Shown here: piece by piece, positions 1 through 37,097 of the stretch
Position numbering within the stretch: the stretch's first letter is position 1
How the letters are laid out: every line of letters begins with the position of its first letter
Origin: a virus
IMG/VR virus record: IMGVR_UViG_3300034119_000121
Location: 1 to 37,097 of that record
Direction: 5' to 3' (one strand)
DNA length: 37,097 nucleotides
Position numbers and translations under genes: made by a program
Notes under the pieces: model-generated
What the model was told of the DNA's origin: nothing
Seen by the model: the letters and a program-made list of their open reading frames with translations, nothing else
Database searches by the model: none

Positions 1-35
1 CAGACAGCGCGTGAATACGCCGACAGCATGTGCAA
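1..35. repeat. Terminal direct repeat, left copy
   Basis: These 35 bases are identical to 37063-37097. The joint falls inside one open reading frame that stays in frame when the two copies are merged. This is what an assembler leaves when it closes a circular or circularly permuted molecule, so it is read as a closure overlap and not a biological end. Confidence 0.95.
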
Positions 36-102
36 GTACCGTGAGGCGCAGATCAAGCGCCTGACGGCCTATTTGCACAAGGCCACTGAGGACGCATCAT
101 GA
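1..102 (+). CDS. Small early protein spanning the joint, C-terminal part
   Basis: This is the 3' part of a gene that begins at 36955. After removing the duplicated 35 bases the merged protein is 69 residues. The part here is charged and helical (YREAQIKRLTAYLHKATE) and ends in TGA at 100-102, overlapping the next start as ATGA. The whole protein looks like a short amphipathic helix or coiled coil with no recognised domain. It is the first of five tightly overlapping small genes after the SNF2 helicase. Its function is unknown. Confidence 0.8.
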   Translation, partial: QTAREYADSMCKYREAQIKRLTAYLHKATEDAS

Positions 103-647
103 AAGACGAAGCATTGAAGCTGGCTAAGACTTGGTTTGAGCACAACACTTACGGCGACGAAGCTGATGAAGTGTACAAAGCGATTGAGCAAGCCCTTGCA
201 GCACCTGTGCAGGAGCCTGTAAAACTGCGCCGAGGTGACATCTTGCGCTGCATTGAAACTGACGAGCTTTGCACCGTGTGGGCCACTTCCACAACTGGCA
301 AGACGCTGGTCAAGTGGAGCGCCAACAACTTTGGTGACTACACGGCAGAGCAGATTGGAGAGTTGTTTTGGATTGAGCCAGCACCTGTGCAGGAGCCTGT
401 GGCGTATGACAAAACAGAGCTGAACTGTTTTGCACAAAACTTGTACGACCAAAAGATGCGCGAAGGAAAGCGTGGGCACTACGAGTCAATGTTTCATGTC
501 ATACACCAGTGCATTAAGAAAGTTGCGCCCCCACCCGCAGCACAGCCAGCCGTGCCCGATGCGTTTGGAACGCGAGAGGGTGAGCATCCCCAATACATCC
601 AAGGCTGGAACGACTGTCGTGCAGAGATGCTGAGAGGAATGAAATGA
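99..647 (+). CDS. Modular early phage protein with APVQEPV linkers
   Basis: This 182-residue protein is not assigned to a named family. It appears to be three short modules joined by two copies of the linker APVQEPV (residues about 35-41 and 95-101). The modules are an N-terminal helical segment, a small segment around residues 43-90 (RGDILRCIETDEL, then a W-rich stretch), and a C-terminal helical segment. The end carries HPQYIQGWNDCRAEML, a Y-x2-GWNDCR motif I associate with small early proteins of proteobacterial phages. The start overlaps the preceding stop as ATGA. The linkers are encoded by an exact 22-bp DNA repeat, suggesting modules shuffle by recombination at the linker. The role is unknown, perhaps host takeover. 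Confidence 0.8.
   Translation: MKDEALKLAKTWFEHNTYGDEADEVYKAIEQALAAPVQEPVKLRRGDILRCIETDELCTVWATSTTGKTLVKWSANNFGDYTAEQIGELFWIEPAPVQEPVAYDKTELNCFAQNLYDQKMREGKRGHYESMFHVIHQCIKKVAPPPAAQPAVPDAFGTREGEHPQYIQGWNDCRAEMLRGMK
199..400 (+). repeat. 22-bp direct repeat encoding the linker (199-220 and 379-400)
   Basis: The same 22 bases occur at 199-220 and 379-400, in the same frame, each encoding APVQEPV. The intervening 158 bases encode one module of the protein. Exact nucleotide identity points to recent duplication or recombination and not to protein-level convergence. Confidence 0.9.
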
Positions 648-877
648 AAACCACGATAGACATGGCCCTTGAGTCCAAGGTTGTTCCGGTTCTTCTTACC
701 CCTCATGGTGAATACTTTACATTTCTTGAACGCTTTGCCGAGCTTGTCCGTGCTGACGCTATTGCTCACGAGCGTGAGGCATGTGCAAGGGTGTGCTTGA
801 CTGAGTGGTCAACGCTTGGGCAAATGGAAGCTGGCGAAGCGTTTGCCAGAGCAATCCGAGCAAGGGGCAACACATGA
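644..877 (+). CDS. Small early phage protein (REACARVC type)
   Basis: This 77-residue protein has no named domain. The second half contains HEREACARVC and ends AFARAIRARG, a signature pair I associate with short early proteins of many Burkholderiales and enterobacterial phages, of unknown role. The start ATG overlaps the previous stop (ATGA) and its own stop overlaps the next start in the same way, so it is translationally coupled on both sides. Confidence 0.8.
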   Translation: MKTTIDMALESKVVPVLLTPHGEYFTFLERFAELVRADAIAHEREACARVCLTEWSTLGQMEAGEAFARAIRARGNT

Positions 878-1131
878 CAGCCAAACTCTACCGTGCCCCG
901 ATCACCACACTAACGCTGACCGAGGCCCAAGTTGCAGCGATCACCGAGCCTGCGCTTGCGGCCCTTCGCAAAGAGCACGATCGCATCATGAAGCGGGAGG
1001 CCAAGAAGTTGGTCAAGGCACTTGCAGCGGCCAAAGAGGCCACCACCGATTACCAGCGCACCCGCGCCTTGGCACTCAAGGCCCAAGGCGAGATCAGAGA
1101 CCTGAAACACACATTGAGGGAATACCGATGA
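874..1131 (+). CDS. Small coiled-coil early protein
   Basis: This 85-residue protein is not recognised. Residues about 18-85 are rich in Ala, Lys, Glu and Leu (alternating ALAALRKEHDRIMKREAKKL and AAAKEATTDYQ segments), which predicts a long helix or coiled coil. An in-frame ATG exists at 805, but the start at 874 is preferred because it overlaps the preceding stop as ATGA, the rule throughout this operon. It ends with the same overlap to the next gene. Confidence 0.75.
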   Translation: MTAKLYRAPITTLTLTEAQVAAITEPALAALRKEHDRIMKREAKKLVKALAAAKEATTDYQRTRALALKAQGEIRDLKHTLREYR

Positions 1132-1343
1132 ACTGCTGTGATGAATACGGGAACTGCAACCAAGGCCGGGATTGCCCGGTTCGGGTAGCAAGAATTGGGC
1201 AGAAGATGAAATCCGCTGACCCCCTGCCGCCAAGCATCTGGCGCGATCAACTCAAGCGACTAGGGTACTGGGTGCTGATGGCTGTCTTGGGGATGCTGTG
1301 GCTATCCTTCTTGATGGCCTGCACCTACGTTTACGCAAACTGA
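1128..1343 (+). CDS. Small Cys-rich single-span membrane protein
   Basis: This 71-residue protein has an N-terminal Cys cluster (CCDEYGNCNQGRDC, residues 3-16) and a C-terminal hydrophobic helix (about residues 47-68, WVLMAVLGMLWLSFLMAC). The Cys cluster could bind metal or form disulfides. The hydrophobic segment predicts an inner-membrane protein with a cytoplasmic or periplasmic head. It is the last gene of the rightward unit, and its final 13 bases overlap the 3' end of the leftward endolysin gene. A lysis-related or superinfection role is possible but unsupported. Confidence 0.7.
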   Translation: MNCCDEYGNCNQGRDCPVRVARIGQKMKSADPLPPSIWRDQLKRLGYWVLMAVLGMLWLSFLMACTYVYAN

Positions 1344-1768
1344 CGGGTGCCAGCCTTGTCGATGATCAGCGCCTGCTTGCGGGGGCTGGTGTCCACGCTG
1401 TTGGGCACACTGATGTGTGTCCAGCGGTCGAACTCGCGGATCACTTGGTCGTAGCCAATCCCACTGGCGATGACTTTGCGCACCACCTCGTCGGGTGTCA
1501 TACCGGGCACACGGATGTCAGCAGCGCACCCAATGCGGTGCTGGCTGGTGTCCTTGCTGCCCACCGAGTCGTTGACCTTTTTGGACCGAAAGGCCGAATT
1601 GATCATGATGGGCTTGCCGCCCAACACCACTTTGACCTGTTCCAGAAAGTCAGCCAGTCGCTTGAGGTTCTCAAGTTCTGCATCGTTGGGGCTGTTGTCC
1701 CAGCCGTTGCGCTCGGCTGACTCGGAAGCCGTCAACTCGTCAAGGGTGAAGTTGGGTGTTAAATTCAT
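1331..1768 (-). CDS. M15-type peptidase endolysin
   Basis: This 145-residue protein is a zinc D-Ala-D-Ala carboxypeptidase/endopeptidase of the peptidase M15 fold that would cut peptidoglycan stem peptides during lysis. The zinc ligands are visible: H77 and D84 in SQHRIGCAADIR, and H118 in RWTHIS. E112 lies a few residues before the last histidine, where the catalytic acid is expected. SAFRSKKVN (58-66) is the typical strand before the first histidine. No signal peptide is seen, so a holin should be needed, and holin candidates lie directly upstream. The start overlaps the preceding stop as ATGA. It is the last gene of the late operon. Confidence 0.9.
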   Translation of the reverse strand: MNLTPNFTLDELTASESAERNGWDNSPNDAELENLKRLADFLEQVKVVLGGKPIMINSAFRSKKVNDSVGSKDTSQHRIGCAADIRVPGMTPDEVVRKVIASGIGYDQVIREFDRWTHISVPNSVDTSPRKQALIIDKAGTRQFA

Positions 1769-2256
1769 TTTGCTGTTCTTGAGAGAATGTCAGTCTTGGC
1801 TTGGGAGCCAGCAGACGAGCCAAAGTAGTAGGCAATGATGCCAGTCCACGCAGTACCTAAGCTGCCCAGCATCATCAAGATGGCCGGGTTGCTGCTGTCA
1901 ATCTGGTTAAAGAACATCATGACCATGATGCCAAAAAAGCCAATGGTCACAGCGCCAGCCAAGATGGGTGGCATCAAGCTGCGAGTGGTGGCCTGCATGT
2001 CCCGTGCTGACTTGCGGTCTTCCACTTCCAGCTTCTCAAAGTTCAGGCCCAGTTCCTGCGCCTGCTTTTGCAACTCAATCTCTGCAATCTTGACCTGTGC
2101 GATCTGCTCGGCTGACAACTTGTTGTTGGAAATCATGTCTTCCACCTTATCAGGGTCAACCCCAATGGCCTTGGAGATGGCCGACACAGCCATGCCTGCC
2201 AGTGGGCCACCCATCGCAGTGGCGATGGTAGGAGCGATCTGTTTGAGCCAATCCAT
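1765..2256 (-). CDS. Putative holin, GTA_holin_3TM-like
   Basis: This 163-residue protein resembles the three-helix holin family described from gene transfer agents. There is an N-terminal Gly/Ala-rich hydrophobic helix (about 8-30), a charged helical stretch with SAEQIAQVKIAEIELQKQAQEL, then two strong membrane segments (about 95-116, PPILAGAVTIGFFGIMVMMF, and 123-146) and a short basic tail. It would permeabilise the inner membrane to release the M15 endolysin, whose start overlaps its stop. Family assignment is by recall of the pattern. Lysis context supports it. Confidence 0.8.
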   Translation of the reverse strand: MDWLKQIAPTIATAMGGPLAGMAVSAISKAIGVDPDKVEDMISNNKLSAEQIAQVKIAEIELQKQAQELGLNFEKLEVEDRKSARDMQATTRSLMPPILAGAVTIGFFGIMVMMFFNQIDSSNPAILMMLGSLGTAWTGIIAYYFGSSAGSQAKTDILSRTAK

Positions 2257-2258
2257 GA

Positions 2259-2714
2259 TTACCCTTTCAGGTCAAAACTTAGGTTTGGATGGCGGGGATA
2301 CTGAACCACTCGCTCACCCTCGGGGCACTTGTACTTGATCGTTGCCAGCAGGGTTGCCTTGCCATCAGCAATCTTCTCTTTTTGCACCATCGTGAGCTGG
2401 TACGTAAAGGTGTCAATCTCTGGCCCTGCTGGACCACTAAACTTGCTTGCGGTGGTGGTTGCTTCATGCACCATGCCTGCCGCATCACGAATGCTTGGTG
2501 TAAAACTCTCGACAGAGCAGTCGTCACGCTTTTTGATCCGCGCAACAGTGACGTTGATCGGTTTGCCAGCCTCGGCCACAATTTTAAAATGCTCTGGAGT
2601 CCATTCAATGATGGCCCTGTCAAGCCAACCGAACTTGTCGGCAAGCGTGTAGCTGCCGCCTAGCGCGGCAACGCTTGCGGCAACTGCTCCGATGGCTTTG
2701 GTAAGGTCAACCAT
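2259..2714 (-). CDS. Membrane-anchored late protein, unknown function
   Basis: This 151-residue protein has a hydrophobic N-terminal segment (about 5-24, KAIGAVAASVAALGGSYTLA) that looks like a signal anchor, followed by a probable periplasmic beta-rich domain. Two cysteines (in KKRDDCSVESF and TIKYKCPEGERV) could form a disulfide. I associate the C-terminal pattern (KATLLATIKYKCPEGE... YPRHPNLSFDLKG) with phage lysis regions but know no function for it. Its place between two membrane proteins and next to the holin and endolysin suggests a lysis accessory such as a spanin-like or holin-modulating role. That is inference only. Confidence 0.75.
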   Translation of the reverse strand: MVDLTKAIGAVAASVAALGGSYTLADKFGWLDRAIIEWTPEHFKIVAEAGKPINVTVARIKKRDDCSVESFTPSIRDAAGMVHEATTTASKFSGPAGPEIDTFTYQLTMVQKEKIADGKATLLATIKYKCPEGERVVQYPRHPNLSFDLKG

Positions 2715-2717
2715 AAC

Positions 2718-2963
2718 TTAGTGCCCCTTGATCCAACTTAGGGTAAACCCTATTCCGCTGGAAATGATCGAAACAAAAGCCATTCCAGCCCAAAACCCGC
2801 CACGGCCTTGGTTTGCAAGGGCCACCAGCTTCTCGACATGACCTTCCATCTTGTCGATCTTGGTGCTCATCTCATCGAAGCGGCGTTCGTAACCCTTGAC
2901 GCGCTCCCACAAGACTCCGTACTTCACTGGGTCGATCTCGGCCATTTCTGCTGATTCCATCAT
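2718..2963 (-). CDS. Coiled-coil plus C-terminal TM protein, possible holin or antiholin
   Basis: This 81-residue protein has a helical N-terminal half with heptad character (YERRFDEMSTKIDKMEGHVEKLVALAN) followed by one membrane helix (about 57-78, FWAGMAFVSIISSGIGFTLSWI) and a positive end. This layout is common among small phage lysis proteins. With the three-span protein at 1765-2256 it could form a holin/antiholin pair. Alternative Met starts exist at residues 2 and 7, and no strong ribosome binding site picks one. Confidence 0.75.
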   Translation of the reverse strand: MMESAEMAEIDPVKYGVLWERVKGYERRFDEMSTKIDKMEGHVEKLVALANQGRGGFWAGMAFVSIISSGIGFTLSWIKGH

Positions 2964-2992
2964 GAAAGTTCCCGTATTTTAACTAATTTGTA

Positions 2993-4573
2993 TTAACGTG
3001 CAAGGGCGTTTTGGTTGACTGGTTCATTAGCCAATGTATTAGGAGTTGGTCGATAGTCAGCAGGCATTGCATTTCGACGCTGATACGCTGGCGACATCAT
3101 TCGCTTGGTCTGCGCTGCACTGGCCGTGTAACCAGCTACCGTACCCAATGCTGCACCGGGAACACCACCTACAATAAAACCCAGAGTACCGCCAACACCG
3201 GATCGCGTCAGTCGAGGGTTGAGATCGGTAATCGCGCTGGTGCTTACGACTTTGGGGAAGTTTGCAGCTACTTTGCCAATGTCAGCGCCAACCCCAGTCA
3301 TGTTACCTTTGCGTTCATTTAGTAGTTTGGCATACACGGCAGGGTCTATGGTTTCGGTTGCGTAGTTAATTGCCCGCTCGTGATCGTAGATTTGAGCCAT
3401 GCGTTGACGCGCTTGGCGAAAATTTGCCAATGTTTGCGGGTCAGGCGCATTTTCGTCAATCATTTTTTCAAGCGCACTTGCAATACCCATTTGTGCATCT
3501 GCCCGCGCCACTTCCGCTGGCGGCGGGTTGTTACCCTTGTCGCGGGCCTTGTACACACTTTGAGCAGTTCGGCGCAATTGACGAATGTCGTCAAGAACTT
3601 GAGCACCACTGCGACCCGTTTGAAGTTCTGTTACAACATCGTCAATCAACGCACGAGCAGCAGAGGCTTGTGCTTTTCCACCCAATGTCGCAGGCTTATC
3701 AAGTGCCAAAATTGACGATACAACATCATCACTGGCTTGCAGTACAGGCATTGCACGGATTGGATCGTATGGCGCACTAGCTTGGTCAAGAGCGCGATTG
3801 ATTGCGGCGTCATCCAATCTGTCAGTGACTGCAACACCCAAGTCATTTCGCACTTGTTCTGTAATTTTTTCCAAGTTGAACTTAGACAATCGAGTGTCGA
3901 TGTCGGCTGTTCCACCTATTACAGATTTCAGCTTATTGGCAACAGTCGGGTTGGATTCAGCAGGGTTTAGAGCGACACCAAGTCGCTGCCCAGCTTGCGC
4001 AGCTTCAATTTGAGGTGCAGCCTTGTAGCTTTCAGCAACACGCGCTTCTTGGACACGTTGTCTACGAGCATCAAGTGGCGCTTTGATAACGGGTGCCACT
4101 TGCTGCACCGCAGGTTTGGCAAGCGTTGCCATGTTGCCCATCATGTTCAGCGGCACACCTTGCAGACCGGTTTGAGCAAGCGCGTTTGAAATAGCGGCAG
4201 TCTGTCGCTCAGACTCAGGACTAACCTGCGGCTGAAAGAACTGCTGCACTTTGCGGCCAGTTTGCTCACCAGCTTTAATGCCCTGCTGTGTACCAAATTG
4301 GCCGCTGGTCAACGCCCCGTATATCTTTGCACCCTCTACGATAGGGGCTGTGATTGCGCTGGTTCCCAGTGTGACAGCCGTTTCCAGCGGAGCCATCAAT
4401 TTACCAAAGAAACCCGACTCGGGGCGTTCCGGTGCAGCGGTGGACGCAGGTGCTTGAACATCAGAGCCGGGGATTTGACTAGCAAGTCCACCACCACTCG
4501 ATTGCTGCAAGCGCAATCGTGCGCTTGCCATCGCCAATGCTCGCTGTTGCTCAAGGGTCATTTCGGCTGCCAT
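2993..4573 (-). CDS. Internal virion/ejection protein, gp16 position
   Basis: This 526-residue, Ala/Gln-rich protein is probably carried in the capsid and ejected with DNA. It begins TLEQQRALAMASARLRLQQ, a start I associate with internal virion proteins of P22-like environmental phages. The middle is helical with many RQARQRMAQIYDHERAINY-type segments. Near the C terminus a Gly/Ala-rich hydrophobic stretch (GGTLGFIVGGVPGAALG) could insert into membrane. It is third of three large helical late proteins, the slot held by gp16 in P22, but sequence similarity to gp16 itself is not evident. The ATG at 4573 is chosen over an upstream in-frame start and overlaps the previous gene by 16 bases. Confidence 0.75.
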   Translation of the reverse strand: MAAEMTLEQQRALAMASARLRLQQSSGGGLASQIPGSDVQAPASTAAPERPESGFFGKLMAPLETAVTLGTSAITAPIVEGAKIYGALTSGQFGTQQGIKAGEQTGRKVQQFFQPQVSPESERQTAAISNALAQTGLQGVPLNMMGNMATLAKPAVQQVAPVIKAPLDARRQRVQEARVAESYKAAPQIEAAQAGQRLGVALNPAESNPTVANKLKSVIGGTADIDTRLSKFNLEKITEQVRNDLGVAVTDRLDDAAINRALDQASAPYDPIRAMPVLQASDDVVSSILALDKPATLGGKAQASAARALIDDVVTELQTGRSGAQVLDDIRQLRRTAQSVYKARDKGNNPPPAEVARADAQMGIASALEKMIDENAPDPQTLANFRQARQRMAQIYDHERAINYATETIDPAVYAKLLNERKGNMTGVGADIGKVAANFPKVVSTSAITDLNPRLTRSGVGGTLGFIVGGVPGAALGTVAGYTASAAQTKRMMSPAYQRRNAMPADYRPTPNTLANEPVNQNALAR

Positions 4574-6177
4574 AGTTTCCGCTCCTCGGGTGTCATCACG
4601 TTCCAAAGCGAAGAATCAACACCCTTAGGTGCCGGAATGTTAGCCGCAGCAGCAGGCCCAGTTGAGCCAGTAAGAGAAGTCATCGCCGCATCCATTTTAG
4701 GCGTCCACGCCTTACCTGCGCGAATTTTTGCGTCTTGAATCAAACTGGTCATGCGGGCTTGCTTGGCTTCACGGTTGCCCGTGTCGTCAGTGTACGATGG
4801 AATGTACGCTTCAAATGCGCCCTGCAACTGCTCCTTGTTGTACGCAGCACCGGTTGCTAAGTACAACAGCGCATCCAAAGCATCACGTTGAGCGCCGTTA
4901 ACGATTTGACGATTTGTGCTTCGAGCCACGTTGGCCGCACCCTCAAGTCCACTTGATTTGAACGCCGCTTCAATGGCACCGGGAGCCAATGCCTTCGGGT
5001 CTTTCTTTGTAATCTTACCGATTTCGTCGGCAGCATTGAGCACACGCGCAATGTTGTACGAGGCTTGTTGTTCAGACACGGAAATGTCTTTGTTCTTGGG
5101 TGCACCCTTTACAGGAGAACCGGGAGCAACAGGGGCAACAGGTGCTGGTTGATCCAGCACACTGGTCATACCGGGAATAACTTGCGTTGCTGGTGCTGGC
5201 ATCCGTGGACCGGGCATACCGGCACCCGGTGCTGTTGGAGCAGCCGCAGGTGCTGTTGGAGTAGCACCACCCATCGTGACAGGAATTGCCTGCAATGTGC
5301 GTTTGTTGATGCCGACAAATGAACCATCTTCAGTTTGTTGCAATTCAAAACCGGGATTGGCCTTTTCAAACGCAAACTTCTGCTGCGCCAAACTCAACTG
5401 ACCTTGTGATGTACGAAGCTGACTGCGACTGATGTCAAGGCGCTCGGCTTCACCGGGAGCCATCTGTTTGATGAACTCACTGCCTGGCACAACGGTAGCC
5501 TCGCCACCAAGTCCTGGTCTTGACATGACACGGCCACCAGTGCCTGTGTCTTGAGCAAAAGTGGTTGGCTTGTTCAACTCCATGAACTTTTCAGCACCCA
5601 GTTGTGCTTTTTGCACAAACGCGGCAAAACGGGCGGGGTCTTGGGCAGCGTCTATGATCTGCTGACGACCCATCTGCTCAGTAATTCCAAATGCTTGCAG
5701 CCGCTTTTTGATCACTGGGTCTCTGTGCGTGGCATCGTGAATTGCCATAGCATCTTCGGGTGTGCGAACACTTCCCCAAAAATTGCGAATCTGTTTCATC
5801 GACGTGTCAAACAACTCGTTTTCTGCTTTTTGCATCGCCAGCGGCTGCGCAGAAATCTCACCTTGAGTTTTTTGCTGCGTGAGTCTTTGAGTTTTGCGAT
5901 CTTCTATTGCTTTGACAAAAGCAGAGTACGCAGGAATGTCGCCCGATTTCAACAGTGCATTTGCAATGGCTGTTTCATCAGACCCGGCTCCAGCAAGCGC
6001 GTTTGTTCGGGCAATGTCACGAGCCTCTCCACGCTGTGCTGCACCAAGTTGGTACTGAGCAAGGGCGTTTTGGTTCCCCGCTTGTTGGATCGCCATGACA
6101 CGACCGTACTGAGCCAGCGGGTCTTGCAGTTCAACACCTCGCGTCGATAGTGCAATGTTAGGGTTCACGAGTGACAT
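4558..6177 (-). CDS. Internal virion/ejection protein, gp20 position
   Basis: This 539-residue protein is predicted to be mostly helical, with a Gln/Ala-rich first 120 residues, a long charged middle, and a Pro/Ala/Gly-rich linker (about 300-350, repeated PAPAAAP-type runs) before a helical C-terminal domain. It follows the gp7-like gene and precedes the gp16-position gene, the order of P22 ejection proteins 7-20-16. A ribosome binding site (TAAGGATT) precedes the ATG. Function is inferred from position and composition. No catalytic motif for peptidoglycan cleavage was recognised. Confidence 0.75.
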   Translation of the reverse strand: MSLVNPNIALSTRGVELQDPLAQYGRVMAIQQAGNQNALAQYQLGAAQRGEARDIARTNALAGAGSDETAIANALLKSGDIPAYSAFVKAIEDRKTQRLTQQKTQGEISAQPLAMQKAENELFDTSMKQIRNFWGSVRTPEDAMAIHDATHRDPVIKKRLQAFGITEQMGRQQIIDAAQDPARFAAFVQKAQLGAEKFMELNKPTTFAQDTGTGGRVMSRPGLGGEATVVPGSEFIKQMAPGEAERLDISRSQLRTSQGQLSLAQQKFAFEKANPGFELQQTEDGSFVGINKRTLQAIPVTMGGATPTAPAAAPTAPGAGMPGPRMPAPATQVIPGMTSVLDQPAPVAPVAPGSPVKGAPKNKDISVSEQQASYNIARVLNAADEIGKITKKDPKALAPGAIEAAFKSSGLEGAANVARSTNRQIVNGAQRDALDALLYLATGAAYNKEQLQGAFEAYIPSYTDDTGNREAKQARMTSLIQDAKIRAGKAWTPKMDAAMTSLTGSTGPAAAANIPAPKGVDSSLWNVMTPEERKLWQPK

Positions 6178-6186
6178 ATTTAATCC

Positions 6187-6945
6187 TTAGGGTGCCCAAG
6201 TTCCGCCTTGTGACCAATCGCCGCCGCCTCCGCCGCCCCAAGAAGGAGCCATTGTGGGCATAAAATTGGTACTACTACCGCCGCCGCTAGACGATGGAAA
6301 CATTCGGTTAAGCATTTGGCCTTGCATGTACATGTTGCTTGCACCGCCAAGAGCGCCAGTCAATGCATTGGATTGCCCTACGTAACCTGATGCGCGAGCT
6401 TGACCAGCAGCACCGATTGCTTGTCCTGCACCTGTCGCATAGTTTTGCCCCGCAGAGGCCAACTGGTTAGTTGACGTTTGCCCAACACCAGCCAACGATT
6501 GCAACGGGTTTAACCTACGGTCGCGTTCAATTCCGTAACGGTTAAATGCGTTCTGGTATTCCTGTGACGCCAAGTCTTGACCAAATCGCTGGATACCCTT
6601 CATGGCAGCGCCTGACAACAAGCCGCCACGGGCAGCAGCGGACCGTTCTAGTCCTTTCATACCTTCAGACATGCGGAAAGCATAGCCGGGGTCTTGTTGA
6701 AACTGGGCCATGCCAAAGTTTTGGTACTCGGTCAACGGAACCAGTTTGCTCAGTGCGTTGACACCCGCCTCACGAAATGGTGCTTGCAACTCAATGTTGC
6801 GCTCAAACATTTCTTTTTGGATTTCAGCAGCGCGGTCTGCTGCTGCTGCTTGCGTGGACGCTGCTTTTTTGGCACCCTGCCCAGCAATAGCGCCACCAAG
6901 GATTGCGGCACCGCCGCCAATAAGGGCTGCTGTTACAAAACTCAT
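6187..6945 (-). CDS. DNA transfer/ejection protein, gp7-like
   Basis: This 252-residue protein matches the group often annotated as phage DNA transfer protein. A hydrophobic Gly/Ala N terminus (FVTAALIGGGAAILGGAIAG, 3-22) is followed by a helical segment with RNIELQAPFREAGVNAL and then the conserved block QDPGYAFRMSEGMKGLERSAAARGGLLSG. A Gly/Ser/Trp-rich tail closes it. Such proteins are packaged in the head and ejected to help build the DNA channel across the envelope. The start overlaps the cupin-like gene stop as ATGA. It is first of three ejection-type genes. Confidence 0.85.
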   Translation of the reverse strand: MSFVTAALIGGGAAILGGAIAGQGAKKAASTQAAAADRAAEIQKEMFERNIELQAPFREAGVNALSKLVPLTEYQNFGMAQFQQDPGYAFRMSEGMKGLERSAAARGGLLSGAAMKGIQRFGQDLASQEYQNAFNRYGIERDRRLNPLQSLAGVGQTSTNQLASAGQNYATGAGQAIGAAGQARASGYVGQSNALTGALGGASNMYMQGQMLNRMFPSSSGGGSSTNFMPTMAPSWGGGGGGDWSQGGTWAP

Positions 6946-7412
6946 GGTTTCACCTCAATCTGCTGGTTTTTGACTTTATTGCCAATGGTAAACATCGAAT
7001 TTGGATCGTCTTCCACTAACTCTGATTCTACTTCTTCAACCGTGTTTGACTCAACTCTGTGAAAAGTCATGCACAGCGCGTCTGTTTCTGCATACACGGC
7101 GCGTTTGGTTCCGGGGCTGCTGCACAGCAGCATTGGCCCAGTAATGGTCTGAACCCCATCGTCCGTGGTCACTTTGACAGTGCCCGAAACGATCATGTAG
7201 AAATGCTCTTTTTTGTGGACTTTGCCCACAATTAGGCATCCAGCAGGACGCCACACTTGACGGCAGTACATGCCGCCATGAAACACATGTTCCGTTGGCG
7301 GCTCGTATTGAGGGTGCTTAGAGATCTCGTCTTGCAACGCTGCAACACGCTCCGCAAGCGTTTGCGGTTTTGCAACAGCGAACCCCTCACCGTAAGTGAC
7401 TGTCATTTGCAT
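6942..7412 (-). CDS. Cupin-like virion-region protein
   Basis: This 156-residue protein has a beta-rich domain with cupin-like spacing. GKVHKKEHFYMIVSG (about 65-79) resembles cupin motif 1 with one histidine displaced, and GPMLLCSSPGTKRAV (about 92-106) resembles motif 2 but lacks the usual histidine. This suggests a structural cupin without a full metal site. A reading frame extends further upstream, but the ATG at 7412 forms TGATG with the preceding stop and is preferred. It lies between putative tail-needle genes and ejection genes, so a virion or assembly role is likely but unproven. Confidence 0.75.
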   Translation of the reverse strand: MQMTVTYGEGFAVAKPQTLAERVAALQDEISKHPQYEPPTEHVFHGGMYCRQVWRPAGCLIVGKVHKKEHFYMIVSGTVKVTTDDGVQTITGPMLLCSSPGTKRAVYAETDALCMTFHRVESNTVEEVESELVEDDPNSMFTIGNKVKNQQIEVKP

Positions 7413-7747
7413 CAGGTCACCTCGCGGCCAGAAACCCGCATGTTGATGGCGGTGGCGGTTCCAGCGATTGTACTGATGAAGTCGCCAGGGTTCAAAACCT
7501 GCCCGACCAACTCGGGGAACGTGTAGACCTCGGACGGCTGAAGCGTTTTGGTCTTGGTGATCAGGTTGCTGTTGCCAGCAGAACCAGACACAGTGACCAA
7601 GTTGACCGAGATCGTGGCAGCACTGGCGCTGTAATTGGTCGCAGTGAACTTGTCGATGATCGTGGTCACGCCGGTTGCGGTGTACTGGGTTGTCTGACTG
7701 TTTGCAACATCTTTTGATGGCACAAGGTTTTTGACGGTGACTGTCAT
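7412..7747 (-). CDS. Small beta-rich structural protein
   Basis: This 111-residue protein is Thr/Ser/Val-rich, with alternating hydrophobic strands (TTIIDKFTATNYSASAATIS, then EVYTFPELVGQVLNPGDFIS), like a single Ig-like or jelly-roll virion domain. It is coupled by overlap at both ends (ATGA upstream, TGATG downstream). It follows the needle-like protein, so it may be a tail-tip or head-decorating component. No family was recognised. Confidence 0.7.
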   Translation of the reverse strand: MTVTVKNLVPSKDVANSQTTQYTATGVTTIIDKFTATNYSASAATISVNLVTVSGSAGNSNLITKTKTLQPSEVYTFPELVGQVLNPGDFISTIAGTATAINMRVSGREVT

Positions 7748-8589
7748 TGGATACCCCCGATATTGTTTGAGACTGTGAGAATGATAGACGGGATGCCGGG
7801 GACAGGTGCAGCCGCAGGCACGGAAAGAAGTTCAACACTTAGGCTGGTCGTTGAAAACATCATCTCAACGTAGTCGCCAGCGTTGAGGTCGAAAAAGTAG
7901 TTCAGTGACGAAAATATCTCAGCGTCATTGCCCTGAATCCTGATCTGGCTGGCGCTGTCTGGCACGTCTGTGCCGTTGAGTCGAAACCAGAAGTAGAACT
8001 CGGCTGTGCCGCCTGTAGTCTTGTCCAACTGAAACGAGGTGTCAAAGTTGTAGATGCCCGGTGTGTCCACGTACACCCTTGATGTCGGGGTGCCAAGATA
8101 CACGCCATTGCTCAAGTCAGTGGTGTTGAACGTGATCGCCTTGGCCGTGTTGATCGTTGTCGCAGTCTGGGTCGTGGTGTCGTAGAACGATCCGTACCGT
8201 GAACGCTCAAACTGGCGCGGAGGCGGGGTCACTTGAAGACCCTCAATCTGCTTTTGCAACTCGGCTGTCAGTTCGGTGCAAGGGCACTCAATTTGCTTTT
8301 TCAACCCGTCGATCTGTTTTTGCAATTCGGCGATTTGGTCAAGTGCGCTTTCCTGACTTGGCTGTGTCTTGAGCGAATTAATGCTGATGACGATCTCGCC
8401 AAAGTCTTCTTGGGTGGGCATCGGTGGCCCCACTTGCAAGTCGGTCAGCGATGCCGTGTTCTGGCCGCTGCCGGTCAACACGAACAGACTTAGGAAAAAG
8501 CGATACCACTCACGCGAGACAAGGCCGGTCTTCGGGTCCAGCAGAGGAACCCGAGGAGGCGTGATGTTGGTAAGTTGCGCGGTTGCCAT
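7744..8589 (-). CDS. Putative tail needle/knob protein, gp26 position
   Basis: This 281-residue protein has three parts. The N-terminal segment (1-60) contains GLVSREWYRFFLSLF, common in phage structural proteins. A central helical stretch (about 85-120) repeats ELQKQIDGLKKQIE and ELQKQIEGL, consistent with a trimeric coiled coil. A C-terminal beta domain (about 125-281, YGSFYDTTTQTAT through IILTVSNNI) resembles a C1q/TNF-like jelly roll. It directly follows gp4-like and gp10-like genes, as tail needle gp26 does in P22, and coiled coil plus jelly-roll knob is the layout of some needles. It would plug the portal channel. The assignment is by architecture and position. Confidence 0.7.
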   Translation of the reverse strand: MATAQLTNITPPRVPLLDPKTGLVSREWYRFFLSLFVLTGSGQNTASLTDLQVGPPMPTQEDFGEIVISINSLKTQPSQESALDQIAELQKQIDGLKKQIECPCTELTAELQKQIEGLQVTPPPRQFERSRYGSFYDTTTQTATTINTAKAITFNTTDLSNGVYLGTPTSRVYVDTPGIYNFDTSFQLDKTTGGTAEFYFWFRLNGTDVPDSASQIRIQGNDAEIFSSLNYFFDLNAGDYVEMMFSTTSLSVELLSVPAAAPVPGIPSIILTVSNNIGGIQ

Positions 8590-10127
8590 TACGATGCAGT
8601 CGGACTGAGAATAAGTTCAGCGCCCATGATGGCGATCTTCACGGGGTCGGTGCCTGACAACTCGTACACCCGGTCACGCAGCTTAAGCGTCATGCCCAAG
8701 CGCCTCCAGAATGTACGGCGTCCGTAGGCACCGATCGGACCCAAAGATGTCCAGTGCTCGTTAGACCATGTGTGCCCACCGTCATCGCTCCAGCGCAGCA
8801 TGACCTGGGGGTCGCTGCCCTGCGTGATGGCTGTTTGCTGTTCCGCAATAAGTTTGTCACCAGCTTCGGTGACTAAATAATCACCTTCTTGAGTTTGCAG
8901 GTAAATTGTTTCAGCAATCATGCTGCCTGTTAAACCAACACCTGCTTCACAGTTAAGCTGAAGGCTGTGCTGCGCAGTGCGCTTAAAGTTGTTCTGACCC
9001 GTAGGCAGTGCCCGCCATGTGCGATACCACTTTTGAATCTGGCCGTTGTCTGAGTAATCCTCAAGATCAAAAGCGTAGATGTTGCCAGTCTGGAAGTCGC
9101 CCACCACGATCTCGTTGTTAAACGCCATCTGGCAGTTGCTGCGGTGACGGGTAAACTGCCCGTTCTCAAACCCAGCCCTCTCGTGCCATGCCTGCGTTGC
9201 CACGTCATACACCCATGTGGTGTTGGCCGATGGGAAGATCAGCACATAGAAAGCGTGACCGTCTTGCTGGTACGTGTACCCAAAGGCGTCAGTGATGTCG
9301 TTGTACTGCTGGATTTGCCACTCGACAGCGTGTGTTGAGATGCGGGTGCCCGTGTAGCCGTTGGCCCGGTAGACGATGCCCTTGCCACGGGCGTCAGAAC
9401 CCAGCCAGAACACGCCATTGTCGAGTTTGGCAAGCGAGTAGGGGGAGATGCAGCCAATCTCGTTGAAAGCGCCTTGGATGCGCTGCAACGGGAAGTCTGC
9501 CGTACCGGCGTTGTACCAAACCTCAACCGAGTTGGTGCCCAGCACCCACACCTCACGGTGGTCAACGATCAAGGCGGTTATGTCGTCAGGCGCACCTTCG
9601 GCGCTCACAAAGTCCAGCGGGTCCACGGACAGGCCGTCCAGCAGGCTGGTGATCCAAAGGCGCTGGCTGTTTGGCTCGTTGAACACAAAGTAGCCGTCCA
9701 GATAGCCCACGCTCACTGCGCCGGGAAAGTCCGGGTCGGTGATCTGCTGGAACACGTTGGTCGTGTTGTTGTAGATGTAGCTTGGCCCGTTGGCTGCAAT
9801 GAACACTTGGTTTCCATTGTCAGCGATGCTCACGGGGCCAGTGCCTGCCACGGTGCCCAGCAAGGTGGGAACGTAGTTTGTGTCGATCTTGAAGAACTGG
9901 TTGCCCGATACAACAAAGGCCGTGGTGCTGTCAGGCGCAAAATCCCACAGGCCACGGATTGGACCGTTGCCGATTGACGCCAGCAGGCGCAGCCCTGGCG
10001 CACGGTTCAGAAACGCAGGCTCTAGTCCACCCTCGGGGATGACCTCGGGGAACAGGTTGACCATGCGGGCATCCGCAGCGTTGATGCTGCGGGTGACGTA
10101 GGATGAACCGAGGATGGGCGTCTTCAT
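8589..10127 (-). CDS. P22 gp10-like packaged-DNA stabilisation protein
   Basis: This 512-residue protein matches the P22 gp10 tail-hub/DNA stabilisation family. It opens SYVTRSINAADARMVNLFPE and carries repeated beta-propeller-like blades (RGLWDF, FKIDTNYVPTLLGTVAGTGP, VFIAANGPSYIYN). It would attach below gp4 and close the portal vertex after headful packaging. Its length is near P22 gp10 (about 470) plus an insertion around residues 405-430 containing EGDYLVTEAGDKLIAE, a motif shared with the 52-residue protein at 16705-16863. The start overlaps the gp4-like stop. Confidence 0.9.
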   Translation of the reverse strand: MKTPILGSSYVTRSINAADARMVNLFPEVIPEGGLEPAFLNRAPGLRLLASIGNGPIRGLWDFAPDSTTAFVVSGNQFFKIDTNYVPTLLGTVAGTGPVSIADNGNQVFIAANGPSYIYNNTTNVFQQITDPDFPGAVSVGYLDGYFVFNEPNSQRLWITSLLDGLSVDPLDFVSAEGAPDDITALIVDHREVWVLGTNSVEVWYNAGTADFPLQRIQGAFNEIGCISPYSLAKLDNGVFWLGSDARGKGIVYRANGYTGTRISTHAVEWQIQQYNDITDAFGYTYQQDGHAFYVLIFPSANTTWVYDVATQAWHERAGFENGQFTRHRSNCQMAFNNEIVVGDFQTGNIYAFDLEDYSDNGQIQKWYRTWRALPTGQNNFKRTAQHSLQLNCEAGVGLTGSMIAETIYLQTQEGDYLVTEAGDKLIAEQQTAITQGSDPQVMLRWSDDGGHTWSNEHWTSLGPIGAYGRRTFWRRLGMTLKLRDRVYELSGTDPVKIAIMGAELILSPTAS

Positions 10128-10837
10128 CAGTAGTTTCCAGCGTAGATGTTGAAACGCTGACGATTTGACACCAGTGCGTAGGGCATGGACATCACATCGT
10201 ATGGGTTGTTAATGCGCTTGAGGTTGCGCTTGCTGGTCATGGCGATGCGCTGCACCTGCGGGCTTGGCTCCACGCCAAACTCAGGTGCAATCTCCATTGC
10301 CAAGTTGTAGGCAAAGGCCCGCATGTAACCTGGGGGAAAGAACAACTCGGTTGCCAGCAAGGCAGGTTGTGTCAATTCTTGCACCGAGATGAAGTGCCAC
10401 TCCAGCAACTGCGTTGGCCGGGGGTAGATGTACATCTCCACGTTGGGGAACGTGTTGTTGATGAAGATCACCTGCGGGAAGGTCGATGTCGATGTCTTGA
10501 CAGCAATCCCGTTGTACTGGTCTTGGTTGATGATTTTGATGCCATACGACACGCCACTGGGGGCACGGAAGTAGGTGCCATCATCAAGCTGGATTGGGCG
10601 GTTGCCCACAAAGTCACCAGAGGGGCCAAGGGTCTGTTTAATCTGGCCCACGGGCCAGTTGAACACTTGGTCTTGGGTGCAGAACACAGACAGACGCTCG
10701 GTGTTCCACGAGTCGATCATCTGGTTCATTGCAGTCAAGGCATCCTGACTGGTAGCCGCTGACGCCGTTTCACCTTCGGCAAGAATACCAAGCAGCCTGA
10801 GTGCTCGGTTGATCTGGTCGCCCGCGGTATAAGCCAT
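10127..10837 (-). CDS. P22 gp4-like tail accessory factor
   Basis: This 236-residue protein belongs to the P22 gp4 tail accessory/adaptor group, which binds the portal ring and forms the neck for gp10. The N terminus GDQINRALRLLGILAEGE...QDALTAMNQMIDSWNTERL is characteristic. The C terminus ends in a short basic and aromatic tail (NRQRFNIYAGNY). P22 gp4 is about 166 residues, so this copy is longer. No muramidase motif was identified. The stop overlaps the gp10-like start. Confidence 0.88.
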   Translation of the reverse strand: MAYTAGDQINRALRLLGILAEGETASAATSQDALTAMNQMIDSWNTERLSVFCTQDQVFNWPVGQIKQTLGPSGDFVGNRPIQLDDGTYFRAPSGVSYGIKIINQDQYNGIAVKTSTSTFPQVIFINNTFPNVEMYIYPRPTQLLEWHFISVQELTQPALLATELFFPPGYMRAFAYNLAMEIAPEFGVEPSPQVQRIAMTSKRNLKRINNPYDVMSMPYALVSNRQRFNIYAGNY

Positions 10838-10838
10838 G

Positions 10839-11087
10839 TTATTTCCCTTCGGATTCGTCGCTTGCCGAAGTCAAAAACGATGGGACTTCGTTGGGCTGTT
10901 CGACAGGTTGATCGGTCACTTTGCGAGTGTACTTGCGTTTTGGCGCTTCGACTACCGGCTCAGATGCCACCTCGACAGGTGTGTCAGGATTGTACCGTGT
11001 CCAGCCGTTTTTTTCATCCATCTCAATTTCAGCCTCGTTGGTAGCAACTTTGGCACCAAACTCAGGGTGTACGAGGACAATGTTCAT
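10839..11087 (-). CDS. Small acidic late protein
   Basis: This 82-residue protein is acidic and apparently disordered after residue 35, with a Lys/Arg patch (PKRKYTRK) in the middle. It has a clear ribosome binding site (GGAGAT) before the ATG. It sits between the putative decoration protein and gp4-like adaptor. No family was recognised. Confidence 0.7.
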   Translation of the reverse strand: MNIVLVHPEFGAKVATNEAEIEMDEKNGWTRYNPDTPVEVASEPVVEAPKRKYTRKVTDQPVEQPNEVPSFLTSASDESEGK

Positions 11088-11102
11088 TCAAATCTCCATG
11101 TG

Positions 11103-11126
11103 AAAACGGGGCCGAAGCCCCGTTTT
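11103..11126 (-). terminator. UUCG hairpin terminator after the putative decoration gene
   Basis: A perfect 10-bp stem, AAAACGGGGC with GCCCCGTTTT, encloses a 4-base loop. Read on the minus strand the loop is UUCG, the extra-stable tetraloop, and the stem's 3' arm ends in UUUU. It lies 17 bases after the decoration gene stop. It may be a partial terminator or a 3' mRNA stabiliser, because essential tail genes follow. Confidence 0.75.
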
Positions 11127-11142
11127 ACCAGTTGCTCAAGAA

Positions 11143-11571
11143 TTAAGCAACGCGATAGATTGAGTACGCTGCGTCACCTGTTTTGCGGAAACGGAACGTA
11201 CCAGATGTGTTGCTGGTTTTGGTCAGCGAATCTTGGATCGTGTCGTTACCAACAAGGGTGTTGCCCGTGCCAGCGGTGAAGACCACATCGTTTGCTGCAT
11301 TGTCACCAAGGTTGATGAAAGCGCAGTCAAATGTTGAGCCAACTTTAAGGCTAGGGAACGCAGCGTCAAGCAATGCGCCTGTGGGGAATACATAGGCTCC
11401 AGCGTCTGTGCCGCCTGAGTCCATGGTACACACACCAGCAGCCAAATTGTCTGCTGTGATGGTGACAGCCGCGCCAGTCAATGCAACGGGTGCGCTGGTG
11501 TTGGAAAAACTGATTTCGCCAAGATTGCCGTCACCAACTTGGTAACCGCCTGCGCCGTTTGGGAGTGCCAT
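11143..11571 (-). CDS. Putative capsid decoration protein
   Basis: This 142-residue beta-rich protein starts LPNGAGGYQVGDGNLGE and is dominated by Thr/Ala/Gly strands (AVTITADNLAAG, VVFTAGTGNTLVG), ending GTFRFRKTGDAAYSIYRVA. It lies directly after the major coat gene, the usual place for a capsid decoration or head-fibre protein. UUCG hairpins stand on both sides of it in the transcript. No enzymatic motif is seen. Function is inferred from position and fold type. Confidence 0.75.
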   Translation of the reverse strand: MALPNGAGGYQVGDGNLGEISFSNTSAPVALTGAAVTITADNLAAGVCTMDSGGTDAGAYVFPTGALLDAAFPSLKVGSTFDCAFINLGDNAANDVVFTAGTGNTLVGNDTIQDSLTKTSNTSGTFRFRKTGDAAYSIYRVA

Positions 11572-11602
11572 GATAATTTCCTTTTAAAGTGGTTTGAAAG
11601 CA

Positions 11603-11616
11603 GGGGCCGAAGCCCC
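11603..11616 (-). terminator. UUCG hairpin after the coat gene
   Basis: On the minus strand GGGGC-UUCG-GCCCC folds as a short, very stable hairpin 10 bases after the coat stop. It is followed only by UGCUUUC, so it is a weak terminator at best. It may instead block 3' exonucleases and raise coat mRNA stability. Confidence 0.6.
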
Positions 11617-11625
11617 CGGTTCGAT

Positions 11626-12825
11626 TTAGCCGAAAATGCGGCAAGCCATTTGTGGACGGATGGTGTTGAAACCATACAAAACGTCAACACGGCAAGGCAT
11701 ACGGTCGTTGTTGATGTCGTACTGACGAACAACACGCAGGCTGATACCGTTGTGAACGGCACGGCTTGCCATGTCAACGCCTTGTGGCAGCAACAGGTCA
11801 GCAGTGGCGAACGCGATGGCATCCTTGTGGTACACCAAGTTCTGGGGGAACGAACCACTAGCGGCACCAACGAAGATCACAGCCTTGCCAGTCAAAGGCA
11901 AACTGACCATCGTGCACAGGGCGTTACTGGCCGAGTACATTGGGGCAACAGTCACAGTAGCTGTGGTAGTGCTGGTGGAGGACGAGATCGCCACGAACTG
12001 GAACAACGAACCTGTGGACTCACGAGTCTGTGGATTGGCTGCAAAGCAGTCAGCGATTGTGAACACGTCACCGGGGTTGATGGTTTCACCAGAACCGACA
12101 GTCAATGTCAGAGTGGTTGCGCCTTCAGCAGTCACGCTGGCACCAGTGGTGTTGCCAGTAGCAGCACGGGTGCCGCAAGTGTGGACCTTGATCGACTGGC
12201 TCATGTTGACTTCTTCGTAGCCCAACACTTGCTCACCCATCATGCCGTTCTTGAACTGGCGCGAGATGACATCTGTGGGGTTGAAGAAACCAGACAGGCC
12301 GTTCACCAAAGCAGCGTTAGCGGCAGGGTTCACGGTAGCGTAGCGAGGCGACATGGTGGCGGCGTTCTCGTTCAGCTTCTGCTGGGCTTGCAACAGCACT
12401 AGGGCGGTCGATGGGGCATTGCCGGGGGAGCCGACAGAGTTACCGACCAGCTTGTATGCGTTGGCAACGTCAGCGTCCACGGTAGAGGCCAACTGGCTGA
12501 TACGTGGCTTCAAGACACGCTCTGCGAAGTCGTCCATCTGCATGGTCAATTCAGCGGATGTGAAGTTGATGCCGATGTGCTTTTGGCTGGAAACAGTCAA
12601 AGTGGTGAACTGTTCGTTGTCGTCCTGAACTTGCAGGGCGGCACCGTCAGTGACCAAAGCACGGTCGGGCAAACGGATACGCAGTGTGGAACCGATCTTG
12701 GCACCTGAGACAGCGAAGCTGTCGTCGTACTGACGGTTCACGTTGCGGGTGATCACCAAGTTGTTCTCGAGGATTTCGAGCGACTTGCGGGTGATCATGT
12801 CAATGGTAAGGATCGAATTGCTCAT
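11626..12825 (-). CDS. P22-like major coat protein
   Basis: This 399-residue protein matches the P22 gp5 coat family (HK97 fold). Family features include ILTIDMITRKSLEILENNLVITRNVNRQYDDSF at the N arm (given here as its first 33 positions, key residues R13, N22 and R28), then GSTLRIRLPDRALVTDG and ISQLASTVDADVANAY. Residues about 220-325 (Thr/Ser/Val-rich) occupy the place of the P22 insertion domain. The C-terminal NGISLRVVRQYDINNDRMPCRVDVLYG is typical of the group. It follows scaffold, as in P22. Confidence 0.92.
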   Translation of the reverse strand: MSNSILTIDMITRKSLEILENNLVITRNVNRQYDDSFAVSGAKIGSTLRIRLPDRALVTDGAALQVQDDNEQFTTLTVSSQKHIGINFTSAELTMQMDDFAERVLKPRISQLASTVDADVANAYKLVGNSVGSPGNAPSTALVLLQAQQKLNENAATMSPRYATVNPAANAALVNGLSGFFNPTDVISRQFKNGMMGEQVLGYEEVNMSQSIKVHTCGTRAATGNTTGASVTAEGATTLTLTVGSGETINPGDVFTIADCFAANPQTRESTGSLFQFVAISSSTSTTTATVTVAPMYSASNALCTMVSLPLTGKAVIFVGAASGSFPQNLVYHKDAIAFATADLLLPQGVDMASRAVHNGISLRVVRQYDINNDRMPCRVDVLYGFNTIRPQMACRIFG

Positions 12826-12841
12826 GATGATGATTTCCTAT

Positions 12842-13630
12842 TTAGCGGTTGCGGGTTGCCCGTGCTTTGTCGATTTGTCTTTGGCGCTCGGCAGCAATCC
12901 AGTCCGATACATTCAGTGTCTTGGTAGACCGAGGATCGGTGGTGTCAGTGACACCTGGATTGGTTGCTCGTGCGGTTACCGGACGAATCGGGTCAGGCGC
13001 GGACGATGTTTTCTTTTGGAAAGGCTCGGCAGTTAATTTAGCCTCAACTTTTCCAATCTCACGCGCTTGCAACAGTGGCGACAAGCGAGAAATGCGTTCA
13101 GCTTCCTTGGGGTTGCTGCCCAGCCAATAGGCCAGATCAGGTCCAAGGTCAGACGCTTTGATGGTTTCGGCCATCGCATCGGTGACTCGAAGATTCGGGT
13201 TATACGCAACTTGGTCAAAGTCATCGTATTTAGACCGGGCTTCTTCCTCACGCTCTGCAAAGGTTTCCTCAATCTCAGCGCGTTGATTCTGGATTTCCCG
13301 ATGTTGGACCAGCTTTTCAGCTTCGGCACGGATGAAATCACCGTATGCCTGTGGGCTGTCAAATTGATCTGCTGTCGGAATATCCGTTGGCATTGCTGGC
13401 ACGGGTGCCTGCTTTGCCTGCTGCTCACGTTCCCATTTGCGCTGTTCTCTTGCGAGGCGCTTGCCAATCATCGCGTCGATTTCAGCCTGCGAGTACTTCT
13501 TTTCCTCTTGGGTGCTACCGTCTTGATTCTCAGCTACTACCGGCGCATTTTGTGCATTGTCCGTGGTGGCCGTCACCTCGGGTGCTTGCGCGGAGTCAAC
13601 TTCCGCTAAGGCTTGGACTTCATCAGTCAT
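12842..13630 (-). CDS. Scaffolding protein
   Basis: This 262-residue protein is acidic, helical and directly upstream of coat, the usual scaffold position. After a disordered, Ala/Glu-rich N terminus come YSQAEIDAMIGKRLAREQRKW, a long charged coiled-coil region (RAEIEETFAEREEEARSKYDDFD), and a short basic C-terminal tail (AERQRQIDKARATRNR) that could form the coat-binding helix-loop-helix, as in P22 gp8. The ATG at 13630 is preferred over an in-frame GTG at 13663 that lies inside a hairpin. Neither has a strong ribosome binding site. Confidence 0.85.
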   Translation of the reverse strand: MTDEVQALAEVDSAQAPEVTATTDNAQNAPVVAENQDGSTQEEKKYSQAEIDAMIGKRLAREQRKWEREQQAKQAPVPAMPTDIPTADQFDSPQAYGDFIRAEAEKLVQHREIQNQRAEIEETFAEREEEARSKYDDFDQVAYNPNLRVTDAMAETIKASDLGPDLAYWLGSNPKEAERISRLSPLLQAREIGKVEAKLTAEPFQKKTSSAPDPIRPVTARATNPGVTDTTDPRSTKTLNVSDWIAAERQRQIDKARATRNR

Positions 13631-13649
13631 TTTTAACTCGTGTGAGTTC

Positions 13650-13666
13650 CCGGTGAACCTCACCGG
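13650..13666 (-). promoter_or_regulatory. Hairpin just upstream of the scaffold start
   Basis: CCGGTGA-ACC-TCACCGG forms a perfect 7-bp stem with a 3-base loop in the short gap before scaffold. There is no U run, so it is not a simple terminator. It may limit read-through or translation of scaffold, whose ribosome binding site is poor. Confidence 0.5.
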
Positions 13667-13691
13667 TACGGTTGGGTTATCTTACAGCAGA

Positions 13692-13946
13692 TTACTCTGG
13701 CTGTGCAACATTGGTTTGCAATGCTTTGTATGCGGCCACAACGTCAGCAGTGTGCATGGCAGCGCAGATGGCTTGCACTTTGGCATCTTCGGCGCTGTAA
13801 TCATCGCCGGGGGCGACAACATGGCGGTGGAACCTGCTGCTGATTTCAACGCCGTCTTCTTTGATGACGGTTTTGGTACGAACTTGGACCGAATTGTTTT
13901 TGAGTGTTTCAATCAGATCAACAAAAGTAATTTTTTCAAAAGACAT
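13692..13946 (-). CDS. Small late protein between tailspike and scaffold
   Basis: This 84-residue protein is unrecognised. A predicted alpha/beta mix (FEKITFVDLIETLKNNSVQVRTKTVIKE, then a helical DAKVQAICAAMHTADVVAAYKAL) suggests a compact globular domain. The start at 13946 has a good ribosome binding site (AAGGAAAT). A longer in-frame version has no such site. Its gene may have moved with the tailspike block. Confidence 0.7.
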   Translation of the reverse strand: MSFEKITFVDLIETLKNNSVQVRTKTVIKEDGVEISSRFHRHVVAPGDDYSAEDAKVQAICAAMHTADVVAAYKALQTNVAQPE

Positions 13947-13968
13947 GATATTTCCTTGGTTTGATGAA

Positions 13969-15438
13969 TTATGGATTGGGGGTAGGATAGTCCGGCACTT
14001 GATAAGTACCACTAAATCCAATAATTAAATCTCCACTAGACCAATTGGTGGCAGCGTTTGTGCCAAAAATTGTGGCAGCTATGGAGTTGTCACCTATTTT
14101 TAAAAAATGGGGAGTTGCAAGACCATAGTCAACACCATTCAAAGTAAATGTCCCCGCAGGGAAATAAGATGTAATTCCATCCGTTTTTGAATAAAAAGGC
14201 AAATTGCCTATAACATAACTTCCCGATGCGCTAGATGTTGACCCAGTTACTTGCACATACACTTCAATATAAACAGTCTGACCTTTTCTAACCCAAGAAC
14301 CAACAGCCGTAGTTGCTGTGATCGGAGTTGAGCCTTTTAAAATAGTGGGGGTAAACGTACCATCGCCGTCACCATAAGTAATAGAGATGTTGTTTTTCAC
14401 GCTACCTGATTGAAATGCGCCGCCTGCTGCGGTAACGTAATCATTGATACTAACAACATTTGAACCCGCTTGGGTGTCCAAATACACATAGGTAAAAAGT
14501 TGATTACCAATAAAAGTCAAGGACTTTTGTGCATACAAGGCTTTAATAGGCAAATCAACACTATTGCCAATAAAAGTTGTAGGTGTGTATTTGATACCAT
14601 CTACAAATATGACAAAGAAATATCCGACCTGACCAACATCTACTTCTGCCTGACTATTAGAAATAGTTACCAGCCCGGCATTTGGAGTTAAGGTAATAAG
14701 TCCGGTATTTGCAGTTGATCCAAGTTGTCCATAAAACGCCAACGAATCAATTTTTATCCAGTTTGAATAATTTACAAAAACGCCTGGGCCTGTCGTAGAA
14801 CAAAGACCATTTCGTATTTCTGAATACGCAATGTTGATGCAGTTTAAATAGATGCCAGTGTCGCAAACATCTATGATGAATTTTTCTACAATCCATCCAT
14901 CAACATTACCCGCTGTTTGGCTAAAGCCACCACCAAATGAAACACCGTATTTGCATTTTTGAATGCTGAAATTTGAGATGTAATTTCTTTGGCTGTTTGC
15001 ATCAATCTTTGTTGCTTCATTTGTGGCGATGTTTATAGCTCGAAGTTCAGAAGAACTGCCGTAAGTCCAATCACCAAGGAAGCTGATGCTATCCCAAATA
15101 ACGGCCCAAGTGTTGTAACACTCCACCATGTAAATGGTAGAGGCTGAGTTACCAGCCCATAACAGGGTTGCGCCTTTTTGAGTGGCAGGACTACTTGGAT
15201 AAAAACTTGCAGTCCCCTCGCCTTGGTATCGAATGTTTGACTTTAAAGTCAGTGTCGATGTAATTTTGTATGTTCGTGCGGGAAAATAAACCTGACCACC
15301 ACCATTTGCATAGGCTGCATTAATTGCTGCTTGAATAGCCGCAGTGTCATCAGTTGTACCATTTCCAACAGCGCCAAAATCAAGAACATTGAATGGCGCC
15401 CCACTCACCATTGAATAAGATACTTTTGTTAAAGACAT
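13969..15438 (-). CDS. Tailspike with pectate-lyase-like beta helix
   Basis: This 489-residue protein carries the pectate lyase superfamily entry motif (FNVLDFGAVGNGTTDDTAAI, about residues 16-35, then GGGQVYFPARTYKI), leading into a right-handed beta helix. This is typical of receptor-binding tailspikes and capsule or O-antigen depolymerases. The C-terminal domain (about 355-489, DGTFTPTIL... GNLPFYSK...) resembles that of the neighbouring fibre at 15451-16188. No P22-like head-binding domain is present at its N terminus. That function may come from the 16198-16701 protein. Base composition is clearly lower in GC than flanking genes. Enzyme activity and substrate cannot be told from sequence. 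Confidence 0.88.
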   Translation of the reverse strand: MSLTKVSYSMVSGAPFNVLDFGAVGNGTTDDTAAIQAAINAAYANGGGQVYFPARTYKITSTLTLKSNIRYQGEGTASFYPSSPATQKGATLLWAGNSASTIYMVECYNTWAVIWDSISFLGDWTYGSSSELRAINIATNEATKIDANSQRNYISNFSIQKCKYGVSFGGGFSQTAGNVDGWIVEKFIIDVCDTGIYLNCINIAYSEIRNGLCSTTGPGVFVNYSNWIKIDSLAFYGQLGSTANTGLITLTPNAGLVTISNSQAEVDVGQVGYFFVIFVDGIKYTPTTFIGNSVDLPIKALYAQKSLTFIGNQLFTYVYLDTQAGSNVVSINDYVTAAGGAFQSGSVKNNISITYGDGDGTFTPTILKGSTPITATTAVGSWVRKGQTVYIEVYVQVTGSTSSASGSYVIGNLPFYSKTDGITSYFPAGTFTLNGVDYGLATPHFLKIGDNSIAATIFGTNAATNWSSGDLIIGFSGTYQVPDYPTPNP

Positions 15439-15450
15439 TGCAATCTTTCT

Positions 15451-16188
15451 TCAATTGATTAGGTAAGAGCCAGAAATTACCATGTAGCCAACATTCGTAT
15501 CCATCGTCACTCCAGTTAATCCACTAGCAGTTACTTGTTGCAACAAATCAATGTAAGTGTTGCTTCCCGCGTTAATTGCTACAAGCTCACCAAGATAGGT
15601 CAGTGTTTCCGCAATAATTGGATATGCGGCTCGGTAATTTCCATTGGTGATGGCGAATGGCAAACCTTGAATTTGAATGTTGCCTGTGCCTGTATGTGCA
15701 GACCAACCAAGAATTGCTGAGAACGTGACCATATTGCCCATTTTGGTATAGAAACCACTTTGAGTACTGTATGTTCCTGTTCCCGCTGTGGTTTTGCCAA
15801 CAACTATTGGTGTCCAAGTACCTTCCTCATAGTCAGCCAGCAACTCGCTTGTACCTGTGCCCGGTGTGGCAGAAAAGTCAATGCCTTTGCCCGAGGTGCC
15901 GATGACGAGGTTGCCGTCAGATAGGGTTTGATTGCCAGTAAACGACTGCGCAGCATCGGTGCGGGCGGCTGTAAAACTAGCGTCAGGAACAGTCATGACA
16001 CGAGTTGTGCCAGCGCCGGGGCCAGTAACTTGCAAAATACCGCTTGTTGCGTTAGATCGTACATTTTTAACGGTTAGATCATCCACAGCAACTTTTTCAG
16101 TTACTCCACCTTGCACAATCGGCAACACCTCAGTCCCCGCAAGCGGGGTTGTTGCTGCTGGGAGTGCTGAAATTTTGGTGTCTGCCAT
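15451..16188 (-). CDS. Tail fibre-like protein
   Basis: This 245-residue protein starts ADTKISALPAATTPLAGTEVLPIVQGG, a widespread phage fibre/baseplate N-terminal segment, followed by a repetitive Thr/Gly/Ser-rich shaft. The C-terminal domain (about 120-245) has EGTWTPIVVG, GFYTKMGNMVTFSA and IQIQGLPFAI, a jelly-roll-like fibre head. It stands between the adaptor-like protein and the tailspike. It is probably part of a branched receptor-binding apparatus. Confidence 0.8.
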   Translation of the reverse strand: MADTKISALPAATTPLAGTEVLPIVQGGVTEKVAVDDLTVKNVRSNATSGILQVTGPGAGTTRVMTVPDASFTAARTDAAQSFTGNQTLSDGNLVIGTSGKGIDFSATPGTGTSELLADYEEGTWTPIVVGKTTAGTGTYSTQSGFYTKMGNMVTFSAILGWSAHTGTGNIQIQGLPFAITNGNYRAAYPIIAETLTYLGELVAINAGSNTYIDLLQQVTASGLTGVTMDTNVGYMVISGSYLIN

Positions 16189-16197
16189 GATTGTTCC

Positions 16198-16701
16198 TTA
16201 AACGTAGTTGACTTCAATTGAAGAATTAAGTGGGGGTGCTTCTGAGAATGTAAGAACAGCGCCAGCAATACTGTACGTGTTTTTCTGCTGGTACACCCCG
16301 TTGATGTACACGTTGGTTGAGTTTTCACCTGCGGGTGCGCTTGCCAGCGTAAATGCAACAGTAGAGCCGTTACCAGTAAAGTTGGCAATGATTGCAGTGG
16401 CGTTAAAACTGCTGCCCACGTTGTCATACGTGGCAATCAAAACACCTGCGCTGGTTTCAAGCACAAACTTGTACAACCTAATCGCATTCCAAATTTCACC
16501 ACCGGAAGGCACACGACCACCCGAGTTCAGAATGATTGGGTTGGTGTGGGCGGTGTTGCCAGATGACGAGGTATAGGTAGCCAGCGGTGTCGATGTGCCA
16601 GCCTCGTAGGTGTAAATCTTGCCACCGGACAGCGGGTTGCCGTTGTTGTCAAAAAACTGAGCACCAACGCCGCCAAAAATTGAAAGTGATACAGCGGGCA
16701 T
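16198..16701 (-). CDS. Tail fibre adaptor/head-binding-like protein
   Basis: This 167-residue protein begins with a domain common at the N terminus of podovirus fibres and tailspikes (AQFFDNNGNPLSGGKIYTYE, then NPIILNSGGRVPSGGEIW and RLYKFVLETSAG). It ends in a small beta domain (NVYINGVYQQKNTYSIAGAVLTFSEAP). It is free-standing, not fused to a spike. It likely docks on the portal/gp4 collar and carries the fibre and tailspike encoded next to it. Confidence 0.8.
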   Translation of the reverse strand: MPAVSLSIFGGVGAQFFDNNGNPLSGGKIYTYEAGTSTPLATYTSSSGNTAHTNPIILNSGGRVPSGGEIWNAIRLYKFVLETSAGVLIATYDNVGSSFNATAIIANFTGNGSTVAFTLASAPAGENSTNVYINGVYQQKNTYSIAGAVLTFSEAPPLNSSIEVNYV

Positions 16702-16704
16702 GTG

Positions 16705-16863
16705 TTACTCCAAAAGGATCAGACCGCCATCCTCTTGCACGAGGTTGTCGCCGTCTTCTGCTAAAAGGTTGCTTTGTGCCTGTTCGCTGCCGCGACCGCC
16801 GAACAGCGAAATAATGCCACCCAGCCCAATGCCAACAGCGTTGCGAACAGCAAGGAAGCTCAT
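16705..16863 (-). CDS. 52-residue late protein with hydrophobic start
   Basis: The N-terminal half (FLAVRNAVGIGLGGIISLFGG) is hydrophobic and the C-terminal half is acidic, with NLLAEDGDNLVQEDGGLILLE arranged as a repeat of x-E-x-G-D-x-L. The same E-x-GD-x-LV-x-E motif occurs inside the gp10-like protein. The start at 16863 overlaps the upstream stop as ATGA. Function unknown. Confidence 0.7.
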   Translation of the reverse strand: MSFLAVRNAVGIGLGGIISLFGGRGSEQAQSNLLAEDGDNLVQEDGGLILLE

Positions 16864-17162
16864 TTTGTGTTCATGGGTTTGCAGTACACCACGCCAGCAG
16901 ACGAGATCTGGATGGCACTTACGCGCCATAGACCGCTGGTGCTGATTGCCACTTTGAACGGGATGGGTGTAAATGCGGGGATCGGTGTGCTGGCAGTGGT
17001 TGCCACAGCGCCTTCGCCGACTTCAATGTAGCAAGGTTCTGTGGACCAGACCATGACGCCTTCAGGACCAGCGGGCCAGCCAGATGTGTTGGCCGCTGTG
17101 CCTGTGAAAGAGGCAGTTTGAGCCGGGAAATTGGCTTTGGTGAGGGGATTGAGAAGTTCCAA
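16860..17162 (-). CDS. Small structural-type protein, TTG start
   Basis: This 100-residue, beta-rich protein (QTASFTGTAANTSGWPAG, CYIEVGEGAVATTA, WRVSAIQISSAGVVYCKP) is not assigned to a named family. It looks like a single-domain virion protein. The start codon is TTG at 17162, supported by a strong AAGGAG about six bases upstream and lack of an ATG in frame. The stop overlaps the next start. Confidence 0.72.
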   Translation of the reverse strand: MELLNPLTKANFPAQTASFTGTAANTSGWPAGPEGVMVWSTEPCYIEVGEGAVATTASTPIPAFTPIPFKVAISTSGLWRVSAIQISSAGVVYCKPMNTK

Positions 17163-17184
17163 AATAGGCTCCTTGTTGGGTGAA

Positions 17185-17547
17185 TTATGCCAAGAACTTG
17201 AGCTTGTACAAAGTGCTTAAATACAAGCCGACGATTTCATCAATGATGTTCTGGATCGGGGTGTCGGTTTTGCTCACCACCTCGTACCGCATATCCTCAA
17301 TGTCTTTGAGGGACTGCTCCAAAAACTCAATGATGTTCGTGGTTTTCTTGGCACTCATCAAGCTGATGGGTCCAATTAGACCATGACGGCCTTGATACGC
17401 CTCGGCAAACTTGTCGGCCAAGTCGATCACTTCGTCGTAGAACGTGTTCAGCGCCGAGTGCTTGGAGAAGCTGCGGGTGTTCAGGTGAACCGAGTGGGCC
17501 ACGTCGCGGGCCAAGAACAGTTCGCCTACAAAATCAGCGCATTTCAT
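17185..17547 (-). CDS. DUF5856-like helical protein
   Basis: This 120-residue, all-helical protein matches my recollection of the DUF5856 group found near phage portal genes. GELFLARDVAHSVHLNTRSFSKHSAL is followed by FYDEVIDLADKFAEAYQGRHGLIG and a conserved end, TPIQNIIDEIVGLYLSTLYKL. His and acidic residues are spaced as in a ferritin-like four-helix bundle (H18/H21 region, H30, E35/D38, H54), but metal binding is unproven. It overlaps the portal stop by 14 bases. Confidence 0.8.
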   Translation of the reverse strand: MKCADFVGELFLARDVAHSVHLNTRSFSKHSALNTFYDEVIDLADKFAEAYQGRHGLIGPISLMSAKKTTNIIEFLEQSLKDIEDMRYEVVSKTDTPIQNIIDEIVGLYLSTLYKLKFLA

Positions 17548-19732
17548 TCATCTCTCCTTGAGGTGGCATCATTTCAGGCTGCATCTCTGGCTGCATCTCA
17601 GGCATCTGACGCTGCTCATTCATCATGACCATATTGTCGTTGCTCTCCATCGCAGCAGCCACAACGCCCATGGCGATGTCTTGAATTTGCTGCTCACTCA
17701 TGCCAGCCTGCACGGCGCTGATGCGCTTAGTCTCGGCATCAAATGCTTTGATCTGGTTGGCCTGTTCTTTGATCTCCAAGTCACGGACTTCCATGCTTTG
17801 GTTGACGTTTTGCAACATCTGGAACATGTTCTCCATCTCAGCCTGCATGGCCTGCATCTGCTGGTTGGCAGCGGCCAAGGCTGGATCGTCATCATCGGCC
17901 AGCACTTTGGGGTCGATGGTTTTCTTGAACCGCTTGGCAAGGTCTTGGGCACCGGGCCAGTCCATGTTCTTGACAAACAGGTCGCCAGCCACTTGCCACA
18001 ACTGTGGGTTGCCTTGCAGCAACTGGGCCATGCTCTCCAAAGCCTCTTGACGCTTGGTGGCGTAGCCAGGACCGGTAATCACGCGCACATCGTACTTGCC
18101 AACGCCGGGGTTGTAGATCTTCTCGATCAACACGCCTTCTTGGTCCACAATCCGCTTGACCGGCTCTTGCTGCCCTGGGTTCATCTTGACGGTCGATGGC
18201 TCACCATCTTCGCCAATGATGCGGGCGATGCGCTCGGTGTCGTAAATCTTGGGGATCAGGTCCACGAGTTGACGGCCAATGTGACGGATCGCACGGGCCA
18301 AGTTGTCAACGTAGTGGTAGGTGCCGATGTCGCCCTCACGCTGACGCGCAAGAATGGCTTTACCGCTGCGTTCGTTGCTGGTCATCCCCAGCGAGGCGTT
18401 GTACTGACCGGTGGCCGACTTGATGTCCTCGGCAGCACCCGCCTTAGCTTGCAGCAGGCCGCTGGAGGCCATCGGAGGCTGTGCCCGCTGGGGTAGTGGC
18501 AACACAGCGCCTTGACCGTCTGTAACGTCAGGATTGACCTCAAGGTAAGGCCAGTTGTTCGTGTTGGCAGTCTTCCACTGCTGCTCGTAACCCTCAAACT
18601 GACCGCCATACCCGATGAATGGGGCTTTGGGGGCCAGCGCCAGCATCTCAGCTTCCTGCGACACCCAGTAGTTGTACATGCGCTGGGCATCCTTGGCGTT
18701 GCGCACCAAGCCCGACACGTACATCTGGCCGTCAACCTCGAACTCGTTGCCGACCACGCGCACCACAGGGATGTAGGAGCCAGCCCAGTCGCGTTCTTCA
18801 AGGATGTCGTAGCCGTTGATCTTGCACCACTTGACCTTTTTGCGGTCAGCTTCGCGGGTGCGGATCGGCTTGCCGAACATCTCACGCAGCATCTTGTCCT
18901 CGGGCGTACCGCTGAACGCAGTCTGGTTGCCAGGGTACAGGTTGAGCGTGTGCTTTTCGTACTCGATGTAGAAGTACTCGGCGATGCGGATGGTGTTCTC
19001 ACCAATCCACTGGGCGATGGACTGATCGCCCACGCCAAGGCTCATCAAGGTGCTGATAGGCGCTGCATCGGGGTACAGACGCTCGTACTCTGCTTTGGGA
19101 ATGTCTTCCGTGATGAAGCACCAGCGGGCATCTGCGCCTGCGGGGTCTTGGATCAAGGGGTCCATGTAGACGCTGAAGCTGTTGCGGATGCGCCCGATCT
19201 TGATGTCTTGATCAAACGACTTGTCATCGCAATACTCGGTCAACACCCGAATGTAGCCTTCGCCGTAAGACACTTGGTTCTCGCAGGCGGTGTCGTAGGC
19301 CACGTCAGCGTCCGAGATGTACTCGATGTGGCGAATCACGCCGTTGAACACGTCTGCCATGTCCACATCGGCCTTGTCGTCAGCCGGGATCACCTTGATG
19401 CCAGGGCGGTTCATGCGCTGCTCGTTCGTCACTTGGTGAACGTGCTGCGGCAGCTTGTTGATGGTCAGGCAGGGGCGGGCATTGATCGTTTGGCCTTGCA
19501 AAGAGCCACGGGTCTGAAGCACATCAGCGGGCCACTGCCACTGGTTGTCTGGAGAGCCAGCATAGAACCGCAAATCGTCAAGTTCGTCTTCGCGTGTCTC
19601 GGAAAACGCAGTCATTGCTGTGTTCAAACGTGAACGGGCAACGGTCAGAATTTCCTCGGAACCGCCTTTTGACGGGTTCGGTCCGTTTTTTGCCACATTT
19701 GCTGCGGCTACGATTCCGGTGGTGTCTTTCAT
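17534..19732 (-). CDS. P22-like portal protein
   Basis: This 732-residue protein matches the P22 gp1 portal family in length (gp1 is 725) and sequence pattern. Examples are SRLNTAMTAFSETREDELDD, an early RFYAGSPDNQW, INKLPQHVHQVTNEQRMNRP, and ENQVSYGEGYIRVLTEY. The C-terminal region has the coiled-coil barrel-like helix (NQQMQAMQAEMENMFQMLQN...) and a Met/Gln/Pro-rich tail. It forms the dodecameric DNA entry vertex and headful sensor. Its start overlaps the GroES-like gene stop as ATGA. Confidence 0.92.
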   Translation of the reverse strand: MKDTTGIVAAANVAKNGPNPSKGGSEEILTVARSRLNTAMTAFSETREDELDDLRFYAGSPDNQWQWPADVLQTRGSLQGQTINARPCLTINKLPQHVHQVTNEQRMNRPGIKVIPADDKADVDMADVFNGVIRHIEYISDADVAYDTACENQVSYGEGYIRVLTEYCDDKSFDQDIKIGRIRNSFSVYMDPLIQDPAGADARWCFITEDIPKAEYERLYPDAAPISTLMSLGVGDQSIAQWIGENTIRIAEYFYIEYEKHTLNLYPGNQTAFSGTPEDKMLREMFGKPIRTREADRKKVKWCKINGYDILEERDWAGSYIPVVRVVGNEFEVDGQMYVSGLVRNAKDAQRMYNYWVSQEAEMLALAPKAPFIGYGGQFEGYEQQWKTANTNNWPYLEVNPDVTDGQGAVLPLPQRAQPPMASSGLLQAKAGAAEDIKSATGQYNASLGMTSNERSGKAILARQREGDIGTYHYVDNLARAIRHIGRQLVDLIPKIYDTERIARIIGEDGEPSTVKMNPGQQEPVKRIVDQEGVLIEKIYNPGVGKYDVRVITGPGYATKRQEALESMAQLLQGNPQLWQVAGDLFVKNMDWPGAQDLAKRFKKTIDPKVLADDDDPALAAANQQMQAMQAEMENMFQMLQNVNQSMEVRDLEIKEQANQIKAFDAETKRISAVQAGMSEQQIQDIAMGVVAAAMESNDNMVMMNEQRQMPEMQPEMQPEMMPPQGEMNEMR

Positions 19733-19977
19733 GCGTCAAATACTCCGAGGGTGTGTGATTCCCTCATGACCAGAAGGTTGTCACCCTCGTATTTTAGGTC
19801 TTGGCCGATGGAATCACCAAATAGCACTTTGTCGCCGACTTTCACGTCCTTGGCTTCAGGCCCAACGGAGATTACCACACCCGTGCCAGTTTGTTTCTGT
19901 CTCAAAAGGATAAACAACTCGTGTTTTTCCATGTCTGGACGCACGATCAGGCAGTCTTGCAGGGCTTGGAGGCTCAT
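19729..19977 (-). CDS. GroES-like co-chaperonin
   Basis: This 82-residue protein aligns by eye along nearly all of Gro[15 protein letters not shown] corresponds to the first strand. [16 protein letters not shown] lies where the mobile loop is, with the hydrophobic FILL in place of the GroEL-binding [24 protein letters not shown] and [13 protein letters not shown] match the core and last strand. It is shorter than bacterial GroES (97), mainly in the roof region. No GroEL is encoded, so it would use host GroEL, as T4 gp31 does, probably to fold the coat protein. It sits just upstream of portal in the late operon. Confidence 0.87.
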
Positions 19978-20126
19978 TTTTTGGTCTTCATTGTTGGTTT
20001 TTTGGCAGCTTCGCGCTTGACAGAGTAAGCAATCGCAACGGCTTGCTTTACGGGTTTACCCGCAGACACTTCGGCCTTGACGTTCTTGCGAAATGCCTCT
20101 TTTGAGGGTGACTTGACGAGTGGCAT
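19974..20126 (-). CDS. 50-residue basic conserved phage protein
   Basis: The protein reads [20 protein letters not shown], then [17 protein letters not shown] and a Lys-rich tail. This pattern recurs in small proteins near phage terminase genes, of unknown role. It is coupled on both sides (TGATG upstream, ATGA downstream). It was found by reading the minus strand because of its short length. The basic charge suggests DNA or RNA contact. Confidence 0.75.
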
Positions 20127-20290
20127 CACTTGGCCTTTTTAGCAGGTTTTGCAGTCTTGGCCGACTCCTTAAAGTCCTTGGCCGAGGGTGCACCGGCAGC
20201 GCCGGGTTTGCGCATCTTCTCGCCAGAGCCAGCCGCGATACGCTCGCGCTTGGCGTTGATGTTACTGTAAAGACCGGGTTTTGTAGCCAT
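20126..20290 (-). CDS. 54-residue basic conserved phage protein
   Basis: The protein starts [20 protein letters not shown], followed by [20 protein letters not shown] and a Lys/Ala-rich end. I associate the GLYxNIxAKRERI...[10 protein letters not shown] pattern with small proteins next to terminase genes. It begins two bases after the previous stop and ends overlapping the next start (TGATG). The very basic composition suggests nucleic acid or capsid binding. Confidence 0.78.
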
Positions 20291-20292
20291 GA

Positions 20293-20556
20293 TCAGCACT
20301 TCCATCTTTTGAGTGATGCCTTGGCCCGTTCTGCTGGACCTTTGGCGTTTTTGACAACCCCTTCCATGCGGGCACAGAACGAATCTTTACGGCCCTGGTC
20401 GGCCTTTGTCTTGGGGCTGGGCGCTGGCGCTTTGAGGTTGCTGCCAGTGGCTGCGTTGTACTTCTCGCGGCCCTTGGCTGTCAAGCCCGCGCCCTTGGAT
20501 GCAGGCAGCTTCTCGCCACGACCGACACTGAGAGACACGTTTTTCTTGGTAGCCAT
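20293..20556 (-). CDS. DUF6321-like small basic protein
   Basis: This 87-residue protein carries the group's recognisable block KGAGLTAKGREKYNAATGSNLKAP (residues about 21-44) and the closing FCARMEGV...AKASLKRWKC. Family function is unknown. It occurs near terminase/portal genes of many tailed phages. The start at 20556 shares one base with the terL stop (TGATG). It is the first of three consecutive small basic genes. Confidence 0.82.
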   Translation of the reverse strand: MATKKNVSLSVGRGEKLPASKGAGLTAKGREKYNAATGSNLKAPAPSPKTKADQGRKDSFCARMEGVVKNAKGPAERAKASLKRWKC

Positions 20557-22097
20557 CACGAACCCATCCATGAAGTTGTGGCGACACCGTTTTGAGCGTT
20601 GCGCCGGGTATTTGTTCGCTCATTGTACTCCCGATGTGCCACAGGGTACGCAAAGGTTACGGCAATGGCGTCAGCCGCATCGGGTGATGCAACTCCACGC
20701 GCTTTCATCTCCTTCTTGCCTTCCAAAAAGATGGTGCCAGCCGAGTTGGGCTTCTTCATCGGGCCGATCAGGTCGGACTTGAGCATCCTGTCCTGCGGGA
20801 TGCTGGCGGTCTTGAGCCAGTCGCGCATCGCACCCCAAATCTCAGCCCGCTTGTTGCCCCACATGGTTGGGTTCTTGGCCTTCCAGCCGAAGTTGACCCC
20901 ACGCACTTTGTACTTCTGCTCGGTCAATCTGTCAAGGATGCCGTAGCCCAGACCACCCTCGTCAATCACGGTCAACGCTGGCCGGTACTCCTCGATGGCG
21001 TCGATGACGTGGCCCACCACGCTCATGGTGTCCTCGCCCTTGAACCGCTTGATCGCCACGATGTCCCGCCCTTGGCGCACGGCGATCACGGTGCTGTCCA
21101 TGCCGCCACGGGCCGGGTCAACGCCGATGATGATGGGCGCGGTCATGTCTTTGTACAGGGGCCGCTTGATGGCATCGTCCACGATGTGTGGCGTGATGAA
21201 CTGGTCTTGGCCCGACTTGGGGAAGTCCCCGTACACCTCGACACGCGCCTCGTCCGAGTCCTCACCGTACTCGTTGATGATCTGTTGGTAGATGGTCTTG
21301 TCGGTGCCCTCGACTGTGCGGGCGTCGATCTTCTCGCTCTCCCAGAACTCCCGCTTGCTGCCGTCCACGGCCTCGTAGAAGTACCCGGTGTTGCGCCGAC
21401 CGTTGCTGAACGCCAGCCAGTACCGGTCCAAGATGTTCTCTGTAAAGAAGCCCGCAGCCACGGACCAGATACTGTCTGGGATACCTGACGCCTCGTCAAA
21501 GATCACCATCATGCCGTCCATGTTGTGCACACCGGCATAGGCGTCTGGGTTCTCCTCGCTCCACAGCTTACCCTCGGCACCCCAGTACCGGGTGCCTTTA
21601 CGCAGGTCACGCTCGACCAGATCAGTCAACCAGTTGGCCGGGTTCAGGCTCGTGGCCGTAGGTTCCCACCAGTGGGCGTTGAGCGCCATCGTGACCCATT
21701 TGGTCAACTCACCCCATGTGACCTTACGCAACTGGTTCTCGCTGTTGGCCGACACGATGACAGACGAGCCGATCCGAGTGGTCAGCATCCACAAGATCAA
21801 CCACGACACCAGTGCTGACTTGCCCACGCCTCGCCCAGAACTTACGGCCCTGCGCATCGCGTCGATCAACTCGTCGTTGCTCATCTTCCCCCGGTTCTCT
21901 TTGATGAAGTCCCGTATCCTGCGCAGCGCCCTACGCTGCCATGTGCGAGGGGCTTTAAAGTGTTCGAGTGGGGTGTTCTTCTGCCCCCAGGGGAACAGGA
22001 ACAAGACAAACGCTTCAGGGTCATCCTTCAGAGCAGGACTCCAAAGCTGACTCATCAGGGTCTGCTCATCTTCTGGGCTGTACCGGGGCTTCTGCAT
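20556..22097 (-). CDS. Terminase large subunit
   Basis: This 513-residue packaging motor has an N-terminal ATPase and C-terminal RNase H-like nuclease. Walker A is SGRGVGKSA (87-95), and Walker B with the catalytic acid is MMVIFDEAS (about 196-204). The nuclease domain shows IIGVDPARGGMDST (D327), TVIDEGGLGYG (about 376-386) and SPDAADAIAV (about 477-486). The set of acids for two-metal cleavage is intact. The start overlaps terS (TGATG). Together with the P22-type portal it suggests headful packaging, consistent with circular permutation. Confidence 0.95.
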   Translation of the reverse strand: MQKPRYSPEDEQTLMSQLWSPALKDDPEAFVLFLFPWGQKNTPLEHFKAPRTWQRRALRRIRDFIKENRGKMSNDELIDAMRRAVSSGRGVGKSALVSWLILWMLTTRIGSSVIVSANSENQLRKVTWGELTKWVTMALNAHWWEPTATSLNPANWLTDLVERDLRKGTRYWGAEGKLWSEENPDAYAGVHNMDGMMVIFDEASGIPDSIWSVAAGFFTENILDRYWLAFSNGRRNTGYFYEAVDGSKREFWESEKIDARTVEGTDKTIYQQIINEYGEDSDEARVEVYGDFPKSGQDQFITPHIVDDAIKRPLYKDMTAPIIIGVDPARGGMDSTVIAVRQGRDIVAIKRFKGEDTMSVVGHVIDAIEEYRPALTVIDEGGLGYGILDRLTEQKYKVRGVNFGWKAKNPTMWGNKRAEIWGAMRDWLKTASIPQDRMLKSDLIGPMKKPNSAGTIFLEGKKEMKARGVASPDAADAIAVTFAYPVAHREYNERTNTRRNAQNGVATTSWMGS

Positions 22098-22660
22098 CAG
22101 TCGTTCTCCAGTCTTGGTGTCACGTCGATCACCTCACCCTCGATCACCCGCATCTGAGCCTGCGCCAGCGCCTCAGTGATAGAGATGGTGCCACCGAGTT
22201 CAACCTGCTTGATCTCGCCGTAGCGTTTCTTGTTGTGTGCGCTCATGAGCCACTTGCGCGTGTCGATGCGCAGCTTGTCCCTGTTCACCGTATCGTTCGA
22301 TGTGGGGTCCACCGCTTCAACGCCATCGGCAATTTCTAGGATCTCGCCAGCCAAGAACTCAGTGCGCATCTCCTGCGCTTCCTTGAACCGTTCATGGCGG
22401 GTGGGTTCACGCTTGACCCAGCGCAGGAAGTCCTCATACGAGATGGCCCTGTGGTCATCCTCAATCAGCGATTGCAGGGACCGGCCACGGTAGATGTCCT
22501 CCACGACCCTCTCGAATATTTGCTCATATTCGACATGCAGCAACGCCCTTGCCTCCTTCGAGGTTCTGAGGGGTTCTGGGTCAGGCACGGACAGCCAGTT
22601 GGGCAGTTGATTTTCACTGGCGACAGCCGTGCCTACAAACGAGGTGTTCTCTTGTTTCAT
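22097..22660 (-). CDS. Terminase small subunit
   Basis: This 187-residue protein precedes terL, as small terminase does. A helical core holds HVEYEQIFERVVEDIYRGRSLQSLIEDD and a helix-turn-helix-like segment (ISYEDFLRWVKREPTRHERFKEA), followed by the oligomerisation-type WLMSAHNKKRYGEIKQVE. It should bind the pac site. The ATG at 22660 has no Shine-Dalgarno, and the predicted promoter would start the RNA only a few bases upstream. A longer frame running up to 22894 goes through the palindrome array and is unlikely. Confidence 0.85.
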   Translation of the reverse strand: MKQENTSFVGTAVASENQLPNWLSVPDPEPLRTSKEARALLHVEYEQIFERVVEDIYRGRSLQSLIEDDHRAISYEDFLRWVKREPTRHERFKEAQEMRTEFLAGEILEIADGVEAVDPTSNDTVNRDKLRIDTRKWLMSAHNKKRYGEIKQVELGGTISITEALAQAQMRVIEGEVIDVTPRLEND

Positions 22661-22670
22661 AGTGGCACAG

Positions 22671-22699
22671 ATGCTATCACGGGTGGTGGAGATGTGCAA
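22671..22699 (-). promoter_or_regulatory. Candidate late promoter, leftward
   Basis: On the minus strand TTGCAC and TAGCAT are separated by 17 bases, a plausible sigma70 pair. Transcription would start about 4-5 bases before the terS ATG, giving a nearly leaderless late mRNA. One ACCCACTGGGT palindrome lies 15 bases upstream of the -35 (22714-22724), where an activator could bind. Confidence 0.55.
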
Positions 22700-22713
22700 C
22701 GTGGGGGCTGTGT

Positions 22714-23236
22714 ACCCACTGGGTTTCTGATTTTTTAAAAAATTTATAGAGGATTCGTGATGCCTACGTAGCCGTGACCACTGGGCGCTCGGCCCTACCC
22801 CCTCCCCCTGATTCAAATGCACCCATGCACCCAGTGGGTCTGCACCATGACGCACCCGCACCCAATGGGAACGGCTACCCAATGGGGCAAACAACCCAGT
22901 GGGTCAGGGGTTCAGGGGTCAACCCAGCGGGTCATTGGGGCAAACCCAATGGGTCAGGGGTCATGACCCAATGGGTCAGGGAATAACCCGAGTCCTTGAC
23001 CCAATGGGGCAAAACAAGACGATTTGGGGGCATTGGTGACAGATTCACCTTTCGCGCAGGCAAGGCGAAAATTAGAGTACTTTCTAAATTGCACAAGGAT
23101 TAAGCAAACTACAAAACGAACCCCCAGCGACAAAAGGGCACTTTGTCACCAGTGCTCAAAGTACATACCCAATGGGTTAGGGAAAGCACCTAGAAGATAT
23201 TTTCGTGTAGGCTATTGACACAAGAACCCAATGGGT
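22714..23236. repeat. Array of 11 ACCCANTGGGT palindromes
   Basis: Copies start at 22714, 22829, 22860, 22877, 22894, 22922, 22944, 22966, 22999, 23167 and 23226, each 11 bases. Six are perfect palindromes with central A, C or G (22714, 22829, 22894, 22944, 22966, 23167, with 23226 the same), and the others differ by one or two bases. Seven fall within 22860-23009, several with GGGTCAGGGGTCA after them. A further copy is at 23483. This fills most of the gene-free 22661-23283 stretch. It reads as binding sites for a dimeric DNA-binding protein: operators, replication iterons, or both. Confidence 0.9.
22731..22748. other. AT-rich palindromic stretch, possible unwinding element
   Basis: TTTTTTAAAAAATTTATA is an 18-base all-AT run beside the palindrome array, in a region otherwise rich in G and C. 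Such a stretch next to repeated binding sites is the usual make-up of an iteron origin. It could equally be an UP-like promoter element. Confidence 0.45.
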
Positions 23237-23242
23237 TAGAAT
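23215..23242 (+). promoter_or_regulatory. Strong early promoter with an operator in its spacer
   Basis: A consensus TTGACA (23215-23220) and TAGAAT (23237-23242) are 16 bases apart. The perfect palindrome ACCCAATGGGT (23226-23236) fills the last 11 bases of the spacer and abuts the -10. A protein bound there would exclude RNA polymerase. It would drive the small rightward genes from 23284. Confidence 0.8.
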
Positions 23243-23253
23243 TGAGCACATCA

Positions 23254-23286
23254 ACAACCCGTAACCTGTAACTGGAGATCATCATG
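23254..23286 (+). promoter_or_regulatory. Recurring ribosome-binding leader, first copy
   Basis: A leader built from GTAACCCGTAACTGGAG appears before several starts. Copies end at ATG 23284, 23534 (23509-23536), 24029 (24003-24031), 24441 (24406-24443) and 28550 (28520-28552). A second type, GGAGTAAATGTAATG, precedes 30265, 31112 and, with one change, 36955. The GGAG core is the Shine-Dalgarno. The conserved part upstream of it exceeds what ribosome binding needs. Confidence 0.75.
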
Positions 23287-23481
23287 ACAAAGCAAGAGCA
23301 AAAGCAAATCGACCGTGCAACAGTTCAAGGACGTGGAGCATTGCTCCGCACACTGGCAATCATCCATCGTGCAGGCAGCAGCCGCACACAAAAGGATGTC
23401 GAGCTTCAAATTGAGGCAGGCAATGCTTGGGATGAGTTCACAATGGTCAATGGTGCATTGCTGCACAACAGCGAAGTCTAA
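23284..23481 (+). CDS. Small early protein 1
   Basis: This 65-residue protein is unrecognised. It is helical and charged (KQEQKQIDRATVQGRGALLRTLAIIHRAG). It is the first gene after the strong operator-bearing promoter and has the recurrent leader with a GGAG ribosome binding site eight bases before ATG. Being first out of that promoter it could be expressed very early or be part of the regulatory circuit. Confidence 0.7.
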   Translation: MTKQEQKQIDRATVQGRGALLRTLAIIHRAGSSRTQKDVELQIEAGNAWDEFTMVNGALLHNSEV

Positions 23482-23487
23482 AACCCA

Positions 23488-23505
23488 GTGGGGCGAGAGC
23501 CCCAC
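23488..23505 (+). promoter_or_regulatory. Intercistronic GNRA hairpin
   Basis: GTGGGGC-GAGA-GCCCCAC is a perfect 7-bp stem with a GAGA tetraloop. It lacks a U run, and the recurrent leader for the next gene follows directly. The 5' arm overlaps a degenerate copy of the array palindrome (23483-23493). It is more likely an RNA processing or stability element than a terminator. Confidence 0.6.
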
Positions 23506-23533
23506 ACCCTGTAACCCGTAACTGGAGATCAAA

Positions 23534-23755
23534 ATGCAAACTGAACAATTCGCCATCATCGTGTGGCACAACGATGACGTGAACGGCACACACCAGCGAG
23601 TGCTTACCCGTGGTCACACTGCTGACCGTGTGATGCTCGATTTCGCTAAATACTTGCAGCGCCCCGCGCACTGCCGTAGCTTCACCAGCAAAAACAAAGT
23701 GCAGCTTCATGGGCCTGATGGCTTGATTTGCGACTTGCCATCACTGGAGGGTTGA
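23534..23755 (+). CDS. Small early protein 2
   Basis: This 73-residue protein is predicted to be alpha/beta (EQFAIIVWHNDDVNGTHQRVLTRG, then a helix ADRVMLDFAKYLQ). No family was recognised. The start is set by the recurrent leader with ACTGGAG. The next gene starts two bases after its stop. Confidence 0.7.
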   Translation: MQTEQFAIIVWHNDDVNGTHQRVLTRGHTADRVMLDFAKYLQRPAHCRSFTSKNKVQLHGPDGLICDLPSLEG

Positions 23756-23757
23756 TC

Positions 23758-23913
23758 ATGAAGTGTAAGCACCAGTGGAAACGTGTTAATTGGCTGTTTC
23801 GTGTCAATGATCCTGGCAGATGTTATGAATGTATCAACTGCGGATTAAGAATCGAAACATTCAATGCACCGCATGAAGAAATCGAGAAACAACTAAAGGA
23901 ACAAACCCAATGA
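23758..23913 (+). CDS. Small zinc-finger-like protein
   Basis: This 51-residue protein pairs an N-terminal C-x-H (MKCKHQWKRVNW) with a later RCYECINCG, together a likely C-H/C-C zinc knuckle of a type frequent in small phage early proteins. The ATG at 23758 is preferred over an in-frame upstream ATG because it follows the previous stop closely with GGAGGG ahead of it. The stop overlaps the next start as ATGA. Confidence 0.72.
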   Translation: MKCKHQWKRVNWLFRVNDPGRCYECINCGLRIETFNAPHEEIEKQLKEQTQ

Positions 23914-24008
23914 CCCGCGAAACCCTCAAAGATGCAACCCTCGCTGTCGTCATCGGCTTGGCATTGTGCGCCCTTGTGCTGCATGGCCTTGATGCTTTGT
24001 TTCTGTAA
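23910..24008 (+). CDS. 32-residue membrane microprotein
   Basis: After a charged start (MTRETLKDAT) one hydrophobic helix (LAVVIGLALCALVLHGLDALFL) runs to the end. The start forms ATGA with the preceding stop, which supports real translation. It would sit in the inner membrane. Its role is unknown, with superinfection exclusion or membrane signalling among possibilities. Confidence 0.6.
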   Translation: MTRETLKDATLAVVIGLALCALVLHGLDALFL

Positions 24009-24028
24009 CCCGTAATTGGAGATAACTC

Positions 24029-24355
24029 ATGTACGAAACTATTCACACTTCAACAGCCGCCGGATTTGACATTGTTTTCAGCGTAACCACTGAGCACGTT
24101 GAACCCGATTGGGATTTTGAAGATGAAGCCGACAAACAGGACACACTCGACCGAATCGAACGCGGTGACCTTGTTTATTTCATTGCCCGTGTCCAAGCCT
24201 TCAAAAATGGCATTGAATTGGGCACTGACTATCTTGGCGGCTGTTGCTATGACTCATATATGCAATTTGTAGAGGCATCAGACTATTACGCTGATATGGT
24301 GGAGAACGCCATAAGCGAAGCCCGCGCAAACATCGCCAAATTGTGCGAAGCCTGA
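24029..24355 (+). CDS. Small acidic early protein
   Basis: This 108-residue acidic protein contains GDLVYFIARVQAFKNGIELGTDYLGGCCYDSY, a pattern I associate with small early proteins of tailed phages (key residues G46, F51, G61, D67, C72-C73). It then ends in an amphipathic helix. Function unknown. It is preceded by the recurrent leader. Confidence 0.75.
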   Translation: MYETIHTSTAAGFDIVFSVTTEHVEPDWDFEDEADKQDTLDRIERGDLVYFIARVQAFKNGIELGTDYLGGCCYDSYMQFVEASDYYADMVENAISEARANIAKLCEA

Positions 24356-24366
24356 TAACCCAGCCT

Positions 24367-24385
24367 AAAGCCCGTCCAGGGCTTT
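24367..24385 (+). terminator. Intercistronic hairpin
   Basis: AAAGCCC-GTCCA-GGGCTTT forms a 7-bp stem 11 bases after a stop codon. It is followed by GGGG, not U, so it would stop transcription weakly if at all. As at 23488-23505, the recurrent leader follows it. Confidence 0.45.
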
Positions 24386-24440
24386 GGGGTGAGCATCTCG
24401 CTACCGTGTAACCCGTAACCAACTGTAAGGATCAATCATC

Positions 24441-24695
24441 ATGAACGCAATTCAAACCCGCTACTTCGGCCCATCAAACATACGTGGAGCGCGTATCAAG
24501 GCCACCTGCGAAACCGGATCAATAACCATCGGCTACCCTCACGAATTGTCGGGCATGGCTTGTCATGCTTTGGCCGCGAAGGCTTTGGTCAAAAAGTTAG
24601 GCTGGACAGATTCGCACTATGGCGAGTTGCTTGGGGGTCAACTCAAAAACAACGATTACGTGTTTGTCTTCAACAATGACGCATCGAAAACCTAA
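24441..24695 (+). CDS. Conserved small phage/plasmid-type protein
   Basis: This 84-residue protein shows a pattern I recall from phages and mobile elements: TRYFGPSNIRGARIKA near the start, TIGYPHELSGMACHALAAKAL in the middle, then GELLGGQLKNNDYVFVF. No function is known to me. The recurrent leader with TAAGGATC precedes the ATG. Confidence 0.78.
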   Translation: MNAIQTRYFGPSNIRGARIKATCETGSITIGYPHELSGMACHALAAKALVKKLGWTDSHYGELLGGQLKNNDYVFVFNNDASKT

Positions 24696-24705
24696 GGGGT
24701 ACACC

Positions 24706-24897
24706 ATGAAAACCGATTTCAAAGTCTACCCTCGCAAAATTCACGTTTACTGCAAAGGGGCACCCAAGACAGCCCCGCATTTGTCGCAGTTTTACGCGTG
24801 GTCAACGAACGCCTATAAAACGTGCCGCGATGCCGTGGCTGCTGCAAAGGCGCTGCATCCTTCCCAAGATTTCACCGCATCATTTGCAAAGGATTGA
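24706..24897 (+). CDS. Small basic early protein
   Basis: This 63-residue protein (TDFKVYPRKIHVYCKGAPKT, then an amphipathic helix AYKTCRDAVAAAKAL) is not assigned. I have seen similar YAWSTNAYKTCRDAV ends in small early proteins. The ATG at 24706 is chosen for spacing of 10 bases after the previous stop and AAGGGG ahead of it. Confidence 0.72.
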   Translation: MKTDFKVYPRKIHVYCKGAPKTAPHLSQFYAWSTNAYKTCRDAVAAAKALHPSQDFTASFAKD

Positions 24898-24900
24898 ACC

Positions 24901-25173
24901 ATGATTGATTTATCCAAACTCGACCCCTCGGAAGCCGAACGCATCGCCCATGCCGAGGGCTTCACAGGGGTAGCTGCCCTGTATTCCCGTCTGTCCGATG
25001 CTGAGCACTTAGCCAGTGTTCAAGCTGACCAACTCGAAAACATGAGGGACACGCTTTATCAGTGCCTCCCGTTCTTTGAAGACTGGAAGGACGAAGACGG
25101 GGTTTATAAGCCCAAAACCATGCAATTCATGATTCGCATAATCCGCAAGTCACTTGGGGAGAAGCCCGATTGA
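24901..25173 (+). CDS. Small acidic helical early protein
   Basis: This 90-residue, Glu/Asp-rich helical protein (SEAERIAHAEGFTG, LASVQADQLENMRDTLYQCL) is of unknown family. It starts three bases after the previous stop. Its stop overlaps a possible TTG start of a membrane microprotein. Confidence 0.7.
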   Translation: MIDLSKLDPSEAERIAHAEGFTGVAALYSRLSDAEHLASVQADQLENMRDTLYQCLPFFEDWKDEDGVYKPKTMQFMIRIIRKSLGEKPD

Positions 25174-25244
25174 TCACAGCACTCCTGATCGCCGTGGGGG
25201 TGGCCGTGGCTATCCCCCTACTTGAACGCTTTTTCGACCTGTAA
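25170..25244 (+). CDS. Possible 24-residue membrane microprotein, TTG start
   Basis: A TTG overlapping the previous stop (TTGA), with GGGGAG eight bases before it, opens a 24-codon frame that is almost entirely one hydrophobic helix (ITALLIAVGVAVAIPLL) plus ERFFDL. It resembles the 32-residue protein upstream. Without an ATG the call is tentative. Confidence 0.4.
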   Translation: MITALLIAVGVAVAIPLLERFFDL

Positions 25245-25257
25245 CCCTTAACCCACC

Positions 25258-25288
25258 AGCCCCTGACACCCCGTCAGGGGCTTTTTTT
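25258..25288 (+). terminator. Intrinsic terminator of the small-gene operon
   Basis: AGCCCCTGAC and GTCAGGGGCT pair perfectly over 10 bp around a 5-base loop, followed by seven T. This is a strong rho-independent terminator at the end of the 23284-25244 gene group, which leaves the regulator gene at 25316 to have its own promoter or to depend on antitermination. Confidence 0.9.
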
Positions 25289-25315
25289 GACCCAACCCAT
25301 AGGACACCCCTAACC

Positions 25316-25648
25316 ATGACACAAACCGCCCCCAAACAACCCAAAACCCCCATCCCCGGCACTGTCGCAGCACTCGCCCGAGACACTGCCCAACGGCTCG
25401 GGCTTGATGAACCCCGTGCCGCTGAGTATTTCGGTGTGCCCGTCTACACTTGGCGCAAATGGTCAACGGGTGAACGTGAACCAGGGGCAGCGGTGGCCCG
25501 TTTGCTTGAAGTCTTGGGCATGATCGAAGCCCTAGCCCCCGACCTCCATCATTCGTTTCTGCCCCGTTTGACCGTTCGGCCTACTCGGGGTAGACGTGCT
25601 ACCCCCTCCCCCGCCCATAATTCGGTCATGTCAGAAAATCCCGTTTGA
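25316..25648 (+). CDS. Helix-turn-helix transcription regulator
   Basis: This 110-residue protein has a helix-turn-helix at about residues 30-52 (LDEPRAAEYFGVPVYTWRKW), followed by STGEREPGAAVARLLEVLGMIEAL, the usual Cro/YdaS-like layout. The C-terminal third is basic and Pro-rich, probably flexible. It stands alone behind a terminator. It is a candidate for binding the ACCCANTGGGT sites, but this is a guess from co-occurrence. A weak TTGACC lies in the upstream gap. Confidence 0.78.
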   Translation: MTQTAPKQPKTPIPGTVAALARDTAQRLGLDEPRAAEYFGVPVYTWRKWSTGEREPGAAVARLLEVLGMIEALAPDLHHSFLPRLTVRPTRGRRATPSPAHNSVMSENPV

Positions 25649-25667
25649 AGGAGTCAACCATCAAAAC

Positions 25668-25691
25668 AAAAAAGCCCGGTCAATCCGGGCC
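25668..25691 (-). terminator. Terminator after the primase gene
   Basis: On the minus strand GCCCGG-ATTGA-CCGGGC is followed by six U. It lies five bases after the primase stop, between two convergent genes. The opposite strand has only CTTTG after the stem, so termination favours the leftward primase transcript. Confidence 0.85.
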
Positions 25692-25695
25692 TTTG

Positions 25696-28194
25696 TCATT
25701 CGTCCATGTCCGGGGTGTACCCCTTGACCAGTTTTCGCTCGTACCCCTTGGCCGTGGCGTGGCGGTAGATGTAATCAGCGTGGCGCTGCTTGGCCTTGAT
25801 GACCGTCTGCCGGTAGTCCTTGAACATCTCAGGCAGCGTAGGGTTGATGGCCCAGGTGACTTTCCTTTTGTGCAGTTCACTCTCGATCTGCACCGCCCAA
25901 CCAGCCTGCTCGATGACCAACATGGCGTCCATGATCGCCTGATCTTTCTGCCAGTCGGTCTTACCCTCCAGTGGCCTGCGGGCCGACCGTTTGAGGCTGC
26001 GCAGGTCAACGGTGTGCACCTCCCCGCTAATCTGCACAATGTAGTCAATCACCCACTGATCGAACGTGTCGGTGATGACCCCACCCACCTCGCCCAGTGC
26101 GTAGCGGTAAGCCGGGATGATGTACCCCCGCACCAGACTGACGACCCTGTGGACAACATCGACCGACACCACGGGGTTGAAGGGTGACTCGATGACGTGG
26201 AACATGAGAATCAGACGGCCAGCTAAACCTTCCAACTTGCCAAAAGCCGTCATGTACTCTGTGCCGCTGTCCAGCACCCGCTCGTCCTGCTTGGCCGACT
26301 CGTACCATTGCTGGAAGTCCCTGAAGGCTGTGTACGCTTCTGTGGATAACTGGTACGTCTGCACGGGCAGCGCGTAGGTCAGGCGCAGGGTGTTCTCCCA
26401 TGCCCCGGCGCTGCTCATGTAGTCGGGGATGGGCTGGCCCAACTTGGTCTTGCTGCCGCGCAGGATGGCGGGGATAAACCGTTGCAGCAGACCATCGGCT
26501 GACAGTGCGGCCAGATTGGCCTTGAACACTTGGGGCTGGATGTTGCCGTAGATCGACACGGCAAGGTTCTCGGCATAGATCGACCCAGCGCCCACCCGGT
26601 CCATCTCGTAGTGTTCTGACTCGTAACTGACAACCCACGCTGATCGGTCTTCACCGCTGCTCTTGTCTGTCAGCTTGCGCACCCAGCTATTCATCTCGTC
26701 GAGGTAACACAGCAGGCCACGGGGACGGTCTGCCGCTTGGCGCACCAGCTTCTGACTCGTGATGTCGCTGACCGTGATCTTCAGGGGTACGGGCTGCGTT
26801 GACAGGTCGGGCACAAGCGGTGCCTGATCCCCGCCCAGCATGGCCTCAGTAGACGATGACCATTCAAGGAATGCTTTCTTGGCGCTGGCGTGTTGGGCTT
26901 CTCTGCCCTCCCAGTCCAGCAGTTCCTTGCCGTAGCGGGGTCGATCCTCGGCCTCAATGTTTTTTAATGGCGACAGCATGGGCCGCGAGCCGGGTGACTT
27001 CTTGTCCGCTGGGTCGCCCAAAGTCATGAGCCACAGCACCGGGGGCACACGAAACCCCGGCATGAGTTCCAGCCGTGTGCGGGCGTCAATCACCCCGCAG
27101 ACAGCGGCCAACCCAGCGAACAAAGGGACCAAAGGGTCACAGCCCACGCTTTCTGAAATCTCAGTGGATCGGGTCTTGAGGATGTTGGGCCACAGTGACA
27201 GGTCCATCTCGGGTGGCTTGGGCCGCAGGCCGTCCATCACGCTCAACGGCTCCATCACAGGGATGTCGATCTTGCTGAACAACTCGGACGCATCGGGCAT
27301 GGGCCGGGTCCAGCCGTGGGACTTGGCGATGTGAAAGAGTGTCCCCAACTTGACAGCCGTGGCCTTGTCAGGTTTGAAGCTGATCCACTGCGTCAGAATC
27401 TCACGCTCACCGGGGTACTTTGTCTGTGCGGTAGCACTCCATTCGTTCCACAGCGCCAGCGCCTGCTCAAGCTGATCGGTCTGGGTGCCTGCCCAGTGCA
27501 GCGCCATGCCGATGCCCACCCACTCGTCACGAGTGCAGTCAGCGGGCACCGCATCGAGGGCTTGCCTGATCTCCTCCCATGAGGCATCAACCGAGCCGTC
27601 TGTGGCAATTGTGCGCTCTTTGTCCTGCGACAGCATCCCACTCCACAGGTCCAGCAGGGCTTGGGGGATGACGGGCATCCGGGTCCAATGGCCGTGGCCC
27701 GCCCAGTGATAGGGCTGGCGTGTCTCGGGGTGAATCGACGGGGGCAGCACGTCCTGCACCGTGAGGCCGCTGACCGTGGCGCAGCGCAACTCGTAGGCTG
27801 TGATGCCGCTGTGCATGATCTTCTTTGATGGCAGTGCAGCGCCGAAGGGCATCACGTACAGCAGCTTGCCGTGTCCCGGCTTACCCGAGTTGATGACCAC
27901 AGCGTCAGGCGAATCGTAGAGGGCTTGCAGGTCAATGCCGTGCTCTGCCAGCAGGCTGGTGGTCACGGTCCAGTTGTCGATGTCAAGGGCCATCGTGCCG
28001 CTGTACGCATGGGCCAAGCCGATGCCGTAACCGTGGGGCAGATCGCCTTGGGCCTTGAGGGCGTTCTGTTTGAGGTTCCAACCTGGGGTGCGCGGCCCCT
28101 TGGTGTTGGCTGGGATGGGCACAAGTGACCATCCGTGTCTGATGTAGGCGTCAACAGACGCAGGATGTGATTGCACAGTCTGTGGCGCTGTCAT
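25696..28194 (-). CDS. PrimPol-PriCT_2-DUF3987 primase-helicase
   Basis: This 832-residue replication protein has three domains. Residues 1-190 form an archaeo-eukaryotic-type primase-polymerase: MALDIDNW with D71/D73 as metal ligands, SGKPGHGKLLYV (103-114) and ELRCATVSGL...PPSIHPETRQPYHW. Residues about 215-310 match PriCT_2 (WEEIRQALDAVPADCTRDEW). The rest matches DUF3987, a P-loop-related helicase-like region with DPADKKSPGSRP as a Walker A relative and LLCYLDEM as Walker B. It would prime and help unwind phage DNA. The start at 28194 lacks a ribosome binding site and overlaps the stop of a 14-codon leader. It is the only large leftward gene in the early half. Confidence 0.9.
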   Translation of the reverse strand: MTAPQTVQSHPASVDAYIRHGWSLVPIPANTKGPRTPGWNLKQNALKAQGDLPHGYGIGLAHAYSGTMALDIDNWTVTTSLLAEHGIDLQALYDSPDAVVINSGKPGHGKLLYVMPFGAALPSKKIMHSGITAYELRCATVSGLTVQDVLPPSIHPETRQPYHWAGHGHWTRMPVIPQALLDLWSGMLSQDKERTIATDGSVDASWEEIRQALDAVPADCTRDEWVGIGMALHWAGTQTDQLEQALALWNEWSATAQTKYPGEREILTQWISFKPDKATAVKLGTLFHIAKSHGWTRPMPDASELFSKIDIPVMEPLSVMDGLRPKPPEMDLSLWPNILKTRSTEISESVGCDPLVPLFAGLAAVCGVIDARTRLELMPGFRVPPVLWLMTLGDPADKKSPGSRPMLSPLKNIEAEDRPRYGKELLDWEGREAQHASAKKAFLEWSSSTEAMLGGDQAPLVPDLSTQPVPLKITVSDITSQKLVRQAADRPRGLLCYLDEMNSWVRKLTDKSSGEDRSAWVVSYESEHYEMDRVGAGSIYAENLAVSIYGNIQPQVFKANLAALSADGLLQRFIPAILRGSKTKLGQPIPDYMSSAGAWENTLRLTYALPVQTYQLSTEAYTAFRDFQQWYESAKQDERVLDSGTEYMTAFGKLEGLAGRLILMFHVIESPFNPVVSVDVVHRVVSLVRGYIIPAYRYALGEVGGVITDTFDQWVIDYIVQISGEVHTVDLRSLKRSARRPLEGKTDWQKDQAIMDAMLVIEQAGWAVQIESELHKRKVTWAINPTLPEMFKDYRQTVIKAKQRHADYIYRHATAKGYERKLVKGYTPDMDE

Positions 28195-28235
28195 AGAATA
28201 AGCCCGTTGGTGATTGCAGTTGCCGACTTTTTCAT
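28191..28235 (-). CDS. 14-codon leader ORF coupled to primase
   Basis: MKKSATAITNGLIL begins eight bases after a strong AAAGGAG and ends in TGA that overlaps the primase ATG (ATGA). The primase itself has no ribosome binding site, so ribosomes finishing the leader probably restart on the primase. The peptide has no recognised function. It is likely a translation-control device. Confidence 0.6.
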   Translation of the reverse strand: MKKSATAITNGLIL

Positions 28236-28251
28236 TGGTGTTTCTCCTTTT

Positions 28252-28285
28252 AAGCCCCGGTCTAACCACCGGGGCTTTTCTTTTT
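28252..28285. terminator. GC-rich hairpin upstream of primase; rightward terminator shape
   Basis: AAGCCCCGG and CCGGGGCTT pair perfectly around an 8-base loop. Rightward it is followed by TTCTTTTT and is terminator-like, though no rightward gene ends here. Leftward it lies directly ahead of the AAAGGAG of the leader ORF, where it could stabilise or gate the primase mRNA. Confidence 0.7.
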
Positions 28286-28316
28286 GCAAAATAATTTTCA
28301 AACCAGTTGCACAATC

Positions 28317-28334
28317 GTATCACAGTGGTGATAC
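28317..28334. promoter_or_regulatory. Palindromic operator upstream of the RHH gene
   Basis: GTATCAC-AGTG-GTGATAC is a perfect 7-bp inverted repeat in the divergent gap between primase and the RHH regulator. It overlaps an extended -10-like TGATACACT (to 28337). The RHH start has AAGGAAA downstream at good spacing. A related site stands at 36915-36932. Autoregulation by the RHH protein is the simplest reading. Confidence 0.7.
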
Positions 28335-28362
28335 ACTGCGTCATCGGTCAAGGAAATTATTT

Positions 28363-28572
28363 ATGACACAAGCATCCAAATCAGCGTTCATGTCTGTACG
28401 AGTGACAGACAAGACGCGCATCAAGTTTCATGAGAAAGCACGAAAACTCGGAACCCCGAGTGAGGTGCATCGTGAAATCGTAGAGGCGTTTGTTGAAGAC
28501 CGCCTCACAATTCAACCCCCTGTAATCCGTAACCCCCTGGAGAAACTTTATGTCACTCGAACTCAAGATTGA
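28363..28572 (+). CDS. Ribbon-helix-helix regulator
   Basis: This 69-residue protein has the RHH pattern. A short strand (FMSVRVTD, 9-16) would insert in the DNA groove as a dimer. Helix A (KTRIKFHEKARKLG) and helix B (TPSEVHREIVEAFVEDRLTI) follow, and the T-P-S-E start of helix B is typical. An open frame runs from 28171, but the ATG at 28363 has a ribosome binding site and the right domain start. A perfect palindrome lies 29 bases upstream, fitting autoregulation. The end overlaps the next gene by 23 bases. Confidence 0.8.
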   Translation: MTQASKSAFMSVRVTDKTRIKFHEKARKLGTPSEVHREIVEAFVEDRLTIQPPVIRNPLEKLYVTRTQD

Positions 28573-28957
28573 AGCCCTGACCGCTGCTGTAACTGCCCTG
28601 ACTGCCAAGCTGGAGTCCAGCAATGTAGCAGCACCCGCGCCTGTTGCGCCAACACCCGCCCCTGTGGTACAAGCTGCCCCCGTTGCAGCACCTGTCACTG
28701 TGTCTGTGACCGCTGCCCCGGCCATGCCAGCCCCTCCCTCATTCGTGATGCCTGCACCAGCACCTGTTGCCAGTGGCGCACCGTTCACTGACGGCAAGGG
28801 TCTGATTGACTATGTGATGGGTGCCTACAAAGCACTCGGTCCACAAAAGGGTGCATTGATCCAAGGCGTCTTGACTGGTCTGGGTTACCAGAACATCAAC
28901 GATGTGAAGCCCGAGCACTATGCTGCACTGCACACTGGCGTTGAGGGGCTGAAGTGA
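28550..28957 (+). CDS. Ala/Pro-linker protein of the replication operon
   Basis: This 135-residue protein has a short N-terminal coiled coil (LELKIEALTAAVTALTAKLE, 3-22), a Pro/Ala/Val-rich flexible linker (about 26-78) and a compact C-terminal domain (DGKGLIDYVMGAYKALGPQK, then LTGLGYQNINDVKPEHYAAL). A coiled coil tied to a small domain suggests an oligomeric accessory factor. It begins within the regulator gene and its stop overlaps the DUF2800 GTG start. Function unknown. Confidence 0.75.
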   Translation: MSLELKIEALTAAVTALTAKLESSNVAAPAPVAPTPAPVVQAAPVAAPVTVSVTAAPAMPAPPSFVMPAPAPVASGAPFTDGKGLIDYVMGAYKALGPQKGALIQGVLTGLGYQNINDVKPEHYAALHTGVEGLK

Positions 28958-30249
28958 GCGATCACGCCAAGCTGTCCCCATCGAAGCGCAGCCGCTGGGC
29001 CTTGTGCCCCGGCAGCATTCGAGAGGAGGCCAAGTACCCTGACACCGGTAGCGGCCCCGCTGCTGCCGATGGCACACACTCGCACACGCTGCTGGAGCAC
29101 TGCATCAAGAACGGCTTGTCGGACCCAATGGATCAGGTGGGGGAAACCTTTACCGATCACGAGGGTACGTTCAAGGTGGATGCTGACCGCGCTGCACGGG
29201 TCAAGTCGGCCATTGAGTACATCCGTGAGCGTTCGATGAACGGCATTTTTAAGGTCATTTCTGAGCAGAAGGTGGACCCCGAGCACCTGTTGGGTCGTGA
29301 TGACTTGTCGGGCACAGTGGACTGCCAGATCATTGGTCCTGACTGGATCGAACTGATCGACTACAAAGACGGCATGGGCATCGTTAGCGCCGAAGGCAAC
29401 TTGCAGCTTGAACAGTATGCCTACGGTGTGCTGGCTGGCTACAAGCTGCCCGTGAATGGTGACTATCCGTTCAAGACGGTTCGCATGACCATCATCCAGC
29501 CCAAGCTGGCGCTGCGTGGGATGCCTGCCATCACATCGCACGATGTGTCGTTGCGCTCTTTACTCGACAACATGGGTACAATCATCACGCAAGCTGCTGC
29601 CACTGACAAACCAGATGCACCGCTTGTACCGGGTGAAAGTCAATGTAAATTCTGCCGCGCTAAAGGCTCATGCAACGCGCTGGCAAGTAACGTAATGAAG
29701 GAGGTCGGGATCATGTTCCAGCCTGTCGTAACGCAAACACTCGATGTCGCGCAGCAATCTGCCGATAAAGACCCATCCACGATGGATGACGCCCAGATCG
29801 CTCAGATCATGGAAGCCGCCCCCTTGATGCGCCAACTCCTCGAAGGTGTGGAGAAGGAAGCCCTGCGCCGTCTTGAAGCTGGTCAAGTCATCCCAGGCTT
29901 GAAGCTGGTCAATGGTCGTGGCTCCCGTGCATGGGCGCTGCCTGAAGACGACATGGCCGAGAAGCTGGTCAAGATGGGCATCCCCAAGGGCGCGATCTAC
30001 GAAACCAAACTCGTCACACCCGCCAAGGCTGAGAAGCTGACGTGGGAAAAGAAGGACGGCACCAAAGTTGCACTGACTGATCGTCAACTCAAGCGCATGG
30101 AGCAAGAGTATGTGGTCAAGCTGGCTGGCAAGCTGACCGTAGCCCCCGAATCTGATGGCCGTCCGGCTGTCATCACCAATGCTGCACCGTTATTCAGTGC
30201 AGTAGAAGCAGCACCCGCTGCCGAATCCCTGCCCTCGTGGCTTTCTTAA
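28954..30249 (+). CDS. DUF2800 PD-(D/E)XK nuclease
   Basis: This 431-residue protein matches the DUF2800 family, RecB/Cas4-like nucleases common in phage replication cassettes. D123 (GTVDCQI), D136-Y-K138 (ELIDYKDG) and Q151-Y157 (QLEQYAYG) form the nuclease core. C18 (RWALCPGS) with C231, C234 and C240 (CKFCRAKGSC) are spaced for an iron-sulfur cluster, as in AddB and Cas4. It starts with GTG overlapping the previous stop (GTGA). It likely processes DNA ends in replication or recombination with the DUF2815 protein. Confidence 0.87.
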   Translation: MSDHAKLSPSKRSRWALCPGSIREEAKYPDTGSGPAAADGTHSHTLLEHCIKNGLSDPMDQVGETFTDHEGTFKVDADRAARVKSAIEYIRERSMNGIFKVISEQKVDPEHLLGRDDLSGTVDCQIIGPDWIELIDYKDGMGIVSAEGNLQLEQYAYGVLAGYKLPVNGDYPFKTVRMTIIQPKLALRGMPAITSHDVSLRSLLDNMGTIITQAAATDKPDAPLVPGESQCKFCRAKGSCNALASNVMKEVGIMFQPVVTQTLDVAQQSADKDPSTMDDAQIAQIMEAAPLMRQLLEGVEKEALRRLEAGQVIPGLKLVNGRGSRAWALPEDDMAEKLVKMGIPKGAIYETKLVTPAKAEKLTWEKKDGTKVALTDRQLKRMEQEYVVKLAGKLTVAPESDGRPAVITNAAPLFSAVEAAPAAESLPSWLS

Positions 30250-30264
30250 ACTGGAGTAAATGTA

Positions 30265-30987
30265 ATGTCTGAAATCATCTTTTTGTCGAACGTCCGTCTG
30301 TCCTTCCCGCATCTCGCTGAACCACAGCGTCAGATTAACGAGCAGACTGGCAAGGAACGCATCTCGTTCAATTGCGAGTTCATCATGCCGCAGGACCACC
30401 CCGGCTTCCAGCAGTTCATGGCACGTTACGGTGCCTTGGCATTGGAGAAGTGGAAGGAACACGCCCAGGCTGTCATGGGCATGATCCAGCAAGATCGCAA
30501 GACCCGTTGCTTTGGTCGTGGTGAGGAGAAGGTCAACAAGAAAACCTTCCAGCCCTACGATGGTTATGCAGGCCATGTGTTCATCACCGCAGGCCGCGAC
30601 ACCGCACCGCAGGTCATCCAAGCCGATGGTCAACCCATCGACCCCGCCAACACGATGGCGTATCAGCAACTGGCCCGCAAGATGTATGGTGGTTGCCGTG
30701 TTAACGCTGCCATCAAGCCTTGGCCGCAGGACAACAAACATGGCCGTGGCATCCGCTGCGACTTGATCGCTGTTCAATTTGCCGGTGACGATACTCCATT
30801 CGGTGAAGGAGCCGTTGATGCGTCTGGGATGTTTGGTGCGGTGGCGGGCGCTCCTGCTGGCATGTTTGGCGCTGCGCCTCAAGGTGCACCTGCGATGCCT
30901 ACTGCGCCGTTTGGTGCTCAAGGTGGTGGCAACCCTTACAACGCTGGTGGTGCGCCTACTGGCCTGCCTTCGTTCTTCGGCCAGTAA
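30265..30987 (+). CDS. DUF2815 ssDNA-binding-like protein
   Basis: This 240-residue protein matches DUF2815, proposed to have an OB-like, single-strand-binding role. It shows FLSNVRLSFPHLAEPQR at the start, ISFNCEFIMPQDHPG, YDGYAGHVFITAGRD, YGGCRVNAAIKPWPQDN and GRGIRCDLIAVQFAGDD. It ends in a Gly/Ala/Pro-rich flexible tail, as many SSBs do. It follows the DUF2800 nuclease, its usual partner, and is preceded by the GGAGTAAATGTA leader. Confidence 0.85.
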   Translation: MSEIIFLSNVRLSFPHLAEPQRQINEQTGKERISFNCEFIMPQDHPGFQQFMARYGALALEKWKEHAQAVMGMIQQDRKTRCFGRGEEKVNKKTFQPYDGYAGHVFITAGRDTAPQVIQADGQPIDPANTMAYQQLARKMYGGCRVNAAIKPWPQDNKHGRGIRCDLIAVQFAGDDTPFGEGAVDASGMFGAVAGAPAGMFGAAPQGAPAMPTAPFGAQGGGNPYNAGGAPTGLPSFFGQ

Positions 30988-30993
30988 TTAAAT

Positions 30994-31091
30994 TGGGGTG
31001 ATGTGCTTGCATAATGAGGCTGCGAGTTAAATGAGGAGCTGTGGGACAGCACATCGCAAGATGGAAATGAGGAACTAGCAGCATCACCCCA
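30994..31091 (+). ncRNA. Structured intergenic RNA candidate
   Basis: The gap between DUF2815 and the methyltransferase is bracketed by TGGGGTGATG (30994-31003) and CATCACCCCA (31082-31091), extendable by TGCT/AGCA past one bulged G. Inside are GCTGT-GGG-ACAGC (31038-31050), TGCGA/TCGCA (31021-31025 with 31054-31058) and three ATGAGG repeats. No U run follows and no convincing ORF is inside. It could be a leader structure that controls the methyltransferase, whose GGAG follows, or a small RNA. Confidence 0.5.
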
Positions 31092-31111
31092 CCTTGTAAG
31101 GAGTAAATGTA

Positions 31112-32062
31112 ATGAACAAAATTGAATTTGGCGACTGCCGCGACACAATGCGTCGATGGGCGAGCGATGGCGTGAAGGCGCAGATGTGCGTGACAAGCCC
31201 TCCTTACTTTGGCTTGCGCGATTACGGGCACGAAGGCCAGATCGGGCTGGAGCAAACCCCCGAGCAGTACATCTCGGCGATGGTTGAGGTGTTCCGGTGC
31301 GTGCGTGACGTGCTGGCCGACGATGGGACGCTGTGGCTGAACATCGGGGATAGCTATGCCGCCCAAGGCGGCGCACAGGTTCAAGGATCAAAGCAAACCA
31401 AAGGATCGCAGGCTGGAGCATGGAATGGAGAGACTCGCAAGCCACCACAAGGCATCAAGCCCAAAGACCTGATCGGCATCCCGTGGATGCTCGCCTTCGC
31501 CCTCCGCGCCGATGGCTGGTATTTGCGCCAAGACATCATCTGGCACAAGCCCAACCCAATGCCCGAGTCTGTACGCGACCGCTGCACCAAGGCGCACGAA
31601 TACATTTTTCTGTTGTCTAAATCGGAGCGGTATTTCTTTGACAGCGAGGCTATGAAAGAGACTGCCGTTGGTAATGCCAGCGGCGCAGCAGCTTCTTTCA
31701 AGCGCAGTGGTAGTAAACGCGCCCAAGTCATTCCGAATCAGACCGTTGGCACTCACCGCGAAGACAGAGAGGATGTTGCCTACAACGAAACCCGCAACCG
31801 CCGCAGCGTCTGGACAGTCGCCACCCGGCCCTACAAGGGCGCTCACTTCGCAACCTTCCCTCCTGCACTGATTGAGCCTTGCATTTTGGCTGGATCACAG
31901 CCAGATGACATTGTGCTTGACCCATTCATGGGCAGCGGGACAACCGCCGCAGTGGCCTTGCAGCATGGTCGCCAGTACCTTGGTTGCGAGTTGAATCCTG
32001 AGTACGGGCCTTTGCAGCAAGAGCGAGTTGCAAAGATTCAATTACCGGATTGGCTTAAATGA
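31112..32062 (+). CDS. Beta-class DNA methyltransferase
   Basis: This 316-residue S-adenosylmethionine-dependent enzyme modifies the amino group of adenine or cytosine (N6 or N4). The catalytic motif TSPPYFGLRDYG (28-39) comes first, and the cofactor motif DPFMGSGTTAAVALQHGRQY (about 270-289) comes near the end, the beta-class order. SPPY favours N4-cytosine or N6-adenine and does not decide between them. IIWHKPNPMPES is typical of the group. No restriction enzyme is adjacent, so it likely protects phage DNA or marks it. The stop overlaps the polymerase start (ATGA). Confidence 0.9.
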   Translation: MNKIEFGDCRDTMRRWASDGVKAQMCVTSPPYFGLRDYGHEGQIGLEQTPEQYISAMVEVFRCVRDVLADDGTLWLNIGDSYAAQGGAQVQGSKQTKGSQAGAWNGETRKPPQGIKPKDLIGIPWMLAFALRADGWYLRQDIIWHKPNPMPESVRDRCTKAHEYIFLLSKSERYFFDSEAMKETAVGNASGAAASFKRSGSKRAQVIPNQTVGTHREDREDVAYNETRNRRSVWTVATRPYKGAHFATFPPALIEPCILAGSQPDDIVLDPFMGSGTTAAVALQHGRQYLGCELNPEYGPLQQERVAKIQLPDWLK

Positions 32063-33912
32063 GTAACGATTATGTCTACGATGTGGAAACCTTCCCCAAC
32101 GTCTTCACGTTGGCGGTGGAACACGCAGACGCGCCGCTTCAGTGGATGTTTGAGATCAGCGATCACCGCAACGATTCGCGTGAGATCGTCGCGTTCCTTC
32201 AGTACTTGAAAGACACCGATGCCCGCATGATCGGGTTCAACAACCTTGGCTTTGATTACCCCGTGGTGCACACCCTCGTGCGCATGGGCCACAGCGATGC
32301 CAACACGCTGTACCAAAAGGCGATGGCGATCATCAACGCGCAAGACGACGATGGTGGCCGCTGGATGCACTCTGTCAAGACCTCTGACCAGTTCGTCACG
32401 CAGATCGACCTGTTCAAGATCCACCACTTTGACAACCGCGCCCGGTCCACCAGCCTCAAGGTGCTGGAGTTCAACATGCGCAGCGACACAATTGAAGACC
32501 TGCCGTTCCCTGTGGGCACTACACTGAACCGCACACAGATCGAAGTGCTCAAAGAGTACAACAAGCACGATGTGGCGCAGACCAAGGCGTTCTATCACCA
32601 CACGCTTGACATGATCCACTTCCGTGAAGAACTGACGCGCAAATACGCCCGTGACTTCATGAACCACAACGACACCAAGATCGGCAAAGACTACTTCACC
32701 ATGAAGCTGGAAGAAGCCGGTGTCGCCTGCTACGACTTTGGCCCCAAGGGTCGCACACCTCGGCAGACCAAGCGCCCGGTGATCGCGCTCAAGGATGCCA
32801 TCTTGCCGTGGATCAACTTCGAGCATCCTGAATTTAACCGGGTGATGAACTGGCTCAAGGCTCAGACCATCACCGAAACCAAAGGGGTCTTCAATGACCT
32901 CACAGCAACAATCAATGGCTTTACTTTTGTCTTCGGCCTTGGAGGAATCCACGGCTCCATCGAGTCAGAGGTCATCGAGTCTGACGGTGAGTACGTCATC
33001 GTGGACTTGGATGTCACTTCATACTATCCAAACTTGGCAATCACGAATGGGTTTCACCCGACCCATCTCGGAAAAGAGTTTGTCAGCATCTACAAGCACC
33101 TGTTCGAGCAGCGCAAGTCGTACCCCAAGAAGTCAGCCGAATCGGCAATGCTGAAGCTGGCGCTGAACGGCGTCTACGGTGACAGCAACAACCAGTTCAG
33201 TGTGTTCTACGACCCGCTGTTCACCATGTCGATCACACTTAACGGTCAACTGCTGTTGTGCCTATTGGCCGAGGGGTTGATGCACATCCCCGGCCTGCGC
33301 ATCATCCAGGTCAACACCGATGGCCTGACAGTGCGTGTGCCCCGCAGCCACAAGATGCTGGTCGATCTGGCCCGCGCTGCATGGCAGTCGCGCACCGGGT
33401 TGAACCTTGAGGAAGCCGTGTACAAGGCCATGATGGTGCGCGATGTCAACAACTACATCGGCGTGTTTGAGAACGGCAGCACCAAGCGCAAGGGTGCTTA
33501 CGAGTGGGACATGGAGTGGCACCAGAACGCTGGTGGGCTGGTGATTGCCAAGGTGGCCGAGAAGGTACTGGTTGAAGGTGCTCCCATCCGCGAAACCATT
33601 GAGCAGTGGCCCGACATCATGGACTTCATGCTGCGCACCAAAGTGCCCCGGTCGAGTCACTTGGGCATCGAGCGTAACGGCGTGACATCGCAGCTTCAGA
33701 ACACCACGCGCTACTACGTGGCCGAGGGTGGCGGGCAGTTGGTCAAGTACATGCCACCGCTTGCAAAGAAGCCCGAGCAGTGGCGCAAGTTTGCCGTTGA
33801 GAGTGGCTGGGGTGTGCAGCCTTGCAACGACATCAAGGACGCTGGCAAGCTGCCAGTCAATTTCGAGTATTATGTGAAAGAGGTAGAAAAACTTGTTCTC
33901 CACTTAGCATGA
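32059..33912 (+). CDS. Family B DNA polymerase
   Basis: This 617-residue replicative polymerase has proofreading exonuclease and polymerase domains. The exonuclease motifs are D8/E10 in YDVETFP, FNNLGFDYP (60-68) and Y167-x3-D171. Polymerase motif A is DVTSYYPNL with D318, motif B is KLALNGVYG (K366, N370, Y373), and motif C is VNTDG with D421. GLGGIHGS (293-300) lies where the YxGG link motif is. The first acid of motif C (usually DTD) is Asn here, which is tolerated since the second Asp is catalytic. It is short for family B. Protein priming cannot be decided, but a PrimPol primase is present. Confidence 0.92.
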   Translation: MSNDYVYDVETFPNVFTLAVEHADAPLQWMFEISDHRNDSREIVAFLQYLKDTDARMIGFNNLGFDYPVVHTLVRMGHSDANTLYQKAMAIINAQDDDGGRWMHSVKTSDQFVTQIDLFKIHHFDNRARSTSLKVLEFNMRSDTIEDLPFPVGTTLNRTQIEVLKEYNKHDVAQTKAFYHHTLDMIHFREELTRKYARDFMNHNDTKIGKDYFTMKLEEAGVACYDFGPKGRTPRQTKRPVIALKDAILPWINFEHPEFNRVMNWLKAQTITETKGVFNDLTATINGFTFVFGLGGIHGSIESEVIESDGEYVIVDLDVTSYYPNLAITNGFHPTHLGKEFVSIYKHLFEQRKSYPKKSAESAMLKLALNGVYGDSNNQFSVFYDPLFTMSITLNGQLLLCLLAEGLMHIPGLRIIQVNTDGLTVRVPRSHKMLVDLARAAWQSRTGLNLEEAVYKAMMVRDVNNYIGVFENGSTKRKGAYEWDMEWHQNAGGLVIAKVAEKVLVEGAPIRETIEQWPDIMDFMLRTKVPRSSHLGIERNGVTSQLQNTTRYYVAEGGGQLVKYMPPLAKKPEQWRKFAVESGWGVQPCNDIKDAGKLPVNFEYYVKEVEKLVLHLA

Positions 33913-34394
33913 TCAATCAATCCAAACTCCACGAAATGTTTGAGTACCGCGATGACGGAAATCTCATTCACCGACACACTGTTCAAGGTGGTAAACGCGC
34001 CGGTGAGATTGCGGGTTCCCCACATAACGCCGGTTACCGTCAAATCACAATTAGCCGCAAAAAGTATTTGATTCACCGTCTTATTTGGGTGTACCACTAT
34101 GGGGAAATGCCAACACAGATTGACCACATCAATGGGCAACGATCAGACAACCGAATTGAAAACTTGCGCGAGTGTTCGTACAGCCAAAACCACGGCAACA
34201 AGCGAATGAACCGCAACAACACCAGTGGGTACAAGGGTGTGTTTTTAGACAAGCGTGATGGTTTTTGGTTTGTGTATGTGGCGCATCAATACATTGGGCG
34301 CAGTCAATCAATAGAAGAAGCTGCCGCCATGTATGACAAAGCAGCCAAGAAACATTTTGGAAAATTTGCGTTAACTAATAAGGAGATGAAATGA
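33909..34394 (+). CDS. HNH/AP2 homing endonuclease
   Basis: This 161-residue protein has an N-terminal HNH_3-type nuclease (QIDHINGQRSDNRIENLREC, H73, with DNR and N85) and a C-terminal AP2-like DNA-binding domain (NNTSGYKGVFLDKRDGFW, GRSQSIEEAAAMYDKAAKKH). This is the standard free-standing phage homing endonuclease. It lies between polymerase and DUF3310 genes, overlaps the polymerase stop as ATGA and looks intact. A longer upstream frame overlaps polB and is rejected. Confidence 0.9.
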   Translation: MINQSKLHEMFEYRDDGNLIHRHTVQGGKRAGEIAGSPHNAGYRQITISRKKYLIHRLIWVYHYGEMPTQIDHINGQRSDNRIENLRECSYSQNHGNKRMNRNNTSGYKGVFLDKRDGFWFVYVAHQYIGRSQSIEEAAAMYDKAAKKHFGKFALTNKEMK

Positions 34395-34657
34395 TCAACA
34401 TTACAGAAGTGACTATGGAAGAAGATGAAGCGTTTGACGCACTGGACAAACAGGTTGCTGGCAACCATTACAAGGACTTGCCGATCCAGCCAGTCGAGTA
34501 CATCCACGCAAACGCAATTGGGTACTTTGAAGGCAACGTGATCAAGTACGTTTCCCGCTGGCGCAAGAAGAACGGCATTGCTGATCTGGAAAAGGCCAAG
34601 CACTACATCGAGTTATTGATCGAACTGGAGACACGCCGTGCTGGAAAAACAGATTGA
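34391..34657 (+). CDS. DUF3310 protein
   Basis: This 88-residue protein matches DUF3310: NHYKDLPIQPVEYIHANAIG, then YFEGNVIKYVSRWRKKNG and a helical end DLEKAKHYIELLIELE. Such proteins accompany phage nucleotide and replication genes and their reaction is not established. AAGGAG five bases before ATG supports the start, which overlaps the HNH stop. The HNH gene may carry this site because it inserted precisely ahead of it. Confidence 0.87.
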   Translation: MINITEVTMEEDEAFDALDKQVAGNHYKDLPIQPVEYIHANAIGYFEGNVIKYVSRWRKKNGIADLEKAKHYIELLIELETRRAGKTD

Positions 34658-34922
34658 ATCCAAGGTCTGCGACTACGCCAAGTCCAAGGGTGTGCTGGCG
34701 TACAAGTTCACCAGCCCCGCCCGTGCCGCTGTGCCTGATCGTCTGTTCATCGGACCTGATGGGCGCATGTGGTTCTGTGAGTTCAAGCGCGAGGGTCAAG
34801 TACCTACGCCTGCGCAGTACCGGGAGCACGACAAACTCAGGAATCAGATGGTCAACGTGTTTGTGATCGACAACGTGGCCGAGGGTAAGTTGATGGTTGA
34901 CGTGATGGTGATGGGATGCTGA
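34638..34922 (+). CDS. VRR-NUC nuclease
   Basis: This 94-residue protein is a minimal VRR-NUC (PD-(D/E)XK) nuclease. E6 begins helix 1, D34 lies in AVPDRLFIGPDG, and E48-x-K50 in WFCEFKREG is the core. Q60 in TPAQYREHD completes it. It starts with GTG inside the end of DUF3310. Stand-alone VRR-NUC is often found beside an SNF2 helicase in phage replication modules, as here, and may cleave branched DNA. Confidence 0.9.
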   Translation: MLEKQIESKVCDYAKSKGVLAYKFTSPARAAVPDRLFIGPDGRMWFCEFKREGQVPTPAQYREHDKLRNQMVNVFVIDNVAEGKLMVDVMVMGC

Positions 34923-35518
34923 TCAAGTCTGTCAGTGATGATCAAAACGAAATCATCCAATCAATTATGAGTCTGTGCGGCATTGATCGTTTCGATGCCG
35001 ATTTGACGTATGCCAACGGTGGGTTTTGGAAAAATCTTCCACAACCTGTCATGAAGTTTGACATTGACCCACAGACATTGGACACCGTTTATGCAAACAG
35101 CACAGAGTTACCGTTGCCTCAGTCATGTGTCAACTCCATCATGTTTGACCCCCCTTTTTTGACGTACATCAAACAAGGTCGAGAACACGACTCGATCATG
35201 GGTAAACGATTTAGTGGTTACTGGAAATACGATGAACTTGAATCGCATTACGCAGCTACGATTTCCGAAGCACATCGTGTATTGAATGACAAAGGCGTGT
35301 TCGTCATCAAGTGTCAAGACATCATTCACAACCACAAAATGCACTGCACTCATTTGAACATCATGAAGTGGGCTGAAGGAAAGTTTCGTTTGAAGGATTT
35401 GTTTATCCTGACAGCAAAACATCGGATACCGATTCCACCAACAGAAGGACACAAGCCCAAAGTGCAAAAACATGCGCGGATTCATCACTCGTATTTCATG
35501 GTGCTTGAAAAATGCTGA
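34916..35518 (+). CDS. DPPF-type methyltransferase-like protein
   Basis: This 200-residue protein has DPPF at 78-81 (SIMFDPPFLTY), the catalytic loop type of amino-methyltransferases. FDADLTYANGGFWKNLPQP and MKFDIDP (26-52) lie in the N-terminal half. YAATISEAHRVLNDKGVFVIKCQD is a typical Rossmann strand-helix of methylases. A clear FxGxG cofactor loop is not seen, so activity is less certain than for the 31112 enzyme. Its coding DNA is AT-richer than neighbours, which hints at transfer. Confidence 0.75.
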   Translation: MLIKSVSDDQNEIIQSIMSLCGIDRFDADLTYANGGFWKNLPQPVMKFDIDPQTLDTVYANSTELPLPQSCVNSIMFDPPFLTYIKQGREHDSIMGKRFSGYWKYDELESHYAATISEAHRVLNDKGVFVIKCQDIIHNHKMHCTHLNIMKWAEGKFRLKDLFILTAKHRIPIPPTEGHKPKVQKHARIHHSYFMVLEKC

Positions 35519-36918
35519 CACCTGACTTACTTCACGACTACCAAAAAAAAGCCGTCAACTTTCAATGCACTCACGCCAACTCAATGCTCTGGTTAGATAT
35601 GGGATTGGGGAAGACCGTGATCACACTCACAAGCGTGGCCCACCTCGTTAAGACCGGGTTTTTGCGCGGCGTGATCATCGTTGCACCCATTCGAGTTATC
35701 CGGCTGGTGTGGCGACAGGAAGCGGCCAAATGGAATCACACAAGCGGGTTGAAATTCAGTCTGGTGACCGGCACCAAGGACCAGCGCACCCGCGCTCTCC
35801 TGCGCCCTGCTGACATTTACTTGGTGAACTATGACGTGCTTGGCTGGCTGGCCGAGACACTCCAGACTTACTTCGTCAAGAAAGATCGCCCGATGCCGTT
35901 CAACGGAATCATCTGGGACGAGATCAGCAAGATGAAGAACAGCGCCACGAACCGGGTCAAGGCGTTTCGCAAGATCGCAAACCAGTTCGACTGGACCACG
36001 GGCCTGACCGGCACCCCGGCCAGCAATGGGTACAAAGACCTGCACGGTCAGTTCCTCGTGGTGGACAAGGGTGAACGTCTGGGCACCAGCAAAACAGCGT
36101 TCCGCACCCGGTTCTATAAGAAGGTCGGACCCTACAAAGAGGTGGCCTATGAGGACACCGAGGACACGATCAAGAAGCTGATCGGGGACATTACGCTTGA
36201 GATGTCAGCCGAGGACTACAACCCGCTGCCTGACCTGATCGTCAACAACATCGAGATTGAGATGCCTGACGAGTTGCGGGCCAAGTACGACAGGCTGGAA
36301 AAAGAGTTTTTCATGGTGCTCGACAGCGGCAAAGAGATTGAGGCGTTTAACCAAGCTGCCTTGACCAACAAGTGCTTGCAGTTCTCTAACGGGGCCATGT
36401 ACCCCATTGCCGGGATGCCGCTGTGGGAGCCGGTGCACGACATGAAGCTGGACGCGCTGGAGGACATCATCGACGAGGCCCAGGGGTCACCCATCCTGTG
36501 CGCCTATGCGTACCGGTCAGACGCTGCCAGGATCATGGAGAAGTTCAAGGCGCTGCGGCCCATCAACTTGACCGAGTGCAAGACCGAGGCATCGCTGACC
36601 AACGCCATGCACCGCTGGAAGACGGGCGACTGCGCCCTGATGATTGGTCACCCGGCCAGCATGGGTCACGGCATTGACGGCTTGCAGAACAACGGACACA
36701 TCCTCGTGTGGTATGGCCTCAACTGGTCGCTGGACCTGTACGAGCAGTTCAACGCCCGTGTGCGCCGTCAGGGCCAAGGGGCACCCGTCATGTGCCACCG
36801 CATCCTGATGCAAGACACATTGGACCAAGCACAAGCAATGGCGCTTGACCAAAAAGCAACAACTCAGGCCGGATTGCGCAACGCCGTCAAACAATACCGC
36901 ATATCTAAAAATGTGTGA
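35512..36918 (+). CDS. SNF2-type DNA helicase/ATPase
   Basis: This 468-residue superfamily 2 ATPase has Walker A DMGLGKT (29-35), motif Ia VAPIRVIRLVW, Walker B WDEISKMK (about D136, a DEIS variant in place of DEAH), TGLTGTPASN (about 163-172) and motif VI QFNARVRRQGQ. The C-terminal helicase half has ILVWYGLNWSLDLYEQFNAR. It would remodel or unwind DNA during replication or recombination, working with VRR-NUC. It overlaps the previous gene by seven bases. A palindrome straddles its stop. Confidence 0.92.
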   Translation: MLTPDLLHDYQKKAVNFQCTHANSMLWLDMGLGKTVITLTSVAHLVKTGFLRGVIIVAPIRVIRLVWRQEAAKWNHTSGLKFSLVTGTKDQRTRALLRPADIYLVNYDVLGWLAETLQTYFVKKDRPMPFNGIIWDEISKMKNSATNRVKAFRKIANQFDWTTGLTGTPASNGYKDLHGQFLVVDKGERLGTSKTAFRTRFYKKVGPYKEVAYEDTEDTIKKLIGDITLEMSAEDYNPLPDLIVNNIEIEMPDELRAKYDRLEKEFFMVLDSGKEIEAFNQAALTNKCLQFSNGAMYPIAGMPLWEPVHDMKLDALEDIIDEAQGSPILCAYAYRSDAARIMEKFKALRPINLTECKTEASLTNAMHRWKTGDCALMIGHPASMGHGIDGLQNNGHILVWYGLNWSLDLYEQFNARVRRQGQGAPVMCHRILMQDTLDQAQAMALDQKATTQAGLRNAVKQYRISKNV

Positions 36919-36932
36919 TACACTTGTGTCAC
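36915..36932. promoter_or_regulatory. Second palindromic site, before the joint-spanning gene
   Basis: GTGATACACTTGTGTCAC is a near-perfect palindrome (one G:T mismatch, one unpaired centre). It shares GTGATACACT exactly with the site upstream of the RHH gene (28328-28337), including the extended -10-like TGATACACT. It overlaps the helicase stop and would let the last small genes be transcribed separately under the same regulator. Confidence 0.6.
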
Positions 36933-36954
36933 ATTAACCACTGGAGTAACTGTA

Positions 36955-37097
36955 ATGATCCGTCAAACCATTGAGTGGGCGAAGAACGCCTACACCACCC
37001 CGACCGCTGAATCGCTGGCGCTGCGTGAACTTGAGGACAGCAAGCGCAGGCTGCTGGAGGCCCAGACAGCGCGTGAATACGCCGACAGCATGTGCAA
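36955..37097 (+). CDS. Small early protein spanning the joint, N-terminal part
   Basis: The gene starts at ATG 36955 with CTGGAG nine bases upstream and continues at position 1 after closing the circle. The merged protein is 69 residues. The part here reads MIRQTIEWAKNAYTTPTAES followed by a charged helix (LRELEDSKRRLLEAQTAREY). Heptad-like spacing suggests a short coiled coil. Function is unknown. Linear annotation would truncate it. Confidence 0.8.
   Translation, partial: MIRQTIEWAKNAYTTPTAESLALRELEDSKRRLLEAQTAREYADSMC
37063..37097. repeat. Terminal direct repeat, right copy
   Basis: Identical to 1-35. The reading frame of the 36955 gene continues unchanged across it, so these bases are counted twice in the window. 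Confidence 0.95.

Follow-up and report, generated by a model that had tools for sequence, protein, structure and literature searches.

A palindrome array between the early and late genes of freshwater phages as the probable operator region of a one-protein transcription switch

The stretch of DNA analyzed here (hereafter the window) is IMG/VR virus record IMGVR_UViG_3300034119_000121, positions 1 to 37,097, read as one strand of 37,097 nucleotides. Its structural genes run leftward from terS, and its early and replication genes run mostly rightward. Among named phages, its nearest relative is Phage DSL-LC05, which was assembled from a Dishui Lake metagenome and assigned to the proposed family Luchaoviridae (PMC10611076); protein identities are 92% for TerL, 91% for PolB, 90% for the portal protein and 92% for the helicase. 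By genome-wide relatedness to DSL-LC05, the window falls within the same proposed family. The phage group is large, mostly uncultured and of freshwater origin; a search of a genome collection for a hint of the host returned TerL relatives on only two short MAG contigs and no clear host. Relatives were gathered via terS (80), via the DNA pattern (67 stretches) and via the primase (80), these sets overlapping one another. Sites, promoter geometry, helical phasing and the co-occurrence and co-variation of the sites with a helix-turn-helix (HTH) gene were computed from these sequences.

The first late gene, terS, codes for the small terminase subunit (22097–22660, minus strand, ATG at 22660–22658; PHROG phrog_1482, E=2e-23). 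Upstream of it, a single intergenic region holds a palindrome array together with other conserved elements. When one mismatch is allowed, the motif ACCCANTGGGT occurs in 11 copies from 22714 to 23236, and a twelfth site, ACCCAGTGGGG, is located just past the first early ORF (23483–23493, plus strand) and is retained in the close relatives L002, L003 and L014. The region 22661–23283 thus contains 11 matches, seven of them exact, while the remaining 36.5 kb of the window yield three matches with one mismatch and no exact one. Shuffling the region 2,000 times with dinucleotides preserved gave a mean of 0.10 matches and a maximum of 2. Among 12 genomes, 71 of 79 ACCC-N3-GGGT matches were situated no more than about 750 bp ahead of terS, corresponding to a density ratio of about 430. 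Nearly all relatives whose sequence extends far enough have the array in front of terS as well, among them DSL-LC05 (33446–33970 of OR003940), although the paper describing that phage mentions neither promoters nor repeats nor a repressor (PMC10611076). A scan of the window against Rfam gave no match, and hence no described RNA element.

The invariant part of the sites is ACCC-N3-GGGT, and the outer ACCC...GGGT is constant among relatives. The centre is asymmetric in most sites and is AAT/AGT in most phages, AGC/GCT in L020, L025, L033, L062 and L115, and partly GGT in L018, L019 and L021. These phage-specific centres indicate that the units of an array change in concert inside one phage. Eight sites of the ACCC-N3-GGGT type form a central cluster (22829–23009, plus strand), starting at 22829, 22860, 22877, 22894, 22922, 22944, 22966 and 22999. 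In relatives, the number and spacing of sites in this cluster are variable and unphased. Neighboring array sites showed no helical phasing (R ~0.1), so that a phased filament along the array is unsupported. Site 10 (23167–23177, plus strand) lies 59 bp upstream of site 11, and a spacing of 59–60 bp is common in relatives.

Site 11 (23226–23236, plus strand) is part of the early promoter. The latter, TTGACA (starting at 23215)-N16-TAGAAT (ending at 23242), occupies 23215–23242 on the plus strand, agrees with the consensus at 11 of 12 positions and is the only sigma70-like match in the array area. The palindrome fills the spacer between the -35 and -10 elements, and its 3' end abuts the -10. The same design, with TTGACA, a spacer of 16–17 bp and TANANT, recurs in 33 distinct sequence contexts (scores of 10–12 out of 12), and the register of the site relative to the -10 is constant in all 33 distinct relatives. 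Judged by position, a protein bound here would have the usual geometry of steric repression. Farther into the early region, a near-identical leader, AACCCGTAACTGGAGAT, precedes several small early ORFs (at about 23257, 23511 and 24008), and a variant form is repeated in DSL-LC05.

The presumed late promoter is located on the minus strand at 22671–22699 and consists of the -35 element TTGCAC (22699–22694), a 17-nt spacer and the -10 element TAGCAT (22676–22671), from which a transcription start near 22664 is predicted. Some 10 nt separate the presumed -10 from the terS ATG, and the sequence ACT-ATG is kept in all 81 distinct linkers. A -10-like hexamer is found 9–10 nt before this ATG in nearly all relatives, despite turnover of the promoter sequence; since this distance is so short, the late mRNA may have almost no leader. 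The late -35 elements and linkers are of several unrelated kinds (TAGACA-N17-TACACT, TTGCAC-N17-TAGCAT, TTGCGC-N17-TACACT and TTACAC-N18-TAGCAT). Across relatives, the late promoters are weak and the early promoters near-consensus.

Site 1 (ACCCAGTGGGT read leftward; 22714–22724, minus strand), the proposed activator site, lies upstream of this promoter, with its centre at about -55 from the predicted late start and 43 bp from the -10. Among the 81 distinct linkers, the distance from the centre of site 1 to the -10 is 32–34, 42–44 or 52–53 bp and almost never between. Measured from the terS ATG (at 22660 in the window), the linkers are 41–43 (17 cases), 51–54 (33) or 61–63 nt long (23), and none falls at 44–50 or 55–60; one -10, that of L220, was mis-assigned by the script. 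The remaining eight linkers are longer, and in most of them an additional degenerate site, 33 bp closer, keeps the phase. Upstream of terS in L006, L024, L034, L048, L052, L054 and L057, site 1 was likewise seen in duplicate, with a constant offset of 33 bp (ACCCANTGGGTAAATGCTTCTACGAACCATTGACCCCANTGGGT). At a period of 10.5 bp, the phasing of site 1 to the -10 has a Rayleigh R of 0.89, and R is again 0.89 when each promoter cluster and length class is reduced to one point (35 points), the p-values being computed without tree correction. The same type of late promoter is found at two lengths ten apart, and common descent of the promoter therefore does not explain the length classes. Relative to the predicted start, the centre of site 1 is thus near -45, -55 or -65 and on one face of the helix, as indicated by three distance classes about 10.5 bp apart and the R of 0.89. 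Such phasing is expected of an activator that acts from one helix face. The core of site 1 is AAT/ACT even in phages whose arrays use AGC cores, which could point to another binding strength or to a second binder. The initial annotation had described 11 copies between the early and late genes, one of them in the spacer of a near-consensus rightward promoter and one just upstream of a leftward late promoter candidate. All three parts are borne out, and the two comparisons it had proposed, with shuffled background and with the region upstream of terS in related phages, left the claim unrefuted.

Which protein binds these sites is suggested by the gene at 25316–25648 (plus strand), the last rightward gene before the opposing primase. 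It sits downstream of the early promoter and has the same orientation, as a regulator among the early genes should, and codes for a 110-aa protein with an HTH domain of the XRE/MqsA type that contains no cysteines. AlphaFold predicts a confident helical core for residues 17–79, and a Foldseek search with this model retrieved XRE, HigA2 and MqsA C-terminal domains with a TM-score of about 0.67 by target length, albeit with weak E-values (best 0.07). Profile matches are likewise weak: 19.3 bits against a cut-off of 30 for the MqsA antitoxin family (PF15731, profile positions 76–121 only) and 19.5 bits against a cut-off of 70 for the VC1465/XafT Xer recombination activation factor (NF040522). The zinc-binding CxxC N-terminal domain of MqsA is absent. 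On account of these scores and the absent domain, identification of the protein as an MqsA was rejected. In DSL-LC05, the ortholog is annotated as “repressor protein C.” The HTH helix, V-P-[VI]-[FY]-T-x-[RK]-K-W, is nearly invariant among relatives, as would be expected for a protein that reads a constant half-site.

Co-occurrence was assessed in 86 distinct contigs spanning terS to the primase. The HTH family was present in all 81 contigs with CCCANTGGG-type sites in the array region and in none of the five without such sites. Three or more perfect ACCC-N3-GGGT sites were found in 74 of the 81, and those inspected among the other seven had CCCANTGGG-like or degenerate sites. The five HTH-less contigs (L075, L081, L187, L188 and L212) have other repeats instead, e.g., AAACATC...GATGTTT, and they keep terS, the primase, an A/T tract and, where the contig extends that far, the gene for a ribbon-helix-helix (RHH) protein. 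These five contigs are related, so that the contrast amounts to one or two events. Upstream of terS, such relatives carry AAACATC...GATGTTT and TGTAAC-type repeats, and a DNA-clamp-like early protein is common among them. In G012/L115, the primase and the RHH protein are about as diverged as in the contigs without the HTH gene, yet the HTH gene and the array are kept. Furthermore, the composition of the array cores correlates with HTH distance when terS and primase are controlled for (partial Mantel r=0.33, p=0.0005; 67 contigs), while given the HTH protein the values are r=0.07 (p=0.08) for terS and r=0.10 (p=0.02) for the primase in the same 67 contigs. By this measure, the array core sequence tracks the HTH protein better than it tracks the array-adjacent terS or the primase, and the HTH protein 25316–25648 is the likely binder of the array. 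Binding of ACCC-N3-GGGT by an HTH dimer is also geometrically reasonable by analogy, since MqsA binds AACCT-N3-AGGTT (PMC4894380).

Taken together, these comparisons make it probable that the array serves as operator region in a switch from early to late transcription that is run by a single protein. In this model, host RNA polymerase would start the early genes at the strong promoter 23215–23242, and the first early block would end with the small HTH protein, which would dimerize and bind ACCC-N3-GGGT. At site 11, the protein would occupy the spacer of the early promoter and turn it off. At site 1, held on a fixed helix face at about -45, -55 or -65 (about -55 in the window), it would recruit polymerase to the weak late promoter and thereby drive terS and the leftward structural operon, and the extra central sites would probably set the threshold or the cooperativity of the switch. 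Binding, dimerization, repression, activation and the role of the extra sites are what we infer. The suggestion of the initial annotation that a single dimeric protein could repress early genes and activate late ones is thus supported by sequence comparison, through the spacer operator, the phased site 1 and the co-occurrence and co-variation with the HTH gene.

In the main rival reading, site 1 would serve looping repression instead of activation. The HTH protein might be a repressor only, which shuts the early promoter and, by looping site 1 to the array, also holds the late promoter off, while another factor activates the late genes. Looping needs helical phasing as well, the distances from site 1 to the early site are moderately phased at 10.5 bp (R=0.51), and multiple sites suit cooperative repression. 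On the other hand, repressor sites normally overlap their promoter, but site 1 is placed farther upstream than the -35; site 1 is much more sharply phased to the late promoter (R=0.89) than to the array, whose neighboring sites are unphased; and weak late promoters would need help. A purely repressing role is therefore regarded as improbable.

The intergenic region contains two further conserved elements, which raise the question of a replication origin. An A/T tract, GATTTTTTAAAAAATTTATAGAGGATTC plus GTGATGCCTACGTAGCC (22725–22773), is conserved in relatives in a 57-sequence alignment and present in similar form in the array-less L075, L081 and L212. An inverted repeat, GTGACAGATTCACCTTT ... 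AAAGGGCACTTTGTCAC, with an inner TTTCGC/GCGAAA palindrome (23030–23155), has arms of about 16–23 bp that are about 80 nt apart and change together in several relatives; it is found in most relatives and in four of the five array-less contigs. The array repeats might accordingly be origin iterons that adjoin an A/T-rich element for unwinding and are recognized by the phage primase (a Prim-Pol/DUF3987 protein encoded in the genome) or another initiator, and both the adjacent A/T tract and the conserved inverted repeat within the array would fit this view. Yet the A/T tract, the primase (72–73% identical to the window protein) and in most cases the inverted repeat persist in the array-less phages, the equally diverged primase of G012/L115 goes with a retained HTH gene and array, and iterons leave the promoter registers unexplained. 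An origin made of the array is thus very unlikely and was rejected. The inverted repeat, which fits an origin better, is a separate element inside the array, possibly a replication origin or a regulatory element.

Least probable of all is binding of the array by the RHH protein (start 28363), the other candidate of the initial annotation, or by a host regulator: the RHH protein is conserved in complete relatives and short palindromes suit such proteins, but it persists in phages without the array (L118, L188 and L212), its gene has no ACCC site upstream except one likely chance match and has a palindrome of its own in the window at 28317, and a host regulator leaves the link with the HTH gene unexplained, so that of the two proteins initially named only the HTH protein, which co-occurs and co-varies with the array, is upheld. 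This palindrome, GTATCACAGTGGTGATAC (28317–28334), lies between the divergent primase and RHH genes, just upstream of the latter, and is a possible RHH operator seen in near relatives only.

The proposed switch resembles that of Bacillus phage phi29, in which protein p4 represses promoters A2b and A2c and activates A3, a promoter with a poor -35, from sites between the promoters (PMC3100819). In common are a single early phage protein, a set of inverted repeats that separates early from late promoters, with sites at both divergent promoters (sites 1 and 11 here, and their counterparts in relatives), overlap of sites with early promoter elements, A-tracts at the sites, and a late promoter whose -35 is poor and which depends on the protein (PMC3100819), a dependence that is proposed for the window. 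The components differ: p4 has its own fold, recognizes CTTTTT-15bp-AAAATG at four sites and works with p6, whereas the window has an XRE/MqsA-type HTH protein, ACCC-N3-GGGT, about 11 sites and no identified p6 counterpart. As protein, site and site number differ, the window system would share p4-like logic by analogy, with no homology, and stands outside the p4 family.

With MqsA (E. coli YgiT) and HigA-type XRE proteins, the window protein shares an HTH domain that aligns with the MqsA C-terminal domain, and the MqsA operator has the same half-site spacing and the outer bases ACC/GGT in common with ACCC-N3-GGGT, the putative operator here (PMC4894380). In contrast to MqsA, the protein has no zinc-binding N-terminal domain, no MqsR-like partner was noticed, its scores fall below the family cut-offs, and it apparently serves a switch of the lytic cycle rather than repression of a toxin-antitoxin system.

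Lambdoid immunity regions (CI/Cro) likewise combine an XRE-type regulator with operators in divergent promoters, and exchange regulator and operators as a module. The system described here would be similar in these respects, but with one regulator instead of two and apparently direct control of the late structural operon. No integrase or lysogeny genes are present among the 58 annotated features of DSL-LC05. In a distant relative, Rhodoferax phage P26218, a cluster of TGCTAC/GTAGCA repeats lies beside the terminase genes (L116:33300–33653). The repeats in the equivalent intergenic region of this phage include no ACCC family, and the cluster could be an analogue of the array that is built on a different motif. 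A literature search that covered few subscription journals returned only unrelated papers and no description of a ACCCANTGGGT-type motif or of such a dual early/late switch, in keeping with the initial remark that no phage switch with this site was known.

On balance, though with more reserve than for the operator region itself, we favor the view that a large freshwater phage family passes from early to late transcription by a one-protein lytic switch not described before, which consists of an MqsA/HigA-type HTH protein and an ACCC-N3-GGGT array. Regulator and operators would move together as a module, and late promoter cassettes would be swapped freely if the activator site keeps its helical face at -45, -55 or -65. 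For almost every uncultured phage, it is not known how transcription is controlled. In the present group, some 80 natural variants link one small HTH family to its putative operator and provide a ready-made spacing experiment on the distances between activator site and promoter that evolution allows. If the model is true, it would extend phi29-type logic to a different protein family and would offer a compact repressor-activator, along with a means of recognizing early/late switches in phages known from metagenomes.

Follow-up and report, generated by a model that had tools for sequence, protein, structure and literature searches.

A stretch of 98 nt between the genes for a single-stranded-DNA (ssDNA)-binding protein and a DNA methyltransferase in the viral record IMGVR_UViG_3300034119_000121 (37,097 nt, the whole of which is called the window here) belongs, judging from comparative analysis, to an undescribed family of folded phage RNAs that reaches from Bacillus to Vibrio to freshwater phages. 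We designated it family E, and from the covariation of its helices we consider it virtually certain that the fold is real and conserved as a family.

The element begins 7 nt downstream of the stop codon of the ssDNA-binding gene (30985-30987), and ends just 5' of a probable ribosome binding site, as an earlier sequence-only reading of this DNA had placed it (Table 1). That reading also described an outer inverted repeat, of which the perfect 10-bp part stands (arms 30994-31003, TGGGGTGATG, and 31082-31091, CATCACCCCA, 10 nt and 100% complementary, with a spacer of 78 nt), while the extension to 14 bp with one bulge does not, as we found 10 bp, to which the MFE structure adds one U-G pair. A perfect inverted repeat of at least 10 bases appeared in 2 of 2,000 dinucleotide shuffles of the 124-base gap, and the whole window has five 10-base matches with arms 60 to 110 apart, two of them being one overlapping pair. 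The folding energy is moderately unusual, both for the 98-nt strand (-34.2 kcal/mol, z of -2.80, with 3 of 200 shuffles equally good) and for the entire gap (z of -2.12). The other interior features that had been listed are all present, namely, the 5-bp hairpin (here, helix P3), another possible pairing of 8 bp (31000-31007 with 31048-31055), and three repeats (AATGAGG at 31013, 31030, and 31066). No promoter was seen around the element in the window. We rejected an intrinsic terminator, as no GC stem followed by a T run was found in 30700-31400, and also a tRNA, as ARAGORN found no tRNA gene in the window and Rfam gave no tRNA match. The short ATG frames in the window's element were discarded as genes, since by eye they are not kept among the members. 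Farther downstream, directly behind the polymerase gene, a frame at 33822-34394 of the window resembles, by eye, an HNH endonuclease.

Table 1. Features of the window around the family E element and predicted parts of its fold.
Feature	Position	Strand	Basis or remark
Upstream gene, phage ssDNA-binding protein	30265..30987	+	PF10991 Enc34_ssDNA-bd; phrog_112 Gp2.5-like
RNA element (family E), predicted four-way junction	30994..31091	+	Pairing, folding, covariation, model R1 (110.1 bits)
Helix P1, 5' arm	30994..31003	+	Complementarity, covariation
Linker UG	31004..31005	+	With the last P1 base, GUG
Helix P2 (31006-31011 with 31021-31026) and loop UAAUGAGGC (31012-31020)	31006..31026	+	Covariation
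Joining strand UUAAAUGAGGA (second GAGG)	31027..31037	+	Alignment; partly within search patterns
Helix P3, GCUGU-GGG-ACAGC	31038..31050	+	Missing in short members
Helix P4, GCAA (GNRA) tetraloop	31052..31063	+	Covariation, loop count
Joining strand GAAAUGAGGAACUAGCAG (third GAGG)	31064..31081	+	Alignment; partly within search patterns
Helix P1, 3' arm	31082..31091	+	Complementarity, covariation
AAGGAG, probable ribosome binding site for the downstream gene	31098..31103	+	By eye
DNA N6/N4 methyltransferase, ATG at 31112	31112..32062	+	PF01555; the element also occurs without it

The evidence that carries the fold comes from 15 members aligned with MAFFT, for which a structure of 25 pairs was scored. 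Within its 327 cells, 93.0% are paired, and 19 of the 25 pairs show changes on both sides, in 74 cells, a value reached in none of 500 shuffles (mean of 22.4); when the registers are slid, only 27 to 49% of cells remain paired. P1, P2, and P3 are paired in 93 to 94% of cells in these 15 members and P4 in 89%, as L183 and L266 deviate there. All six pairs of P2 have double changes, and so do 6 of the 10 pairs of P1, which answers in favor of an RNA the check for compensatory change in the outer stem that had been set beforehand. Between L272 and the window, 5 of the 10 outer pairs differ, and all five are compensated. RNAalifold, unaided, recovered the same helices (20 pairs, 15 of them with double changes). 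An alignment of the 36 distinct members, which was fitted by the model and leans to the structure, has 92.7% of cells paired and double changes in 20 of 22 pairs. We also made a sequence-anchored count over 33 distinct members, leaving out three matches without anchors (the second copy of phage f2b1, L307, and L290), in which 197 of 198 cells of P2 and 179 of 198 cells of P1 are paired at register 0, compared with 23 to 32% and 26 to 44%, respectively, at shifts of one or two bases. Since elements in the position behind the ssDNA-binding gene (the slot) are nearly identical between contigs, it is chiefly the distant members that supply the covariation. The "structured RNA" of the sequence-only reading is thus strongly supported, as the helices covary across members.

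Comparison of the members shows that the window element would fold on the coding strand as P1-UG-P2-UUAAAUGAGGA-P3-A-P4-GAAANGAGGAACUANCRG-P1', the strand being assigned because the P4 loop is a GNRA tetraloop in 14 of the 18 members with a stem there. P1 and P2 appear in the alignments as the constant helices and P3 and P4 as dispensable, so the predicted architecture is a four-way junction (P1 to P4) with a short form (P1-P2). Short members of ~68 nt without P3 and P4 include L288, L294, L296, L305, and L309, among others, and the minimal form has about 60 nt. One GAGG copy each lies in the P2 loop and in either long joining strand, so that all three belong to the conserved core; the alignment of 15 members contains 34 invariant columns. 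The conservation of the core strings AAATGAG and GAGGAACTA is partly selected, as both were partly in the search patterns, while the patterns that recruited the diverged members contained neither GUG nor the P2 loop nor the helices. GUG is found in 36 of the 36 distinct members, and the P2 loop, which across the family reads UANNGAGGC, has GAGGC (or GGGGC) in 33 of 36. L307, L290, and the second f2b1 copy (L287:3568-3632) lack the full set of three GAGG motifs together, as if the strands touch each other. These three diverged members argue against a strict requirement for GAGG, such as the binding of CsrA/RsmE through GGA motifs or a two-tier G-quadruplex formed by the GG pairs of the three copies might impose.

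Members were gathered by pattern scans of viral sequences and genomes and then by a covariance model (R1). The exact core occurs in 11 stretches, 7 of them in the ssDNA-binding slot and 4 (L163, L165, L168, and L171) behind another gene. Over 718,691 bases in 90 loci, R1 gave 24 matches at an E value of 4e-16 or better, the next one being at 0.36. With E values of up to 0.05, the family has 37 members, 36 of them distinct and some outside the R1 training set; the members outside the model (L287, L288, L289, L296, L305, and others) score 50 to 75 bits. The window element, which scores 110.1 bits but is itself in the model, has all the marks of the family (P1, UG, P2 with a GAGGC loop, UUAAAUGAGG, and GAACUANCRG). 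Judged by their sequences, L176, L180, L182, L264, L265, L267, L268 to L271, L273 to L276, L279 to L283, and L285 were dropped as chance or coding, L268 and L270 among them being weak R1 matches (E values of 0.51 and 0.36). L293, L295, L299 to L301, L306, L308, L310, L312, L314, L315, L317, and L319 are not members (no model match or an E value above 0.05), and the near-identical copies L321, L297, L304, L278, L284, and others were kept out of the 36-member alignment.

Rfam 15 (4,227 families) gave no match in the whole window at the gathering score and none in 30900-31200 at E values of up to 2. Likewise, no Rfam match (E up to 2) falls at the place of the element in L174, L175, L177, L178, L181, and L183, the matches elsewhere in these six loci being tRNA, Betaproteobacteria-1, and two weak ones. 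In 299 Bacillota genomes, R1 matched solely in the genome of origin (L266) and in none of the 298 others; a plasmid search gave no family member, and each of the 16 records searched has one copy of the element. The RNA is undescribed in the parts of the literature that our search covered (PMC8040213, PMC11701678, and PMC7657543 among the sources), supplements and a 2017 paper on 224 RNA motifs lying outside it.

Two of the roles proposed by the sequence-only reading lost most of their credit in these comparisons. A leader switch of the methyltransferase through the alternative 8-bp pairing would fit an element that ends just 5' of the ribosome binding site. However, the element stays after the upstream stop codon when the methyltransferase is absent, and we regard such a switch as very improbable: what follows it is a polymerase-like start in L019, L056, L059, and L167 (by eye), a family A polymerase in L163 (the polymerase of the window is of another family, phrog_1252), another frame in L169 (by eye), and other sequence also in L168. 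The alternative pairing is poorly kept as well, being formed in 79.3% of cells versus 73.5% in shuffles, with few double changes. A tiny terminal-inverted-repeat DNA element would account for the perfect 10-bp ends and for the same element appearing at different places, but it is hardly credible: no target duplications were seen by eye in the slots, the ends covary instead of being conserved (as in the compensated pairs of L272), the conservation lies inside, at the junction, and each of the 16 records has a single copy.

The slot itself is variable. Among 80 IMG/VR loci fetched by the ssDNA-binding protein, 77 have enough sequence past the stop codon, and in 72 of these 77 slots a GGGG lies at most 14 nt from the stop codon, a matching CCCC usually being found before the next ribosome binding site. 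The interiors, classed with custom regular expressions and counted with near-identical contigs included, are A in 26, B in 17, C in 9, a UUCG hairpin in 8, E in 4, and other sequence in 13. The gene of L004 is 94% identical to that of the window (723 bases) and those of L010 and L011 are 95% identical (653 bases), with a different cassette in L004 and a class A cassette in L010 and L011, which indicates that the cassette swaps faster than the gene diverges. A second lineage (L163, L165, L168, and L171) has a phrog_9528 gene without a Pfam match upstream, and its slots (76 of 80 loci) hold simple hairpins in 35 cases, B in 8, C in 5, E in 2, and others in 26. We do not call this upstream protein ssDNA binding, because its predicted structure (L163) has a pLDDT of 45.6 and is useless; accordingly, we do not claim that the element follows ssDNA-binding genes as a rule.

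The other cassettes have features of their own. Class C (CCAGCRUUCGAGGAUG ...), found in the slots of L046, L060, L064, L065, L219, and L228, for example, has two helices that look interleaved, pseudoknot-like, and that by eye seem to covary (AGCCAG/CUGGCU to AACCAG/CUGGUU and CCGCAG/CUGCGG to CCACGG/CCGUGG). Class B (L005, L014, L033, L042, L047, L061, L069, L077, L181:11320-11378, L186 to L189, L227, L261, and L262) consists of a base stem, a GAA/AGUA internal loop that by eye resembles a bulged-G motif, and swappable tops, which are a tRNA-Thr in L077 (ARAGORN), a tRNA match in L047, and class A-like in L042. In L277, the family E element sits in a frame similar to class B.

Because the place stays the same and can be filled by different stable folds, a UUCG hairpin included, we tentatively favor a cis-acting block just past the stop codon, one that would shield the upstream cistron and insulate it. 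The window element would then be a 3'-untranslated or intercistronic cis element of the ssDNA-binding-protein cistron, folding once the ribosome leaves the stop codon into a compact knot with a GC-rich clamp closing it. After downstream cleavage or termination, 3'-to-5' decay would be kept out of the coding region, so that the abundant ssDNA-binding protein could be made regardless of the polymerase or methyltransferase cistron that follows. Different stable folds could serve the same purpose, which we propose as the reason why close relatives hold a UUCG hairpin or a pseudoknot-like or tRNA-like cassette in the slot. Where the slot has a simple hairpin, this could be an ordinary attenuator.

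Outside the slots, 10 of 23 members start no more than 15 nt from, or overlap, the stop of a same-strand open reading frame (ORF; called mechanically), and by the same kind of ORFs the nearest one upstream is on the opposite strand in L316, L289, L178, and L318. In L305, one of these 10, the element lies 10 nt past the stop of a PF24083 ssDNA-binding gene, a family other than that of the window, and other upstream genes look by eye like portal, Hsp20-like, and transglycosylase-like proteins. One member is on a contig of Jeotgalibacillus campisalis (L266), while others lie in tRNA arrays (L287, L288, L183, and L311). Phage f2b1, like Eldridge a named phage of the Bacillus group, has one copy between tRNA-Asp and tRNA-Tyr and a second, weaker one (E value of 1.2e-5) between tRNA-Glu and tRNA-Gly, Bacillus phage Eldridge has a member near tRNA-Met, and in Vibrio phage vB_VviC_ZQ26 it lies in a noncoding stretch of roughly 1 kb; no annotation exists under the match in any of these three phages. 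In L291, L294, and L303, the element is found by eye at the place of the variable arm of a tRNA-Leu, between D-arm-like and T-arm-like stretches, with an acceptor-like stem closing the RNA and an odd anticodon arm, although neither ARAGORN nor Rfam (E up to 1) names a tRNA there. This range of contexts, from the slot and other genes to tRNA arrays and tRNA-Leu-like RNAs, suggests a plug-in RNA domain that serves unrelated phages.

Several neighbors of these members are worth recording. The array at L311:66-1139 is rich in RNAs: besides several tRNAs, it contains a DUF3800-VIII RNA and a tRNA-like RNA whose match to the 3' end of tmRNA stays below the gathering score. Just past the member in L298, a sequence starts and ends by eye like the tRNA-like domain of tmRNA, with little room for a tag frame and no Rfam tmRNA match (E up to 1). 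An uncharacterized protein of about 170 to 180 amino acids, a look-alike by eye in L309, L294, and L303, adjoins the element, upstream in L309 and convergent in the others.

A 3'-untranslated role makes little sense in tRNA arrays and in tRNA-Leu-like RNAs, which counts against the cis-acting block. Moreover, the 34 invariant columns go beyond the needs of a mere decay block and suggest a specific ligand, partner, or catalysis; together with the tRNA-array copies, the conserved core points to an activity of the RNA itself. One such reading is that the element is an independent functional RNA, which acts in trans or binds some protein or small ligand common to the hosts and which would be carried in mRNAs and tRNA transcripts and excised or used in place. 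The invariant columns, the free-standing copies among the tRNA genes of f2b1 (two) and near those of Eldridge and L311, the copies within tRNA-Leu-like RNA, and the one in the noncoding stretch of the Vibrio phage agree with it. Nevertheless, it seems doubtful, as unrelated folds, down to a plain UUCG hairpin, replace the element in the slot, which is unlike a specific RNA gene, and neither promoter nor terminator surrounds the window element.

A small ribozyme cleaving itself, and with it the mRNA, past the stop codon would fit the size (about 60 nt at minimum), the conserved core with its free helices (at least two), and the scattered contexts, tRNA arrays included. We consider it unlikely, given that no ribozyme family of Rfam matched, that there is no candidate cleavage site, and that a cut inside the tRNA-Leu-like RNAs would break them. 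Processive antitermination, or an RNA that binds RNA polymerase within extended operons of phage genes and of tRNAs, with HK022 put and EAR as the systems for comparison, has a similarly low probability in our judgment. The place on the coding strand of operons and tRNA arrays and the sharing of RNA polymerase by very different hosts would suit it, as would a T run soon after the element in L309 and L277 (by eye), but the window shows no link to downstream terminators, and simple hairpins are interchangeable with the element in the slot.

Drawing on both sets of contexts, it is quite conceivable, if short of probable, that family E represents a new class of RNA domain in phages. Such a domain would have a specific activity of its own, be it catalysis, an obstacle to a nuclease or a polymerase, or recognition of a host partner that is universally conserved, and would be inserted just past stop codons, among arrayed tRNA genes, and at the variable-arm position of tRNA-Leu-like RNAs; in the slot between the ssDNA-binding and polymerase genes, it would be one of several competing cassettes that phages swap with each other.

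To our knowledge, no general conserved structured RNA domain right after stop codons is known in phages of bacteria. T4 has stable CUUCGG hairpins between its genes, which are like the UUCG hairpins in 8 of the 77 slots of relatives; these are plain and lack the conserved junction of family E. The DUF3800 RNAs (RF03075 and others), a phage-associated group, are also small and structured, and DUF3800-VIII shares the array of L311, but they form a stem with an internal loop and no four-way junction, and no common sequence appears in the alignment. The stable RNAs rnaC and rnaD of T4, located in its tRNA cluster, are likewise extra small RNAs among phage tRNAs, and R1 had no match in that T4 region (L322) at E values of up to 1. 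The Betaproteobacteria-1 RNA (RF02932, 93 bits) is at most about 700 bases away from the family E member in L174 and L181, but in a separate stretch without overlap. Among known structured RNAs that follow a gene, the L17 downstream element (RF01708) comes closest, a structured RNA of the 3' untranslated region with its strand inferred from GNRA loops (PMC2864571). Like family E, it lies directly past a gene and has GNRA loops, and its authors call regulation by RNA domains in 3' untranslated regions highly unusual in bacteria (PMC2864571). Family E differs in that it has no Rfam match and follows another gene, and not one gene alone.

The function of family E is directly testable, as its fold is clear, its core is conserved, and some of its members are in phages with named hosts, and nature has already run the swap experiment, since the slot holds other RNA folds in relatives. 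If the element turns out to block exonucleases, to cut itself, or to steer RNA polymerase, it would represent a new RNA activity; if it stabilizes mRNA alone, these phages would keep a library of exchangeable RNA caps.
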